Below, piece by piece: positions 1 through 64,000 of a stretch of DNA of 64,000 nt; within the stretch, counting starts at the first letter, position 1; each line of letters opens with the position of its first letter. Source of the DNA: Cunninghamella blakesleeana (Eukaryota > Mucoromycota > Mucoromycetes > Mucorales > Cunninghamellaceae). The stretch spans positions 3,472,001 to 3,536,000 of the forward strand of contig JAFCIZ010000006.1 in the NCBI GenBank assembly GCA_017871115.1, written 5' to 3'. The notes under the pieces were generated by a model. The model saw only the letters and a list, made by a program, of their open reading frames with translations, made no database searches and had not been told where the DNA came from. The position numbers and the translations under genes are program-made.

Positions 1-1029
1 AGATATAACTTCACATTGGCCCACCTCTGCTATAAATCACATTCCTTTAAAATTAGCTTTAACTCCCAATGTCAAGTCAAGGCTACTCAAAAATGGCCCT
101 AATATAAAGAAAAAGATTCCTTCTAACTGGTTGGTTAAAAATTTTAATGATCCAAGTTTCAAAAAATATAAAGTATACAAAGAAATAATATCCCTAGTAA
201 TGTTTGATTATCTAAAACCTCTCCCACAACTAAGCTCCTACATTTTTAACCCTCGGATAAATCCCAATAATGGGAAGGAAACAGATATAATTAATCACTG
301 GTACTTAAGTTCAGACAAAAAGAAGCCTATACTAGTATGTCATGCCTCTCCTAATGTATTACGTCGCTTTTGGAGAAATAAAGATCCTCCAATATTTGCC
401 TTTAAACACCCCCCTTTGTCTCAAATACCAGCCTGCAACTTAGGAAAAAAAGATTGGATGCTTTTCTGGCAATTACAAATTCCCCATAAAGCCATAGAAG
501 TTTGGTGGAGGATATTAATCAATAAATTACCAACAAGGTCAAGATTACATCACATATCCCCCATGAAGTATCAAACGTCCATATGCGCGTTTTGCCAAGA
601 ACACGAAAGTGAGGAACACTTTATAATGTCATGTAAACCAAAAAAAGAATTCTGGAAAGCTATAATGTTTCGAAATAATATTCCTCAAGAAAGATTTAAA
701 AATATATGGCCAATAATATCTTTCAACAGGAATACAAAACCCAAGAAAGATTCATTAATTCTAATAGGTAACATTATTAATACAATTTGGCAACACCATT
801 GGAATTCTATATTTGAAGAAAGAATGTGGAGAACAGATTGGGCTTTAACAACCTGGTTACTTTTTAATACTCATAATAGCAATAGTTTAGATATCAAATA
901 ATTTAATTCATTAAAAAAAAAAAAATAGAAGAGTTTCCTAAAGTTTGAATAATTTAGTTTAGTATATTTAATGATAATATAATGCATTTGAATAAAGTTT
1001 GCCTTTTAATACAAAAAAAAAAAAAAAAA
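1..1029 (+). mobile_element. 3' end of a LINE (non-LTR) retrotransposon, 5' part outside window
   Basis: One reading frame is open from base 2 to the stop at 899-901, so the coding part continues upstream of the window. The last third carries the zinc-ribbon found at the C-terminus of many LINE reverse transcriptases: C-x2-C-x7-H-x4-C (CAFC, then H and C at about 590-632), preceded by a P-x-K/R-x5-WW-x7-LPT-like stretch typical of the zf-RVT region. After the stop comes a short 3' UTR and an A17 run (1013-1029), as expected of a target-primed insertion. No in-frame stop is seen in the visible part, so this copy may be young, although the RT core cannot be inspected. Confidence 0.75.
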
Positions 1030-1037
1030 TATATCTT

Positions 1038-1700
1038 CCAAAGAATACAGATATAATTATTATGGAGTTAAAAACAGGACACCTTTATTTCTACAAAGCA
1101 TCATTTTAAAATTATGGAATGCTAATATACCACCTAATGCAAGAACAGTATGATACAAGATCATAACAAAAAAGATACCCACTGGAATGGCTATACATAG
1201 AATCAAACCTGAAGTTTTTCCTTTATGCATATTATGCAATGAATCAGAAGATATTACTCACTTTTTCTTCACATGCAATTTTAAAAAGCGTATATGGAAT
1301 TATATACTATCCATCTATTTCCCGCTTTTCTTGTTTAAAGAGATTCCTTTTGAAGATTTTGTAATATATTTAAAACCTATCGAAAAATCTCAACTAGAAC
1401 CAAGATCCTTCACCTTATGTGGTATCATCCTATATAATATTTGGCTTTCACATTGGCAACTAAGATTCCAATCCACTCCCTTTTCCTCCTCCAATATCAT
1501 TAAAAAGATAATTCAGTCCATAGCAACATTTATATGTCCTTATGAAAAATTTTAAACACATTAATATATATATATAAATTTATAATATATAGTAATAGAA
1601 TTAGAATTAGATATACATTAAGCCTATTGTCATTAATTCACTAAAAATATAAATACGACCCTTGTTTTATACACTTGAATAAAGGTTAACCAAAAGTTTT
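1038..1700 (+). mobile_element. Decayed 3' fragment of a second LINE copy
   Basis: Starting just after the poly(A) of the first element, the frame ending at 1555 encodes a second zf-RVT-type ribbon with the same spacing (C-x2-C-x7-H-x4-C; CILC then H and C, about 1216-1272). An in-frame TGA near 1151 breaks the upstream part, so it is a pseudogene. The 3' flank at 1675-1684 has TTGAATAAAG, also present at 988-997 in the first element, which suggests the same or a sister family. Confidence 0.65.
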
Positions 1701-1787
1701 ACAATATTTTCTTTGTATTTCTTAACTTTTTATATAATTCTAATTTGATAAATTCAACACAATACCTTAAAAACTAGAACTAAACGG

Positions 1788-2340
1788 ATGACCCTAACAG
1801 CTATTCAGAATCGAGTAAGTCATTTGATCCACATCGATATAAGGGATATTATTAAGAAAACCAGAAGCTATTACAAGGAATTATATAGCACAGAGAATGT
1901 TAATATTGTTGCTATTAATGCTCTAACCAATAGTATACCTGAAAATATTAAGTTATCTTTTCAAGGTCAAAATCTTTTAACTGCTGATATTATACAAGGG
2001 GAGGGTCTTAATTTAATTGAGTTCTGGATCAGGTTTAAATTTTAAGTTTTTTCGCTTGTGATTGATGTGTTGGTAAATGGGTTAAGGGGCCATTCACAGA
2101 AACTTAGAGAAACATTGTTATATCAGGTGCTGATTGAAGTTTGCGCTGATGATGAAAAGCAAAGTCTAGAGCATTGTCTTGATAATAATATTAGAGGAAT
2201 GTCTGAAGATGTAACTTTGAAGAATTCAAAAATGATATAAGGTTATATATTGATAGATTGAAAAGAACGACTTTTGAAGAAGCAATAAGAACAAAGTAAG
2301 GTGAGTCTGTTGGACTTGTTAATTGGGAATCATTATTTCC
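1788..2340 (+). mobile_element. LINE-like endonuclease/RT linker fragment plus degraded downstream frames
   Basis: The ORF 1788-2045 encodes an N-x-V-x-H...YYKELYS...LTNSIP...LLTADI pattern. This resembles the stretch between endonuclease and reverse transcriptase in LINE ORF2. It then loses the frame. A further short frame (2058-2240) and the continuation to about 2340 contain several stops and are not recognised. I read the whole as one more truncated retroelement remnant. The family assignment is inference from a short segment. Confidence 0.4.
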
Positions 2341-2909
2341 ATTTTCTTAAATAATAATAAAAAAAGACTAATAAAATCAAAATTTTATACAAAAAAAAAG
2401 ATCAAAATATACTTTGGTCAGAAGTTTTGTTACTATTTTACACGTTATTAAAATATTTAATAATAAAATCGACATCACTTCATAATTTGCTGCCCTGAAA
2501 AATTATTGTTTTGGTCCTAGGTAATCTCTAGAAATAAATTCAGGCACAAATTGAACAGCCATGTGTCGATGTATAGATATGATCTACCTATAAAAAATTA
2601 TGATCATGAATTCATTACTGCGCCAGTATACTTGACTAATAGGTAATGTATAACTTTCTAATATTATAGTTTATTTTTGCACAATAAGTAATGTTGACCA
2701 CCATCAAATTGAAAAGGAGAACGTGTACTTGTGCCTTTGGTCTTATTTTTGTGTAACTACAATTTCCCTAAAGCTTGATAAAAATACAAAATTATATTTA
2801 TTTCCAAATAAAACAAATCCTTTTTTCTTTTCTTTTTTAACAGACTACAATACAATACATACAAAACATTTTCATTAAATTATTCAATCTTGCTTAAAAT
2901 TTTATAATA

Positions 2910-3191
2910 ATGAGCCAAGGAAAGGAAAGGAAGATTATCGTTGCAATTAATTATGATGGATGTGATATTGATGAAGCATTAGAAATGATCGCTGAATATA
3001 CAGATATAAAAAAAGTGAATACTCATAACGTAGATGAAAGTAAAAATTATATTGATTTAAGACACGTTGACGATGAAACTTGGGAAGATATCGTTAGCGA
3101 TCTTTGTGGGGGGATACTTAGTAGTTCTGGTTTATTTTTTGAAAAGTATGATGATTGGCGCTTATGCTCTTTACCGCTAGGTTGGAATTAA
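2910..3191 (+). CDS. Unrecognised small acidic protein, 93 aa
   Basis: Single-exon ORF with an ATG in a purine-rich context (ATAATGAG). The predicted protein is acidic, soluble, and has no signal peptide or membrane segment. It shows an alternating hydrophobic/acidic N-terminal half (IIVAINYDG, then DEALEMIAEYTD) and a Trp/Cys-containing C-terminus. I do not recognise the family. Codon use is ordinary for the window and composition is not low-complexity, which argues for a real gene. Proximity to LINE debris means an element-derived frame cannot be excluded. Confidence 0.4.
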   Translation: MSQGKERKIIVAINYDGCDIDEALEMIAEYTDIKKVNTHNVDESKNYIDLRHVDDETWEDIVSDLCGGILSSSGLFFEKYDDWRLCSLPLGWN

Positions 3192-3561
3192 TAATAAAAT
3201 ACCTTTTTCTATTAAAACCTTAAGGATCGAAAATATAAATTTTATTTCACTATAAAATTACTAGTCTAATTTAACGAAGTGTGTTAGTAGTGGGGATATT
3301 GATTGATAATATTATATAAATAATAAGAGAGTTTGCATATTTTAAATTGGTAGTTATTTAATGTTAATACATATGACTATCACCGTTTCATTACTTGTGC
3401 CCAGGGCACCAACTCATATAATTAGAGAAAATATACTGGCATTAAAAAAATAAAAATTAAGCAGCATATTAAATTGGGCTGGAAATAAATATTTTTTTTT
3501 CTCCTTTTTAATAAAATAAAAAAATAATCCATATCTACTAATATTGCTTATTTATTTCGTA

Positions 3562-4035
3562 ATGAGACCAAATCAAAAAAATAAAGATAATTACATACGT
3601 GGACATAGACGGGAATCTGTACTTCTTACAGAATCAGAATTGCAAGATTTAAGAGGTAAATTAAAAGATTTAATTAACATAAAGTATTAAAAGGAAAATG
3701 TGTAAAAACAAAAACAACAGAACTTTTAATATAAAATTCTACTTACAGCAAGACAAAGAACATTCGAAGGGGCATATTGGAGAACATCATTAGCAGCTTT
3801 TTCTACTGGCCTTTTGATTTTAAAAGTATTCACCCGTGAGTTTTATAAGATAGGGATAACTTTTTTTGTATTTGGATTAGCATTGCTAGCAATCGCATTA
3901 TGGAGAAGAAGAACAGCTGGTGATGTTTTTGATTTAAGTATTCCATTTAGGACAAGTGGTAATTGGGTTATATTGACAACTATAGTCACTCTAGCATCCT
4001 ATATAGTATTATTTATTCTCCTTTTAAACTTGTAA
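3562..4035 (+). CDS. DUF202 (YidH-like) small membrane protein, 126 aa
   Basis: Two exons, 3562-3655 and 3749-4035, joined in phase 1 (AAGAG|gtaaat ... cttacag|CA) to give the RARQRTFEGAYWRT signature of DUF202 proteins. Three hydrophobic segments follow: about residues 47-62, 66-84 and 103-125, with a WRRR positive patch after the second. The family is found in bacteria and fungi, where it often lies in vacuolar or plasma membranes. Its biochemical role is not established. Length is typical. There is no obvious functional link with the neighbouring hydrolase. Confidence 0.8.
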
Positions 4036-4687
4036 ATACAATGACAGTATAACAACAATAATAGTAATAATTAGTATATAATCAATAATTTAAATAATAA
4101 TATCCAAGATGATCAATATCAATTTTGATGAGATTAATCTTTTTAATATAAATATCTAATAATAAAAAAATAAGTGTTAAACTTTATTTGATCAATTTTG
4201 TTATATTACTATTAAAAAAGCTATAATCATTGTAATTTAATGTACTCATCTCCATTATTTTTTCTATTCTGATACTACCTTCCGTGTTATATTGAGTTTA
4301 TTGAATGAATTTTAAGCTAAAAACTAGTTCATGCTTCATTAATTTTCCTAACTCTTATATTACTTGATTATTATCTTCTATAATAAATTATCATTTTAAG
4401 TATTAGTGGATACTATAATGCATGACATTATTATGTTTTCATTCAAAACAGATTTATAGTTAGTTTTTTTATCGTTTTCTTAGGAAATGGATACTTGTTT
4501 ATTTTTTTTACACTCTTTTAAAGTTTTTACAAGCATTTTTTGGGTGTATTTATCCGGGTAACCCACATGCTTAGCATTTCCCTAGTTTTATGTCCAATAA
4601 TTACTATATATGGTAATGTTTTTTCTTCCAAATATTTTTATTTTATTTTTTATTTCGCTTACTTTTCTTAATCATTCAGTACTAGCA

Positions 4688-5756
4688 ATGCTTTCTAGGA
4701 AGTTACTATGGAAGACTACCATTAATTATTCAAAAATGCGAATAAAAACTAATTCTTTTTCCACCATGGCTACTGTTACTCTAATTGCCACTGGTGTGCC
4801 TACCTTTTTATATGTGTATAAAGTATATATATAGGTGATATATTATTTCTTTTCCCTGATACTCTACTAATGTTATTTTAAATATTACTATCAATGTCAT
4901 GAATTTACCAAAGTGTATGATGTTAGTTGCATTCCAAAACAAGCTTATTTATATGGGATATTTACCTCCAGGATCTCGCCATATGAAGCAGCCTTTACAA
5001 AACATACCTTCTTCACTTGATATAAAAGAGAAAGTCATTATTACATCTGATCATGTTCAATTACATGGTTATATAGCTAAGAATAAAAAGGCAAATAAAA
5101 GTGGGCCAACTTTAATATATTTTCAAGGAAATGCGGGTAATATGCACGATCGTTTTGGTGTTTTTAAAGTTATGCTAGATGCAGTTCCTGACATGACCAT
5201 CATTGCTATTGGATATCGGCAATATGGAAATAGTCTAGGAGGTACTGCCAATGAAATTGGGTTACAAAAAGATGCACAGGCTATTTTTAAATATACACTG
5301 TCAACCATTGAGAACGATGACCAGTTTATATATTTTTATGGCCATTCACTTGGTGGAGCGGTTGCGATCGATTTGGCGGCCAACTTGGTTGAACATAATA
5401 ACCATAGGAAGGTAAAAGGTATTATCCTTGAAAATACATTCTCAAGTATTTATGATATGGTATGTTCTTTGTATCCAAAATACACACCATACCCATGGAT
5501 TGCTAAATATTGCCTATGGAACCATTGGCCAACTAATGTTAATCTAACAAAATTATCCCCAGCTACTCGTTTACTGTTTTTATCGTCTAGTAATGATGAA
5601 ATCGTGCCGTCTTCTCACATGCAGCAGTTATATGAAATCGCTAAAACAAAATCATTTGTTACAACATTCATACATTTCCGAAAATCATTACATATGGATA
5701 TTTTTTTAAAGGAAAAAAAACTATATCAAAAAGCTTTGAATAACTTTATTATTTAA
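4688..5756 (+). CDS. ABHD13/Bem46-type alpha/beta hydrolase, membrane-anchored, 325 aa
   Basis: Exons 4688-4822 and 4914-5756; the donor is AAA|gtatat and the acceptor ccaaag|TGT. An N-terminal hydrophobic helix (about residues 18-37) is followed by the family FQNKLIY...LPPGSR stretch. The nucleophile elbow is GHSLGG, with catalytic Ser about residue 152. The acid is the Asp in SSNDEIVPSSH and the His lies in KSLHMD near the C-terminus, so the triad is complete. Bem46/ABHD13 proteins are ER or plasma-membrane serine hydrolases linked to polarity and protein depalmitoylation; the substrate here is unknown. An upstream in-frame ATG at 4610 would add a second hydrophobic stretch; I prefer 4688 because the length then matches the family. 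The stop lies only 9 bp from that of the convergent neighbour. Confidence 0.88.
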
Positions 5757-5765
5757 TATGTATAT

Positions 5766-6461
5766 TTAAAGCTTTGCTTTAGGCATTGTTTTTGAATAAA
5801 TAAAATTGTTTTCAAAAAGAATATTTTCTATTTCATAAAGCACAGATTCATCTTCAATAGTAGCAGGTATTTTAACCTCTTTCCCATCTACCATATCTCT
5901 TATACAGCGGCGTAAGACCTTGCCACTTCTTGTTTTTGGTAATCGTGGTGCTATAACTGCTTTTTCAAAACATGCTATCGCACCAAGGTCATTACGTGTT
6001 AATTTAATAAGTTCGGGAAGTACTGTTTTGTTAAATTCTTGCTGAGTAAGATGAATATCATGTTTCAATACTATTACACCTAATGGTACATGACCTTTCA
6101 ATTTATCTGGGAGAGGAATAACGCAGCATTCCACTACGTATGGATGTGATAGTATAATTTGTTCAATAGATCCTAATAAATTTTCAAATAGTTAATAAAA
6201 TATTTTTGTTTTGTTATTTTTATTTATATTAATAATTTAATACATACCTGTTGAAAGTCGATGACCTATTATTCAAATTAAGTAAATGCATAAAATTTTG
6301 ATTTATATTTAATTTACATAAAATAAAAGAGCATAAAAAAATATATACATTATTATTTTACCTGCAACATTAATGATATCATCTGTTCTTGACATAACAT
6401 GCACATAACTTTAAAAACCAAAAAATAAATCATTAGATATTTTATGAGCTTGTATACACAC

Positions 6462-6492
<31 letters not shown>

Positions 6493-8573
6493 CTACGAGT
6501 GTTTATATTTATCAATCTTACCCTTCTTCATCAATCATGCCAGCATCTTTTTTGGTAATATATATATGTGTATATGTATATAAATGTAAAAGAAAAAGTG
6601 AAATTAAAGCCTTGCTATATGCCATAAAATAATTAGCATTACAATTTTTTTTATTATATTACCGCCTGTATCATAGTAATTCGGATATTTGGTAAAGTAA
6701 GTGGATCCATAACCATCGTCATTCTTCCAAAGTGTTGGAAAAGAGGCAGGTGGTAAGGGTAGTTTTAAAACAATATTTCCAAAAGTATTAGGTTCTTTAG
6801 CTTCTTCATTAGTATCCTCTAGTAATATTTTTACAGTTGATCCAGGTATCTGTTTTCCAGCTGATCCAAATTTCACTTTTTCTGTTTTTCCAGTACCAAG
6901 GCTTGTTGATGTGATTGGAAACCCAGTTTCTGTCTTTATAATAAATAAATATGTAAATATGTAAATAGATGGATAAATGGATGATGGGCGAATAAATAAA
7001 AATTGGATCGTTAAAAAAGAATATTTTAGAAACAAAACTATAACTTTACCTGCCAGTAATTATCAATAACATAGCAATTTGGGCCAACTATATTTTGGCA
7101 CCAATTTAAAGTTTCTGGGTCGCTACGCTCTCTACAAATGATTGTAATAAAAATAGAAGTATATTTATATGAGTATATATATATATATATATATATATAC
7201 GCTTTCATATTACCCAGCAACAAAAATAGCTTTAAGGTGATCCAATGAATATTTTTTGGCTAGATCACCATTGATATCTTCACGGCGCATAGCTCTAAGA
7301 GCAGTAGGAGCAGTAAACATGACTTTGACTTTATATTCAGATAAAATACGCCAAAAGGCCCCAGCATCGGGTGTTAAAACTGGCTTTCCTTCGTATAGAA
7401 TTGATGTAGCTCCTTTTAACATAGGACCATATACTGTGTAACTATTTTGTTATGATGTTGTAATAAATATAAATATAAATATAAACATATGTAAAAAAAG
7501 TGCATATCTTTATTTATATCCATATTTAAAATTATTAATTTTTAATATTACCTATGACCAACAGCCCACCCAATATCACTTGCAGTAAACATACATTCAG
7601 ATTCACCAACATTAAATATATAATCCATCGACCAACGTAATGCAACTGCATGACCTCCGTTTGTTCTAATAATCCCTTTAGGAGTTGATGTACTTCCACT
7701 AGTATATAAAAGATATAAAGGGTCTTCGGATTTCATTTCGGTACAATGAATAACTTGGTTACCATTTTTTCTAATACGGTCCATCTCGATATGATAATCT
7801 CTATCTCCTTTGATTGTATCAAGTGGCACAATCAATTTATTAGGTCGTTGTAAAATAATCTTTATGGGAACTGTGTGTTTTGATAAGCTTAAGGCGCTTT
7901 CCAGCAATGCTACAAATAAAACATGAAAGTATATTGAGATGTTTAAGTATTGAAATTACATGTTTTTATATATATATTGTGAGTATTATTACGTTTGTAA
8001 GGGATAACACCTTTAGGTTCAATACCACAACTAGCAGTTATAATCACTTTTGGAGAGCAATCATCTATACGTTTTGAGAGTTCTTTAGGGGCAAATCCAC
8101 CTATATATATATAAATTAAAAAATGAATATATATTTATAAAACATGTAATAATAATAATGATAATAATAATAATACCAAAAACAACACTATGGATAGCAC
8201 CTATTCTTGAACAAGCTAATAAAGCAAAGACAGCTTCTGGAACCATAGGCATATAAATAAGGACAGTGTCGCCTTTACGCACTTTATGGGATACTAAGAC
8301 ACCAGCTAGCGTTTGAACTTCTTCTAATAACTCTGCGTACGTATATTTCCTTTTAGCAGGTTCCATAGCAGAATCCCAGCATAAAGCAATTCTATCAGGA
8401 TGATTTGCAGCGTGCCTATCTACAGCATTATAACACGTATTTAAGGTACCACCAGGAAACCAGACGTAAGGATTGAATTTATTTGTTGGGTTGTGGCCAA
8501 TAACTTCTTTAGGAGGTTTTATCCAATCAATATTTTTGGCTGCTTTCGCCCATAGTTCAGTGTCAATATCCAT
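5766..8573 (-). CDS. ACSS3-type short-chain acyl-CoA (propionyl/acetyl-CoA) synthetase, 646 aa, C-terminal AKL
   Basis: Ten exons on the minus strand: 8573-8177, 8100-7993, 7909-7552, 7441-7214, 7131-7050, 6933-6663, 6546-6522, 6408-6362, 6265-6248, 6172-5766. All phases are consistent. The enzyme forms acyl-AMP and then acyl-CoA from a short-chain acid, ATP and CoA. Visible signatures are the N-terminal WFPGGTLNTCYNAVDRH region, the P-loop-like YTSGSTSTPKG, YEGKPVLTPDAG, the hinge DDIINVAGHR and the catalytic lysine in PKTRSGK. Overall similarity is to ACSS3/PrpE rather than classical Acs. The protein ends in K-A-K-L: AKL is a canonical PTS1, so peroxisomal import is predicted, whereas animal ACSS3 is mitochondrial. 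Introns 6-9 isolate exons of 25, 47 and 18 nt. The first ATG of the longer frame (8612) was rejected because it adds a stretch outside family homology. Confidence 0.93.
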
Positions 8574-9073
8574 GGAAAAGCTATTTATTACGAACAAATA
8601 AATAAAGCACAAAAAGAAAAAAAGAAGTGAAAAATAAAAAAAAAGTCCCCTGAATTTTTATTTTTTCGTTCAAGCGTGGGAAATCTTGTTTGTATAAAGA
8701 AATATAATACTTTTTTTTTTTAAAAAAAAAACATTTTCAGAGTAGTTTGATCAAGCACAGTATGTGCGTGGAAAAGCTGAAACAGGTTTGAAAAAGGGAA
8801 GACTGAGCAAATTATTAAAAAAAACCGTGTTTTATTGTGATGGTAAAAATATATTTTTTGTAGTAAGGGTGTAAAAGATCATTTGTAAAATAGCCATTTA
8901 TTCTGTTATAACAAAATATATAATATTAATACCTTTTGATTTATATTACGTATCGAAAAGAAATCGATTTATTAATATTATGTGTTGATAGATATATAAC
9001 AGTTAAAGGTTAGTGTTTTCTTTAAAATACTGAAATTAAAGGATATTTAAACTCGACAAAGATTCCTTTTTTG

Positions 9074-10004
9074 TTATTTGTAAAAACGAAGGTAGGGTAA
9101 AAGTCCTTCCAGAAGTTTGCCTATTTATTTGAGATTGAGCTTTTAATATACATACATATATACGTGCTTACGTGAGAATGTATTTATATAATACCAAATA
9201 TTTAATATATATTATAACATTATATGTAAAAATTACCATGATGTTGCAAAGGGGGCTTCTTTTTTAAAGTTTTTATCACAGACGCCAGAGGACTGGTAGC
9301 CAGTAAACAGTTCTCAAATGCTTTATCTTTTTACAAAAAAAAAAAAAAAAAATATTATTTCAATTATATTTATATATAAAAATATACTCTTATTTATTTA
9401 TATTACGATAAGCGGCCAATCGTTTATCCCTATCTTTAATATCAGCAATGTCACCTAAGGTCAGTGGTTTATAACCATTTTCTTTAAACTTGTATTGATC
9501 AAGTAATTGGTGGGATGGAGAATTGAAAGAATGACTTTTTTTTTTGAATATTATTGGTCTTGTTGTTTCAATAGGTACAGCAGGTAGGGGTTTGTCAATT
9601 TCTGTTAAATGCTGTTGATATTTGACTAGAAAAGGGGCACTATAACGAGAATATGTTATATTTCTTAGCTGGTCAGTTTTTATATTTAGAGATTTAGATC
9701 GTTTACAGCTATACATGGTCAAATACGTCGATCCTTTTTTCTCTTTTATTTTTCGGTTGATATATAAAGAAGGTGATTGTGATACTGCCTTTTTATTATT
9801 CGTTTTGGTATTTAGAATATAATCGTTGTATAACGTCTTATCTGTAAGTTCGGCAAAGTCAAAACTATGAGGTTTATGTATCCAATCTTTATTAAAAAAA
9901 TGTACGATAGGTGTAGTAATCAATAATATTAGTATTGTTCAAAAATATCAAGTTCTTTAATATTTACCTGGCTCATGTGTAAATATAGTTCCTGAAAGAG
10001 ACAT
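9074..10004 (-). CDS. Unrecognised basic protein, 217 aa, four exons
   Basis: Exons 10004-9968, 9886-9407, 9326-9237 and 9120-9074. The frame of exon 2 runs on to a stop at 9390, but a gtaata donor at 9406 joins in phase 1 to a coding-like exon after an acceptor at 9327. This gives DKRLAAYHKAFENCLLATS; a further gtaatt donor leads to the last exon (HHGKLLEGLLPYLRFYK and stop). The C-terminal 60 residues look like a compact helical domain; the middle is Lys/Ser-rich and probably disordered, with a PLPAVP element. No signal peptide or transmembrane segment. Family not recognised. The extended model is better supported than the truncated one because the two extra exons keep frame and amphipathic character. 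Confidence 0.6.
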
Positions 10005-10246
10005 TTTTAAGAAAAAAAGAAAAAAATATCGTCCGAAAAAATTAGGGACTATAAAAAAGAAACTAATATAAACAAATAGGTATAGTGAACTATAGGATCA
10101 AAAATCAAAATAAAAGATAAAGCATACTTTTTGTTTATAATTTATTATTGGCAAAATAAAAAACGGACCCCCCCTTTTTTTTTACTTTATTAAAATGATC
10201 TTTTTATCAGTTTTATTATTACATTTAAAAGACTAGCAAGAGTTGA

Positions 10247-11846
10247 CTATTTTGGTTGAGGTTTTCCTTTTTTAAAATCAGCAACTACTTCTTCATAAAA
10301 CGCATCGTCAAGATAGGTATGAGCAGCAGTGATTGATAAACATTTGGAAGCATCTATAGTCAATTTATGCGCTTTTTCTGTTCCAGCTGCAGCAGCGAAC
10401 TCCTTTGTATGATTAGTAGCAGTAGTGTCAATACCATAAGCAGGATGGATAGAAGGAACTGCATAGCTAAAGTTACCCATATCTGTAGAAGCACCAATGA
10501 TTTGTTCCTCCTCAACACGTGAGAGATATTTTATACCTTGTTCTTCCATTAATACCTTATAATATTCAGCAAGTGGTGTATTCATAAACACATCTATGTA
10601 TAATAATGGTAGTTATAATTTTTTTTATTAAAAATGAAAAACATCATATTGAAATATATAGTATATATTACCTTCAACAGGGCCGTCAGGTCCCCAAGAC
10701 ATCTTATAAGTACAACCAGTTGCTTTTGCTGCTGCTTTAAAACATTTTTCCATTTTTGGTTTTAATGCTGCCAATTGATCTCTTGTTAACGATCTAGCAT
10801 AAAATTTGGCCGAGGAGTAATCGGGGATTACATTAGCCTATGTATGATTAAATAAAAAAATGAAATTTATTAATTAGTGAATACATATAAAATAGAATAT
10901 TATCACTTACAGCTTTACCGCCATCTGTTATAATACCGTGCATTCTAATAAATACGTTTATAAATTATAAATATATACATAAATAGGCAAATAATTAACG
11001 TATACATTGCAAATTTATATACTATTTTTATAGTATTTTTACCTGTTGGAAGGAATAATTTGTTGTCTTAACATAGCAATATTATCAAAGCCTTGCATAA
11101 TAGCATCTACTGCATTAATTCCTTCCCAAGGAGCCATACCAGCATGTGATGATTTACCAAAAAATTCTACAATTAAGGTATCTAAGGCTAGCATTCTAAC
11201 ATATAAACTGTTTGCAGCAAAAGGATGTAACATCATAGCAACATCAACGCGCTTGTTAACTTCTCCCGAATTCACAAAAGTGATTTTACCAGAAGTTGAT
11301 TCTTCGGCAGGTGTTCCAAATAATACAACAGTTCCCTTTAATAAATTTTTCTGTAATGTTTCTTTAATAGCCATTGCGCATGCTATTCCAGCAATAGCAA
11401 TAAGGTTATGTCCACACCCATGTCCAACTCTATTATTATTAAGTATTTTATAATTAATGAAGTTAAATATTAAAACATGCCTTTTTTTATATTATATTTA
11501 CCCAGGTAAAGCATCATATTCACTACAGAAGCCAATTCTTCGACCCTCGCCATTGGAGTATTCTGCAATAAAGGCAGTTTTCATTCCTGCAGCTTCGCGG
11601 GTAACTTTAAAACCTTGACTTTCAAGATATTCTGTTAAAAGTTGGTATGCATGAAATTCATGATTACCAAGTTCAGGATCATCATGAATCTTCAATATTA
11701 TTATTAATAAATATAAAATAAGAAAACAAAAAAATATACTTTTACATTGCTGTTTTATTTATTACTTTTAAACTAATTTCGCGAAGTTTAGGATTGAGTT
11801 CATCAATAGTTTGGATAATAGTGTCTTTAATAATAGCTGGTACCAT
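10247..11846 (-). CDS. M20 family amidohydrolase/peptidase (ACY1L2/PM20D2-like), 400 aa
   Basis: Exons 11846-11766, 11689-11502, 11429-11043, 10944-10911, 10837-10672 and 10593-10247; phases agree throughout. This is a metal-dependent hydrolase of N-acyl or peptide bonds. Signatures in order: IHDDPELGNHEFHA near residue 28, the metal-binding LPGVGHGCGHN, the catalytic Glu in GTPAEES, and the dimerisation-domain SSHAGMAPWEG. The C-terminal half carries GCTYKMSWG and a terminal AAAHTY-type metal-ligand region. These features place it in the M20D branch, related to aminoacylase-1-like 2, which acts on dipeptides or acyl-amino acids in the cytosol. No signal peptide. Exon 4 is only 34 nt. Substrate unknown. 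Confidence 0.9.
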
Positions 11847-12250
11847 CTTGTTTCTAGTTATCAGAAGTATATAAAAATAACAGTAATAAAAACAAAAAGG
11901 TAAAAAAAAAAGTAAATAAAAGAAAGAACAACAAACTTAAAAAATAAAAAAATTTAATTACCACACTCTTTTTCGTACACATTTGACAAAAGTAAACCAC
12001 CGACATCTCGGTTGGTTGGTAAAAAACGGACATTAAAAGAAAAAGATAAATAGGGAAAAAAAGATCCGATTATTTTTTATTTTTTAACTATCTTATGAAG
12101 GTTTATTCTCATAAAAGAACAAGAATAAGAAAAAGGAAGTATATATGGGTTATTTTATTTTATTTTGTATTGTATTTAAAGTATTTATATGGCACTTTTT
12201 TTATGTTATGGCTTTGATCGAAGAGTAATATATATTCTATATTTATATAT
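11847..12250. other. Intergenic, no gene seen
   Basis: About 400 bp upstream of the M20 gene and downstream of the Gdt1 gene (both minus strand). It is AT-rich with A-runs. It should hold the M20 promoter and the 3' UTR end of neither or one gene; no recognisable element. Confidence 0.5.
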
Positions 12251-13447
12251 TTAATTATTAACCCAGTTAGTTTGAGTTGCATGATATGTGTAATATGCAC
12301 CAAAAATAAGGAAGAGAGAAGCGCCTGATAAAGTAACTAAATAATAATAAACAGTACTAGAGATATAAATAAAACTAGAATAATAACAATAATATATAAG
12401 TTATTTTTTTACCTGTTCTGACAGATATTCTTGATGCTAATAATCTACCCCCAAGTACAGCTAAACCTGTACATAAACTATGTCCAATTACAACCCCAAC
12501 TGTCACCCAATATACATTCTGTATGATGAAATATAGAAAATAAGTATTATGCTTTTTTTTTTTTTTCATTTTTTTAATAAAATATAATTACATTAGCGGC
12601 TGCAAGTGCAATAGTAGAAATTTGGGAACGATCACCCCATTCACCAAGAAAAGTTAAAATGAAAGTCTGAACAAAAACAGGTGAAAAAACTAATTGCATT
12701 AAATTCATTAATCCTTCTTTTGCTTGAACCAAAGTAGATTTAACAGATTTGGGATGATTTTCTTTATCTTCAACAGGATTTAAACCACCAACTTCCAAGT
12801 TTTCCAAATTTTTTGCACGGTCTCTATCTTCTACTTCCTTCAATTCTAGTTCTACTTCTTGCATTTCTTCATTGCCTTCATTTGGATCCATATGATATCC
12901 TTCGTATAACATTCTTAAACCAAAACTCCAAAATAATAGTGCTGCCAATACATCTGTATATTGTTTAGGAAGTAAATTAGGAACTACATGACCTAAGCCA
13001 GCTGATAAAATTGACATTAAAAACAATGATGAAAATGCTGCTGAAAATACTACCAATCTTGAATGTTTCATAGCCATAATAGCTGCAATAAGGAACGTTT
13101 TATCTCCAATTTCAGATACTATAATCATTAAAAGAGAGAAAATAAACGATTGTTGTAATTCATTTGTGTCACCATCAATGTCTTGTCCTAGTTCATTAAA
13201 GATTGGATCTACTTGTTCAGTAGATTGTTGAAGTATGGAAGCATCAAGTATCTAATAAATATATACCAGCAAAGGGTTCAAATTTATAAACAAAAATGTA
13301 TCTTTGTGGCATTATAAACTCCAATTTTTTCATCTATTTTATTTTTATAATTTTTACTTCTTCTACAGCATCATCTAATTGAGCCTTGCAGGCAGTAATA
13401 AAGAATACAATTAATATACATATTAAAGGTTTCAAATAGCTACTCAT
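12251..13447 (-). CDS. GDT1: Gdt1/TMEM165 family Golgi Ca2+/Mn2+ transporter, 313 aa
   Basis: Exons 13447-13358, 13251-12592, 12518-12413 and 12336-12251. A cleavable-looking signal (residues 1-22, ending CKA) is followed by two homologous three-helix halves. Each half contains the family motif E-x-G-D-[KR]-[ST]: EIGDKT (about residue 72) and EWGDRS (about 208), whose acidic residues bind the cation. The loop between the halves is long, acidic and Lys-rich (about residues 138-180), as in yeast Gdt1. The third exon gives GHSLCTGLAVLGGRLLASRISVRT, close to the TMEM165 consensus. The protein supplies the Golgi lumen with Mn2+ and Ca2+ for glycosylation and protects against Ca2+ stress. Confidence 0.95.
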
Positions 13448-13610
13448 TTATAAAGAAAATATATTTTTATTTATGTATATATGTATATATGTGGTATTAT
13501 GAATAACAAATGGATTTAATTTAAAAACAAAAAGAGTGGAAAAAAATGTTTTTATTTTTTAAAGTTAATATGTAAATATATTTTAAACACAGCAGATCAA
13601 TTTTTTTTTG

Positions 13611-16600
13611 TCAAAAATTGATTTTGGATTCTAAAAAACGCAGCCACTTATGTTGATTCGTATTTGAAGAGGACGAAAAGTCTAGTTGTAAAGCATGGTC
13701 CAGAGATCTAAATATTTCGTCATTAATATAATAAGCTTGGAATAATAATTCAAATATATGCAGACGTTCTTCCAAACGACATATTCTGTCTTGAATAGTT
13801 TCTTCTATATCTTCGGTGTAATATGGTGGTTGCACTACTTTTTCATTGTTTATTAGCTGAGCATCTTTCATTATAACGAAACTTGATCCATTATTTTTGC
13901 TATTTAATGTAATTGAATTTGTGGTAGTACGACGATGTACAGGGTGAACAATAGGGACATTATTAATTGGGGGGAATCTTGACTTTAAATTGTGTAATAA
14001 AGAAAGTCGCATTTGACCTACAGACCAACGATGAATTAATCCCCAAGGTGATCTAGGCCTATAACCGAAAAGATAAGTTTGTAAACCAACAATTAAACCA
14101 AAAATTCCGCCAACAACACCCATAGCATTAACTAAAGTAAAAGCTCTTTGTTCTCTTATAACTGTAACTTCATAACCTTCTGGAAAAACTAAAAGAGAGC
14201 CAAGTGGTTGAGGTTCAGTAGCATGCAATGATGTTACAGATTCAGATACGGCTTTACTACTGATTTCAAAAGTACGTTTATGAATAGAAGCAATACCTAC
14301 ATAGTTCCAAAAATTGGAAGCTTGGATTTCTTCACGTTCAATCAAAGCATAGCTGCTTGTACTACCTACGTTTGGGTCCAAATCAAATGCGTTTTCGGTT
14401 CTTAAATTTTCTGCTTCAGAGGATTGGAATTGAGCGTTTTCACTATTGCTATACCATGAAAATGGCAAATCGTAGGGATCTTGGATATTATAAACAGGTA
14501 AATTGGGATCATGATATTTATGGTAAAATACTGTGTGTAATTGTGATGCATTGGAAGCTAATCGATCACCATAATAAAAAAATTTCATATAGGACCCATT
14601 GCTGAGCATACGATTATTGGTGCGACCTAGCTGAAACGAAGGAGGTGCACGGAATAAATAACATTTTAAAACTGAATCATAATAGTTTAACCCTACTTTG
14701 ACATTTTCTGATATATCTATCAAGTATTGTGAGCATGAATCACCAAAATTTGTTGCACACTGAATATACGGTTTTATATTACTGTTTGTGTTTGTCCAGC
14801 CACTAAAGCAAAATCGAATATCTATTTTTTTTTTAAAAATAAATAAATAAATAAATAAATGCATAAATAACACTATTAATTTTATTAATTATATCATAAT
14901 AAATAATATAGCTTTAAATATATGTTAATAGCTTTAATATACCTGGAACATCTACTGTGTATTCATCATTGTGGGCATAGTATTTTTGGTCAATAACAGG
15001 GCTGTAGCGAACCTGCAGCATTAAAACAATTAAAACAACTATAAACAATGAAAGAAATAAAATTCGAAAGAGAAATCGACTTATTTCTGCCCATATAGGT
15101 TCTCCAATTCTAAATATATGAAATAGAATTAATAATATGCCATATACATATATATTTATTATTGCTATTATTACCTTCTATGCCAAATATCGTTTTTCAC
15201 TTTATTTATTAGATCAACTATTCTTTCTTTTAATTTCTTCACCATAAAATACATAACGATCATAGTAATTATACATATAGATGATCCTAATATGGTCATC
15301 CAAATAATAAATGAAATGCTATTATCAAACGGCTGATCGGGTAAAGTCAACATATTAGAATTTGGTAGCCATTTTTCTTGATTTACATCGAATATATAAA
15401 GCCCATCAAATATAGTATGATCATTAATGCCTATATATATGAAAAATAATAATAATTATAACAGCTTATATTAATACCTTTGCAATAGTTGCGAATTTCA
15501 TGTCATTATAATTTACCAAACCCAACCAAAACTTTAGTTTCATTAATCAAAGTTGCAGATGCAAATGAGCGGGGAAAAGGCTGATAAGGAGATGGCATAG
15601 GTGTAGTCCAATGCCACGTTTGGGTGTCCAAAATAGCTGTCATAGAAGAAGAATCTTCTCCCGCAGATATATATGTTTGGAATGGTTGGGCTGCTCCATC
15701 TTGACCTCCACATATTACAATTTTATCTCCTTTGGCTAAAAATAAATAAATAAAACAATATATATATATATATTAAAAAAAGTCAAAATAAAATAATTAA
15801 AGTTTAGACTTTCATACGTACTTGTAATAGCACTATGATATGTTCTTGGAGAAGGTATAATATCACCGTGTAAAGTTTGGTTTGACCATGATTGTTGAAT
15901 AGTATTATAAATAATAGTATTATCTAATTTAAACAATAGTTTTGGTAGTACAGGATTTGTTGTATAGTTTCCAACGCAAATATATCCACCTAATATTACT
16001 AGAATGCCATTACTGGATAGGAATAAAGTTAAAATACATATATAAGCCTTCGTTTTATTATATTTTATTATATTTTATTATACTTTATTTATTTTATAAA
16101 ATAACTATTATTCACCTTAACATATTTGATGTATGGCCGCATCGAGGTGAAAAAAATGAAGGTAAAGGTAATGAAGTCCAAGAATTTGACATAAAATCAT
16201 ATTTCCAAAAATCATTTTGAGGATGAGATATATTCATACCGCCTAATAAATATGCTTGGGTCCTTTCCACATTTAATGTTGTTGTATGCCAATATCTCTC
16301 TAAAGGAATATTGTCGTTTTCTTTTAAAAGAGTTGATGCTAGTGGTGTCCATTGATGGTTATTTATGTCGTATTTATAATACCTTAATGATTCACTTCCA
16401 TTGACACTTGCTTCTATCATTAATTTAGTAATATTTGTTGTATGGTGGCCACCAAAAGCATAAATATATGGCGTTGAATTAGTAGTTGTAATTGATGGAT
16501 ATAGTAACTGCGAATAAATCACAGTAGGAGAAGCTTTAGGGTTTGTTTCCACTTGTATGAATTGATTAGGGTCTACATTTGAAGATAAAGTCCATAGAGC

Positions 16601-16750
16601 TTCCTTATCCCAAGGTATAACGCCGTAGTAACCTCCATATAGATAAATAGTATTGTTGACATTGGTTACTGCCATCCCATATATTTGCCTGTCTGTGGAT
16701 CTTAATTCCTGGCCGGCAGGACTCGAATTTACTTGGTTGTTGGAATACAT
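13611..16750 (-). CDS. Kelch-repeat protein with three membrane segments and a C-terminal coiled region, 892 aa
   Basis: Six exons: 16750-16116, 16012-15822, 15735-15517, 15430-15175, 15109-14943, 14821-13611, all in phase. The N-terminal ~375 residues hold kelch blades, each with a GG doublet and downstream W (IYLYGGYYG, IYAFGGHHT, AYLLGGMN, LVILGGYI, IVICGGQDG), so a beta-propeller is expected. Next come a hydrophobic helix (387-412), a K/R-rich linker, a second helix (446-466), a ~250-residue Cys-containing loop, and a third hydrophobic segment (718-742). The end is a predicted helical, acidic tail. No enzymatic motif is recognised. The first ATG gives no signal peptide; an upstream exon coding a leader and a missing propeller strand is possible. 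Similar kelch-plus-TM proteins are expanded in Mucoromycota. Confidence 0.8.
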
Positions 16751-17460
16751 TTTATTTCTTTAGAAAATACTTTTTCTAATAATATTTTGGGTAATGACTA
16801 TTAATAAAACATAAATTTTTTTTTTCAATATAGTACAAAGATACTAAAGTTGTGTATGTTTATATGCTTAAATAAAAAAAAAAAAGAAGAGAAGAAAAAA
16901 AAAAAAAGATGGAGAGAAAAAGAAGAAAAAAAAAGAAAAAAATGTTTAAAAAGAATTAGGGGTTATTGTAAAGTGTATGTTCATAAATGGAGTATTAAAA
17001 ACTTTCAAAAATATAAGTTTTTACTCCTTTTTTTTAGTTACTACACTCCCTTTTATTTTATTTTTTAAAAAAAGTTTGGTTATCAGTACTTTTTATCTTT
17101 ATTAATGCATATGGGGTGTTGTATATTTTGGGAAAATGACTAATTTGCCTATAGCAATTTTTAATGAAAAATGAATTTATTTTATTTGCTTTAATCATTT
17201 TTGAATTCAAAAGATAAAGGAATGTTAAATTTTAAATATAAAATACATTATTATATTTGGGATGTATAGATATAGTATATACAGTATATAATAAGTCAAA
17301 TGCCATACAATTCAATGTTAATTTCCATTTATAAATAAATTAAACACAGCCAATGACGTAGATCCATTTGAAGGCTATTAAAAAAGTGACCGGCTTAGTT
17401 TATCGAATATTTCAGAAAAAAAAAAAAACAGCTTTTTTTTTTATTACATTATATATTAAA
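16751..17460. promoter_or_regulatory. Divergent intergenic region, kelch gene / NDUFA6
   Basis: About 710 bp between two divergent start codons. It contains A/T tracts and a Lys-rich spurious frame around 16860-17060. It must hold both promoters. No specific binding site is claimed. Confidence 0.4.
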
Positions 17461-17998
17461 ATGGCTGCTGTATTTGGTGTAAGCAATTTTGCTGTGACAA
17501 CTGCTTCATCAAGTTCTTCTAATGAAGCTAGACTTCGAGCTCTTTCTCTTTACAGAAAGTTTCAAAAATCGGTAATTGTTATTTTTTTTTTTTTTTAAAA
17601 AAAAAGAGTAAAAAAGAACTATAGTGGAAGATGAAGTAGCAAAAGTTTAATATAAAAATAACAACAAAAGTAATTATTATGGATATAAAGATTGGAACAT
17701 GCTATAATAATCAAGAAATTATTGAAAATGTAAATAGGTCCCTGAAATTATGAAGATTCATGAGATCAATTTGCCTACATCTGCAATTCGAGCAAAGATT
17801 CGAGAACAATTTGAACAACATCGTTACGTAGAAGATTTACAAGTACGTGATATTTTATTAGCAAAAGGTCAAATGGAATACCAGGAAACAATGAATGTAT
17901 GGAAACAAAACAATCATATCATGAATTATTTCAGTAAAGATGAAGCCCGACCTCAGCCCACTACTTTTCTTGAAAAATTTTATGAAGGTCGTACTTAA
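17461..17998 (+). CDS. Mitochondrial complex I subunit NDUFA6/B14 (LYR protein), 123 aa
   Basis: Exons 17461-17571 and 17738-17998 (TCG|gtaatt ... aaatag|GTC). The N-terminus is Ser/Ala-rich and precedes the LYR-type helix RALSLYRKFQKS, which in this family binds acyl carrier protein. Then VPEIMKIHEINLP and an R-x-KIREQFE helix follow, with the conserved arginines, and a C-terminal FLEKFYEGRT. The product is an accessory subunit of NADH:ubiquinone oxidoreductase on the matrix side near the Q module. Length is usual. The upstream in-frame extension is rejected because the family starts near this ATG. Confidence 0.92.
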
Positions 17999-18398
17999 AT
18001 ATACATATATAATTACCTACAAGTTTTCTTTTTATAAATAAAAAAAAATATTATTGTTTGAAAATAGAATAGGCGATTTTTTTTAAATATTTTATTATAA
18101 TTATATAAAAGAAAAGTAAAAATGTTGGCTAAAATAAAATAAAAAAAGGTATTGATAAAAAAAAATTAAAAACGGTATTCTCATTTTAATTGTTAAGACG
18201 AGAAAAAAGAAAAAAGAGTGGGGCGCAATAAAGTCAGCTTTTATGTATTTAATTAGTATTATCATTATTGTTATCATCATCATCATTATTTTAAAAAAAA
18301 GTATTTATTATCATTAAAATTAAAAACCGCCGTTATGATTTTTTTTATTTTTATTTTTTGGATTATCGTTGTTGAATTTGTTTATTTAGTATTTTTTT
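17999..18398. other. Convergent intergenic, NDUFA6 / Rho
   Basis: About 400 bp with T-runs and A-runs that should hold the 3' ends of both genes. No gene seen. Confidence 0.5.
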
Positions 18399-19902
18399 TT
18401 ACAAGACAGTACAACCACCTTTGCTCTTCTTCTTTTTGTTAATCATCAAAGCGGCTCTGGTAGCATGTTCAAATACTTCACGTACACCTTCACCGGTTTT
18501 TGCGGAACATTCCTATAATTATGACATAATAGGGTAGTTAGTATTTTATTATTATTGCCAAGACCTTGCTTTAAATGTTTTTTAGCATCTCTTTTAAATA
18601 TTTAATTACCAAATACTTGTAAGCAGTAATACGTTGAGCTACAGCAGAACCCTATAAATATAGAATAGATAAAAAATTTAATATAGTTGTAGACAAATAA
18701 ATCATACGAATATAAAATTTATAGATTTTACTTCTTCAAAAGATACAGGTCGTTGAGAATTTCGTCGAAGTTCTTCAATAGTGGCAGGATCATTTCTTAA
18801 ATCTTTTTTGCATCCAACAAGAACAATGGGTAAACCTTGACAGAAGTGAAGGACTTCAGAGATCCACTATAAAATAAAAATAGATAATTTTTTAATTAAA
18901 ATATAATTGAGTCATACCTCATATATATCATGTATTTTTCTTCAAATTTACTTTTTCTTGAACATTTTCCAAAGAATCGGGGGAATCCACTGCGAAGCAA
19001 ATTAAAATGACATGGGAATCAGGATAAGATAATGGTCTAAGACGATCATAATCTTCTTGGCCTATAATTGCAGCGATAGATCAAATAAAGAAAAAAGAAA
19101 AAAAAAAAAGAAAAAAAGGAAATGTTAAAAATATAAAAATAAAGTTTATAATAAAAAAAAAGTTTTATCAGCCTCTTACCTGCAGTATCCCATAATGCCA
19201 ATTCAACGTGTTTACCATCTACTTCAACATCAGCTACATAGTTTTCAAAAACAGTAGGAACATAGAACTATCCAAATAATTATAAAAAGAATAATAAAAA
19301 TTATTAGATATAAGTTGTATATATATATAGGTATAGATATAAAGTAAACAAGAAAAAAAAGGGATGGGGAAGGGAACACAAGAAAAAAAAAGATAAAAAA
19401 AACTCCACTTTGCAACTAAAAAAGGAGGACTAACATATGGTATTTTAAATATAAACTTACTTCGGGGAAAGTACCCTTAGAGAATACAATCAGTAAACAA
19501 GTCTATATAATAGATAAAAAAATGAAATAAATAGAGTTAATAAATAAACACATTGCAATTAGCTGAATATTTTATTATTATTATTATTAATATATATATA
19601 TATATATATATATTTACCCTTTTCAGTATTAATAAATGATGAAAATTAAAAAATGATGAAAAAAAAAAAAAACAAAGGTTAGATGATAAATGATACTCCT
19701 ATTTTCTTTAAATAAAGCTTACTCTATTATAAAAATAAAAAAAAGACAAAAAAAAAGCAATTAGTATACTGGTATATTTAAAAAACTTTCTAATTTGTAA
19801 TGTGAATATCAATACTTACTTCCACCTATATAATAACAATAATAATAATTAAAAATGAAAATAAATAAAATAAGTATCATCTTTACTTCTTAGTATATAT
19901 AC

Positions 19903-19934
<32 letters not shown>

Positions 19935-20034
19935 TTGTATGTATGTATATGTGTGTATGTATATGTATTTTTTTATTTAAAAACTTACAAGCACCATCTC
20001 CTACAATAACAAGTTTTCTTCTAATTTCAGCCAT
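18399..20034 (-). CDS. RHO1: Rho1-type small GTPase, 194 aa, ten exons including two of one nucleotide
   Basis: Exons: 20034-19989, 19825-19820 (6 nt), 19723 (1 nt, A), 19618 (1 nt, G), 19502-19461, 19267-19180, 19061-18952, 18866-18732, 18651-18610 and 18512-18399. The product has every G box: GDGACGKT (P-loop), the switch I threonine in [16 protein letters not shown] (switch II), the Rho-type G4 CKKD and ECSAK. A Rho insert helix, a polybasic KKKKSK and the CAAX box CTVL follow. The terminal Leu predicts geranylgeranylation and membrane anchoring. Rho1 controls cell-wall glucan synthase, actin and the PKC pathway. Codons Cys-Gly-Lys of the P-loop are split over five exons. Exon 2 supplies GTGGAA; two further nucleotides are needed before ACT. 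The 19723 and 19618 singletons supply exactly A and G. Confidence 0.93.
19618..19618 (-). other. Proposed single-nucleotide exon (G) of the Rho gene
   Basis: Minus-strand context: CTAAC and T-rich tract, then ATACTGAAAAG | G | GTAAAT. The acceptor is weaker (GAAAAG) than that at 19723. The base completes AAG before the exon beginning ACT TGT. The alternative, a non-canonical acceptor one base upstream at 19503, would remove the need for this exon. Confidence 0.5.
19723..19723 (-). other. Proposed single-nucleotide exon (A) of the Rho gene
   Basis: On the minus strand the context is ...TACTAAT, a long T-rich tract, TTATAATAG | A | GTAAGC. A good branch point, pyrimidine tract and acceptor are followed one base later by a strong donor. 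The base is the second position of the P-loop Lys codon. Confidence 0.65.
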
Positions 20035-21284
20035 TCTCTATTGTAAAAACAAATATTGTTTTTTTTAAAAAAATAAAATTATTAATATATAATAAAATTA
20101 AAAAATATTATTATTTTAATCTATTCATCTTTATTTTTAAATAATTAATAAAGTCTTTACGATTTATAGGTTAAATATATAAAAAGTAATAAAAAAAATA
20201 AAAATGATGATAAAAGAGAAAAAGAAAAGGAAAAGGAAGAGAGAGTGAAGGAAAACGGAAAAACGTGTGCGAATTTTTTTTTACAGCAACACAAAAAAAC
20301 AAAATTTAATCACCGCATATTATTTTTTTCAGAGATAAAACTTATGAAATTGCAACTTCATTCCAACAATATATACACACATGTCTATTCATATAAGTAA
20401 AAGGTGTGTGTGTTTTTTTAAAAAATTATAGTAATAATAATAAGCTGTAATTGGAAATTAAATATGTTAGATGTCTTATTCTTTGTATCTTTATATCTAA
20501 CTAATGTATTTTTACTAGATTTTAGTATTATTTTTATCATTTTATTATTTTCATTATTACTATTTAATTTATTTATTTATATATCACTATTTAATTACAT
20601 TTATTATTATTGTTACCTACGCTGTATTGTCTTATATACTATTATACTAGTTTACATATTAGCCATTTATTCATTATCTACCTTTTTTTGTTTTATCGGT
20701 TACAACTATAATTGAACATATTAGTACTATACATTAAAAATATGATTTTTATTAGTATTTACTATGTATTGTTTTTAAAAAAAGTCTATGAACTATATAA
20801 AACATGACTCTGAAAATATCTACTTCAGTAGCCATTGTAAAAAAAAGTGCGGGAGTTAAATAATATATAAAAAATCAAAATTATTTCCTTCTTTATTCCA
20901 CTTTTTAAACCTTAAAATAAATAGCATACCAATATATTAGATAAAGATAGCAGCGCAATCGTATCAAAAATATCAACAATAATAATAATATAGTTTATTA
21001 AAGAACAATACTTAAAAATATTTATATAATCGGTACAGAATGAATGAGATAACATGATGAATATCTTTTTATTTGTTTTTTTTTTTTTATATTTAAAAAG
21101 AATTAAGAAGATCGACATCTCATCGATGTGCTTTTTAGTGATTTTACAATTAGTATCGGTCATGTTCGTAATTCTAATGAAGAGATCTTAGTTAGAATTG
21201 AATATGGGTCTTTATTTCATATTATTGTATTATTCGATTACGAATGATTTTTTTTATGCAAATTGGCTTGCAATACTTTTAACT
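20035..21284. other. Gene-poor AT-rich stretch
   Basis: Upstream of the Rho gene. Long hydrophobic T-rich frames (around 20464-20715) are compositional. No tRNA, conserved frame or element is recognised. The Rho promoter and 5' UTR should lie at the left end. Confidence 0.5.
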
Positions 21285-22063
21285 TATCGATATATGCTAC
21301 GAAGACGGTTGTGCAGTAGATAACTGCCTTACTAAATATCATTAGCCTTGTATTGAATGTTGGAATTCTCATAAAAAAGGGGATCATAAGAGTGATTATC
21401 TTTATCCAATCAATCTAGTCCTAGTTAGGAATTGGCTATACTCAAGAGTGAGTTTGCTTCTACTCCTGGATCTATTTCCAGAATCACTTTTGAATCTGGA
21501 CCTTTTAAAACTTCTACTTCTACAAAAGGAAAAGGAAAAGAAACTTTTATTTTTAATAGGGCTAAACCTTCCACTAGCTCGATTAAATCCGAATGTGATT
21601 CTAAGAGTAAGGAAATGGCTTATAGTAATACGGAAAATAATGGGGAGCCTGATTTGGAAATTCAGTTATCAAAGATATATTATTTGTACCTTTTCCTCAG
21701 GAAAAGAAAGCAAACCAAGCTAATGCGTATAGTCAATCGGATGATTCCAAACCTTCTCAATGTATTTCCAAGTTTAATATCCAAATGCTTCTTAAATTGG
21801 TTTTCCTTCCTCTGATAGAAGGACATCCTGTAATAGAAATACAAGGAACAGAGCTCAGTTTATTTCTCGCAAGCTACTTTTCTCTTCTTCTTATATCAAA
21901 TAAAGTTATTGATATTAAGCATGAATATACTAATATGGCCAATATTTCGTACCGCATCCCACTTTTGAAAGAACTAGAAATGGATATTTCTTCTCATTCA
22001 CTAGATGATAATTCTAATAGTAAATACAGTTATTTTGTACAGTATAGTTCATTGAACACATAA
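21285..22063 (+). pseudogene. Relic of a retroelement gag/ORF1-like protein
   Basis: From 21349 a frame encodes C-I-E-C-W...H-x4-(D)-Y, a zinc-knuckle-like C-x2-C pattern with the last Cys changed. Just downstream a different frame encodes a Ser/Thr/Lys-rich linker (21432-21690, with KGKGKET and RAKPSTSS), then another shift leads to FNIQMLLKL and beyond until 22063. At least one stop and two frameshifts separate the parts. This layout suits an ORF1/gag relic. Assignment is inference; no RT is present nearby. Confidence 0.3.
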
Positions 22064-22765
22064 GAAATATTATAGTCTAGTTTTCTAATATTTAATGGTC
22101 TATTATGCACCGTTTTATTTATTTTATTTTATTGTTTATAAAAAAATTACATACATACATACGTACATACATACATATATATATATATATATACATATAT
22201 GGGTATGGATATGAATAAGAATGATGCCGTATAAACACCAATAATATTAGTAACTGTCTGGCTCTAACAATAACATGATTAAACTGGCTAAGTCTATATA
22301 AATCTGCCAATATAAAAGAAAAGATCTTATATAGTATGAAAAAAAGTTAACAGGGATAGATACAAATTGAAATATGAGAAGCTAGTATCTTAAGTTTTAA
22401 CCTTTAGTATAATATTTACATGTACTGTCTACACTATTCCTTCGTTTTATATAATTTTTTACGATACATTACATTTGTATACTAATAAAATTATAATAAA
22501 AAATGTAATAATTATATTACAATCAAAAAGAGAAATAAATTAAAGCTCCAATTATTAGGGATAAGTGTCAAATTTGAAAATTCGCGATGATTCATAGATG
22601 GATGGTAATTATCCCAAGTAATCATTAATTTATTCTCATTTATTTATTTATGCATTTATTAAACAAAGTCTTAAGATTCATAGGTTAAATATATAAAAAA
22701 AGATGATAAAAATGAAAAATAAAAAGAAAAGAGAGAAAACAGAAAATATATGCATATTAAAAAAT
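22064..22765. other. Intergenic, no gene seen
   Basis: TA and CATA microsatellites near 22150-22200. Short minus-strand frame at about 22210-22310 is unassigned. The right end should contain the Pex3 3' UTR. Confidence 0.4.
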
Positions 22766-24673
22766 CTAAGCTTTGACTTCGTTACCATATTGTGTATATA
22801 CCATAGCTGAAAATGCCTGTAATTCCTTAATATAAGCAAATCCCTAATAATAAAAATAGTCATGATTTTAATAAATATTCATATATTTGTATCAGTGTTT
22901 TATATACTACATATTAATATTACATTTAAATATTCATTGCCAGCGATAATTAAATGAGCTTGTCTACTAACAGATGGTAACAAATTTGCCAAAGTAATTT
23001 CTTTCTTTTTAATATTGGTAGGTGTATCATTACTAATTTCTTGGATACGTTGAATGGATGAGTCAATTGGTTCTCCAGGTAATAATGATTTAGCAAAGGC
23101 ATTATGATCAAATATACTATATACTTCTTCCAAACAGCCTGATAATACTGTAATAAAATCAGGACTAATGATTATATATAAATAGATGAATATTTAGTAA
23201 AAAAAATAAAATAAAAAAGTACATGAATATTATATATATAAATGAATGGGTTACCTATCAAGAAAATCTTTAGTTTCATCTAATAATTGACGTATGGTTA
23301 TTTTGTTTTCACCGTTTGCTTGAGATTGTTGAAGATCGTCGAGAGAAAACCCAGTTTCCCTTAAGAAATTCAACTCTTCTTCGAAAGTTTCAGGCAATAG
23401 CCAAGATCTAAAATTGAAGGGGGTGACTCCGTCATCTTCATATTCAATTTTTTTACGAAGTTGTAGAATGATATCTTCTGTAGTTTCGTATTGAAGAACA
23501 CTTTTTAATGGTAATGGGCCTACTACTTCTTTGACAATCTCCGCAATTCTTTCAGAGCATCTTCTCCAACCAATATGTAATAACCACCAACTTGTGCTTA
23601 AAAATAATCTCTCAGTTTTTGCATCCAATAATCCACTTTCATTTTGGTTCGAATCATCGTGTTGTAAACGAATAGTTGGTTCAGTGTTTACATTTAATAC
23701 AGAGACTGACCATACATAAGTAAATCTTCCCAATAAATTCAATTGAATATGTGTTAGTAATGTTAATAATGTAACTGAATAAAGAGATGTCAACGTCCTT
23801 GTGAAACCTATAAATATTAATTTAAATATAAATATATTATAAATATTTATCACAATTTTATTATTTTAACTTACTTGTCACTTTGATATCTTCCCATAAT
23901 AAATATTTGGCCTTCTTATCCAATAAACCTTTTGGCACAATATATTCCTCTTCTTCATCATCGTCATCATCATCATCATCTTCTTCTTCTTCTTCTTGCT
24001 CTACCATTACAACAGATCCTTCTGTATGAATTGATTCACCAATGCTACCTACACTCATATCTAAAGGCTGTTTTTCCTCGGCAATAACGTCTGTTTTATC
24101 TTCACTATCTGATTTTTCTTGTTGTGTAGTTGAATCTTCAGATTTAGGTTCTTGCTGTTGAGATAATTCTTGCGACTTGGATAACAACTGCTGTTTTCTT
24201 TCTTCTTTTCGCTTCAATTTTTCTTGTTGCTTTTTTTCTTTAGCTATTTTTAACTCTTGTTTTCTTTTTTCTTCTAACTTTTCTAATTTTCGCGATTCTT
24301 GTAGTTTTGCCCATGATTGTTCAATATTCATTTCGTACAAGATTTGATCTCCAAGTGTAGGTAATAATGATAAAACTGTAAAAATACAATCATTTTGATT
24401 TTGTTGAAATCTTCTTTTTAAACTAATAAAATAATATACATGTATAAATTAATAAAATAAACTCTTTGATATATTCAACCATATTTATTCAAAAATTATA
24501 TATTCTTACTTTTCTTTTGCCAAACGTTCAGAACTTGCTTTTTCTTGGAATTCTCTTAATTTGTTGGTAGCAAATTTTCCAGCCAGATAACCACCACCTG
24601 CAATAGTTGCGGTAACTATTAAGCCACGTCGATGTCTTTTTGCATAATCTTTAATTGAAGTTAAAATAGTCAT
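22766..24673 (-). CDS. PEX3: Peroxisomal biogenesis factor 3 (Pex3), 527 aa
   Basis: Exons 24673-24510, 24422-23875, 23807-23255, 23164-22924 and 22843-22766, all in phase. The N-terminus has the basic KRHRRGL stretch followed by the glycine-rich membrane anchor (about residues 15-31, TATIAGGGYLAGKFA). Then NLKRRFQQNQNDC and the LSLLPTLGDQI helix follow, both highly characteristic of Pex3. Pex3 sits in the peroxisome/ER membrane and docks Pex19 with its membrane-protein cargo. A long Lys/Glu/Gln coiled segment and an acidic run (E and D repeats, residues ~165-178) interrupt the usual fold, making it longer than animal Pex3 (about 370 aa). The C-terminus ends GFAYIKELQAFSAMVY. Start at 24673, because the longer frame upstream adds only a hydrophobic stretch. 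Confidence 0.95.
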
Positions 24674-25216
24674 TATATTTTTAGCAAGAGGAAAAAGAAA
24701 AAGAAAAAAATGTTGGAGAGTTTGCACATGTAATAACAATTTTATTAGCTGAGTTTGAAGCTAATGATTCTTAGTAAGTTTTTTATGAACAATTTTGGTA
24801 TTTTTTTTGATGTGTGTACGTAGTTAAACTCTTTGAACGAAAGCAAAAAAAAAAAAGAATATATACTTAATCGATACTGCTGATTTGTTTGTATTTTTGA
24901 TATGATTGATTAAAAAATAAATGTCATTTTTTATAGTAATTAAAATTTCTAAAAGGAAATATTAATAATAGTTGTTTATTTTTATTTTATTCTGTTTATA
25001 AATCCGTAGTTTTTTTAGTGGTTGTTTAGTTATTATTTGAATGAAAGAAGAAAACAGCTTCACATTTTGATCCTATATTTTTCCTATTTACCCTTTTTTA
25101 TATAAATATAAATTTAATAAATATTTTATTTTTTATCTTTTTTTTACTTGTTTTATATATCAAATTTATTACCTATATACCATTTTTTTTTTTTTATTTT
25201 TTTTTAAAAAACAACA
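24674..25216. promoter_or_regulatory. Divergent intergenic region, Pex3 / multicopper oxidase
   Basis: About 540 bp with T-rich tracts just upstream of the oxidase ATG (25140-25205). It holds both promoters; no specific operator is recognised. Confidence 0.4.
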
Positions 25217-27260
25217 ATGAATGCTATAAGTATAAACTTTAGTGTGCATACATTATTTTTATTTGCTCTAATTTTGACAGTGATAAATAATGTAGAAGGT
25301 AAACTTCGTGTATACGAATTAAATGTAGCAAGAGGCAAAGTGAAAGATCCAAGCTGCCAAACAAATATTGAACATGATGTTTTATTGGTTAATGGGAAAT
25401 ACCCTGCTCCACCTATTAGAGCAACAGTAAATGACGATATACATATAATTGTGCGCAATTCTCTTGGTTCAAATGAAACAACTTCTATTCATTATCATGG
25501 TATTTTGCAAATTGGTTCTACTCAATACGATGGTGTACCTAATGTTAATCAAAAACCTATTTTACCAGGAGAAGAATTTCACCAGCGTTTTAAAATTATT
25601 GATCAAGTAGGAACCTTTTTTTACCATGGACACGTTGGATTACAAGAAGATACTATCCAAGGACCATTCATTGTCTATCCAGACGATGAATCATGGCCAA
25701 GTGATATGGAAGATGTTGATAGATATTTAGAATTACACAATAATGAAGATGATAATGAAATCAGTCATGCAGCTTTTGATAAGCATCATGCAAAAGAAGA
25801 CAATGAAAAGGATAATGATTACAAATTAACGGATGGACCTTATGAATATGATGATGAAAGAATTATCCAAATATCAGAATGGTGGAACCAATCAACTAAA
25901 GATAGATTGGGTTATTATTTAGGATCTAATTATACTGGCATGCAAGCTGCAGATTATTACCTTATTAATGGTCGTGGCAATATTAATAATATTACAGCTG
26001 TAAACAATTGCCCTGGTTATGCATCTATTGATGTACTTCCTAATAAGGTATATCGATTACGTCTCATTGGTGCTATTAGTTTTACCACTGTTAGTTTTTC
26101 AATTGCAAACCACAATCTAACAATCATTGAAGTAGATGGCAATCTTATTGAACCTTATGAAACATCTACTATAGAAATTGCATCTGGCCAGCGTTTTTCG
26201 GTTTTAGTCAATACAAACCAACTACCTGGTACCTCATATAATATGGATGTCCATCGTCAATGGTCACCTTTAGACCCACATTTATTACCTTATGGCCGTG
26301 CTATATTTAATTATCTTGGAATAGAAAATAAAACCATATATAATGGTGATAATACTGAACCACTAGAAAAGAAAATAGTATCAACTACTTCAAAAACAAA
26401 TCTTTGTAAAGGAGCACCAAAAGAATTTTCAAGAACGACTTTACAACCAGCTACCTTTGTATCTGATTTTAATATACCAAAGCCTGTAAGTCAGTGGATA
26501 TTTCCCCAATTGAAAACTCTTGATAAAACTCCTAGTACACCTACAGTTGCGACTACCAGAGATTTTACATCACCACCTGATCGTACTATTGTTATCATGC
26601 CAGAAGAAGTAATTACAAAGGATCATAAAACGAGATGGAAAATTAATGGAAGGTATTTAGCTCAATGGAAGACTCCAGTACTTGAGCAATTAGTTAACTC
26701 CAATAATTTACAAACAAGATTATTAACAAATGAAACTAATCAACAACTTATTAAACAAGATTATAGCAGTGGCTTTGATGATACTTTAAATACATATCCA
26801 ATGTTCTATAATGAAGTAATCGATGTCGTTATCCATACAACCACTCTATTGGATGGTGGTGTATGCGCAAGTAAGTAATTATATATATATATGGTTATTA
26901 ATTTATTAATTTGTTTATATTATTTGTTATTTTATACATATTTATACATATTTATAAATAGATCATCCATGGCACACGCATGGATTCCAGCATTATCCTA
27001 TCGCTCATGGACCAGGAGAGTATAACCACGAACAAGATGAACAAATAAGAACTTATGAAGCACCTATACCCAGAGATGTAAGCCAAGTTTATGGTGTACC
27101 TATTAATACTACAGAAGCTGGCGTCCCTTGTGGATGGTCAAAAATACGAGTTTTTGCAAATAATCCTGGTATGTGGGCTTTTCACTGCCATATTACTTCT
27201 CACATGATTCAAGGAATGATGCTTGTTGTAGAAATGGCTCCCGATCTTATTAGTATCTAG
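25217..27260 (+). CDS. Secreted multicopper oxidase (laccase/ascorbate-oxidase/Fet3-like), 650 aa
   Basis: Exons 25217-26870 and 26962-27260 (GCAA|gtaagt ... aaatag|ATC). A signal peptide spans residues 1-28. All ten copper ligands are present: IHYHG (H92, H94), FYHGHVG (H137, H139), HPWHTHG (H553, H556, H558) and HCHITSH (H626, C627, H628, H632) with M637 as probable axial ligand of the type 1 site. The enzyme couples oxidation of a substrate to four-electron reduction of O2. There are many N-x-S/T sites. An acidic, His-containing insert (about 160-205) lies between cupredoxin domains 1 and 2. No C-terminal transmembrane helix is found, so unlike Fet3 it appears to be soluble and secreted. 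Whether it is a laccase, ferroxidase or ascorbate oxidase cannot be decided. Confidence 0.93.
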
Positions 27261-27401
27261 TATTTTAAAGTAACAATTTTTTTATAAATAATATACCAAA
27301 GTTTATTATCATTACTATTATTATCATTACTATTATTACTATTATTATTGCTGTTGTTGTTATTATTATTTTTATCATCATTTTGCATTTATATTTCATA
27401 A

Positions 27402-27438
<37 letters not shown>

Positions 27439-27820
27439 TATATATTCAATAACTAGTAAATTGTATGTGCTTTAGTTATTTTATAATTAGAAAAGTGTGC
27501 ATTTTTTTATTAAAAAGTACACACAATATCTCTTTCCTTTTGTGGTCACATAATAATTAAAGTTTACAACGGTTTTTTAATAAAAGCCAAGTATAAACTT
27601 TATTAACACATGAAATGAAAAAGTGAATCTTTTCCTTTCCTTTTCCATTTCTTTTCTCCTTATCTCTTCTTTACACTTCATATTTCATATTATTATTATT
27701 ATTATTAATGAGAACGGATGGAATGGCCGCTTTATCAAGCCACTATATAAATATAAATTACTTTTCACAAAGATATAAAAAGCAAATAAATAATATGTAA
27801 AAAATGGAATCAGATAATAA

Positions 27821-27822
<2 letters not shown>

Positions 27823-27872
<50 letters not shown>
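27823..27872. repeat. Homopolymer T50
   Basis: Fifty consecutive T on the plus strand (A50 on the minus strand). Directly adjacent on the minus strand, before the A-run, is a short open stretch (about 27880-27930). An A-tail of a minus-strand retroposed sequence is possible but not shown. Confidence 0.9.
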
Positions 27873-27874
<2 letters not shown>

Positions 27875-28799
27875 ATACAGTATTATCAAATGCATCAAAG
27901 AGATGAAATAGTGTTTCATCATTTACAATCATTATTTTATAATCGGTTAGTGTTTATTTGATTATTAGATCAGTTCTTTTATTTTTATTACAAACGTATT
28001 TGACTGCCTTTTGTTATTATTTTTATTTAAAACTCAATTAAATCATTTGGCATAATTTTTTTAATAAAAATTATTAAGATGCTTACATTCAGAAAGACAG
28101 CTGTAGCTATAAGAAGAGTTATTTATCTAACAATAGTAATTCCTTCAATATTATTACAATTATAATAGTCAATAATATATTTGTTCAATATTGAAACAAA
28201 GTATATGAACCTATCAATAGTATATATATAAATTATATATTTGGAGCTTTTTGGAATTCCATATGATGATAATTAAAGAGGGCGGAGGAAGTTGTAAGGC
28301 AATTTTTTATATTATTTGCATATCAATATTTAGTTTACTTTCAACGGAAATAGCAGTATTCATTATTATATATTTTACTTGTAAAAATTCTTTCATCAAT
28401 ATTGAGTCAGGATTACAGTAAAAGGACCTTTTTTTTTTCAGTGATTTAATTAAACTATTCAATATTACGTTACTTTTTTTTTTTTTTTACTAATGTTGCC
28501 ACCATCAATAACTCATTCATTACCTTGACAAAAAATATGTTTCTCATTAAAATTACTAGTAACTATATACTAGAACATTTCCTTCATTTATGCTTTTGAA
28601 TATTTGCTGTACTTTGGAAAAAGTGAGCCCTGTATCATTAATAGTACTTTAAACAATTTTTATCTAATATTTTAATTCAATATTTTAAGTTGCTTTTTTG
28701 TTATGATATCAGTTTTGAGGTTTACTTCCTTCAATAAGTAGTTAGATGTTGTATGTGATTACTTTTTGTATTTTGATAATATTCAAGTAAAAAATTTAA

Positions 28800-28991
28800 G
28801 TTTATGTTCAACAAATAATAATTAAGATTCTATGTGTATATATTGTAGGATACGTGGCTAAATTTTACATGTACAAATTATATAATGATGAATCTTATAT
28901 GATCCACGAAATTGAAGATACTACAGTATCTTTGTCATCATATAAATTATGTAACTTTACTATGAGTATTGAAGTTCTATTAAATATTTGA
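28800..28991 (+). pseudogene. Short coding-like relic, 63 codons
   Basis: After a TAA, a frame encodes a Tyr/Val-rich segment (GYVAKFYMYKLYND, then ESYMIHEIEDTTV) and ends at TGA. The composition differs from the surrounding AT noise, with acidic, Met and Tyr residues. I suspect a fragment of a transposon-encoded protein but do not recognise the family. Confidence 0.25.
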
Positions 28992-31365
28992 ACCATGAAT
29001 AAAAATATCACAATACTATCAGGAAAAATATTCATTGAAACTGCAAAAAGAAATCTCTTTTGATTTTCTCAAATAAAAGTAATTCAACGTAATCGGTTCA
29101 AGGTGACTTTTCTTTCCTATTAAATAAAATTTTTACTAATTTTAAATCTAAAAATAATCAATAAATATCCTATTGAAACAATCTGGTACAAGTGATAGAG
29201 TCATTTTCAACAGTAATTTTTTATTGTAGGAAGAAAATTTAACTTTTAGGATAAGTAATATTGTTTAGTTTTTGTTTAGTTATATAATCTACTATATGCT
29301 AATGGTAGGTTTGAGTACACGTTTTGGTTGGCAAATTAATTGCTATATATATTTTTTTTTTAGCCAACTTAGTTTGTAGAGCTATTATTTTATCATCTAC
29401 ACCATTCTATTTTTTTTGGACAAATTTATATATAATAACTGTACTACCATCGACTAAAGTTTAAACATTTCGAGTATCTCATTGTTTTTGTGCTACAAAT
29501 CCACGTATCCCTTTTTTTTTTGAAGATCAATCTGATGTACCCTTATTTACATATATAGGTTTTATTATTTATTTATTTATTTTGATTAAGGCTTATTGTT
29601 ATAATTGTTATCACTAATTTTATATTTTTAATGTTAATACGCTCGTATTTTTATTATGTTAATTTCATTCCATGAAATTAGAATTAATCACTCATGTACT
29701 GAATAAGAAACGAAAGTCTAGTGTCTTTTTTTTTACACTCCCAATACTTAATAAGGAGAAATTGTCAATAGCAACATCTATAAAAGGAAATATGTAACAA
29801 TACCAAGTGTCATGAAAAATCGACCTTCTAATTTCAATTTCTAATTTAAATTAAAAGAACAATAAGCTTAAAATCGGGTTGAATACTATTAAAACCATGT
29901 CTTTTTTATTTATTTATTTTTTGTTACCGCCCTAATTTATTTCCCCTTTTTTTAGCGGCCATTTTCAAAAATGTGCGTTTCACTACATTTAATACGTATT
30001 AATGGTTTACGTTTATATGATAATTTATGTCAATTTTCTCCACATTTATTATAATTATAGTTATTACGTATTATCAAAAAAACATTTTTATTAGAAAGAA
30101 TTTTTATCTAATAAATAAAAATCGTTATATAGATAAAAATTTTCTCTCTAATTTTGATAACGACTATACTTGTATATTACATATAAATAATATATATGGA
30201 TATTTGTAGTTTTGATGATGTTAAATAAAAATTGAATTTTTTTAACCATTTTTTATTTTAAAAATCAATAGAGAGCATGGATAGAAATAGATAGAGAGAG
30301 TGGGAGGGGGATTATATCATAGTATGGTATAAAAATATACAACTAGTGCTAATTTAATCTCAGCATATCCTCACCACATTGTTGTACATAATGAGTGGAG
30401 CATTACAATTCAATTTATTATATAAAAACCAGTTCGTGCGCTATTTTAATATATATGAATTTCGGATAAAAAAAAGAAAAGAAAAATAGATACTATGCAT
30501 TCGTTGATTCGTCATATATTTCCTTTAAAAAAAGATCATGGGAATAGCTTCTAGTAATGCATATATATTTTACTAACTAAAATAAACGCATTGTCCTTAA
30601 TATTATCACTATATCCGAAATTTACATAATTTAATTGTTTAAAAAAAAAGGAAATAAAAAAAAAAAAAAGGTCATTTCAAGAGATTGTCTAGGAGGGGAA
30701 CCTTATTGTTTTATTTCAATCTATACAATATGACCATTTCACCCTTTGAAACGTTTTTTTTTTTTTTTTTTTTTTTACTCTCTTTCCTAATTTTTCTCTT
30801 AACTCCTACACTATTTTATATATATATATATATAATGCCATTTATAATTCATTGCTGTACTCTAATGAAATACATTGCATATGTATCAACTACGAATTAT
30901 TATATTTAATACTTTTATTCATCTATAATTCTTAATCATAGGCTCTATTGTTTATTTGAAAAAAGTCAACCTAATTTTTTTATTATTGTTTTACCGAAAG
31001 CAGTAGTATAATAAAAATGGTGGATTAATATAGTAAAAAGTCAAACAGAAATAAAGTTCATTTCCAAAAAAAAAGAGAAAAAGAAGAGAAAGCAAGAGAG
31101 AGAGAGAAAGAGAGAAAAAAGGGAGTGTGATGAGAAGATCATTTCCATATATTAGCCTCCCTTTTTTTACTTGCCATTTTTAGAGTAATCATCATTTGAT
31201 TTTTTTTTTTTTTTTTGAAGTATAAAAGATGTAAATAGTTCAATATGAAAAATAAATAATTTAATTTATATTCTTTTTCTTCTTCTTTTTTATATTTTTT
31301 TTTTTTTTTTTTCCAAGATAAAATAGATATAAAAAAAAAATAAAAGAATATTTACATATATTTTT

Positions 31366-32910
31366 ATGCCACCTAAGCAATACCATTATTCATCACCACC
31401 CCTTACTACTTCACCTAATATGACTGGCACAATTACAATGACTAACTCCACTTTTCCTTTTGGTAAATAACCAATTCATAAAATAAAATAATAAAATGGC
31501 TCTTAATTAATTAAATTAATTATTTTATTTTTATAATAATAAAAGTGAGTCCTGTTAATCAATCTACTATGATGACTCCAAGGTACTGAAATATATATAT
31601 ATATACATGATAATGGATCGAATTGAAATAAAATAATTAATGAATATATTTTATTTATTTATTTATTTCTAGTCGAAGCAATGATGATGTAGCCGCATTT
31701 GATAAAAGATCTGCTCATAATGCATTAGAAAGACAACGTAGAGAAGGTCTTAATACTAAATTTCAACAATTAGCACATGCTTTACCAGAACTTCAAAATG
31801 TAAAAAGACCAAGTAAAAGTATGATTGTTGCAAAGTCTTTAGAATTTGGTAAATAAAAGGATGAATTCTATTTTTATTTAAATTTTAAAAATCATCATCA
31901 TCACCCATATTTATTTATTTTTATATACTTTAGTGGCAAAATCAATTCAAAAAGATTCCTCTTACAAAAAAAAAATTCTTCAATTACGTAAAGAACATGA
32001 AGTTTTAAGAAAACATACGAAAATGTCCCAGCAGCAAATAAGAAAAAGATTATTAGATGACACTTCAACTACATCGGATTTAACTATTCATGTACCTCAA
32101 CCTTCATCTGTTACATTAAAAAAATCTTCAAGTGTTTCACCTAAAGAAGAAAAAGAAAGCCCACCATCTATGAAAAGGCATAAATCAAATAAGCATCCAT
32201 CATCATCTTCTTCTTCTCCAAAAAGCCCTACTCATTCAGTAACATTACCACCCACAATAACAAACAATGTTTCAAAAAAGGTGAATCAAGGTACACATCA
32301 TAAATTTGTACACCATCATATATCAGCTGTTTCTAATAGCAATATTAATAACGATAAAATCAAAAATCAAAAAGATATTGTTATTAGAAAACAAGTTACA
32401 TTGCCTATTAACAATGGAAAAAATGGAATAATTACTAAAAATTCAAAATTGATTGAAAATATAAAGTCAATTAAAAAAAATAAACCAAATGATATGAATA
32501 TAAAAACAGGAAATAAAAATAATCCATTACCAATGATGCCATTACAGCAATCACCATTGCCTTTGAATATATTTCCTGTTATTAACGAATCTTGGCCCCC
32601 ATTAGATATATCTGCTTTTCAAAATACATCTCAATCATCAATGTCTCATATTTATGATCCCTACATTGTACAACAACAACATTTGATATCTCAGCCTTCT
32701 TCCATTTCAACAAACCCTGTTGATTTAAATACCAGTAATTCTTTTTTACAAACTATACCAACTACTCATTATTATAACAACATTACTACTACTACTACTA
32801 CTGCTGCTGCTAATAATATTACTACTACCACTACTACAGTTACCAATCCTACATTAACTCCTACACCTTTTCAACAATCTAATTTACAAGATCCTTTATC
32901 GTATTTATGA
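31366..32910 (+). CDS. bHLH transcription factor, 428 aa
   Basis: Exons 31366-31462, 31546-31582, 31673-31848 and 31934-32910, all in phase. The basic region has the E-box-reading residues H60-x3-E64-x2-R67R68 (SAHNALERQRR). Helix 1 follows (LNTKFQQLAHALPEL), then a loop with KRPSKS and helix 2 (MIVAKSLEFVAKSIQKD), which runs into a short coiled segment (YKKKILQLRKEHEVLRKH). The remaining 300 residues are Ser/Thr/Asn/Pro-rich and disordered, with a Thr run encoded by ACT repeats. A nuclear DNA-binding regulator is predicted; its targets are unknown. The start ATG follows a long T-tract and A-rich leader. Confidence 0.9.
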
Positions 32911-33113
32911 ATATTTAATTAACATATATAAATAATTTCAAGAACAAAACTCAACGGCTGAACTCCCCTACCCCCCAAAAAAAAACTAAGAAAAACTATC
33001 CAAAAAAAAAAAAAAAATCCTCGTTTTAAAATAATTCCTTTTTTTATGCTTTTCTATATTTTTATGTTTTATTTAATTTACTGATTCCTTAGATTTATTG
33101 ATACCATTTTTCC

Positions 33114-33144
<31 letters not shown>

Positions 33145-33904
33145 TATTTATTTTTATTTATGTCTTCTTATATATATATTTATATATGATTTTTTTTTAT
33201 ATTTTTTTTTTTTACTTTTATTATTATTTTCTTTATTTGAACTCTATTTGTTTATTTTTAATCGAGGCTTGACCTCTTGATTAATTTAGTTTTTTTTTAT
33301 TATTTTGTAAAAATAAATGAGGTTTTTTTTAAAACAATTCTAAAATGAGCCACGAGTTTTTTTTTTTTTTATTTTCTTTCTATTTTTCGGTTAATAATTA
33401 GATTAAACTTGTCAGTTTAGCAGATCTACACCCCTAATATCTCCTTGTTTCATTAAGTTTTTGATTTTTGATTTTGATTTTTTCATCAATATCTTTTAAA
33501 ATAAGGATCGATATATTTATGTAATCAACACGTACATATATTTATATTTATATATAGTTTAAGAATATACCTATATATATATATTAAATTGTGATCAATA
33601 AATAATTTCTGTTTAAATCATCTTCATCTATTAAAGTTATTTTAGTGTCACCCATGCTTTGCATTGATATATAATTGAATTACCCTCATTTACGTCTGTT
33701 CGCGTATAAAAAATTGCCTTTCTAGTCCACAAGGAAATAGAATCAAATAAGCGGAGTTAACATCCTCATAAAGATCAATAAAACAATTTTTAGAAACTTT
33801 TTATTTACAATGTGTTTAAATAAAATAAATAAAATATAAAAAAAAGGTATTTTTTTTTTTAAAAAAAAAAATGATAGAAAGAATAGACAATTAAAGAATT
33901 ATGA
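32911..33904. other. Convergent intergenic, bHLH / PP2C
   Basis: About 1 kb of T-rich sequence with TTA and TA repeats, containing both 3' UTRs. No gene seen. Confidence 0.5.
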
Positions 33905-35212
33905 TTATAATGATATGGTAGAGGGGTTTGTTGTTGTTGTTGTTGTTGCTGTTGTTATTGAAGAAGGTGTATTAGCTGCTGTAATATTTTCTGCGCCAGA
34001 TGTATCCTTATTTTTAACATCTGTATTATCATTGCTGTTACTATTAATATTATTATTTGAATCAGGTCGAACGACTACATTAACAGGTAATTTAGGAGCT
34101 CTTCGTACCGGGGGATCTTTGATATTTGTTTTATTAGCCATCCATTCATACCATTGTTGGGTGGTTTTTTTTCGTAGAAAGGCAATAACCATAATGGTCA
34201 TATTATCACATCCAATCCCTGTCATATCTCCACTTTCCGCTAAACAAAAATCCATTATATTTTCACATATTTCTTTTAATGTCCTTTTTTGTTTTAATTC
34301 ATATCTGATATAATCTACAACTTCTTGATTACTTAAACAATCCCATATCCCATCGCATGCTAATACCATAAATTCATCATTATCTGTCAATTCGTGTTCT
34401 GTAATATCAGGATAAGCTGTATTTCGAATAATAAAATAAATATAAGTATGATCATGTGTTTTATTCTATAGGATACTTTATAGTTATCATATACCTGTCA
34501 CTGCTTGTCTTTCAGGAGGTAAATTTGAATTATTTTTAAATGTAAAGTCACCTAATGCACGAGAAAGTGCTAGACTGCCTGTATATTATATATTTATATA
34601 AATAGTTTAATAAATTATATATTTATAGATGCATAATGCTTTATATAATTACCATTGACACGTTTAAATTCTACGTAACCACCAGCTTCTTTAATTCTTT
34701 TTGTTTCTAAAGGATCGGTTGGTTTGTGATCTTTTGATAACGGAATAGCCTTTCCATTGGTTGTACATATAATTGCTCTAGAATCACCTACATTGCTCTA
34801 TTCAAAGTAATAATAAAATAATACTATACTTTTAATAATATTCTGTCTATTTCCATGTTTTTATATATACCTACTACATATAGCACATTGTCTCTAGTTA
34901 GTAAAGCTGATACTGCTGTTGCTCCTGATGTATCTTCTAAGAGTGAGGGATCTATAAAAACATATACACATACATATATTATTATTATTCAAATGGTTTT
35001 TTTTATTCTTGTTTTTTTATTATTACTTTGTCTTAATTCTTCGTCTAAAAGCAAGTAACCTTTTCTTAGTGCATCACGGTATCGTTGATTTTTAAATGAA
35101 GGTGAAAGAAATATCCGATCGGGTAAATGCTTGGCTGAATACTTGGCTACTGAGGGGCCTTTATAATAAGTTGAAAAGGTAATAAAGGTTATGTATTATT
35201 ACATTATTTATT

Positions 35213-35272
<60 letters not shown>

Positions 35273-35587
35273 TACCTCCATGACCATCGAATACTGCAAA
35301 AAAACTCGAACTCGTGTCAGCGTATGAAGGTATAGCTACATGAGCATCTTCCATACCTATAATAAGCATATAAATATATGATGTTTATTGAATACATATA
35401 TATATATATATATATACAGAAAGACAGAATTCGAAAAATATTCATAATTTCTTTTTCAATTCGTAATAGTAAAATAAAACTTACTGATTCTCCATCCTTG
35501 CATCTTTGATCCAGCATACATGACTCTTTTATCGTAACCTTCATCGGATTCTTTTGTTGTAACAGGCTCGGATAATGTTTGACCCAT
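33905..35587 (-). CDS. PP2C-type protein phosphatase (Ptc2/Ptc3-like), 377 aa
   Basis: Seven exons: 35587-35485, 35356-35276, 35158-35027, 34951-34875, 34797-34653, 34578-34495 and 34416-33905, in consistent phase. It removes phosphate from Ser/Thr using two Mn2+/Mg2+ ions. Motifs: ISMEDAH, FAVFDGHGG, EDTSGATAV, SNVGDSRA, KDHKPTDP, SRALGDF, LACDGIWDC and GIGCDNMTIM, so all metal-binding Asp are present. The protein begins MGQTLSEP, a good N-myristoylation and Ptc2-like start. A C-terminal Asn/Ser/Thr tail (about 320-377) is low-complexity. Yeast homologues switch off the HOG MAP kinase and checkpoint kinases. Intron 2 contains a long TTA microsatellite (35217-35270). Confidence 0.95.
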
Positions 35588-36969
35588 GTTGTATTACTCT
35601 TTAATTATTTTTAACAATAATATTAAAAAAAAGAAAAAAAAATAGAAAATGGAAAACAGAAAAGAAGCCTAAAAAAATTTTGTGAATATGCTTGAATTAA
35701 AATTAAAAAATTGATAAAAATTGATCACACGTTTCTTATTGGCTATTGTTTCCACCAGTTTTTTTCTCTGATAAATTTCATTTAAAGATAATTATTTATA
35801 TTCATTTTTAAAGAAAAAGGGCACTCGTTGGATGTTGTTTTCCTATGCTATATATATATATATATATAAATTTATCGCATTGTTAATAATATATGTGTGT
35901 GTGTTTTTTTTATCATACCCTCAATCCAAACATGGTTAGAGCAAAGTATATCCCTCATTTTTGCCTACGTCTATCTTTTGTTTTGTAATAGTTTAAAATT
36001 ATTTGTAGCTGTTATTTCTAAACGTTAATAATCGTAAAAATCTAAAATAATAATATAGAGTATCATCTCAAATTAACGTGAAAATAAATAATAAATTTAC
36101 AGTTTTGGAGAATTTAGTTATCGTGTATTTCTTATCACTTTTTTTTTTAATAAATAATAATAAAACAAACCAGGTTAAAATATGCAAATGTTTTTTTGGT
36201 GATTAATTTAGATATTGATGGTTTTTAAATAGATAATAAAAGAAAAGAGATAATAATTTTATTTAGTAGAATTATAACACGCTGTAATATTCAGTTTATC
36301 ATCCAAATAAAATCGATCGATGCTATATATTAGAAAAAAATAGTGATAAAAAAAATAAAATATGATTGTTTTTACTCCAATAAATAGTTAAATTTCATAC
36401 CAATAATAATAGTAATAAACGTAGGCGGACTATTGTTTATAAAGAAACAATAGAAGAGAAGATATAATAATCAAATATACCAAAATTGGCTGGTAATGCT
36501 GTGATGTATATGTTTTGAAGAATAGTGTCGTTTTTACAATTTTTTTTAAATAAACAGGTATAAAAAATTCTTCAGCGGGAAAATATAATATATTTTTTTA
36601 TTCATCGTTACCAGAATCATATTTATCGTTGTATTTGCCATATTTACCCAACCATAGTATTTTAAGAATTCACTTTTTATTATTTTAGCAAAGCGAGAAG
36701 ATAAGGGTAAATTCTATGCTTTTGTTATGGTATCAACTTCTAATATTGACTGTTTTACTCCCTGTAAGGTGGGAATAGCTCCCACTCTCTTTTTACTCTT
36801 TCAAACTAACTGAAAAAGAGATATAATACTGTTATTATTAATTTCCTCATTTGTTGGAAAGGTAAATATTGGTTTTAGAAATCCTTCTTACTTTTACTTT
36901 AGGTAAAAGTTTGTCGCTTTTTTATTTGTTTTCTTAAAGTCATTTTTACTTTTTAAAAATAAACTTTAT
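35588..36969. other. Intergenic, no gene seen
   Basis: About 1.4 kb upstream of the PP2C gene. Contains a (TA) microsatellite and (TG) run at 35850-35905. No supported coding frame. Confidence 0.5.
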
Positions 36970-37390
36970 TCAGGCATAAATCAAAAAGACTTTTATAAGT
37001 CTAGAATAATTGTAGGTGTAATATGTTACAAACCTCTCCAATTCCCTATGACAAAGGTTTCTCTTTAAAAAACTGGTTTGTTTAATTTTATTTTTTCCAA
37101 TAGACTGGGATTGTTTAATTAGATTGAGGTTAGGCTTGTTCACTTTGGTGAATAGGGAATTATCCATAATAATATAAAAATTCCTCATAGGGGAGTAACT
37201 TTCCATAGGATCTATTGTATTTAGTAAAAGTTTAATATAGTAATTGGTATTAGTGCTTTTCTAATTTTTTTTTTTGATATGTTTGGTTTTTTTGAGAGAA
37301 ATATTGACATTAACATAATAAGGATTAGCACCAAAAATTACAAGATTTTTTGCTCTTATAGGTAAGATTTATGCAATTAGTATTTCACTT
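36970..37390 (-). pseudogene. Decayed DDE transposase fragment (Tc1/mariner-IS630 type)
   Basis: On the minus strand one frame reads ...NTIDPMESYSPMRNFYIIMDNS, matching the usual context of the second catalytic Asp in these transposases (a helix, then FYIIMDN). Further on, SIGKNKIKQTSFLKRN resembles the degenerate W-x-x-x-K-x-K region after the third acidic residue. Upstream, LVIFGANPYYVN may belong to the preceding strand. Frame breaks and lost residues show it is dead. Family call is by motif recognition only. Confidence 0.45.
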
Positions 37391-37623
37391 TTGAAACCCC
37401 AAATATTACTTCAAATATTTATATCGAACCATCATTCATCAACAAATATATAATACTTAAAACAATCATTCATATCTTTTATTGATGATTTCTTCAGAAA
37501 ATTTTATTAGTAAATGAAGTACTATTTTTTTATACATTAACTAATATTCTTCCTACATAAACTTGCAAACTGCATATTTTTAATAATTAAATCTTCAAAA
37601 TTTTTAAATAACTATTCTATTAT

Positions 37624-38079
37624 CTAATCAACAGGAGTAGGTGAGTAATTATCGACGAAGTCAATAGTACGTTCTATTTGAATGTCGTATGATGTTTTTG
37701 TTTTACATTCAATTATTTCTTTATAAATAAAAAAGTGACCAATTTTCAAGACACTCTTCTCCTTTTTTTGAGTTTTATACCTATGAATACCAAATTGTCT
37801 TTCAACTCGTGTTAACTTTATGAGCTTCTCTTACATTACTGCTATTAGCCTATACTTATCCATTTTTGTATATATATTATGATTAGGTCCCTCTTTCACC
37901 TTTTTTCCTTGTTATTTGCCAATATAATTGTCATTCTCTTTCATTTTGTCCTTTAATAACTCTAACTGAAAAATTGAATAATATTAAGGAATCGGTAAAA
38001 TTTTCGGTTGAACTTTTTCCACTTGATAATTCATTTCCATGGTATTATCTCCATTTTTATTTACTGTTTTTTTGACCAT
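37624..38079 (-). pseudogene. Coding relic with two in-frame stops
   Basis: A minus-strand frame starts at ATG 38079 (MVKKTVNKNGDN...). A second frame, running to a TAG at 37624, encodes an uninterrupted-looking basic protein (LTRVERQFGIHRYKTQKKEK, then DFVDNYSPTPVD) except for two TAA codons. The amino-acid composition is gene-like. It may be the N-terminal part of the same transposon as the downstream DDE fragment. Not recognised. Confidence 0.35.
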
Positions 38080-38372
38080 TATAAAAAAATTCACATTCTT
38101 AAATAGAAATAAAAAATAACAATATAAAAATTAAAACCAATAAAAAATAAAATAAAAAGTAACAAAGTTTTTGCTGAATAACCGAAAAGGTTATGTGGAA
38201 GTACTGTAAAATATATATATACATAGTAGTTTGAGTCCATATCCTAAAATAAGCTTGAAATCAAGTCAATTAAATCGCCGATTAAATTTATTTCGAACAG
38301 ATTTTTTTTCTGATGGCTCTGGTCAAATAGCCAATTTTTTTTCCTTCCCTTTTTTAATTATCATAGAGCAAC

Positions 38373-39289
38373 ATGGTTAAGTTCATTAAGGCTGGTAAAG
38401 TACGTATCTAATTACCATCATTATCAACCAATATAATCGACAGTATTATTTTTATACAGCTATATATCTATCAGTGATAAAAAATGATGTATTTATATGA
38501 AACAAGTGGATGGATGGATGGGATGGATGGGATGGATGGATAATATATGCAATAAAAAAAATCGGAACGATAAAAATGTCATTTTTGAAAAATTTGGAAT
38601 AAAAAAAAATACAATTTTATGATAGCATCGATATAACAATAATATACATACATACATACATACATATATAAGAAGACGAAAATTGAATAGTAGAGACTAG
38701 AAAAAAAAAACAACAACTAAATTCATTATATATTTGCTTGAATTTAGGTTGTCATTATTTTGCAAGGTCGCTACGCTGGCAAGAAAGCTGTCGTCGTTCG
38801 TAGTATGTATTATTTATATTTCTTGTCGCACAAATTCTATCTTTCCTTTTTTGTTAATTAATATTTTTTAATACAATTTAATGATATATAGACCACGATG
38901 AAGGTACAAAGAACAGACAATACGGTTATGCCGTTGTTGCCGGTGTTGAACGTGCTCCTTTAAAGGTTACTCGTTCTATGAACAAGAAGAAGATCGCCAA
39001 GCGTTCTCGTGTAAAGCCTTTCATTAAAATCATCAACTACAACCACATGATGCCTACTCGGTAAGAGCAGAACAACAACAACAGAAAAAAAAAGAATAGA
39101 TCATTATCTTTTTAATGTATATATGTATATTTATATATCTAAACGTATTTTTTTTTTTGATAAATGTATTTCCAGTTATGCCTTGGATATGGAACAAATT
39201 AAAGGTACTATTTCTACTGAAACTTTCCAAGATCCTTCTCAACGTGTTGAATCCAAGAAGGTAAATACATACATACATACATACATACA

Positions 39290-39325
<36 letters not shown>

Positions 39326-39482
39326 TATATTAAAGGGAATCGTCAACAATGATTAAAAACTAAAAAAAAAACTTTTAATTTTTTAAAAACTTATTAATAC
39401 TAAATAGCTTATCAAGAAATTATTCCAAGAACGTTATCAAACTGGTAAAAATAAGTGGTTCTTCAGCAAACTTAGATTCTAA
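38373..39482 (+). CDS. RPL27: 60S ribosomal protein L27 (eL27), 136 aa
   Basis: Exons 38373-38399, 38748-38802, 38892-39060, 39176-39260 and 39408-39482. The protein is highly conserved: [20 protein letters not shown] (KOW-type start), [20 protein letters not shown], then a lysine-rich core and the C-terminal WFFSKLRF. Length equals the eukaryotic norm of 136. It is a large-subunit ribosomal protein. The first exon has only nine codons, a common ribosomal-protein arrangement. Intron 1 carries GATG repeats and intron 4 a (CATA)n tract. Confidence 0.98.
39265..39330 (+). repeat. (CATA)n then (TA)n microsatellite in RPL27 intron 4
   Basis: About 13 units of a 4-bp repeat followed directly by TA repeats, just inside the donor of intron 4. 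Likely polymorphic. Confidence 0.85.
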
Positions 39483-39932
39483 AGGATTATGACGGCTCCT
39501 TCTCCTCACCCTTTTTAAGTTAATATCAAATCTTGAACTTTACTGTTCTATCACTTTTTTTTCAATATCTCCTGAATTTTTTTATATGTAGCATTTTTGT
39601 TTAAAATAAAATATATATAATATAATATATATATATAATCCTCATTTTCATCATCATCACATCATCATCATTTTATATGAACCACCAATTGAAACGGATA
39701 ATTATAAATAAATATAAAGTAACAACAATAATAGTAATAATAAAAAGTTAGTTAATATTGGATCAAACTTCAAGCACTTTTATTTTATTCAGGAAGAGTA
39801 GGGTTGGAAGTGATGTAAAAAAAAAAAAAAAAACAAATAATGAGTGATCAAATGTTTTGGAGTTAAAAAAGTATGCGTATTATTTATTAGATCATAAAAA
39901 ATAAGAGTAATAAAAATAATAAAACTATTGGT
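39483..39932. other. Convergent intergenic, RPL27 / GST
   Basis: About 450 bp holding both 3' ends. T-rich and ATC repeats near 39640-39670. No gene seen. Confidence 0.5.
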
Positions 39933-40666
39933 TTATTTCTTAACAGAAGTTAAATAATCAACAAGATTAGGGCGTTGCTTAAAAGTATTTACAAATTGTT
40001 GAAGATTAGGGTAGTTTTCTAAACGATCCAAGGCACGATCATCATCAATAATGTGATAAACAAGGAAATCAGGGTATGTGATTTCATCGCCTAAAACGTA
40101 TGGACCTTGATGTCTACCATAAATTTCATTGAAGATACCCAAGAATTTTTTAGTATTTGTTTCAAATTGTTCCTTTAACTTTTCTTCATCAGTTTCACGG
40201 AACACCTTATAGACAGAGCTTCCCCAATCGTTCACTAAGTCGGCAACAGTATCTAAAAAGTAGTCTTCTTGATCATTTTTACCCATGTATTTACCTAACT
40301 TTTTACTCAAGAATCTCATAGTAGGAACGGTTTTATTATAAAATTGGCCATCGATTTCAACAGCAGGTAAGGTAGCAGAAAAGTGTTTTTGAGCAAGCAA
40401 GTTCTTTCTTGCATCAGATTCCTTAAATTCATCTCCTGTCACTTTAACATATTTAAAATCAATACCAGTATCCTTCAAGAATAAGTTTAAATTTTCACCC
40501 AAGGCAGCAGTGCTAAAAAAAATTAGATAAAAAATATAAGTTAAATTAGCGTTTTGTTAAAAATCAATTTATTATTGATGGGCTGATTGATTGGTTGATT
40601 TATTCATTATTACCTTCTAGCATTGGCAATGTTAAAGTAGTAGAGAGTAACGTTTTCAAAAGTCAT
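39933..40666 (-). CDS. Sigma-class-like glutathione S-transferase, 210 aa
   Basis: Exons 40666-40614 and 40512-39933. The N-terminal thioredoxin fold has TLYYF (Tyr candidate for activating glutathione) and the cis-Pro plus SNAIL-like region ATLPAVEIDG...VPTMRFLSKKLG. The all-helical C-terminal domain has the N-capping box at GDEITYPDFLVY. The enzyme should conjugate glutathione to electrophiles or isomerise prostaglandin-like substrates in the cytosol. It forms a divergent pair with a close paralogue at 41894, with the same intron position and phase. The two differ mainly around residues 110-121. Confidence 0.93.
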
Positions 40667-41893
40667 GTTTTTATAGATATAAATATATTTGTTTGTTAAT
40701 TGATTTAAAACAAAGTGAAAATAAAAATAAAGAAACTCGCGTATTTATAGTTTTTACTTATTTTGATTTGCATTTTGTAATACATAAACCCCAAAAAAAT
40801 GACTAATCAAAAAGCTTATAAATCAAATTATCCCCCCCACGCTCCTTAAATATTTTTGTGATCCCTCTCTCAATATATATATATATATTTTAAAAAAATA
40901 TAGTAAATTTAAGCTTTTTATTTATATTTTCTAGAAAATAATATGAAGCACTATAAATTGATTTATAATCAGATCAGAAACTACGTGTCTAAGCAACAAG
41001 TCACTTCATGTAATATATATCTTTATGCTTAATTTTATTAGAACATAACATTAATAAAGTACGCATGTGTGTATACGGATATAAACATGTTGTTTAAATT
41101 TAAATAGTAAAGAATTATTGGGTTGTTTATTATTTTATGTTAATTTATTTAACAATATAGTACATTAGAAATTTTAAAAGTTATTTATATACATTTATAA
41201 ACCACCTTCATATGTAATCTTGTTATACTACTAGTATGATAGCTGCTAATTTGACCAGTTGTTCTATTACAGCTATAAATAGCATGAGAAAAATGACACT
41301 GTACGTTTATATTACTAAAGTAAATTAATGAATAAATAATAACAATAATAATAATAGTAATAGTGGTTAGTTTATGTACCATTAAAATTAATTTACTACA
41401 ATAAAGTATGAACTGTTTACGTGCACTTTCAACACTTAACCATACTTTTACCAAAATAATCGTGTACTACCATCCTTTTATTTTTTAAAAAAAATAAATA
41501 AGAGTTGATGAGTAAAAAAAGCCCATATAAAAAATATCTATTGAAATAGCGAAAGGCTAGAGTAGTCGGAATAAATAATAGTTTATTGTTAAATTAAATA
41601 CAGTACATTGTTTACTATTAAAATCATCAAAAAGAGGGGTAAAACCATTTAAGTTGGCTTTCGGAAAGAGTTTTTCCGTGAAACACTTTTTTAAAAAAAA
41701 TTGGCATATACGTAGTATGACGAGCTGTAAATCGATTAATAATCATACCTAATATTATATCATGTCACTACGTAATATGTTCTTTTTAAAGTTTTTAATT
41801 CCTATAAATAAAGCATTTTTCTTTTTTTTTCTTCTTTTTCTCTTTTTCCTCTTTACTTAAATACAATAATTATAATAATATATAGATAATATA
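40667..41893. promoter_or_regulatory. Shared upstream region of the divergent GST pair
   Basis: About 1.2 kb between two head-to-head GST start codons. A minus-strand frame at 41185-41454 is unsupported. Both promoters lie here. No defined site, such as a bZIP element, is claimed. Confidence 0.4.
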
Positions 41894-42625
41894 ATGGCTT
41901 TTGAAAACGTAACTCTTTATTACTTTAGCATTCCTGGCGCTAAAAGGTAAAAAATATTATATAATATAATAATGTTCTTGATAAAATATATAGACGTGTT
42001 TTTATTTATATGATTATTATTTTTATCGCTATGATCTAGTACCATTGCCTTGGGAGAAAATTTAAACTTATTCTTGAAGGATGCTGGTATTGATTTTAAA
42101 TATGTTAGAGTGACAAAAGATGAATTTATGGAATCTGAAGCAAGAAAGAACATGCTTGCTCAAAAACACTTTTCTGCTACCTTACCTGCTGTTGAAATCG
42201 ATGGCCAATTTTATAATAAAGTCGTCCCTACTATGAAATATTTAAGTAAAAAGTTAGGTAAATACATGGGTAAAAATGATCAAGAAGACTACTTTTTAGA
42301 TGCTGTTGCTGACATAAGAGGTGATTATCTTTTTGGATGGCTTAAAACTATCAGGGAAACTGATGAAGTTAAATTAAAGGAACACGCTGAAACGGTCACT
42401 AAAAAATTCTTGGGTATCTTGAATGAATATTATGGTAGACATCAAGGTCCATATATTTTAGGCGATGAAATCGCATACACTGATTTCCTTGTTTATCATA
42501 TTATTGATGATGATAAAGCTCTCGGTCTCTTAGAAGATTATCCTAATCTTCAACAATTTGTAAATACTTTTACTCAACGTCCTAATCTCGTTGATTATTT
42601 TGCTTCTCTTAAAGAATCCAATTAA
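41894..42625 (+). CDS. Sigma-class-like glutathione S-transferase paralogue, 212 aa
   Basis: Exons 41894-41946 and 42040-42625. The layout and motifs match the minus-strand paralogue: TLYYF, ATLPAVEIDG, VPTMKYLSKKLG and GDEIAYTDFLVY. The two proteins are identical over most of their length, but a block near residue 111-121 (RGDYLFGWLKT here) is replaced. This lies in the helix that lines the hydrophobic substrate site of GSTs. A recent inverted duplication followed by change in substrate specificity is inferred. Confidence 0.93.
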
Positions 42626-42734
42626 ATAAATAAATAATTAAACATTTCTCTTTTTTATTATTAATTAATTAATTAAAAATTAAATATATAATTGTACTAA
42701 AAATGATATATATTGATATAAACAGATTTTTTTT

Positions 42735-43578
42735 TTAAACTACATTATCCACACCTGTACCTCCTAAAATTTTTGAACTTGCATGAGGTTGTTGTTTGAC
42801 CGCAGCTATAACTAATTTATATTTTAAAAAACCGTACCAAATAATAATAATAATCTTGTCAATATTTTCACTCTCGCTTTCATTTTCTAACATCACTTAA
42901 TATTTTCATTATAAAACTTACCATAGAATATGGAGGTGAATAATAAAATAACTGCTGGTAAAAGAAGAATAGTTTTGCTTACAGTAGTTGATAAAAACAT
43001 GATAATAGCCATAACTAAATATAATCCTGCACGTAAATATGAATTTTCAAATTTGGATACAAAGCTATCACTATTTAAATAAAAATAATACATACATGTA
43101 CAATATATATATATATATATAATTAAAAACTTTCACTTGGCATTTTCTCGGTTTCTCCTTTCTCTTTTAATCTATATATTTCACTTACAACCTAGGACTT
43201 GTAGGGCAAAACTAATGGTATAATTATATTGAAAAACCATTATTTTTTTTAATAAATGTTTGATATTTATTATTGGTAATACTATTATTATATAAAGTAT
43301 TTTTTTTTACCCTTATACATAATGGTACTTCGACAAAGAAAAGTATGAAAGCAAATACCCATCCAATAATTGAAAATGGGACATTGCTAGTTAGAGAAAT
43401 AGCACCAAGTACAATCAACACTAAAAAAAATATAATAGGAACATAGAGTGAATAAAAAGGATTTATTATGTGATATATCTTATTATTATTCTATTTCTTT
43501 ACAAATAATGGATATAACACCACCCCATTGTGCGTATAAAGAAAAGTTTCTAGATTTAAATTCATCTAATACGCCCAT
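42735..43578 (-). CDS. TVP18: TVP18-like Golgi membrane protein, 142 aa
   Basis: Exons 43578-43503, 43420-43311, 43211-43189 (23 nt), 43070-42922 and 42805-42735. The N-terminus DEFKSRNFSLYAQWGGVIS matches Tvp18. Four hydrophobic helices follow. A conserved segment after the second reads CPTSPRFDSFVSKFENSYLRA and continues into helix three. The C-terminus has SSKILGGTG. Tvp18 is a late-Golgi vesicle protein of unknown biochemical role. I chose the donor TT|gtaagt for exon 3 over CCTAG|gttgta because it restores PRFD. Convergent with the plus-strand GST, only 109 bp between stops. Confidence 0.88.
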
Positions 43579-45476
43579 TTTATAATAGTAATAATAGTAA
43601 TAATAATATATAAATGTATAAATATAAATAGAAAATTATGTTGTAAAAAATAATAATAAAAAAAGGGAAACACGAAAGAGAGCAAATGAAAAAATTCCAA
43701 GTCGATTTATAAAAAGAACGGAGATTTAAAAAAAATAAGCTTGGCGCTTGTATATAAAGAAACATTCTGTAGTAGATATATCAAACTCTTTATAAATAAA
43801 AAAATATATTTTTACTTTTGAAAGTAATGATAGAATGGTTTATACCAAGGATTTTTTTTTATCCAAGACAATCATTTTTCATTTTTCATCGGATATTAAC
43901 TTTTTAATATTATACTTATTTCACTAAAGCAAAAATTAGATAATGAACCACTGCTTATTTGGATATTCTAATAGTTAAACTAGATAATAAAATTGGAGAT
44001 TACTTCGCGCCCACAAAGAAATTTCCTTTTCAAGGTCTCCTTTTTTTTTTTTTCATAATAAAAATATTAATAAATAGTATCAAATGATAATAGTTAATAT
44101 ATAAATATCATTTATAATTTAATAATTCAAGTTATTATATCAATATTTATTTATTTAATTCATGCATAATATATATATGAAAAAATTTTAACAATGGCAA
44201 TAATAATAATGATGCATGCTCATAAACAAATATAGATAATTTTTTTTTAAATAATAATAATGAATAATATGATTTAAATAAAATACTAGTAGTATCAATG
44301 GAAAATAACTATAAAACGTACCATGACTATATATTAATGGCAGGCAAAAATAAAAATATATAAAAACAAATGTGTAAATCAGAGAAAGAGTTTGGTCCAC
44401 CTTTTGTTGATAAAAGGTGTACATAAGCGAGGCAAACCCCGGCGATTTTGAGTAGAATGTTCAGATTTCCATACTGGTAAAAGAAGCTAATTATTGAATG
44501 AATTAAGAAAAAGTCCTATCAACTAAATATAAAGAAAGAGAAAGGAACTCAATGCATTTTAGGCGTCCTATTTTTTTTTTTTTGCAAAAAAAAAAAAAAA
44601 AAGTTGTATATAAATAAATATTATTTTTCAAAATTGTAATCAATGCATCAATATAAGTTAAATATGTCTGATATTTTTTTTCCTCATCTTGATGTCGAAT
44701 TATGAGACTCAGTTTTCTGCAAGTATTTTATACCATATAAAGATTACGAGGTTTGTGTTATTAATTCATATTCTCCAGCTTTACTCAAAGGTTCGAACTC
44801 AACGTACTTTTAATAAAAGATTTTCAAAAACGATAATTTAGTTCATAAATATAATAAATAAGAAAAGAAAAAGATGGTAGAAAAATGGAAAAAGAAATAA
44901 AAATTACAGTTTAAAACTCCAGTATATTTAAATAGGCAGGCTCTGTATAAAAAGTTTAAAGACCATATTAAAAAATAATGAATCCTGTTCGACATTTAAA
45001 AATAGTGCATTATATAAAATCATAGCCAATAAAACTTGTATTACTCTATATTTATATTCCCCAAATAAAATAAAAAGGACAATATATGGACACATTTTGT
45101 GTTACTTTTAATGGACTGTAGTTAAAAGATTTATTCATATTTATTTTCATTATATAATAATAATAACAATATACTATATGTTTATACATTATTATTATTA
45201 TTATCATTATTGTTATTCTCATTACTATTATTATTACTATTATTACTATTATTACTATTATATTAATATGTAAAAATACAATAATAAATGATTCAAGTAG
45301 AGGAAAGTTATGAGAACATTAAAGCTGGGCTTATCACATGGATATTGTGAACGCTTACCATGTCTGGAATTTAAAAAAAAAAAATTGTAAAAAAAGGTAC
45401 AATTCAAAAAACTTTATTCTATCTCTTTTTCTTTTTTTCTTTTTTTTTATAAAAAATAAGCCATCTTCTTTCCTTA
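43579..45476. other. 1.9-kb gene-free region
   Basis: Upstream of both TVP18 and the VAP gene, which diverge. AT-rich with T-runs, A-runs and ATT repeats at 45190-45260. A GGTTCGAACTC at 44790-44800 looks like a tRNA B box but has no partner. Promoters of both genes should lie at its edges. Confidence 0.5.
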
Positions 45477-47112
45477 ATGTCTGTTGCTTTAGATCCTCCT
45501 AGTCAGCTTATTTTTAAAAGTAATAACTAGTAATCAAAAAAAAAAAAAAAACTAGCAGAAAAGAAAGTATTTATTTACTTGTTTTCCTTTTTATTAAAAT
45601 GTTTTTTTAGGACCTCTGACACAACCTATTGAAGAAATTCTATATGTTAAAAATGTAGGTAATGAACCACTTGCTTTTAAAGTAAAAACAACAGCTCCTA
45701 AAAAATATTGTGTAAGACCCAATTCAAGTATTATTGAACCTGGTAGTCATGTTGAAGTGCAAAGTAAGTTTTTTTTTTCTAAATATATATAAAAATATAT
45801 AAATTATTTCATTGGCATATGAATATCTCACTCTTTTTATTAATAAAAATTATATATGTATTATAGTTGTTTTTCAACCTTTTAGAGAAGAACCTCCACC
45901 AGATTATAAATGTAAGGACAAATTTTTAGTACAAACAGCAGTAGTCAAACCAGAATGGTTAGAATGGAATATGATTGAATTGGTAAAAAGATATAGAAAT
46001 TGAAAGAAAGGTTTATTTGTAGATAAAAAAAAAAAAGAGTGTATCATTAATGTACATATACAATTAATATATATATATATATATATATAGTGGAATCATA
46101 TAGAAACGGAATATAAAGATACTATATCTCAGAATAAAGTAAAATGTGTATTTTTACCACCAGAGTTACCACAGCCTTATTTAAATGATGAATCCTTGGA
46201 AGATAATGTAAGTGATGTTAGTATAATATATGCATATATAATAATGATAATGATAATAATAATAGTAATCTTTTTTTTTTTTTTAATAATCTATATATTT
46301 ATATTCTTTAGCCACCTACACCAACTTTATCACATGTACCTAGTGTTATGGAAACAGTAAAAGATGATGTACCTGCTCGTCAGTCATCGCCACCTCCATC
46401 ACCCACTTTGGTATCCACTTTACCAGCTATTATTGATGCAGCCAGACGGGCTTCAGCAAGTCAACCACCTAGAATTAATACTAATACTAATTCCCAACTA
46501 TTTAACGATGCGAATACTTCCTCTGTTTCATTATCATCACATTATACTTCAAGACAAACACCATCATTATTAAATAATAATAATAATACTGCTACTACTA
46601 CTACTAATGGATCTGTTAGTACTCTTCCTAATAATAACAACAACAGTAATAATAATAATAATAATATAACCGCCTTATCACAAGAATCATCTACACCATC
46701 TACTCTTGTCATATCCTTAGAAAAAACCATCCAAGAACAACAAACACAAATAAATAATTTAGAAAATGAAAAAAAATTATTAGATCAACAAATAGTAGAT
46801 TATAGATTAAAACAAACCATATTACAGCAACAATTAAATAAACAGGAAAAGGATATATTAACTGTAACAACATTAAAAGATCAATTAAAACAAACCATTC
46901 AAACTTTAGAAGAAGAAAATAGAAAACAACAACAAGAAATCATTCAATTGAAAAAACAACCTATAGAAAATAAGTCTTCATCCTCCTCTTCCTCTACTAC
47001 GGTTGCTGCACATGCAATGCAAACCTCATCATTACCTACCGAAGGCTATCCTCCTCAAGTTCTTTTATCTGTATCTATTTTAGTATTTATTCTTACTTAT
47101 TTGTTCTTTTAA
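45477..47112 (+). CDS. SCS2: VAMP-associated protein (VAP/Scs2), tail-anchored, 409 aa
   Basis: Exons 45477-45519, 45611-45763, 45867-45982, 46091-46207 and 46312-47112, in phase. The MSP domain covers about residues 1-120: PPSQLIFKRPLTQP, LYVKNVGNEPLAFKVKTTAPKKYCVRPN (FFAT-binding patch) and the VEVQIVFQPF strand. A disordered Pro/Ser/Asn segment with ACT and AAT repeats follows, then a coiled coil (LEKTIQEQQTQINNLENEK onward, about 285-365). The end is a hydrophobic tail anchor (VLLSVSILVFILTYLFF). VAPs sit in the ER membrane and tether it to other membranes by binding FFAT motifs of lipid-transfer proteins. The length exceeds yeast Scs2 because of the linker. Confidence 0.93.
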
Positions 47113-47337
47113 ATAATAATCATAATAATAATGAAATTTTTAATTTTTTTTTTTTTGATGAATATAAGTTGTAAAACTTTATACTTGTACCAATAAAAAA
47201 AAAAAAGGGAATTAAAGTTATATAATGACAGCATTTCTAATAAATAATAAAGTAAATAAAAAAGGAGAAAGGAAAACAGATTAAAAAAGTAAATAAATAA
47301 ATAGGTAAATAAAAAAAGGGATAAGGAGGAATTTGAT

Positions 47338-48774
47338 TTATGAAGATACATTAAGGAGAGCAGGAGGCGAAAGAATTTCATCATAAGAAGGTGGCATGGG
47401 CTGAGACAACGGTGGCAAAGGCAAAGAAGGTGAACAAAAAATTTCTTTACGACGAGCATACCAATTCGAAATCCAAATATTAGGTTTTGATGGAGAGGAG
47501 GAAGAAGAAGAGGAAGAAGAAGATGGAGATGGAGTGAATTGATAAGGTTGTTGTTGTTGTTGTTGTTGTTGTCGTAAAGATGGGTTTATCATTTGGAATA
47601 ATTTTTTATGGTTTTTGGAAGTATGAGAGTTATTATTTGTTTTCTTTTTTTTAGATAAATAAACGGATGACCAGTCTAAAGTAGTTTGAGATGTAGTCGA
47701 AGAAGTCGAAGAGGATGGTAAAGGTTGGTAAGCAGGTAATGTTAAATAGTCGTCTAAAGAAGCTAACAATACATGTATAGGAGTATCCATCCAAATTTCT
47801 TTTTGATCGCCGTTTTTTAATAAAATAGTAAACGAAAGCTGAATCCAATGCCTTACACGTATCATACGATTTGTTGTCGAAGGATGTACTTGTAGTGATC
47901 GAGAATCTGGGATCATATAATTGAATCGAATATCATTCTGATCGATGGTCCATGATGATTGTTCATCTTCGCTGTCTTGTTGTAGAGTAATTTCATGGTG
48001 TAAAATACGGGTAGTTTGTCTTGATGGAGCTCTAAATTTTTGTCTTTCTATTAATTTTACTGTCATTTGGTGAATGGACTGTATATGATCCGGATTTGAA
48101 AAATGTAAAGTAAAAGGCAGTAAATGGCCGGGGGTCAAGTGGGCAGTTTCTAATACTATATTCAGCTGGTCCTGTTCATTGATATGGTGAGTTTGAGTGA
48201 TACAGCGAGGTGAATCTTGGGACGGTAACCTTACAAGAATAACATTTTGTTTTGCTCTAAACCCTTTACAAGTTGAAAAGGGTTTCCAAGTAGGAGTTGA
48301 AGTATTAACCTGACAAATGATCTTATACCTTACATGACCCAATCCACATTCTATACTTTCTGATAATGAGTTTGATAATAGTATTTCAAAGGGAAAGACA
48401 TGAGTGCCCTTTTTTAAATACATGGATGATCTACATATAGGAATGACCGTATCTACTAGTATTTGTTTATCCCAATGTTGTGATGCTAAAAATAAATAAA
48501 TAAATGAGATAACGTGAACATGTTGATCCAATATTCTCGTTTATTTAAACTCAGCCGATGGGTTTTTTATGGTTTTTTTTTTTTTTTTTTTACCTTCAGG
48601 CCATAAAGTTTTTGATATACCAATAAATTGAATAGTAATAGAATCCATATGTATTGATTTTTTTAATTTTAATTTAATAATACCTCTTAAAATATTTACT
48701 GTATGTTTATCTTTTGGTCCATGTAAATATACAATTGGTTCTATTAGATCTATTGATAATGATTTGTTAAACAT
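47338..48774 (-). CDS. Arrestin-related trafficking adaptor with PPxY motif, 442 aa
   Basis: Exons 48774-48594 and 48485-47338. The N-terminal and C-terminal arrestin folds are recognised by LRGIIKLKLKKS, FIGISKTLWPEG, LKKGTHVFPFEILLSNSLSES, the LGHVRYKI strand, and MTVKLIERQKF in the second lobe. Two disordered inserts follow, one with Gln repeats and one with Ser repeats. The C-terminal PPSY (residues 425-428, PPSYDEIL) is a textbook binding site for the WW domains of Nedd4/Rsp5 ubiquitin ligases. ARTs recruit that ligase to plasma-membrane transporters so that they are ubiquitinated and internalised. The gene is convergent with VAP and divergent from an Npr1/Hal4-type kinase. Confidence 0.9.
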
Positions 48775-49117
48775 AATGATAATGGTATCTTTCTATATGA
48801 TTTTTTATATATATACATATATATGTGTATATATATACGTAAATAAAAGTAAAAGAAAAAGAAAGAAGAAAGAGAAAAAAAATCAAGTAAAAAAAAAATA
48901 TATCAATCTATCTATTTATCTATATTTATATGTGTATATATATATATATATATAATATAATAAATACAATTATGGCTGATGTATATATAAAAAAAGTTTT
49001 TTTTTTTTTTTCTCCTTGCATGTTATATCAGTCTATGTTATTCAATCCATCCTAAAAAAGGATATTTAAAGTTTTATATATTTATTATTATTATTATTAT
49101 TGTTATTATTATTATTA

Positions 49118-49152
<35 letters not shown>

Positions 49153-50021
49153 TTATATATATTTATATATATTGACAAAAAAAAAAGGAGATATTCTTCT
49201 ATTTTATTTGATTATGCGGTAAAACTAATGGCACCAACTAAAATAATAATAATGAATATCATACGATCAATTAATGGATTTATTTGAATTATTCAATTTA
49301 ATTTTTTAAGTATTATGAAACATATCAAATGATATACACCTTTTAATTTCTCTTTTCTTTCTTGTTTTCTTGCTCTTATCCCCTTAATAAATACCATATT
49401 TAAGTGAAATGATAATCTTAAAATTATTTTTAAGAATATCTTTTAAATTTCAAATAATATTAAAAAAGATGCTTTAGTATCTTTTAAAAACAAAATCCGA
49501 AAAGACTTTTTTAAAAAATGGAGATTGAAAAAAGAGAAGAAATAGCTTTTTGAGAAATGGATAGATAACCATATTTAGTTTGATCAGGTAGGACCAAAAA
49601 ACAACGTACGAATCAATTTTCGTAAAAAGCAGAAAATTTTTTTTAAGTTCAGTCCAGATTTAGAAATTTAGCAGGAATAAAAAAAAAAAAATATTTTATA
49701 GTTTTTTTTTTTTTTTTTTCACTTTTTTCTTTTTTTCTTTTATATATATTCCCATTATCAATACTTTGTTTGTATATATTACTATAACCCATTTATATAT
49801 ATATATATATATATAATTTGTATATAAATAATATAAATATAAATATATTATATATCTTTATATTACTCCATATATATATATATATATATATATATTTTAT
49901 TATTATTATTATTATTTTTATTATTTTTATTATTGTTATTATTAGTATTATTAATATATAAATTCATTATATCCCCCCTTATTCATTTGTTTCTTATATA
50001 ATAATAACAATATCAATAAAA
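48775..50021. promoter_or_regulatory. Divergent intergenic region, arrestin / kinase
   Basis: About 1.25 kb with long (TA), (TTA) and T-tracts (49080-49150, 49680-49740, 49795-49960), which hold both promoters. No specific operator recognised. Confidence 0.45.
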
Positions 50022-52143
50022 ATGATGCCTCTTATTCATCAAAGGTATGATTTAGTCACTCCTGATAGATCTTTACCTTCTTCACCAACTTTATGTCCTG
50101 CTCAAATTACTCATGAAATAGTTAATCGACAAAGCACAAGTCAAGCTGTAGATGTTAATGAACTTACAAAATTATTACAAAAAGTATCTGTTAAAAAAAC
50201 AAGACCAAGGTCTCAATTAATATTCACCTCCAAACCACCCTCTCCTACTTCATCTTCATCTTCACCTACCTTATCTCCTTTACCTCCTCCTGTAAACAAT
50301 AATAATAATAATATTAACAATAACAGTGATAATAAGAATAATAACAACACTACTACTACTACTACTACTAATACTACTACTAATACTACTACTGATAATA
50401 CCAATACTAATAATAATAATAATAATAATAATACAACTGTAACTGAGCGAGCCTCATCTTATAATAATAATAATACCAATCCACTTTCTATTAGTCGTCC
50501 TCATTTACCACATCGACCTGCTACTTGTACAACACCAACTCAATTTATATTTAAAAAACCTGAATATGATCAACACTATCATGATACACACTTTCATCAT
50601 CATAAAAAACCACCTTTACAAGAATCACCACGTAATACTAGTAAAGATTTATCTATCATATGGACAGATTTAAGACGTTTTTTTGTAAATCCTGTCGATC
50701 CAAATACAAAATCTGAAACGTTTGGTAATCAATTTCGCCAAAATATTGGTACTCGTTATGGTACTTGGGGTAAGTAATAATAATAATAATAATAATAGAA
50801 TCCTATCATTTAAATAAAGGAAAAAGAGAAAATAATAATAGAATTAGGTTATTTATTTGATTCCTTTTTTTTTTTTTTTCATTTTTCATGGGTTTATATA
50901 CATATTATAATTATTATTATTATTATTATGATTAGGCCGTTATATTGGAAAAGGAGCCGGTGGATCAGTTAGATTAATTCGACGTTCTTCTGATCAAAAA
51001 ACATTTGCAGTCAAACAATTTAGAAAAAGATTACCGCAGGAATCAGAAAAGGAATACATTAAAAAAGTTACGGCTGAATTTTGTATAGGATCTACTTTAC
51101 ACCACCCCAATGTGATTGAAACGTTAGATATTATTCAAGAAGATAGTTATTTTTATGAAATCATGGAATATGCTCCTAATGATTTATTTAGTGTGGTCAT
51201 GAGTGGTATGATGTCAAGAGAAGAAGTTGCATGTTGCTGGAAACAGATATTGAATGGTCTCACTTATATTCATGGTATGGGGATTGCTCATCGAGACCTG
51301 AAATTGGACAACTGTGTATTAGATCAATATGGCATTTTAAAAATCATTGATTTTGGTTCAAGCACTGTCTTTCGATCTCCCTTTGGTGATGATAATTCTT
51401 CCATTACGTTTACTAAAGGTATCTATGGCTCCGACCCTTATATTGCTCCTGAACAATATACTCAGCCTAGCTATGATCCTTGTTTGGCCGATGTGTGGTC
51501 TTGCGCTATTATTTTTATCTGTATGACCATTCGTCGCTTCCCTTGGCGTTTGCCTAGAGCTTCAGATCCTTCCTTCCACGCCTTTTGTACCCAGCCTCAA
51601 CAGTGTTTTCGTCTGTTAAAATTATTACCTAGGGAAGCTCGTCCTATCATAGCTACTATGTTGGAAGTTCAACCAAAGCGTAGATCTACTCTGAAGCAAG
51701 TCATGAATGATCCCTGGGTATCTCATATTGATGTTTGTCAACAAGATCAGCCAGGTGAAAATCATGTTCATCATGTATTAGTATTACCTCCTTCACTATC
51801 CTCAAATTCTCCACCTCCACCCCTACCTCCTCCACCTCCACCTTCCATTTCATCTTCATCTTCTATTCTTTCAAATACTCCATCTTCTTCATCTTCTATT
51901 GTAAATAATCAACATAAAGGAAATCAACATCTAGTAATGGTCACTGCTGAGCCTCCTGGTGCTTTAGCTGAGAAAGAAAAAAGAAAAAGAAATACCTTAC
52001 CTATTACCAATCCTCAACAACAACAGCAACAAAAACAATCTCCTAAACAATCTCCTAAACTTCAACATGTGCGTCCTCAAACACCAAGACATTCTTCTTC
52101 TACTTCTACTACTTCTTTGCCTCCTACAACAAATCCTATATAA
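50022..52143 (+). CDS. Ser/Thr protein kinase, Npr1/Hal4-Hal5 family, 651 aa
   Basis: Exons 50022-50769 and 50936-52143. The N-terminal 245 residues are Ser/Pro/Asn/Thr-rich (AAT/ACT repeats) and disordered. The kinase domain begins [16 protein letters not shown]. The nucleotide-binding Lys is K276 in FAVKQF. The catalytic loop is HRDLKLDN (D370), followed by DFGSS (388-390), APE at 420-422 and the DVWSCAIIF helix. The [16 protein letters not shown] combination and the domain organisation fit yeast Hal4(Sat4)/Hal5/Npr1 kinases, which stabilise plasma-membrane transporters. A Pro-rich and Gln-rich tail follows. A divergent arrestin gene next door is a suggestive partner, since Npr1 controls arrestin-type adaptors in yeast. 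Confidence 0.92.
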
Positions 52144-52161
52144 TTTTTTTTCCTCGTTAAT

Positions 52162-52200
<39 letters not shown>

Positions 52201-53429
52201 TACAGAAATTTGCTTATTGCTGATAAAAAATAAATAATCCCATTATTCATTATTAAAATGTAAATAAAATTTAATTATAATATAAACCAAAATTATTAAA
52301 TGGATTTGATTACGAATCACATATTTGCTTTCAATAAATTTAAATAATACAAGTATAATACCATTTATTTAAAATAAAAATAAAAAAAAATCAATAAAAT
52401 AAGACTAGTTTCTTTTTTATTTTTATTATATTATTTTCATCTTAAGTTGTCGCTTATTTTATTGATTAATTGTATAAGCCTGTAACTCTAGTCAGCATAA
52501 GAAACACTTTTTTGGTGATAGTTTTTAAATTAAAAGAATGAAATGTAATAAGTTTGATAGATTTGATAAATATGTTTGAAACCCTTTTTTATTTTCTTTA
52601 TCCTATTTTCTTAGTTACAATGTATAGGATTAGATATATAGATAATGTTTTGAATAAAAAGGTAATGTTAACAACTTTTTTTAATAAAAGTATCATCAAA
52701 ATCTAGTACACGAACATAAGAAAGAGTGAGAGTTAATTCATAGCATATAATTCATATGTTAATATAGGCAAAGAAAAGTAAATTGTCAATGATATCAGAC
52801 ATTATATAACTTTAACCCAAAAACAAATGCTATTATTTCCCACTACTTTAAAAATGAAATATATTTTAATTAGTTTCAGAAACACGCAAGGTAATTAATA
52901 AGATGTTGTATATCGATAATAATATTAACTTGTGAACTTTTTTTTACCTTTTTTTTTTGGATTTGTTTGAATATCTATTAAAATTCTCAAGAAAATTACA
53001 TTATCTATTATTAATTATATTACTCTTTCAGCAGACCTTGAAAATATAAAAGAAAACATATACTTAATACGGATAAAAATAAAAATAAATAAAAATAAAA
53101 GTTGATATATAATTTTATTTTTTATTTTTTATTTTTCAGTGTGAACTTATAGAAACTATTGGTAGTTTTACTTAATATTTAAGAATTATTTTACTTGACA
53201 TCACAAAAAATAATAAAAAAGTTCAATTTCTTATACTTAACATCTTGATCACTATATATATTATTATATATAAAATATATGCATGAGTAAAGAAAAAAAC
53301 AAAATAAAGGAAATCCAAATTAGGAAAGTGATTTTTTTAAAAAAGGGGAAATTCAACCCCTAATTCTTTCTTTTACTCACTCTTCATTTTTTTTTTTCTC
53401 ACTATTTTTTTTTTTTTTCTTTAAAAAAA
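52144..53429. other. 1.3-kb intergenic region
   Basis: Upstream of the RasGEF-like gene. (TA) repeat at 52168-52196. No coding frame is supported. Confidence 0.5.
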
Positions 53430-55751
53430 ATGTTACCATCTATTCCAGTATCGCCTTTAATACAACAATCCTTAAATTGTGCTTCACAATTAGCAGAATT
53501 TACTAAAAAAATAGCTGATCAGCAAAAAGATGATATTGACTACTATGAACAACAATCTATAGCACAAAGAATAAAGTTAGATCTAATAACAAAACAAATG
53601 CATTCGGTACGTGATTTGTTATATCATCATTGGCAACCTGAAGCTTTAGCGAAGCAAATAGTTATTATTAATGTTGATTTATTTCTTCATCATCAAGTAA
53701 AACAATTAAATGACTTTCATACCTATTTATTACACAGTCTTGCTCACCAAATTATTATCAGTAATAGTCATTCTTATGCAACAGCTTTTGATTTCGCCAT
53801 TCGATTAGCTCGCTGCCTTCATCAATACAGAGACTGGAACGGATGTATGGCTGTACTTCGCTGTTTATCTTTACCACCTTTAAAAAGACTTTATTATACT
53901 ACTACTACTACTACCTCACACCCTCTTATTCATGATTTTCCTTGGATGCAGCAAGATATTGATTCTTCTTATTTACAAGCTTTTCAACAGAGTTTATTGC
54001 CTCTAAGACCTTATTCTTTGGAAGCGCAGGAACATAAACGGACTCGTTCCCTTTCAACCTCATCATTTCATTCGAAAAAGAAAAAGAAAGCAACATATGT
54101 CATTGCTATACCTTGGTTCCCTCCTATTTTGGATCTGGTATCAGAGCAGGATAGAGAGATACTTATGGATATATGTCGTTATAATCATTGGCCAAAGCAG
54201 CCATCTATAACAAGAGCTCTCTTTAATTTATCTGATAATGATAATAACAATATGAATACATCATCATTAAAAAATATACCACCTATGTTGCCTTCTTCTA
54301 GTATTTTTGATTTAGCTACATCCCTTGGCCAAGGTGATCTTTTAATCTGTCATTGGCTTTTATCCCGTGCTTTTTTAACTTTGGATCAGTTGGATTCTGA
54401 AAGTGAAATAATAAAACCTATTAGTAATAATGAAGTACAACACCAACAACATCAACGGCAACTATCTGATAATAGTATTATTATGGATAGTGTAGATAAC
54501 GAAGAAGTAGAAGTGGAGGAAGATGAAATAGAAATAGTAGAGGAAATAGAACAACTACATGTTGATAATCCTATAGAAATTATGGAATTAGAGGAGGATA
54601 GAGAAGTAAACGTGAATGTTGCACTGTTATCTAGTAAATCTTCGTTGGAGTCAAATTACAATAATAATGATGAAAATAATATCATACAACAAGATGATAA
54701 TGATGATAAAAATGAAATTAAATCAGAAAATATAGCCAATACAACGAATATACCTTCAACCTCACATTCACCTTCTACTTCTATCCATTCAGTTGATTTT
54801 ACCAATTTAAGAACCATTCAACAAGGTAGCATAGTATCTGATCCTACTCCCAAATTAGACACTATAAAAGATAACAATGATAATAGTATCAATGGTAATG
54901 GTTTACAGCTAGAAGAACAACAATACCATTTATTAAATAGTAATAATGACACTGATACCAGTAGTATTGGTAAAACCAGTGAACAAATTAATGGAAACAG
55001 TATGGATGAATCTAAAATTCAAACCGATAAACCAGTTGATATTTCACCATTTAAATCAGCAACTTTGTCGGAAACCATTGATAATAATATACCTATTTTT
55101 GATAACTCCAATCAGCCGTTGAAGGAAGATTCTCATAATGACGTCAAATCGATTCATACTGATGGTAGTATCGAAAATTCCGTAGATAAGATGGAAAATA
55201 ACAATAGTAATGGTAAAGTGGATGATATGATGGAAATTAAGTCTGAAAACAATCATAGTATAAAAGAAAGCAATGCTATAAATCAGAATGGAGTAATAGA
55301 AGTAGTAGAAGAAGAAGAAAAAAGAGACAAAAAGGAAAATGATAATGAAGATGATGATGCAAGTGAACAATGGACTGGCTACCCAATGCCAAAAGAAGAT
55401 ATGGAAAATAGCAACCAAGATTATGATATGGAAGAAGAAGATGAAGTATGGACCGGTTATCCTGAACCTAACCAACATGGTGAACACCAGTACCATCATC
55501 ATAATAAAACAATTTCATCTGATGAAGCTTCAGAAGAGGAATGGAAAGGATATCATGCAACTTCAGAAGAAGCTAAATGGCAAGAAGAAACTATATTAAA
55601 AGTACAACAGCAAGAATGGCAAGGATATGCTTTAGAAACATTAGATGAGGATGAATTGGATTCAAGTACTGTTATTACTAATAGATATGAAAAAACTTAT
55701 CAATCTGGAAATATCATATTAAATCATCCTATTCATTCTAGTTCTTCTTAA
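53430..55751 (+). CDS. RasGEF-domain-like protein with acidic tail and W-x-G-Y repeats, 773 aa
   Basis: Single exon. Residues 60-270 show the pattern of a CDC25/RasGEF domain: PEALAKQIVIINVDLFLHHQ (strand/helix at the start), an FHTYLLHSLAHQII helix, AFDFAIRLARCLHQYRDWNG, LRCLSLPPLKRL, and an IPWFPPILDLVSEQDRE segment that matches the P-x-x-P-x-L-x-D-L end of the fold. This would exchange GDP for GTP on a Ras-like GTPase. The similarity is weak, so activity is not certain. The remaining 450 residues are acidic, Asn/Ser-rich and disordered. Near the C-terminus four W-[TKQ]-G-Y copies occur (Trp at 648, 674, 705, 730). Upstream T-tracts precede the ATG. Confidence 0.7.
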   Translation: MLPSIPVSPLIQQSLNCASQLAEFTKKIADQQKDDIDYYEQQSIAQRIKLDLITKQMHSVRDLLYHHWQPEALAKQIVIINVDLFLHHQVKQLNDFHTYLLHSLAHQIIISNSHSYATAFDFAIRLARCLHQYRDWNGCMAVLRCLSLPPLKRLYYTTTTTTSHPLIHDFPWMQQDIDSSYLQAFQQSLLPLRPYSLEAQEHKRTRSLSTSSFHSKKKKKATYVIAIPWFPPILDLVSEQDREILMDICRYNHWPKQPSITRALFNLSDNDNNNMNTSSLKNIPPMLPSSSIFDLATSLGQGDLLICHWLLSRAFLTLDQLDSESEIIKPISNNEVQHQQHQRQLSDNSIIMDSVDNEEVEVEEDEIEIVEEIEQLHVDNPIEIMELEEDREVNVNVALLSSKSSLESNYNNNDENNIIQQDDNDDKNEIKSENIANTTNIPSTSHSPSTSIHSVDFTNLRTIQQGSIVSDPTPKLDTIKDNNDNSINGNGLQLEEQQYHLLNSNNDTDTSSIGKTSEQINGNSMDESKIQTDKPVDISPFKSATLSETIDNNIPIFDNSNQPLKEDSHNDVKSIHTDGSIENSVDKMENNNSNGKVDDMMEIKSENNHSIKESNAINQNGVIEVVEEEEKRDKKENDNEDDDASEQWTGYPMPKEDMENSNQDYDMEEEDEVWTGYPEPNQHGEHQYHHHNKTISSDEASEEEWKGYHATSEEAKWQEETILKVQQQEWQGYALETLDEDELDSSTVITNRYEKTYQSGNIILNHPIHSSSS

Positions 55752-55909
55752 AAAAGCTTTTACTTTTATTTTTATTTTTTTTATATATTTTTAAAAAAAA
55801 CATAGCCAACTCATATATATATTGTATACGTTTTTTTTATTTTTTATTTTAAATTTTGCTTGTTTGTATATTGACCGCCATTAATAAAACAATAAAATGT
55901 TTATATTTG

Positions 55910-58900
55910 CTATTCTTTTTTAATCGATACTTCTTCATCATTAGCTATATTACCCATATATGCATTCGTCAAAAAATCATATGAATCTATCTGTTTAATT
56001 GCTTTGTGTATGTGATAAGGAACAAGTATTTTTACTTCATTTTTATCTTCCTCTTGTTCTTTTTTGTAGATTATGCTGGCTTTATTAATGAGTTTTTTTA
56101 AAAATATCTTGGTGATCTATATATATATATATATATATTAAAAAAAGAAAAAAGAAAATTGAATATCTATTTACATATACATATCAAAAGTTAGTAAATC
56201 AATGAATAAAATTACCTGAGTAATTATAGTTCCGACAACCAATTGTTGGTTAAGAGAGGTAGACGGTGCTGCATTTACAGTTTGTTGGGAAAGTTTTTGT
56301 AAGGAATCATTCATTTTTGAAAGTAATCTTTCATTTTGAAGAAATGTTTTTAGTTGCAGCTGATTGATGGTCGCCCATAGCCAATCCAAAGTATTAGCAT
56401 CGTTTAAAGATAAAATATTTACAATAGTGGATTCCATAAAAAAAGAGGAAATTCCTTTCATTCGTTGATTCACCAAACTTGTTGTTGAGTAATCTGTGTT
56501 ATTATTTATTATGTTTCTATCTTCAACGTCAACATCTACTATTTCTTCTTCTCCTTCTTCTGTTTCTTTTCCTTCTATTTGTTCTCCTTTTATATACATG
56601 TTGTTAGTTTGTTGATAGGCTAATAGTTCCCATCCCAAATTTTCAAATAATATATTTACATTAGATAAAGTTTGCTGTTCTGCTAATGATGCCGATCGTT
56701 TCTTCCATCCATCTGGTTTCCTTGGACACTGTAGTGTTAAATGTGTACTTATTCCACAAAATTTACAATAATAATGTTCAGAATAGTTGGCTAATAACGT
56801 TGACGATTTTTCTTCATTTGTTTCTTTCGATAGAGGTGTATGACCATTATCTCGACACCATTGTAATACGTCTTTTGTTGTTAGGGCATCACTTGCTGTA
56901 AGAAGAATATCATCGTTTGTATCGCGGCATCTCTGTTGAACTCGGAGTCTAAGTAAATGTCCACGATGCCACTAAAATAGGTGTAATATAATAAATAAAC
57001 TTTTACTTCTATTTTTATACGTATATATATGTATGTATGGTTCTTTTTTATGTTACGTATAATGTTACCTCTAAAGCCTTTCTTTTCGCCAAGGACCAAG
57101 TAAAAAATAATCTTGGGTTACGTGCACAGGTGTAAGGTAATTTTATAGATTGATTAGCGCAAATAATAGGATATTCAGGCAAGCATTCTTTTAATATACT
57201 TTGTAGCAAGGTTAATTTCTGTTTCACGGCATTTAATTGTAGCTGTTCTTTAGTTAATTCTGTTGATTCTTTAATTATATTTGGGATGCCAGTTATATCA
57301 TCAAAGTTAGTATTTCTATCCAGTTCAATATCAATGCACCTTTCACTTCCTAATACCTGTCTACCAGAATGCGTATAATCCAACTATTATACATATATAT
57401 ATATATATATATATTAACATATGTTATATTCTTTTCTTCTTCTTTTCTTTCTTTTTTTTTCTTTGACTTCTATTACCTTTAAATGATGTATAATATCTAA
57501 GCTTTTGTTTCTTTTTTTATCTACAAAATATAACTGTAATCGGATAGGAAATTCACCCCATCCAAGCCTTGTTAAACGAAATGGCTCATCAGTAACATCA
57601 ACAATATCGTAAGGTTTGTAACTTGGATGTAAATGAAATCGCACTGCTGTTAAAAAGGGTTTGTTTTCTTGATTCGTATCCTGCTTTTGTTCCATAACAT
57701 AAATCATCCATTTATGAGTGTAGTTTTTTAATGTTGGGTCACGTTTTTCTAACAATAAGAATAATAAAATAATAATAATAATAATAATATTTGAATATAT
57801 GAGTATGTTCTATTAAATCTATTTATTTAATTGTTACCATTATTATAATTATTTACCTGGCGGTATATATTTACTAACGTTTCCCACAACAATCCTTCGT
57901 TTTATATAAAATCTAGAACCTTTTTCTTCAATAGCTGATGTAATTACAGCAGTATTTGTATCCTCCATAGATGCTGGTATGTTGCCAGATGTTTGTAATA
58001 TCTCAGTATTTGTTGGTGTTGATGTTGGCGTTAATGACGATGCAGGTGGTAATGCTGGTATTTGTACATCACTAGTTAAAGTGCTATCGATGGTTGTGCT
58101 TTTAGTGTTATTTAAATGTATAGGTGATGATGGTGTTGATGTCAATGATTGTGGAGTTGAATTATTTAGTAAATGACTACCTGTTGTTGTTGTTGTTGTC
58201 GCTGTACTTACATATGCTGTTGAAGAGGAAGGTGAAGAAGGTGATGCTGATGTTGATGGTGGTATTGCTGGAATACTAGAAATAGGTAGTATTGGTAAAT
58301 TATTATTAGATATTAGTGAACTGGATGAAGAGGTTGTTGCCTTTTGCAAATTATCCTTTTCGTTATCCTGAGTAGTAGTGTTGTTATCGTCGTCATCTTT
58401 AATCATTTCCGACTCTATTTTTTTTTGTTCTAGCGTATGCTTTATATGATCATTGTTTTGTGAAGACATTGCATCGATATTTTTAATATTACTCTGTGTA
58501 GATTTTTCTTCTTTTTTATTGTTTAATAAAGAATGTGTTTCTACTGCTGCAATAGAGGACAATGTTGACGGAGATGGTGATAGTGATGGTGACGGAGATG
58601 GTGACGTTTTTATCCGTTTTACTCTTGATCCATTTTGATCCAATTCTAAATCTACATCTTCCTCATATTCTTTAATAGTTGGTCGTTCTATTATTTTTTT
58701 AGGTGTTGAACTAATATAAAATATATAATATAAATATATAATATTAATATTTTTCGCACATAAATATAAATTAACCAATCAATTTCAAATATATACATAG
58801 GCATATAATCTATAATTGCATTATTTCTTTCATTCTTTACATGGCTGGAATAATTGGTAATTGTAGTGGCCTTTGGCGAATAGGATGATCATCTGGTACT

Positions 58901-59602
58901 TCAGATTCATCAATGGGCGTACCACATTGAATCATAACATTTTCATAAGGTCCAAATTCTAAACTGTGAGAGATACGACAGTGATTTAAAAATCCAAGTT
59001 GATTCGAAAAATTTTCACGATGACATACAGGACATGCTAAACGTACAAATACACCATCATTACGCCTTCCATATACTACCGATGGTTGAGCTGCTGGTTT
59101 GGGTAGTTTTCTTTTTGTTGACGTTGGTAAACTTGATCCAGACTGTCCATAATATAATGCTGCAGCTGTTTGGCGTGTAAAATGAGCTTGTTCTGGTAAA
59201 TTTATAGCTAGAGATTCTATATAAACGAATTCGATTTTATAGTATTATTATCATTGATATCTTTTTTGAATTCTTTGCTTTTTTATTTATATTACCATTT
59301 TTAATACTAAGTTCTAAATCGTGCAAAGTAGCTTCTGCATTTTCAATTTCTTTTCGAATAGTAGCAATTTCACGATATTTCAAGAATATTTCAAGATCAA
59401 ACTGATGTTCAATGATTTCAATGATTTTTTTCTTAGTTCTATTATCCTCTTAAAGTATATAATAAATATATGAATTAGTAAAATAGATATAATTTATCTC
59501 ACTATGATCGTTTTTTTAAATATAATGATTACTTTGTATTATTATATCATTCTTTTTATTATTAGAGGTACTTGAATTTTCATTATTTTCGTTTTTTAGC
59601 AT
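55910..59602 (-). CDS. YEATS2-like chromatin protein: YEATS domain, C2H2 finger, CCHC knuckle, histone-fold-like tail; 1000 aa
   Basis: Eight exons: 59602-59533, 59448-59296, 59216-58841, 58710-57857, 57748-57477, 57383-57069, 56971-56216 and 56116-55910, all in phase. The YEATS domain (about 465-576) is split between exons 4 and 5: FYIKRRIVVGNVSKY, then WMIYV, FHLHPSYKP, LTRLGWGEFPIRLQLYF. Residues 130-185 hold a zinc finger (C136, C139, H153, H158) with FLNHCRISH. C749-C752-H757-C762 is a CCHC knuckle. The last exon has VPYHIHKAIKQIDSYDFLTN, like the histone-fold end of YEATS2. YEATS domains read acylated histone lysines; metazoan YEATS2 is the ATAC acetyltransferase scaffold. The middle is a Ser/Pro/Thr/Asn linker. 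Start at 59602 is inferred. Confidence 0.85.
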
Positions 59603-59603
59603 T
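59603..59603. other. CRISPR array, tRNA and rRNA: none found
   Basis: Scanned by eye on both strands. No regularly spaced repeats, no B-box/A-box pair, and no rRNA-like block. This entry is a negative statement for the whole window. Confidence 0.6.
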
Positions 59604-59870
59604 ATTAAAACATTTAAACATAAACATAAAAAAGAAGGAGAAGCAAAAGGAAGAATTTTTTTTAAAAAAATTAACATTTTTAAGTGACGCTTTTTGAAGT
59701 CCAGCATACCTAAAAATTTAAGTTTTCTAAAAATAATGCTTTTTTTGATTTAAAAATTTTTGCTGATATTGATTTTTTTATTTCATACCTTTTCTTCTTT
59801 TCTTTCCTTTCTTATTCCCTTAAAAAAAATTGTATTTGTTAATTAATACAATAATAGAAATAATAATATT
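59603..59870. promoter_or_regulatory. Short bidirectional promoter region, YEATS2-like / Nramp
   Basis: Only 268 bp separate the two ATGs, so the core promoters overlap. T-rich tracts lie just upstream of the Nramp ATG. No specific site claimed. Confidence 0.45.
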
Positions 59871-62130
59871 ATGAATCTAATATCAAAAACAGTAAAGTAT
59901 TTTAAATACCTTGGTAAATTTATCGGTCCAGGGTTTATGATAGCTGTGGGATAGTAAGTTTATTATCTTTAGTTCCTCTTTTGATAAATATAATAAATAA
60001 TTAATTTAAATGTGTTTTAGAACAATATACTTATATATATACATATATATACACTTTATTATATAAATTATGTGTAATTTGTAGTTTAGACCCCGGAAAT
60101 TGGGCTACAGATCTCGAGGGAGGAAGCAGTTTTGGATATAGATTATTATTTATTATCTTATTATCAAACTTTATTGCTATATTTTTACAAAATCTTACTA
60201 TTCGACTTGGTACTGGTATGTTATTTGATGCTAGTTTTTTTATTTTAAAATATCATGAGGTATAAATTATTATTACTTATCTTTCCCTGTTTATTTTTTT
60301 ATTTTTTTATTATTATTTATATTAATATTGATCTTTACAGTGTCAGGATTTGATTTAGCAGTGTGCTGTCGCAGATATTTACCAAAATACGTATCCTTGT
60401 TTTTATATGTACTTGCTGAATCCGCCATTATTGCAACCGATTTAGCTGAAGTCATTGGTAGCGCTATTGCTCTTAATCTTCTCTTTCCTTCTTTACCTTT
60501 ACCTGCTGGTGTAGCTATTACAGCTGTTGATGTATTCATTATATTATTATTTTATAAAGAACCTACTGACCTTTCTCATAGTTATGGCGGTGAAGATACA
60601 GTAGACAAGGAGCAGCAACAGCAGCAACAACGACATCAAAATGATGATACAACACAAATGGTACGCTATTTTGAAATTTTTGTCATGTTATTGGTCCTTG
60701 CTGTTGGTGTCTGTTTTATAATTGAATTAGCTTATTCAGAGATTAATACTACTGATTTATTGAAAGGCTACTTACCATCCAAGGAAATATTTACTGATAG
60801 AGAATCCTTATATGTTTCCATTGGTATTATCGGAGCCACTGTGATGCCTCACAATTTATTTTTACACTCTTATATCATTCAAGCCAGATGTTATACATGG
60901 CGTTATAATCGTCCACTACTTTTATCAAATGGTGACGAAACTAATAGTGAAAATCAAGGAAATAATATCATTAGTTTTTCCCCTTTATTACCATCTATTT
61001 TATCCCGATCTATAAAAAAGGAAAAAAATAACAGTAAAGAAAAAGAAAAAGTTGAAGATGAAATATCAGAACAATATCAACCTTCATGGAAGGATAACAA
61101 TGAAAAACAATTGTCCAATATCGCTACTGTATCTAATACAAATCATATTGGATCTATACCAAGTACATCTGAAATATACAGCAAGAATAACGATAAGAAT
61201 AACACAGCAATTGAAAAAAAATCAAGTATACATCAGCAACGTGGTGTTGATGTACAATTATTAAGACAGTACTTGAAAAAGAACTTACGAATTAATTTAC
61301 ATTATGGATTCATGGATTTAATTATAGCCTTATTATTTGCCTTTTTCGTTAATTCTTCTATTTTAATTGTAGCTTCAGCTAATTTTTATTATGGTCATGA
61401 GCATATTGTCTCTGACCTTTTCGATGCCCATGCTTTACTTGGGAAATACCTCGGTCCCCCTGCAGCTGTAGTTTTTGCATTAGCTTTATTATTCTCAGGT
61501 CAATCGAGTACTTTAACTGCCACGCTCGCTGGTCAAGTTGTTATGAGTGGTTTTTTAGGTATGACGAGTAAACCTTGGGTAAGACGAATCGTGACAAGAT
61601 CTATTGCTATTTTACCTGCTATGATAGCTGCTTGTATTGCTGGTCGATCTGGATTAAGTCAGATGCTTATTGCTAGTCAAGTGGTTCTTTCTATACAGTT
61701 ACCTTTTGCTGTTGTTCCTTTGGTTTATTTTACTTCTTTACATAAAGTCATGAGCCTTGATTTAATCGTAAATCACGATAAATTTAAACTTCCTTCTCTA
61801 CCTCTTTGGCTATATAAAATCAGTAGTATAATGGATCGTGCCATTGATCGATGGACACTTTTCATAAAAAGAAAATGGACAATTGCTCATGATGCACTAA
61901 ATTCTTGGAGAAATCATCATCATCATCAACAACAACGACAGGGTCGTTCATCTTCAGTATCGACTAGTATCGATATGGAACTCAAAAAGGATACTGATAT
62001 CATTTCTATTTTACCTGAACCTATTTATTATGTTAATGGTAAATGTGTGATCATTATTGCTATTTTAATTTCCACATTATTGATTGGTTTAAATGGCTAT
62101 TTAGTAGTCCAAAGTATACTTGGTGATTAG
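59871..62130 (+). CDS. Nramp (Smf-type) divalent metal transporter, 667 aa
   Basis: Exons 59871-59953, 60085-60215 and 60341-62130. The start is unusually short before helix 1 ([15 protein letters not shown]). The metal-binding D-P-G-N at residues 30-33 and M-P-H-N at 240-243 (helix 6) are both intact, so H+-coupled import of Mn2+ or Fe2+ is predicted. The loop after helix 6 is expanded to about 110 Lys/Glu/Ser/Asn residues. Short poly-Gln (about 163-170) precedes a predicted helix. The protein has the eleven to twelve helices of the family. It could be plasma-membrane, endosomal or vacuolar (Smf1/2/3); sequence alone does not say. It is convergent with the lipase gene. Confidence 0.92.
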
Positions 62131-62312
62131 AAATATCATTTTTTTCATCATTTTATTTTTATATTAGCTTGCATTTTCATATATATTTATACATATCCTT
62201 ACTCTTCTTTATATATATTGCCTTTATCTTTATCTTTTTCAATATTAGAATTGTTTTATTTAAATAAAAATTATAAATGTTGGTATAGATTGATTACTAA
62301 TGATAAAATTAA

Positions 62313-64000
62313 TTATTGGAAATAAGGTCGATGTTCGCTTGGACAGATAAATGTGAGATTATGCATTTGATATTGTTGGCTTTTTTCTTGTTTGTTTGAA
62401 AACATATTCTATTTTAAAAGTATATAGATAAAAAAGTTGCAATATATATATTTATGTTAATTAACTATAAGTGACAGCCCATTATAAATAATACAATTAA
62501 TATACTTTACGTTCCATAGTACCAAAGACATTACTTGATTTGCACAGCGATTTGGATGAAAGCTGTATCAAAAAAAGTAAAAAAAAACGTATTAATCATA
62601 CTATATATCTATATGTTTTATTTATATACTTTTATTTAAACTGTAATTAATTAATTCTTTTACCAATCAATTTTACTAAGGTAGCGTTGTTTATATTTTG
62701 CCACGGGGAAATGCTGAAAACCAGGTTGGTAATTGACAGAGAAATGTGGATCATGTAAATCATAGTATTCTTGAGCTATTTTTTCTAATCTTTTATTGTA
62801 CTCATGGACTACTAAATCGGCAGCTATTATTATTGTTATTAAAATACTTATGTTTAATATATATATAAATTACTTTTCTAATACTTCCAACATTTAGTAC
62901 ATATTTTGATATTACCTAATCTAGATTCCTCATTTTCTTGGAGGCATGAGCAAATAACCATATGGTTAGGATCTAATACCATCTCACAGTATGGGTTTCC
63001 TCTTGAAGCTTCATATACACTTGATATCTAATAAATTTTAAATTATGGAAATCAAACAATACACATTTTAAACATGGTCAATATAAAAATATCATTTGTA
63101 TATATATGGGTATTATCATTTACATTAAACAATGCTACCAGATTAACAATTGATTTTCCTGCTTGGCTTCTTAAACTTTCTAGTGTGTCACGTATGTTTT
63201 GATCAAAGACGTCAACATCGGCTAAACCTGGAAGCCTTGTTATAGGTGGTGTACATAAGACACATATGTTATTGGCACCAATAAATAATGTAATTAATTT
63301 CCACTGATTTTTGGTTCGTTGGAAGGGATGATGATATTTTAAATGATGTAATAATCGATCCACTTGTTGATTCAATTCTTGTACTTTAGCACCACTTACC
63401 TGAAAATCCGTATAAAAAAGAAAAATAAAACAAAAGCAAAAAATCATTAAAATTTGATTTATTGTTGATGGTCTATTGCATTTATTATATATATTTACAG
63501 CATTATTTAAATTTTTTCCTTTTGATAAAGGTAATGTGACACCTTCCGGGGAGCCATATATGTTTGAGTAAGTGGAAAGAAATTGAGGTATAGTATATTC
63601 ATTTTGATCACCGCCTATTGAAAAAACCTTTCCTCTATATTCTAAAATAGTTGTAAAGGGTGGTCTACCGGATATCATTCCAAATCCAGCAGTGATAGAA
63701 TCACCTAGAGCTATAACCAATTTTATATCCTATATACGTAAGAAATATGGGTATTAATATGTATGAAATAAATAATTGTAATAAGCTAGTTTTATGCTTT
63801 TGGAAATATGTATATGTATATATTGATATTAATATTAAATATACTTGAGGTCTTATATGGTATGCATCTCTTTCATGGTCCTTTATATTATCATTATATA
63901 TAAACGGTTGGCAATCAAAATCGGGCAAAGAATAAGCACACTGATCTTTTTGTAAAGTATTATCATTTTCTCCATGAAAAAAATTATAATATTGTTCTAA
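62313..64000 (-). CDS. Phospholipase B1-like GDSL lipase, C-terminal 360 aa (5' end outside window)
   Basis: Exons seen: 64000-63845 (continues off-window), 63729-63499, 63399-63124, 63027-62916, 62823-62664, 62562-62511 and 62408-62313. The GDSL block is ALGDSITAGFG (nucleophile Ser). Block III is visible in FIGANNICVLC (G-x-N), and the catalytic Asp-His pair is the DCFHP motif near the end, followed by VLWNNMF and a CPSEHRPYF tail. This layout is that of phospholipase B1 family enzymes, which remove both acyl chains from phospholipids. They are usually secreted or membrane-anchored; the leader lies outside the window. The 3' end at 62511 was extended by splicing to give WNNMF, matching the family. 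Confidence 0.88.

Follow-up and report, generated by a model that had tools for sequence, protein, structure and literature searches.

A Rho1 gene with a frame gap in its P-loop

The window (the whole 64,000-nucleotide stretch of Cunninghamella blakesleeana DNA that was analyzed) carries a Rho1/RhoA gene on its minus strand, at positions 20034 to 18402. In the model with two 1-nt exons the gene has ten exons, which are listed here together with the first four introns.

Exon 1, 19989..20034, minus strand: ATG to GDGA plus the first base of Cys16
Intron 1, 19826..19988, minus strand: 163 nt, GTAAGT...TATAG
Exon 2, 19820..19825, minus strand: 6 nt, GTGGAA, the remainder of Cys16, Gly17, and the first base of Lys18
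Intron 2, 19724..19819, minus strand: 96 nt, GTAAGT...AATAG
Exon 3 (putative), 19723..19723, minus strand: single base A, second base of Lys18
Intron 3 (putative), 19619..19722, minus strand: 104 nt, GTAAGC...GAAAAG, with a weak acceptor
Exon 4 (putative), 19618..19618, minus strand: single base G, third base of Lys18
Intron 4, 19503..19617, minus strand: 115 nt, GTAAAT...TATAG, phase 0 at Lys/Thr(Ser)
Exon 5, 19461..19502, minus strand: starts with Thr19 (ACTTGT)
Exon 6, 19180..19267, minus strand
Exon 7, 18952..19061, minus strand
Exon 8, 18732..18866, minus strand
Exon 9, 18610..18651, minus strand
Exon 10, 18402..18512, minus strand: up to the C-terminal CTVL, followed by the stop codon

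When joined, the exons encode a stop-free RhoA of 194 amino acids, which is complete only with two bases added between GTGGAA and ACTTGT. The joined protein has the Ras-family domain (Pfam, E 6.6e-53), the GDGACGKT P-loop, and the C-terminal CAAX box by which we recognized a Rho1/RhoA protein, and its best PDB sequence match is 6jik, named Rho GTPase Rho1. It is 96% identical to RhoA of Halteromyces radiatus (Mucorales), the closest protein of similar length among the matches listed, and the segments GDGACGKTCLL and PEFYVPT are identical in the two. The locus is the sole close RhoA match found in the genome (31.9 Mb in 12 contigs), other loci reaching at most 75% identity per matched exon. An exact-pattern search of the genome recovered no intronless copy of the spliced P-loop, and scanning the window against Rfam with gathering thresholds gave zero matches. 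Intron 1 contains a TA-rich tandem repeat at window positions 19894-19968.

A single canonical filling of the gap retains the P-loop lysine

Between exon 2 (GTGGAA) and exon 5 (ACTTGT) of this otherwise complete RhoA, two bases of the Lys18 codon are absent. Lysine occupies this P-loop position in 120 of 120 homologs among the matches listed, and the reading frame of the conserved protein needs exactly the two missing bases. We enumerated the canonical chains that could bridge the 317-nt gap, with exons of up to 60 nt and introns of at least 45 nt, and obtained 107. Just one GT-AG way of supplying AAR (Lys) was found, namely A followed by G, each as an exon of its own. The sites are TTATAATAG/A/GTAAGC, with the A at 19723, and GAAAAG/G/GTAAAT, with the G at 19618. 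The pattern AG/R/GT occurs in the gap only as AG/A/GT at 19725 and AG/G/GT at 19620, in the correct order, and a single 2-nt exon of the form AG/AR/GT is absent from the 317 nt. Among the 107 chains, the sole other 2-nt in-frame solution is an exon GA, which would give Arg and is followed by a poor donor. Some chains of at least 11 nt are also open, and these would insert residues into the P-loop.

A spliced aligner that we wrote to allow exons of any length picked the model with two 1-nt exons when a relative's protein (P0028) served as the query. That model still outscored any frameshift when the aligner was allowed one at a cost of 20. The spliced junction that it predicts is ...GGTGCTTGTGGAAAGACTTGT... 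/ ...TGTGGAAAGACTTGT.... The coordinates in the first-pass annotation were all right (GTGGAA at 19825-19820, A at 19723, G at 19618, ACTTGT from 19502, and introns of 96, 104, and 115 nt), and its proposal that AAG is put together from three exons is supported by the sequence, through the uniqueness of the canonical Lys filling and through the parallels in Cdc42 and Ras2 described below. From the genomic sequence, three exons very probably contribute to the Lys18 AAG of Rho1, namely a 6-nt exon through its last base, followed by a 1-nt A and a 1-nt G, with GT-AG introns of normal length between them. No other model built wholly from canonical sites was found to preserve the P-loop lysine.

Intron lengths, splice-site scores, and chance

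Introns 2 to 4 of Rho1 (96, 104, and 115 nt) have genome-typical lengths, as had been noted earlier; the median of the modeled introns is 116 nt (n = 205) or 118 nt (n = 301). The training introns exclude the micro-introns under study, of which Rho1 and Cdc42 contribute three each and Ras2 two, as well as models scoring below 250. Canonical AG and GT flank each of the two single bases. The donor of intron 2 lies at the top of the real range when intronic bases are scored, and its acceptor is at the 86th percentile. On intronic bases, the donor of exon 3 (GTAAGC) ranks at the 68th-73rd percentile and that of exon 4 (GTAAAT) at the 60th-69th; with the three preceding bases included, these become the 22nd and the 65th, respectively. 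The acceptor of intron 3, GAAAAG, is the one exception among otherwise ordinary site scores; it is weak, at the 6.6-7.8th percentile, though still inside the range of real acceptors. It had been singled out as the weakest point of the model, and its rank in the 7th-8th percentile bears this out; it is not foreign to the genome, though, as 8 of the 301 other modeled introns end in AAAAG. Candidate branch motifs are CTAAT in introns 2 and 4 and TTAAT/CTAAC in intron 3. Because YTRAY is present in 67% of the 301 training introns, this check separates little.

How often would such a filling arise by chance? Among 4000 dinucleotide shuffles, 5.1% contained some canonical Lys filling, and among 6000 real flanking stretches 8.2% did; these values fell to 1.5% and 2.4%, respectively, with donors restricted to GTA[AT]. 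The tandem pair was the shortest filling in 12 of the 4000 shuffles and 25 of the 6000 real stretches (0.3-0.4%); with GTA[AT] donors, it was found in 0 of the 6000 real flanking stretches. None of the 4000 shuffles supplied the eight bases from exon 1 to ACT (GYGGNAAR). Some canonical filling by chance is possible, and the tandem arrangement of Rho1 has a chance of roughly half a percent, a figure that takes no account of intron lengths.

Predicted tiny exons in Cdc42, Ras2, and other genes

We ran the aligner on 41 Ras-family genes and on 30 Arf, G-alpha, phosphatase, and ubiquitin-conjugating genes, 71 in total. Apart from that for Rho1, the queries were mostly human proteins, and errors in them would lower the scores. 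The exon-size count is confined to internal exons; terminal pieces, such as one of 2 nt (TG) in L102, do not enter it. Internal exons shorter than 6 nt were needed in three of the 71 genes, Rho1 (A, G), Cdc42 (GA, AA), and Ras2 (AG), and in none of the other 68 modeled genes. A canonical filling exists in all three genes in which the frame calls for one.

The Cdc42 gene (L044, G000:C5:4689500-4692500, locus positions 711-2181) needs four bases at the same spot in the P-loop. Their unique canonical supply is a tandem pair of 2-nt exons, GA (locus 915-916) and AA (locus 1081-1082), so that GTT GG/GA/AA/ACT reads VGKT, and the alignment then runs without a gap across 191 amino acids. By chance, 3000 shuffles yielded a filling of any kind in 4.6% of cases, and 6000 real flanks in 15.4%. 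When exon bases are included in the score, the GTATGT donors of the Cdc42 micro-exons are rather weak, in the 7th-12th percentile. The YTRAY branch motif was not found in the first two introns of this gene. In Ras2 (L051, G000:C1:4663000-4665500, minus strand), a 2-nt exon, AG, would complete the switch-I Glu of HFVETYDPT; the chance of a filling was 2.0% in shuffles and 5.7% in real flanks. As modeled from sequence, the Cdc42 and Ras2 exons would be comparable cases that support the proposed reading of Rho1.

Somewhat longer small exons recur among paralogs. The Rab6 paralogs L065, L069, L070, and L072 have a common 8-nt exon, CTGGTCAA/G, in the DTAGQ motif, and the Rab2-like paralogs L076 and L077 have a common 11-nt exon in the P-loop. 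A Rho1 paralog (L038, G000:C6:217900-220300, minus strand), with the P-loop GDGAIGKT, has a 6-nt exon, GGAAAA, at the same place as exon 2 of Rho1.

The P-loop is a hot spot for introns in this genome. An intron lies inside it in 31 of the 39 Ras-family genes with a modeled P-loop, and its eight codons hold 39 of the 200 introns in these genes, compared with 8.5 expected. (L070 and L072 were left out of this count, their first exon lying outside the fetched stretch.) Phase-1 introns interrupt the Lys codon in Cdc42 and Rho1, phase-2 introns do so in L064 and Rho1, and an intron follows the third Lys base in seven genes (Rho1, L038, L044, L051, L062, L076, and L077). Rho1, as modeled, combines all three Lys-codon intron positions, each of which is used elsewhere in the genome.

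An annotation signature in Ras2 homologs

If gene finders tend to miss a 2-nt exon, annotated homologs might carry a scar at its position. We retrieved 1468 relatives of Ras2 at E <= 1e-60 and compared the best 120 of these 1468, nearly all of which are fungal where named. An alignment gap at Ras2 residues 29-31 was present in 35 of the best 120 of 1468, making this the busiest gap window within residues 5-165 (the median window has 0). The indel forms vary, with NHF+TYDPT in 11, TIQ+TYDPT in 7, and extra residues before TYDPT in others; differing forms are expected because gene finders would improvise at a 2-nt exon. Glu was at the expected place in 72 of the 120 best homologs, with zero overlap with the 35, and 13 homologs belong to neither group. 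Genuine sequence variation may underlie at least one of the 35, P0254 (FPEAYDPT). This comparison of proteins suggests that fungal Ras2 has a conserved 2-nt exon, often missed by gene finders, in independently assembled genomes. By extension, it suggests that such fungi handle 2-nt exons, a point about Ras2 that does not in itself establish the 1-nt pair of Rho1. Among the Rho matches listed, 1 of 93 homologs (P0028-P0120) has a gap at residues 17-19, but that list is uninformative about an annotation signature because it includes only high scorers and would hide one.

Alternative explanations for the missing bases

The gap in the Lys18 codon could instead reflect a fault in the assembly. The best rival to the three-exon model is that the assembly lacks one base beside exon A, or that the strain has a real 1-base deletion there. 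Exon A would then belong to a true single 2-nt exon homologous to the Cdc42 AA exon, the G at 19618 would be coincidental, and the mRNA would be the same as that of the three-exon model. The presence in Cdc42 of a 2-nt exon at the same codon position fits this explanation, as does the weakness of the downstream acceptor GAAAAG, and of 6000 real flanks, 10.9% had a chance AG/R/GT in a 221-nt stretch and 2.7% had one with a good donor. Against it, allowing a frameshift at a cost of 20 improved none of the models in the Ras-family set, to which this check was confined (41 models, seven of them partial, with 23,154 coding nt in all). An error at one given base is therefore unlikely. In the alignments of both gene sets, four gaps lie within 6 nt of a junction, and these are whole residues by construction of the aligner. 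The missing base would also entail an intron of about 222 nt, and 7.6% of the 301 introns are that long or longer. On balance we regard a missing base beside exon A as improbable, though it is a more serious rival than the non-canonical acceptor that the first-pass annotation had offered as an alternative. Loss of two bases at the end of exon 2 is less probable still, and we rank it at the bottom. Exon 2 would then be 8 nt long and would be followed by one 317-nt intron, with the junction TGTGGAAAAACTTGT. The Rho paralog L038 does have an A-rich exon, GGAAAA, before its intron, but only 3 of 205 or 8 of 301 modeled introns reach 317 nt, the tandem pair would have to be the shortest solution by a chance of 0.3-0.4%, and a further, independent fault would have to have struck the same codon of Cdc42.

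The remaining explanations accept the assembled sequence and change how it is used. The canonical 2-nt exon GA (19698-19697), the only other 2-nt in-frame choice, has an acceptor at the 25th percentile and would give the junction TGTGGAAGAACTTGT, with Arg in place of the P-loop Lys. Its donor, GTATCA, is at the 2.7th percentile, and the lysine is invariant in the 120 listed homologs; Arg for Lys in P-loop GTPases is expected to abolish nucleotide binding. We consider use of this exon in place of the A and G very unlikely, but it could arise as a minor unproductive product. Non-canonical splicing appears equally unlikely. An intron that ended before its final AG would retain AG from TATAT/AGACT and spell AAG ACT, and one 1-nt exon combined with an acceptor shifted by one base would also restore the codon. 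All 205 training introns are GT...AG, a figure that is not a free test since the aligner was limited to GT/GC donors and AG acceptors. The same device in Cdc42 would lead to a frameshift or a stop, and in Rho1 it would turn two canonical micro-sites into a coincidence. Finally, the frame breaks unless the 1-nt exons are used, as it might in a pseudogene or a dead allele. The 194-amino-acid frame is otherwise intact and 96% identical to a protein from another genus, the locus is the only close RhoA match found, and RHO1 is essential in well-studied fungi; a dead locus ranks with the loss of two bases as the least credible of these explanations.

A possible splicing route and origin

If the three-exon model is correct, the order of intron removal would be constrained. 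The parts of the spliceosome cannot occupy both sides of one base at once. Because a 1-nt exon would not be definable from both sides at the same time, we infer that the Rho1 introns must leave in turn. With 5'-to-3' removal, each step would add one base and rebuild a donor, AAA/GTAAGC and then AAG/GTAAAT. These rebuilt donors score 7.64 and 10.14 bits, compared with 6.98 and 9.48 bits in the unspliced context; by sequence score, a donor is thus rebuilt after removal of each upstream intron, one of the features by which a recursive site is recognized. In Rho1, each AG/N/GT may act as a recursive-splicing site at which a single base is retained. The ratchet points of recursive splicing are zero-base exons (AG/GT) through which one long stretch is removed stepwise. 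The proposed Rho1 sites resemble them in the juxtaposition of acceptor and donor and in stepwise removal, and differ in that each step would leave one coding base required by the protein and in that the introns are short.

The simplest origin would be an ancestral 2-nt exon, AR, which Cdc42 retains; in Rho1 one of its bases would have been lost, and a cryptic AG/G/GT would have rescued the loss. All of the skipping forms that we computed (seven for Rho1, three for Cdc42, and one for Ras2) hit a stop after 15 to 31 codons, so splicing faults would be unproductive. A broader scenario, which we judge to have about an even chance of being right, is that the P-loop intron hot spot cuts codons down to 1- and 2-base exons, that the 2-nt exon of Rho1 decayed into two recursively spliced 1-nt exons, and that the cluster might help to control the levels of Rho1 and Cdc42. 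If the Rho1 pair were confirmed, it would show a spliceosome able to advance one base at a time across an essential coding motif, and the cluster would offer a natural substrate for testing the splicing of exons shorter than 3 nt. Taken with the paired 2-nt exons of Cdc42 and the apparently misannotated Ras2 exon of fungi, a confirmed Rho1 pair would suggest that standard gene finders fail on core signaling genes in early fungi.

Comparison with known single-nucleotide exons

The earlier remark that one 1-nt exon is known from plants was right about plants but understates the number, there being two such plant genes and a fungal P450 gene. Arabidopsis APC11 has a 1-nt exon whose flanking introns are argued to be removed in turn (PMC4674806), and plant APC11 and VPS55 each have a single-nucleotide exon (PMC8831610). 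As proposed for Rho1, these are one-base exons between introns that were missed in annotation; unlike the Rho1 pair, which would place two in one codon and is proposed from genomic sequence, they are described there as one per gene and RNA confirmed (PMC4674806, PMC8831610). The Fusarium CYP621A gene has a 1-nt G exon (AGGGT), for which its authors propose a base loss rescued by a cryptic AGGGT (PMC12940212). It shares with Rho1 a fungal host, a position inside a conserved motif, and a first inference from the reading frame, but there the exon is single and is accompanied by RNA reads and orthologs, whereas the putative Rho1 exons are a tandem pair with support from within one genome (PMC12940212). 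A plant peptidase gene is described with adjacent microexons of 5 and 12 nt, which are likewise neighboring and missed in annotation but far longer (PMC8831610, PMC11096116), and a one-base exon is reported in placozoan mitochondrial cox1 (PMC5436844). Among the matches listed in a literature search of openly licensed papers, we found neither tandem 1-nt exons nor a codon derived from three exons. If confirmed, Rho1 would be the first case known to us of two consecutive one-base exons and of a codon drawn from three exons.

Other reading frames in the window

Three further reading frames were noted in the window, all on the plus strand. A 773-amino-acid frame at 53430-55751, in the same window as Rho1, has a weak RasGEF domain match. 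A multicopper oxidase reading frame lies at 25217-26878. An Nramp-type metal transporter is encoded at 60328-62130. Its similarity to Cunninghamella echinulata proteins places the genome in or near that species: one of them is 97% identical, and a second is 93% identical over 82% of its length.
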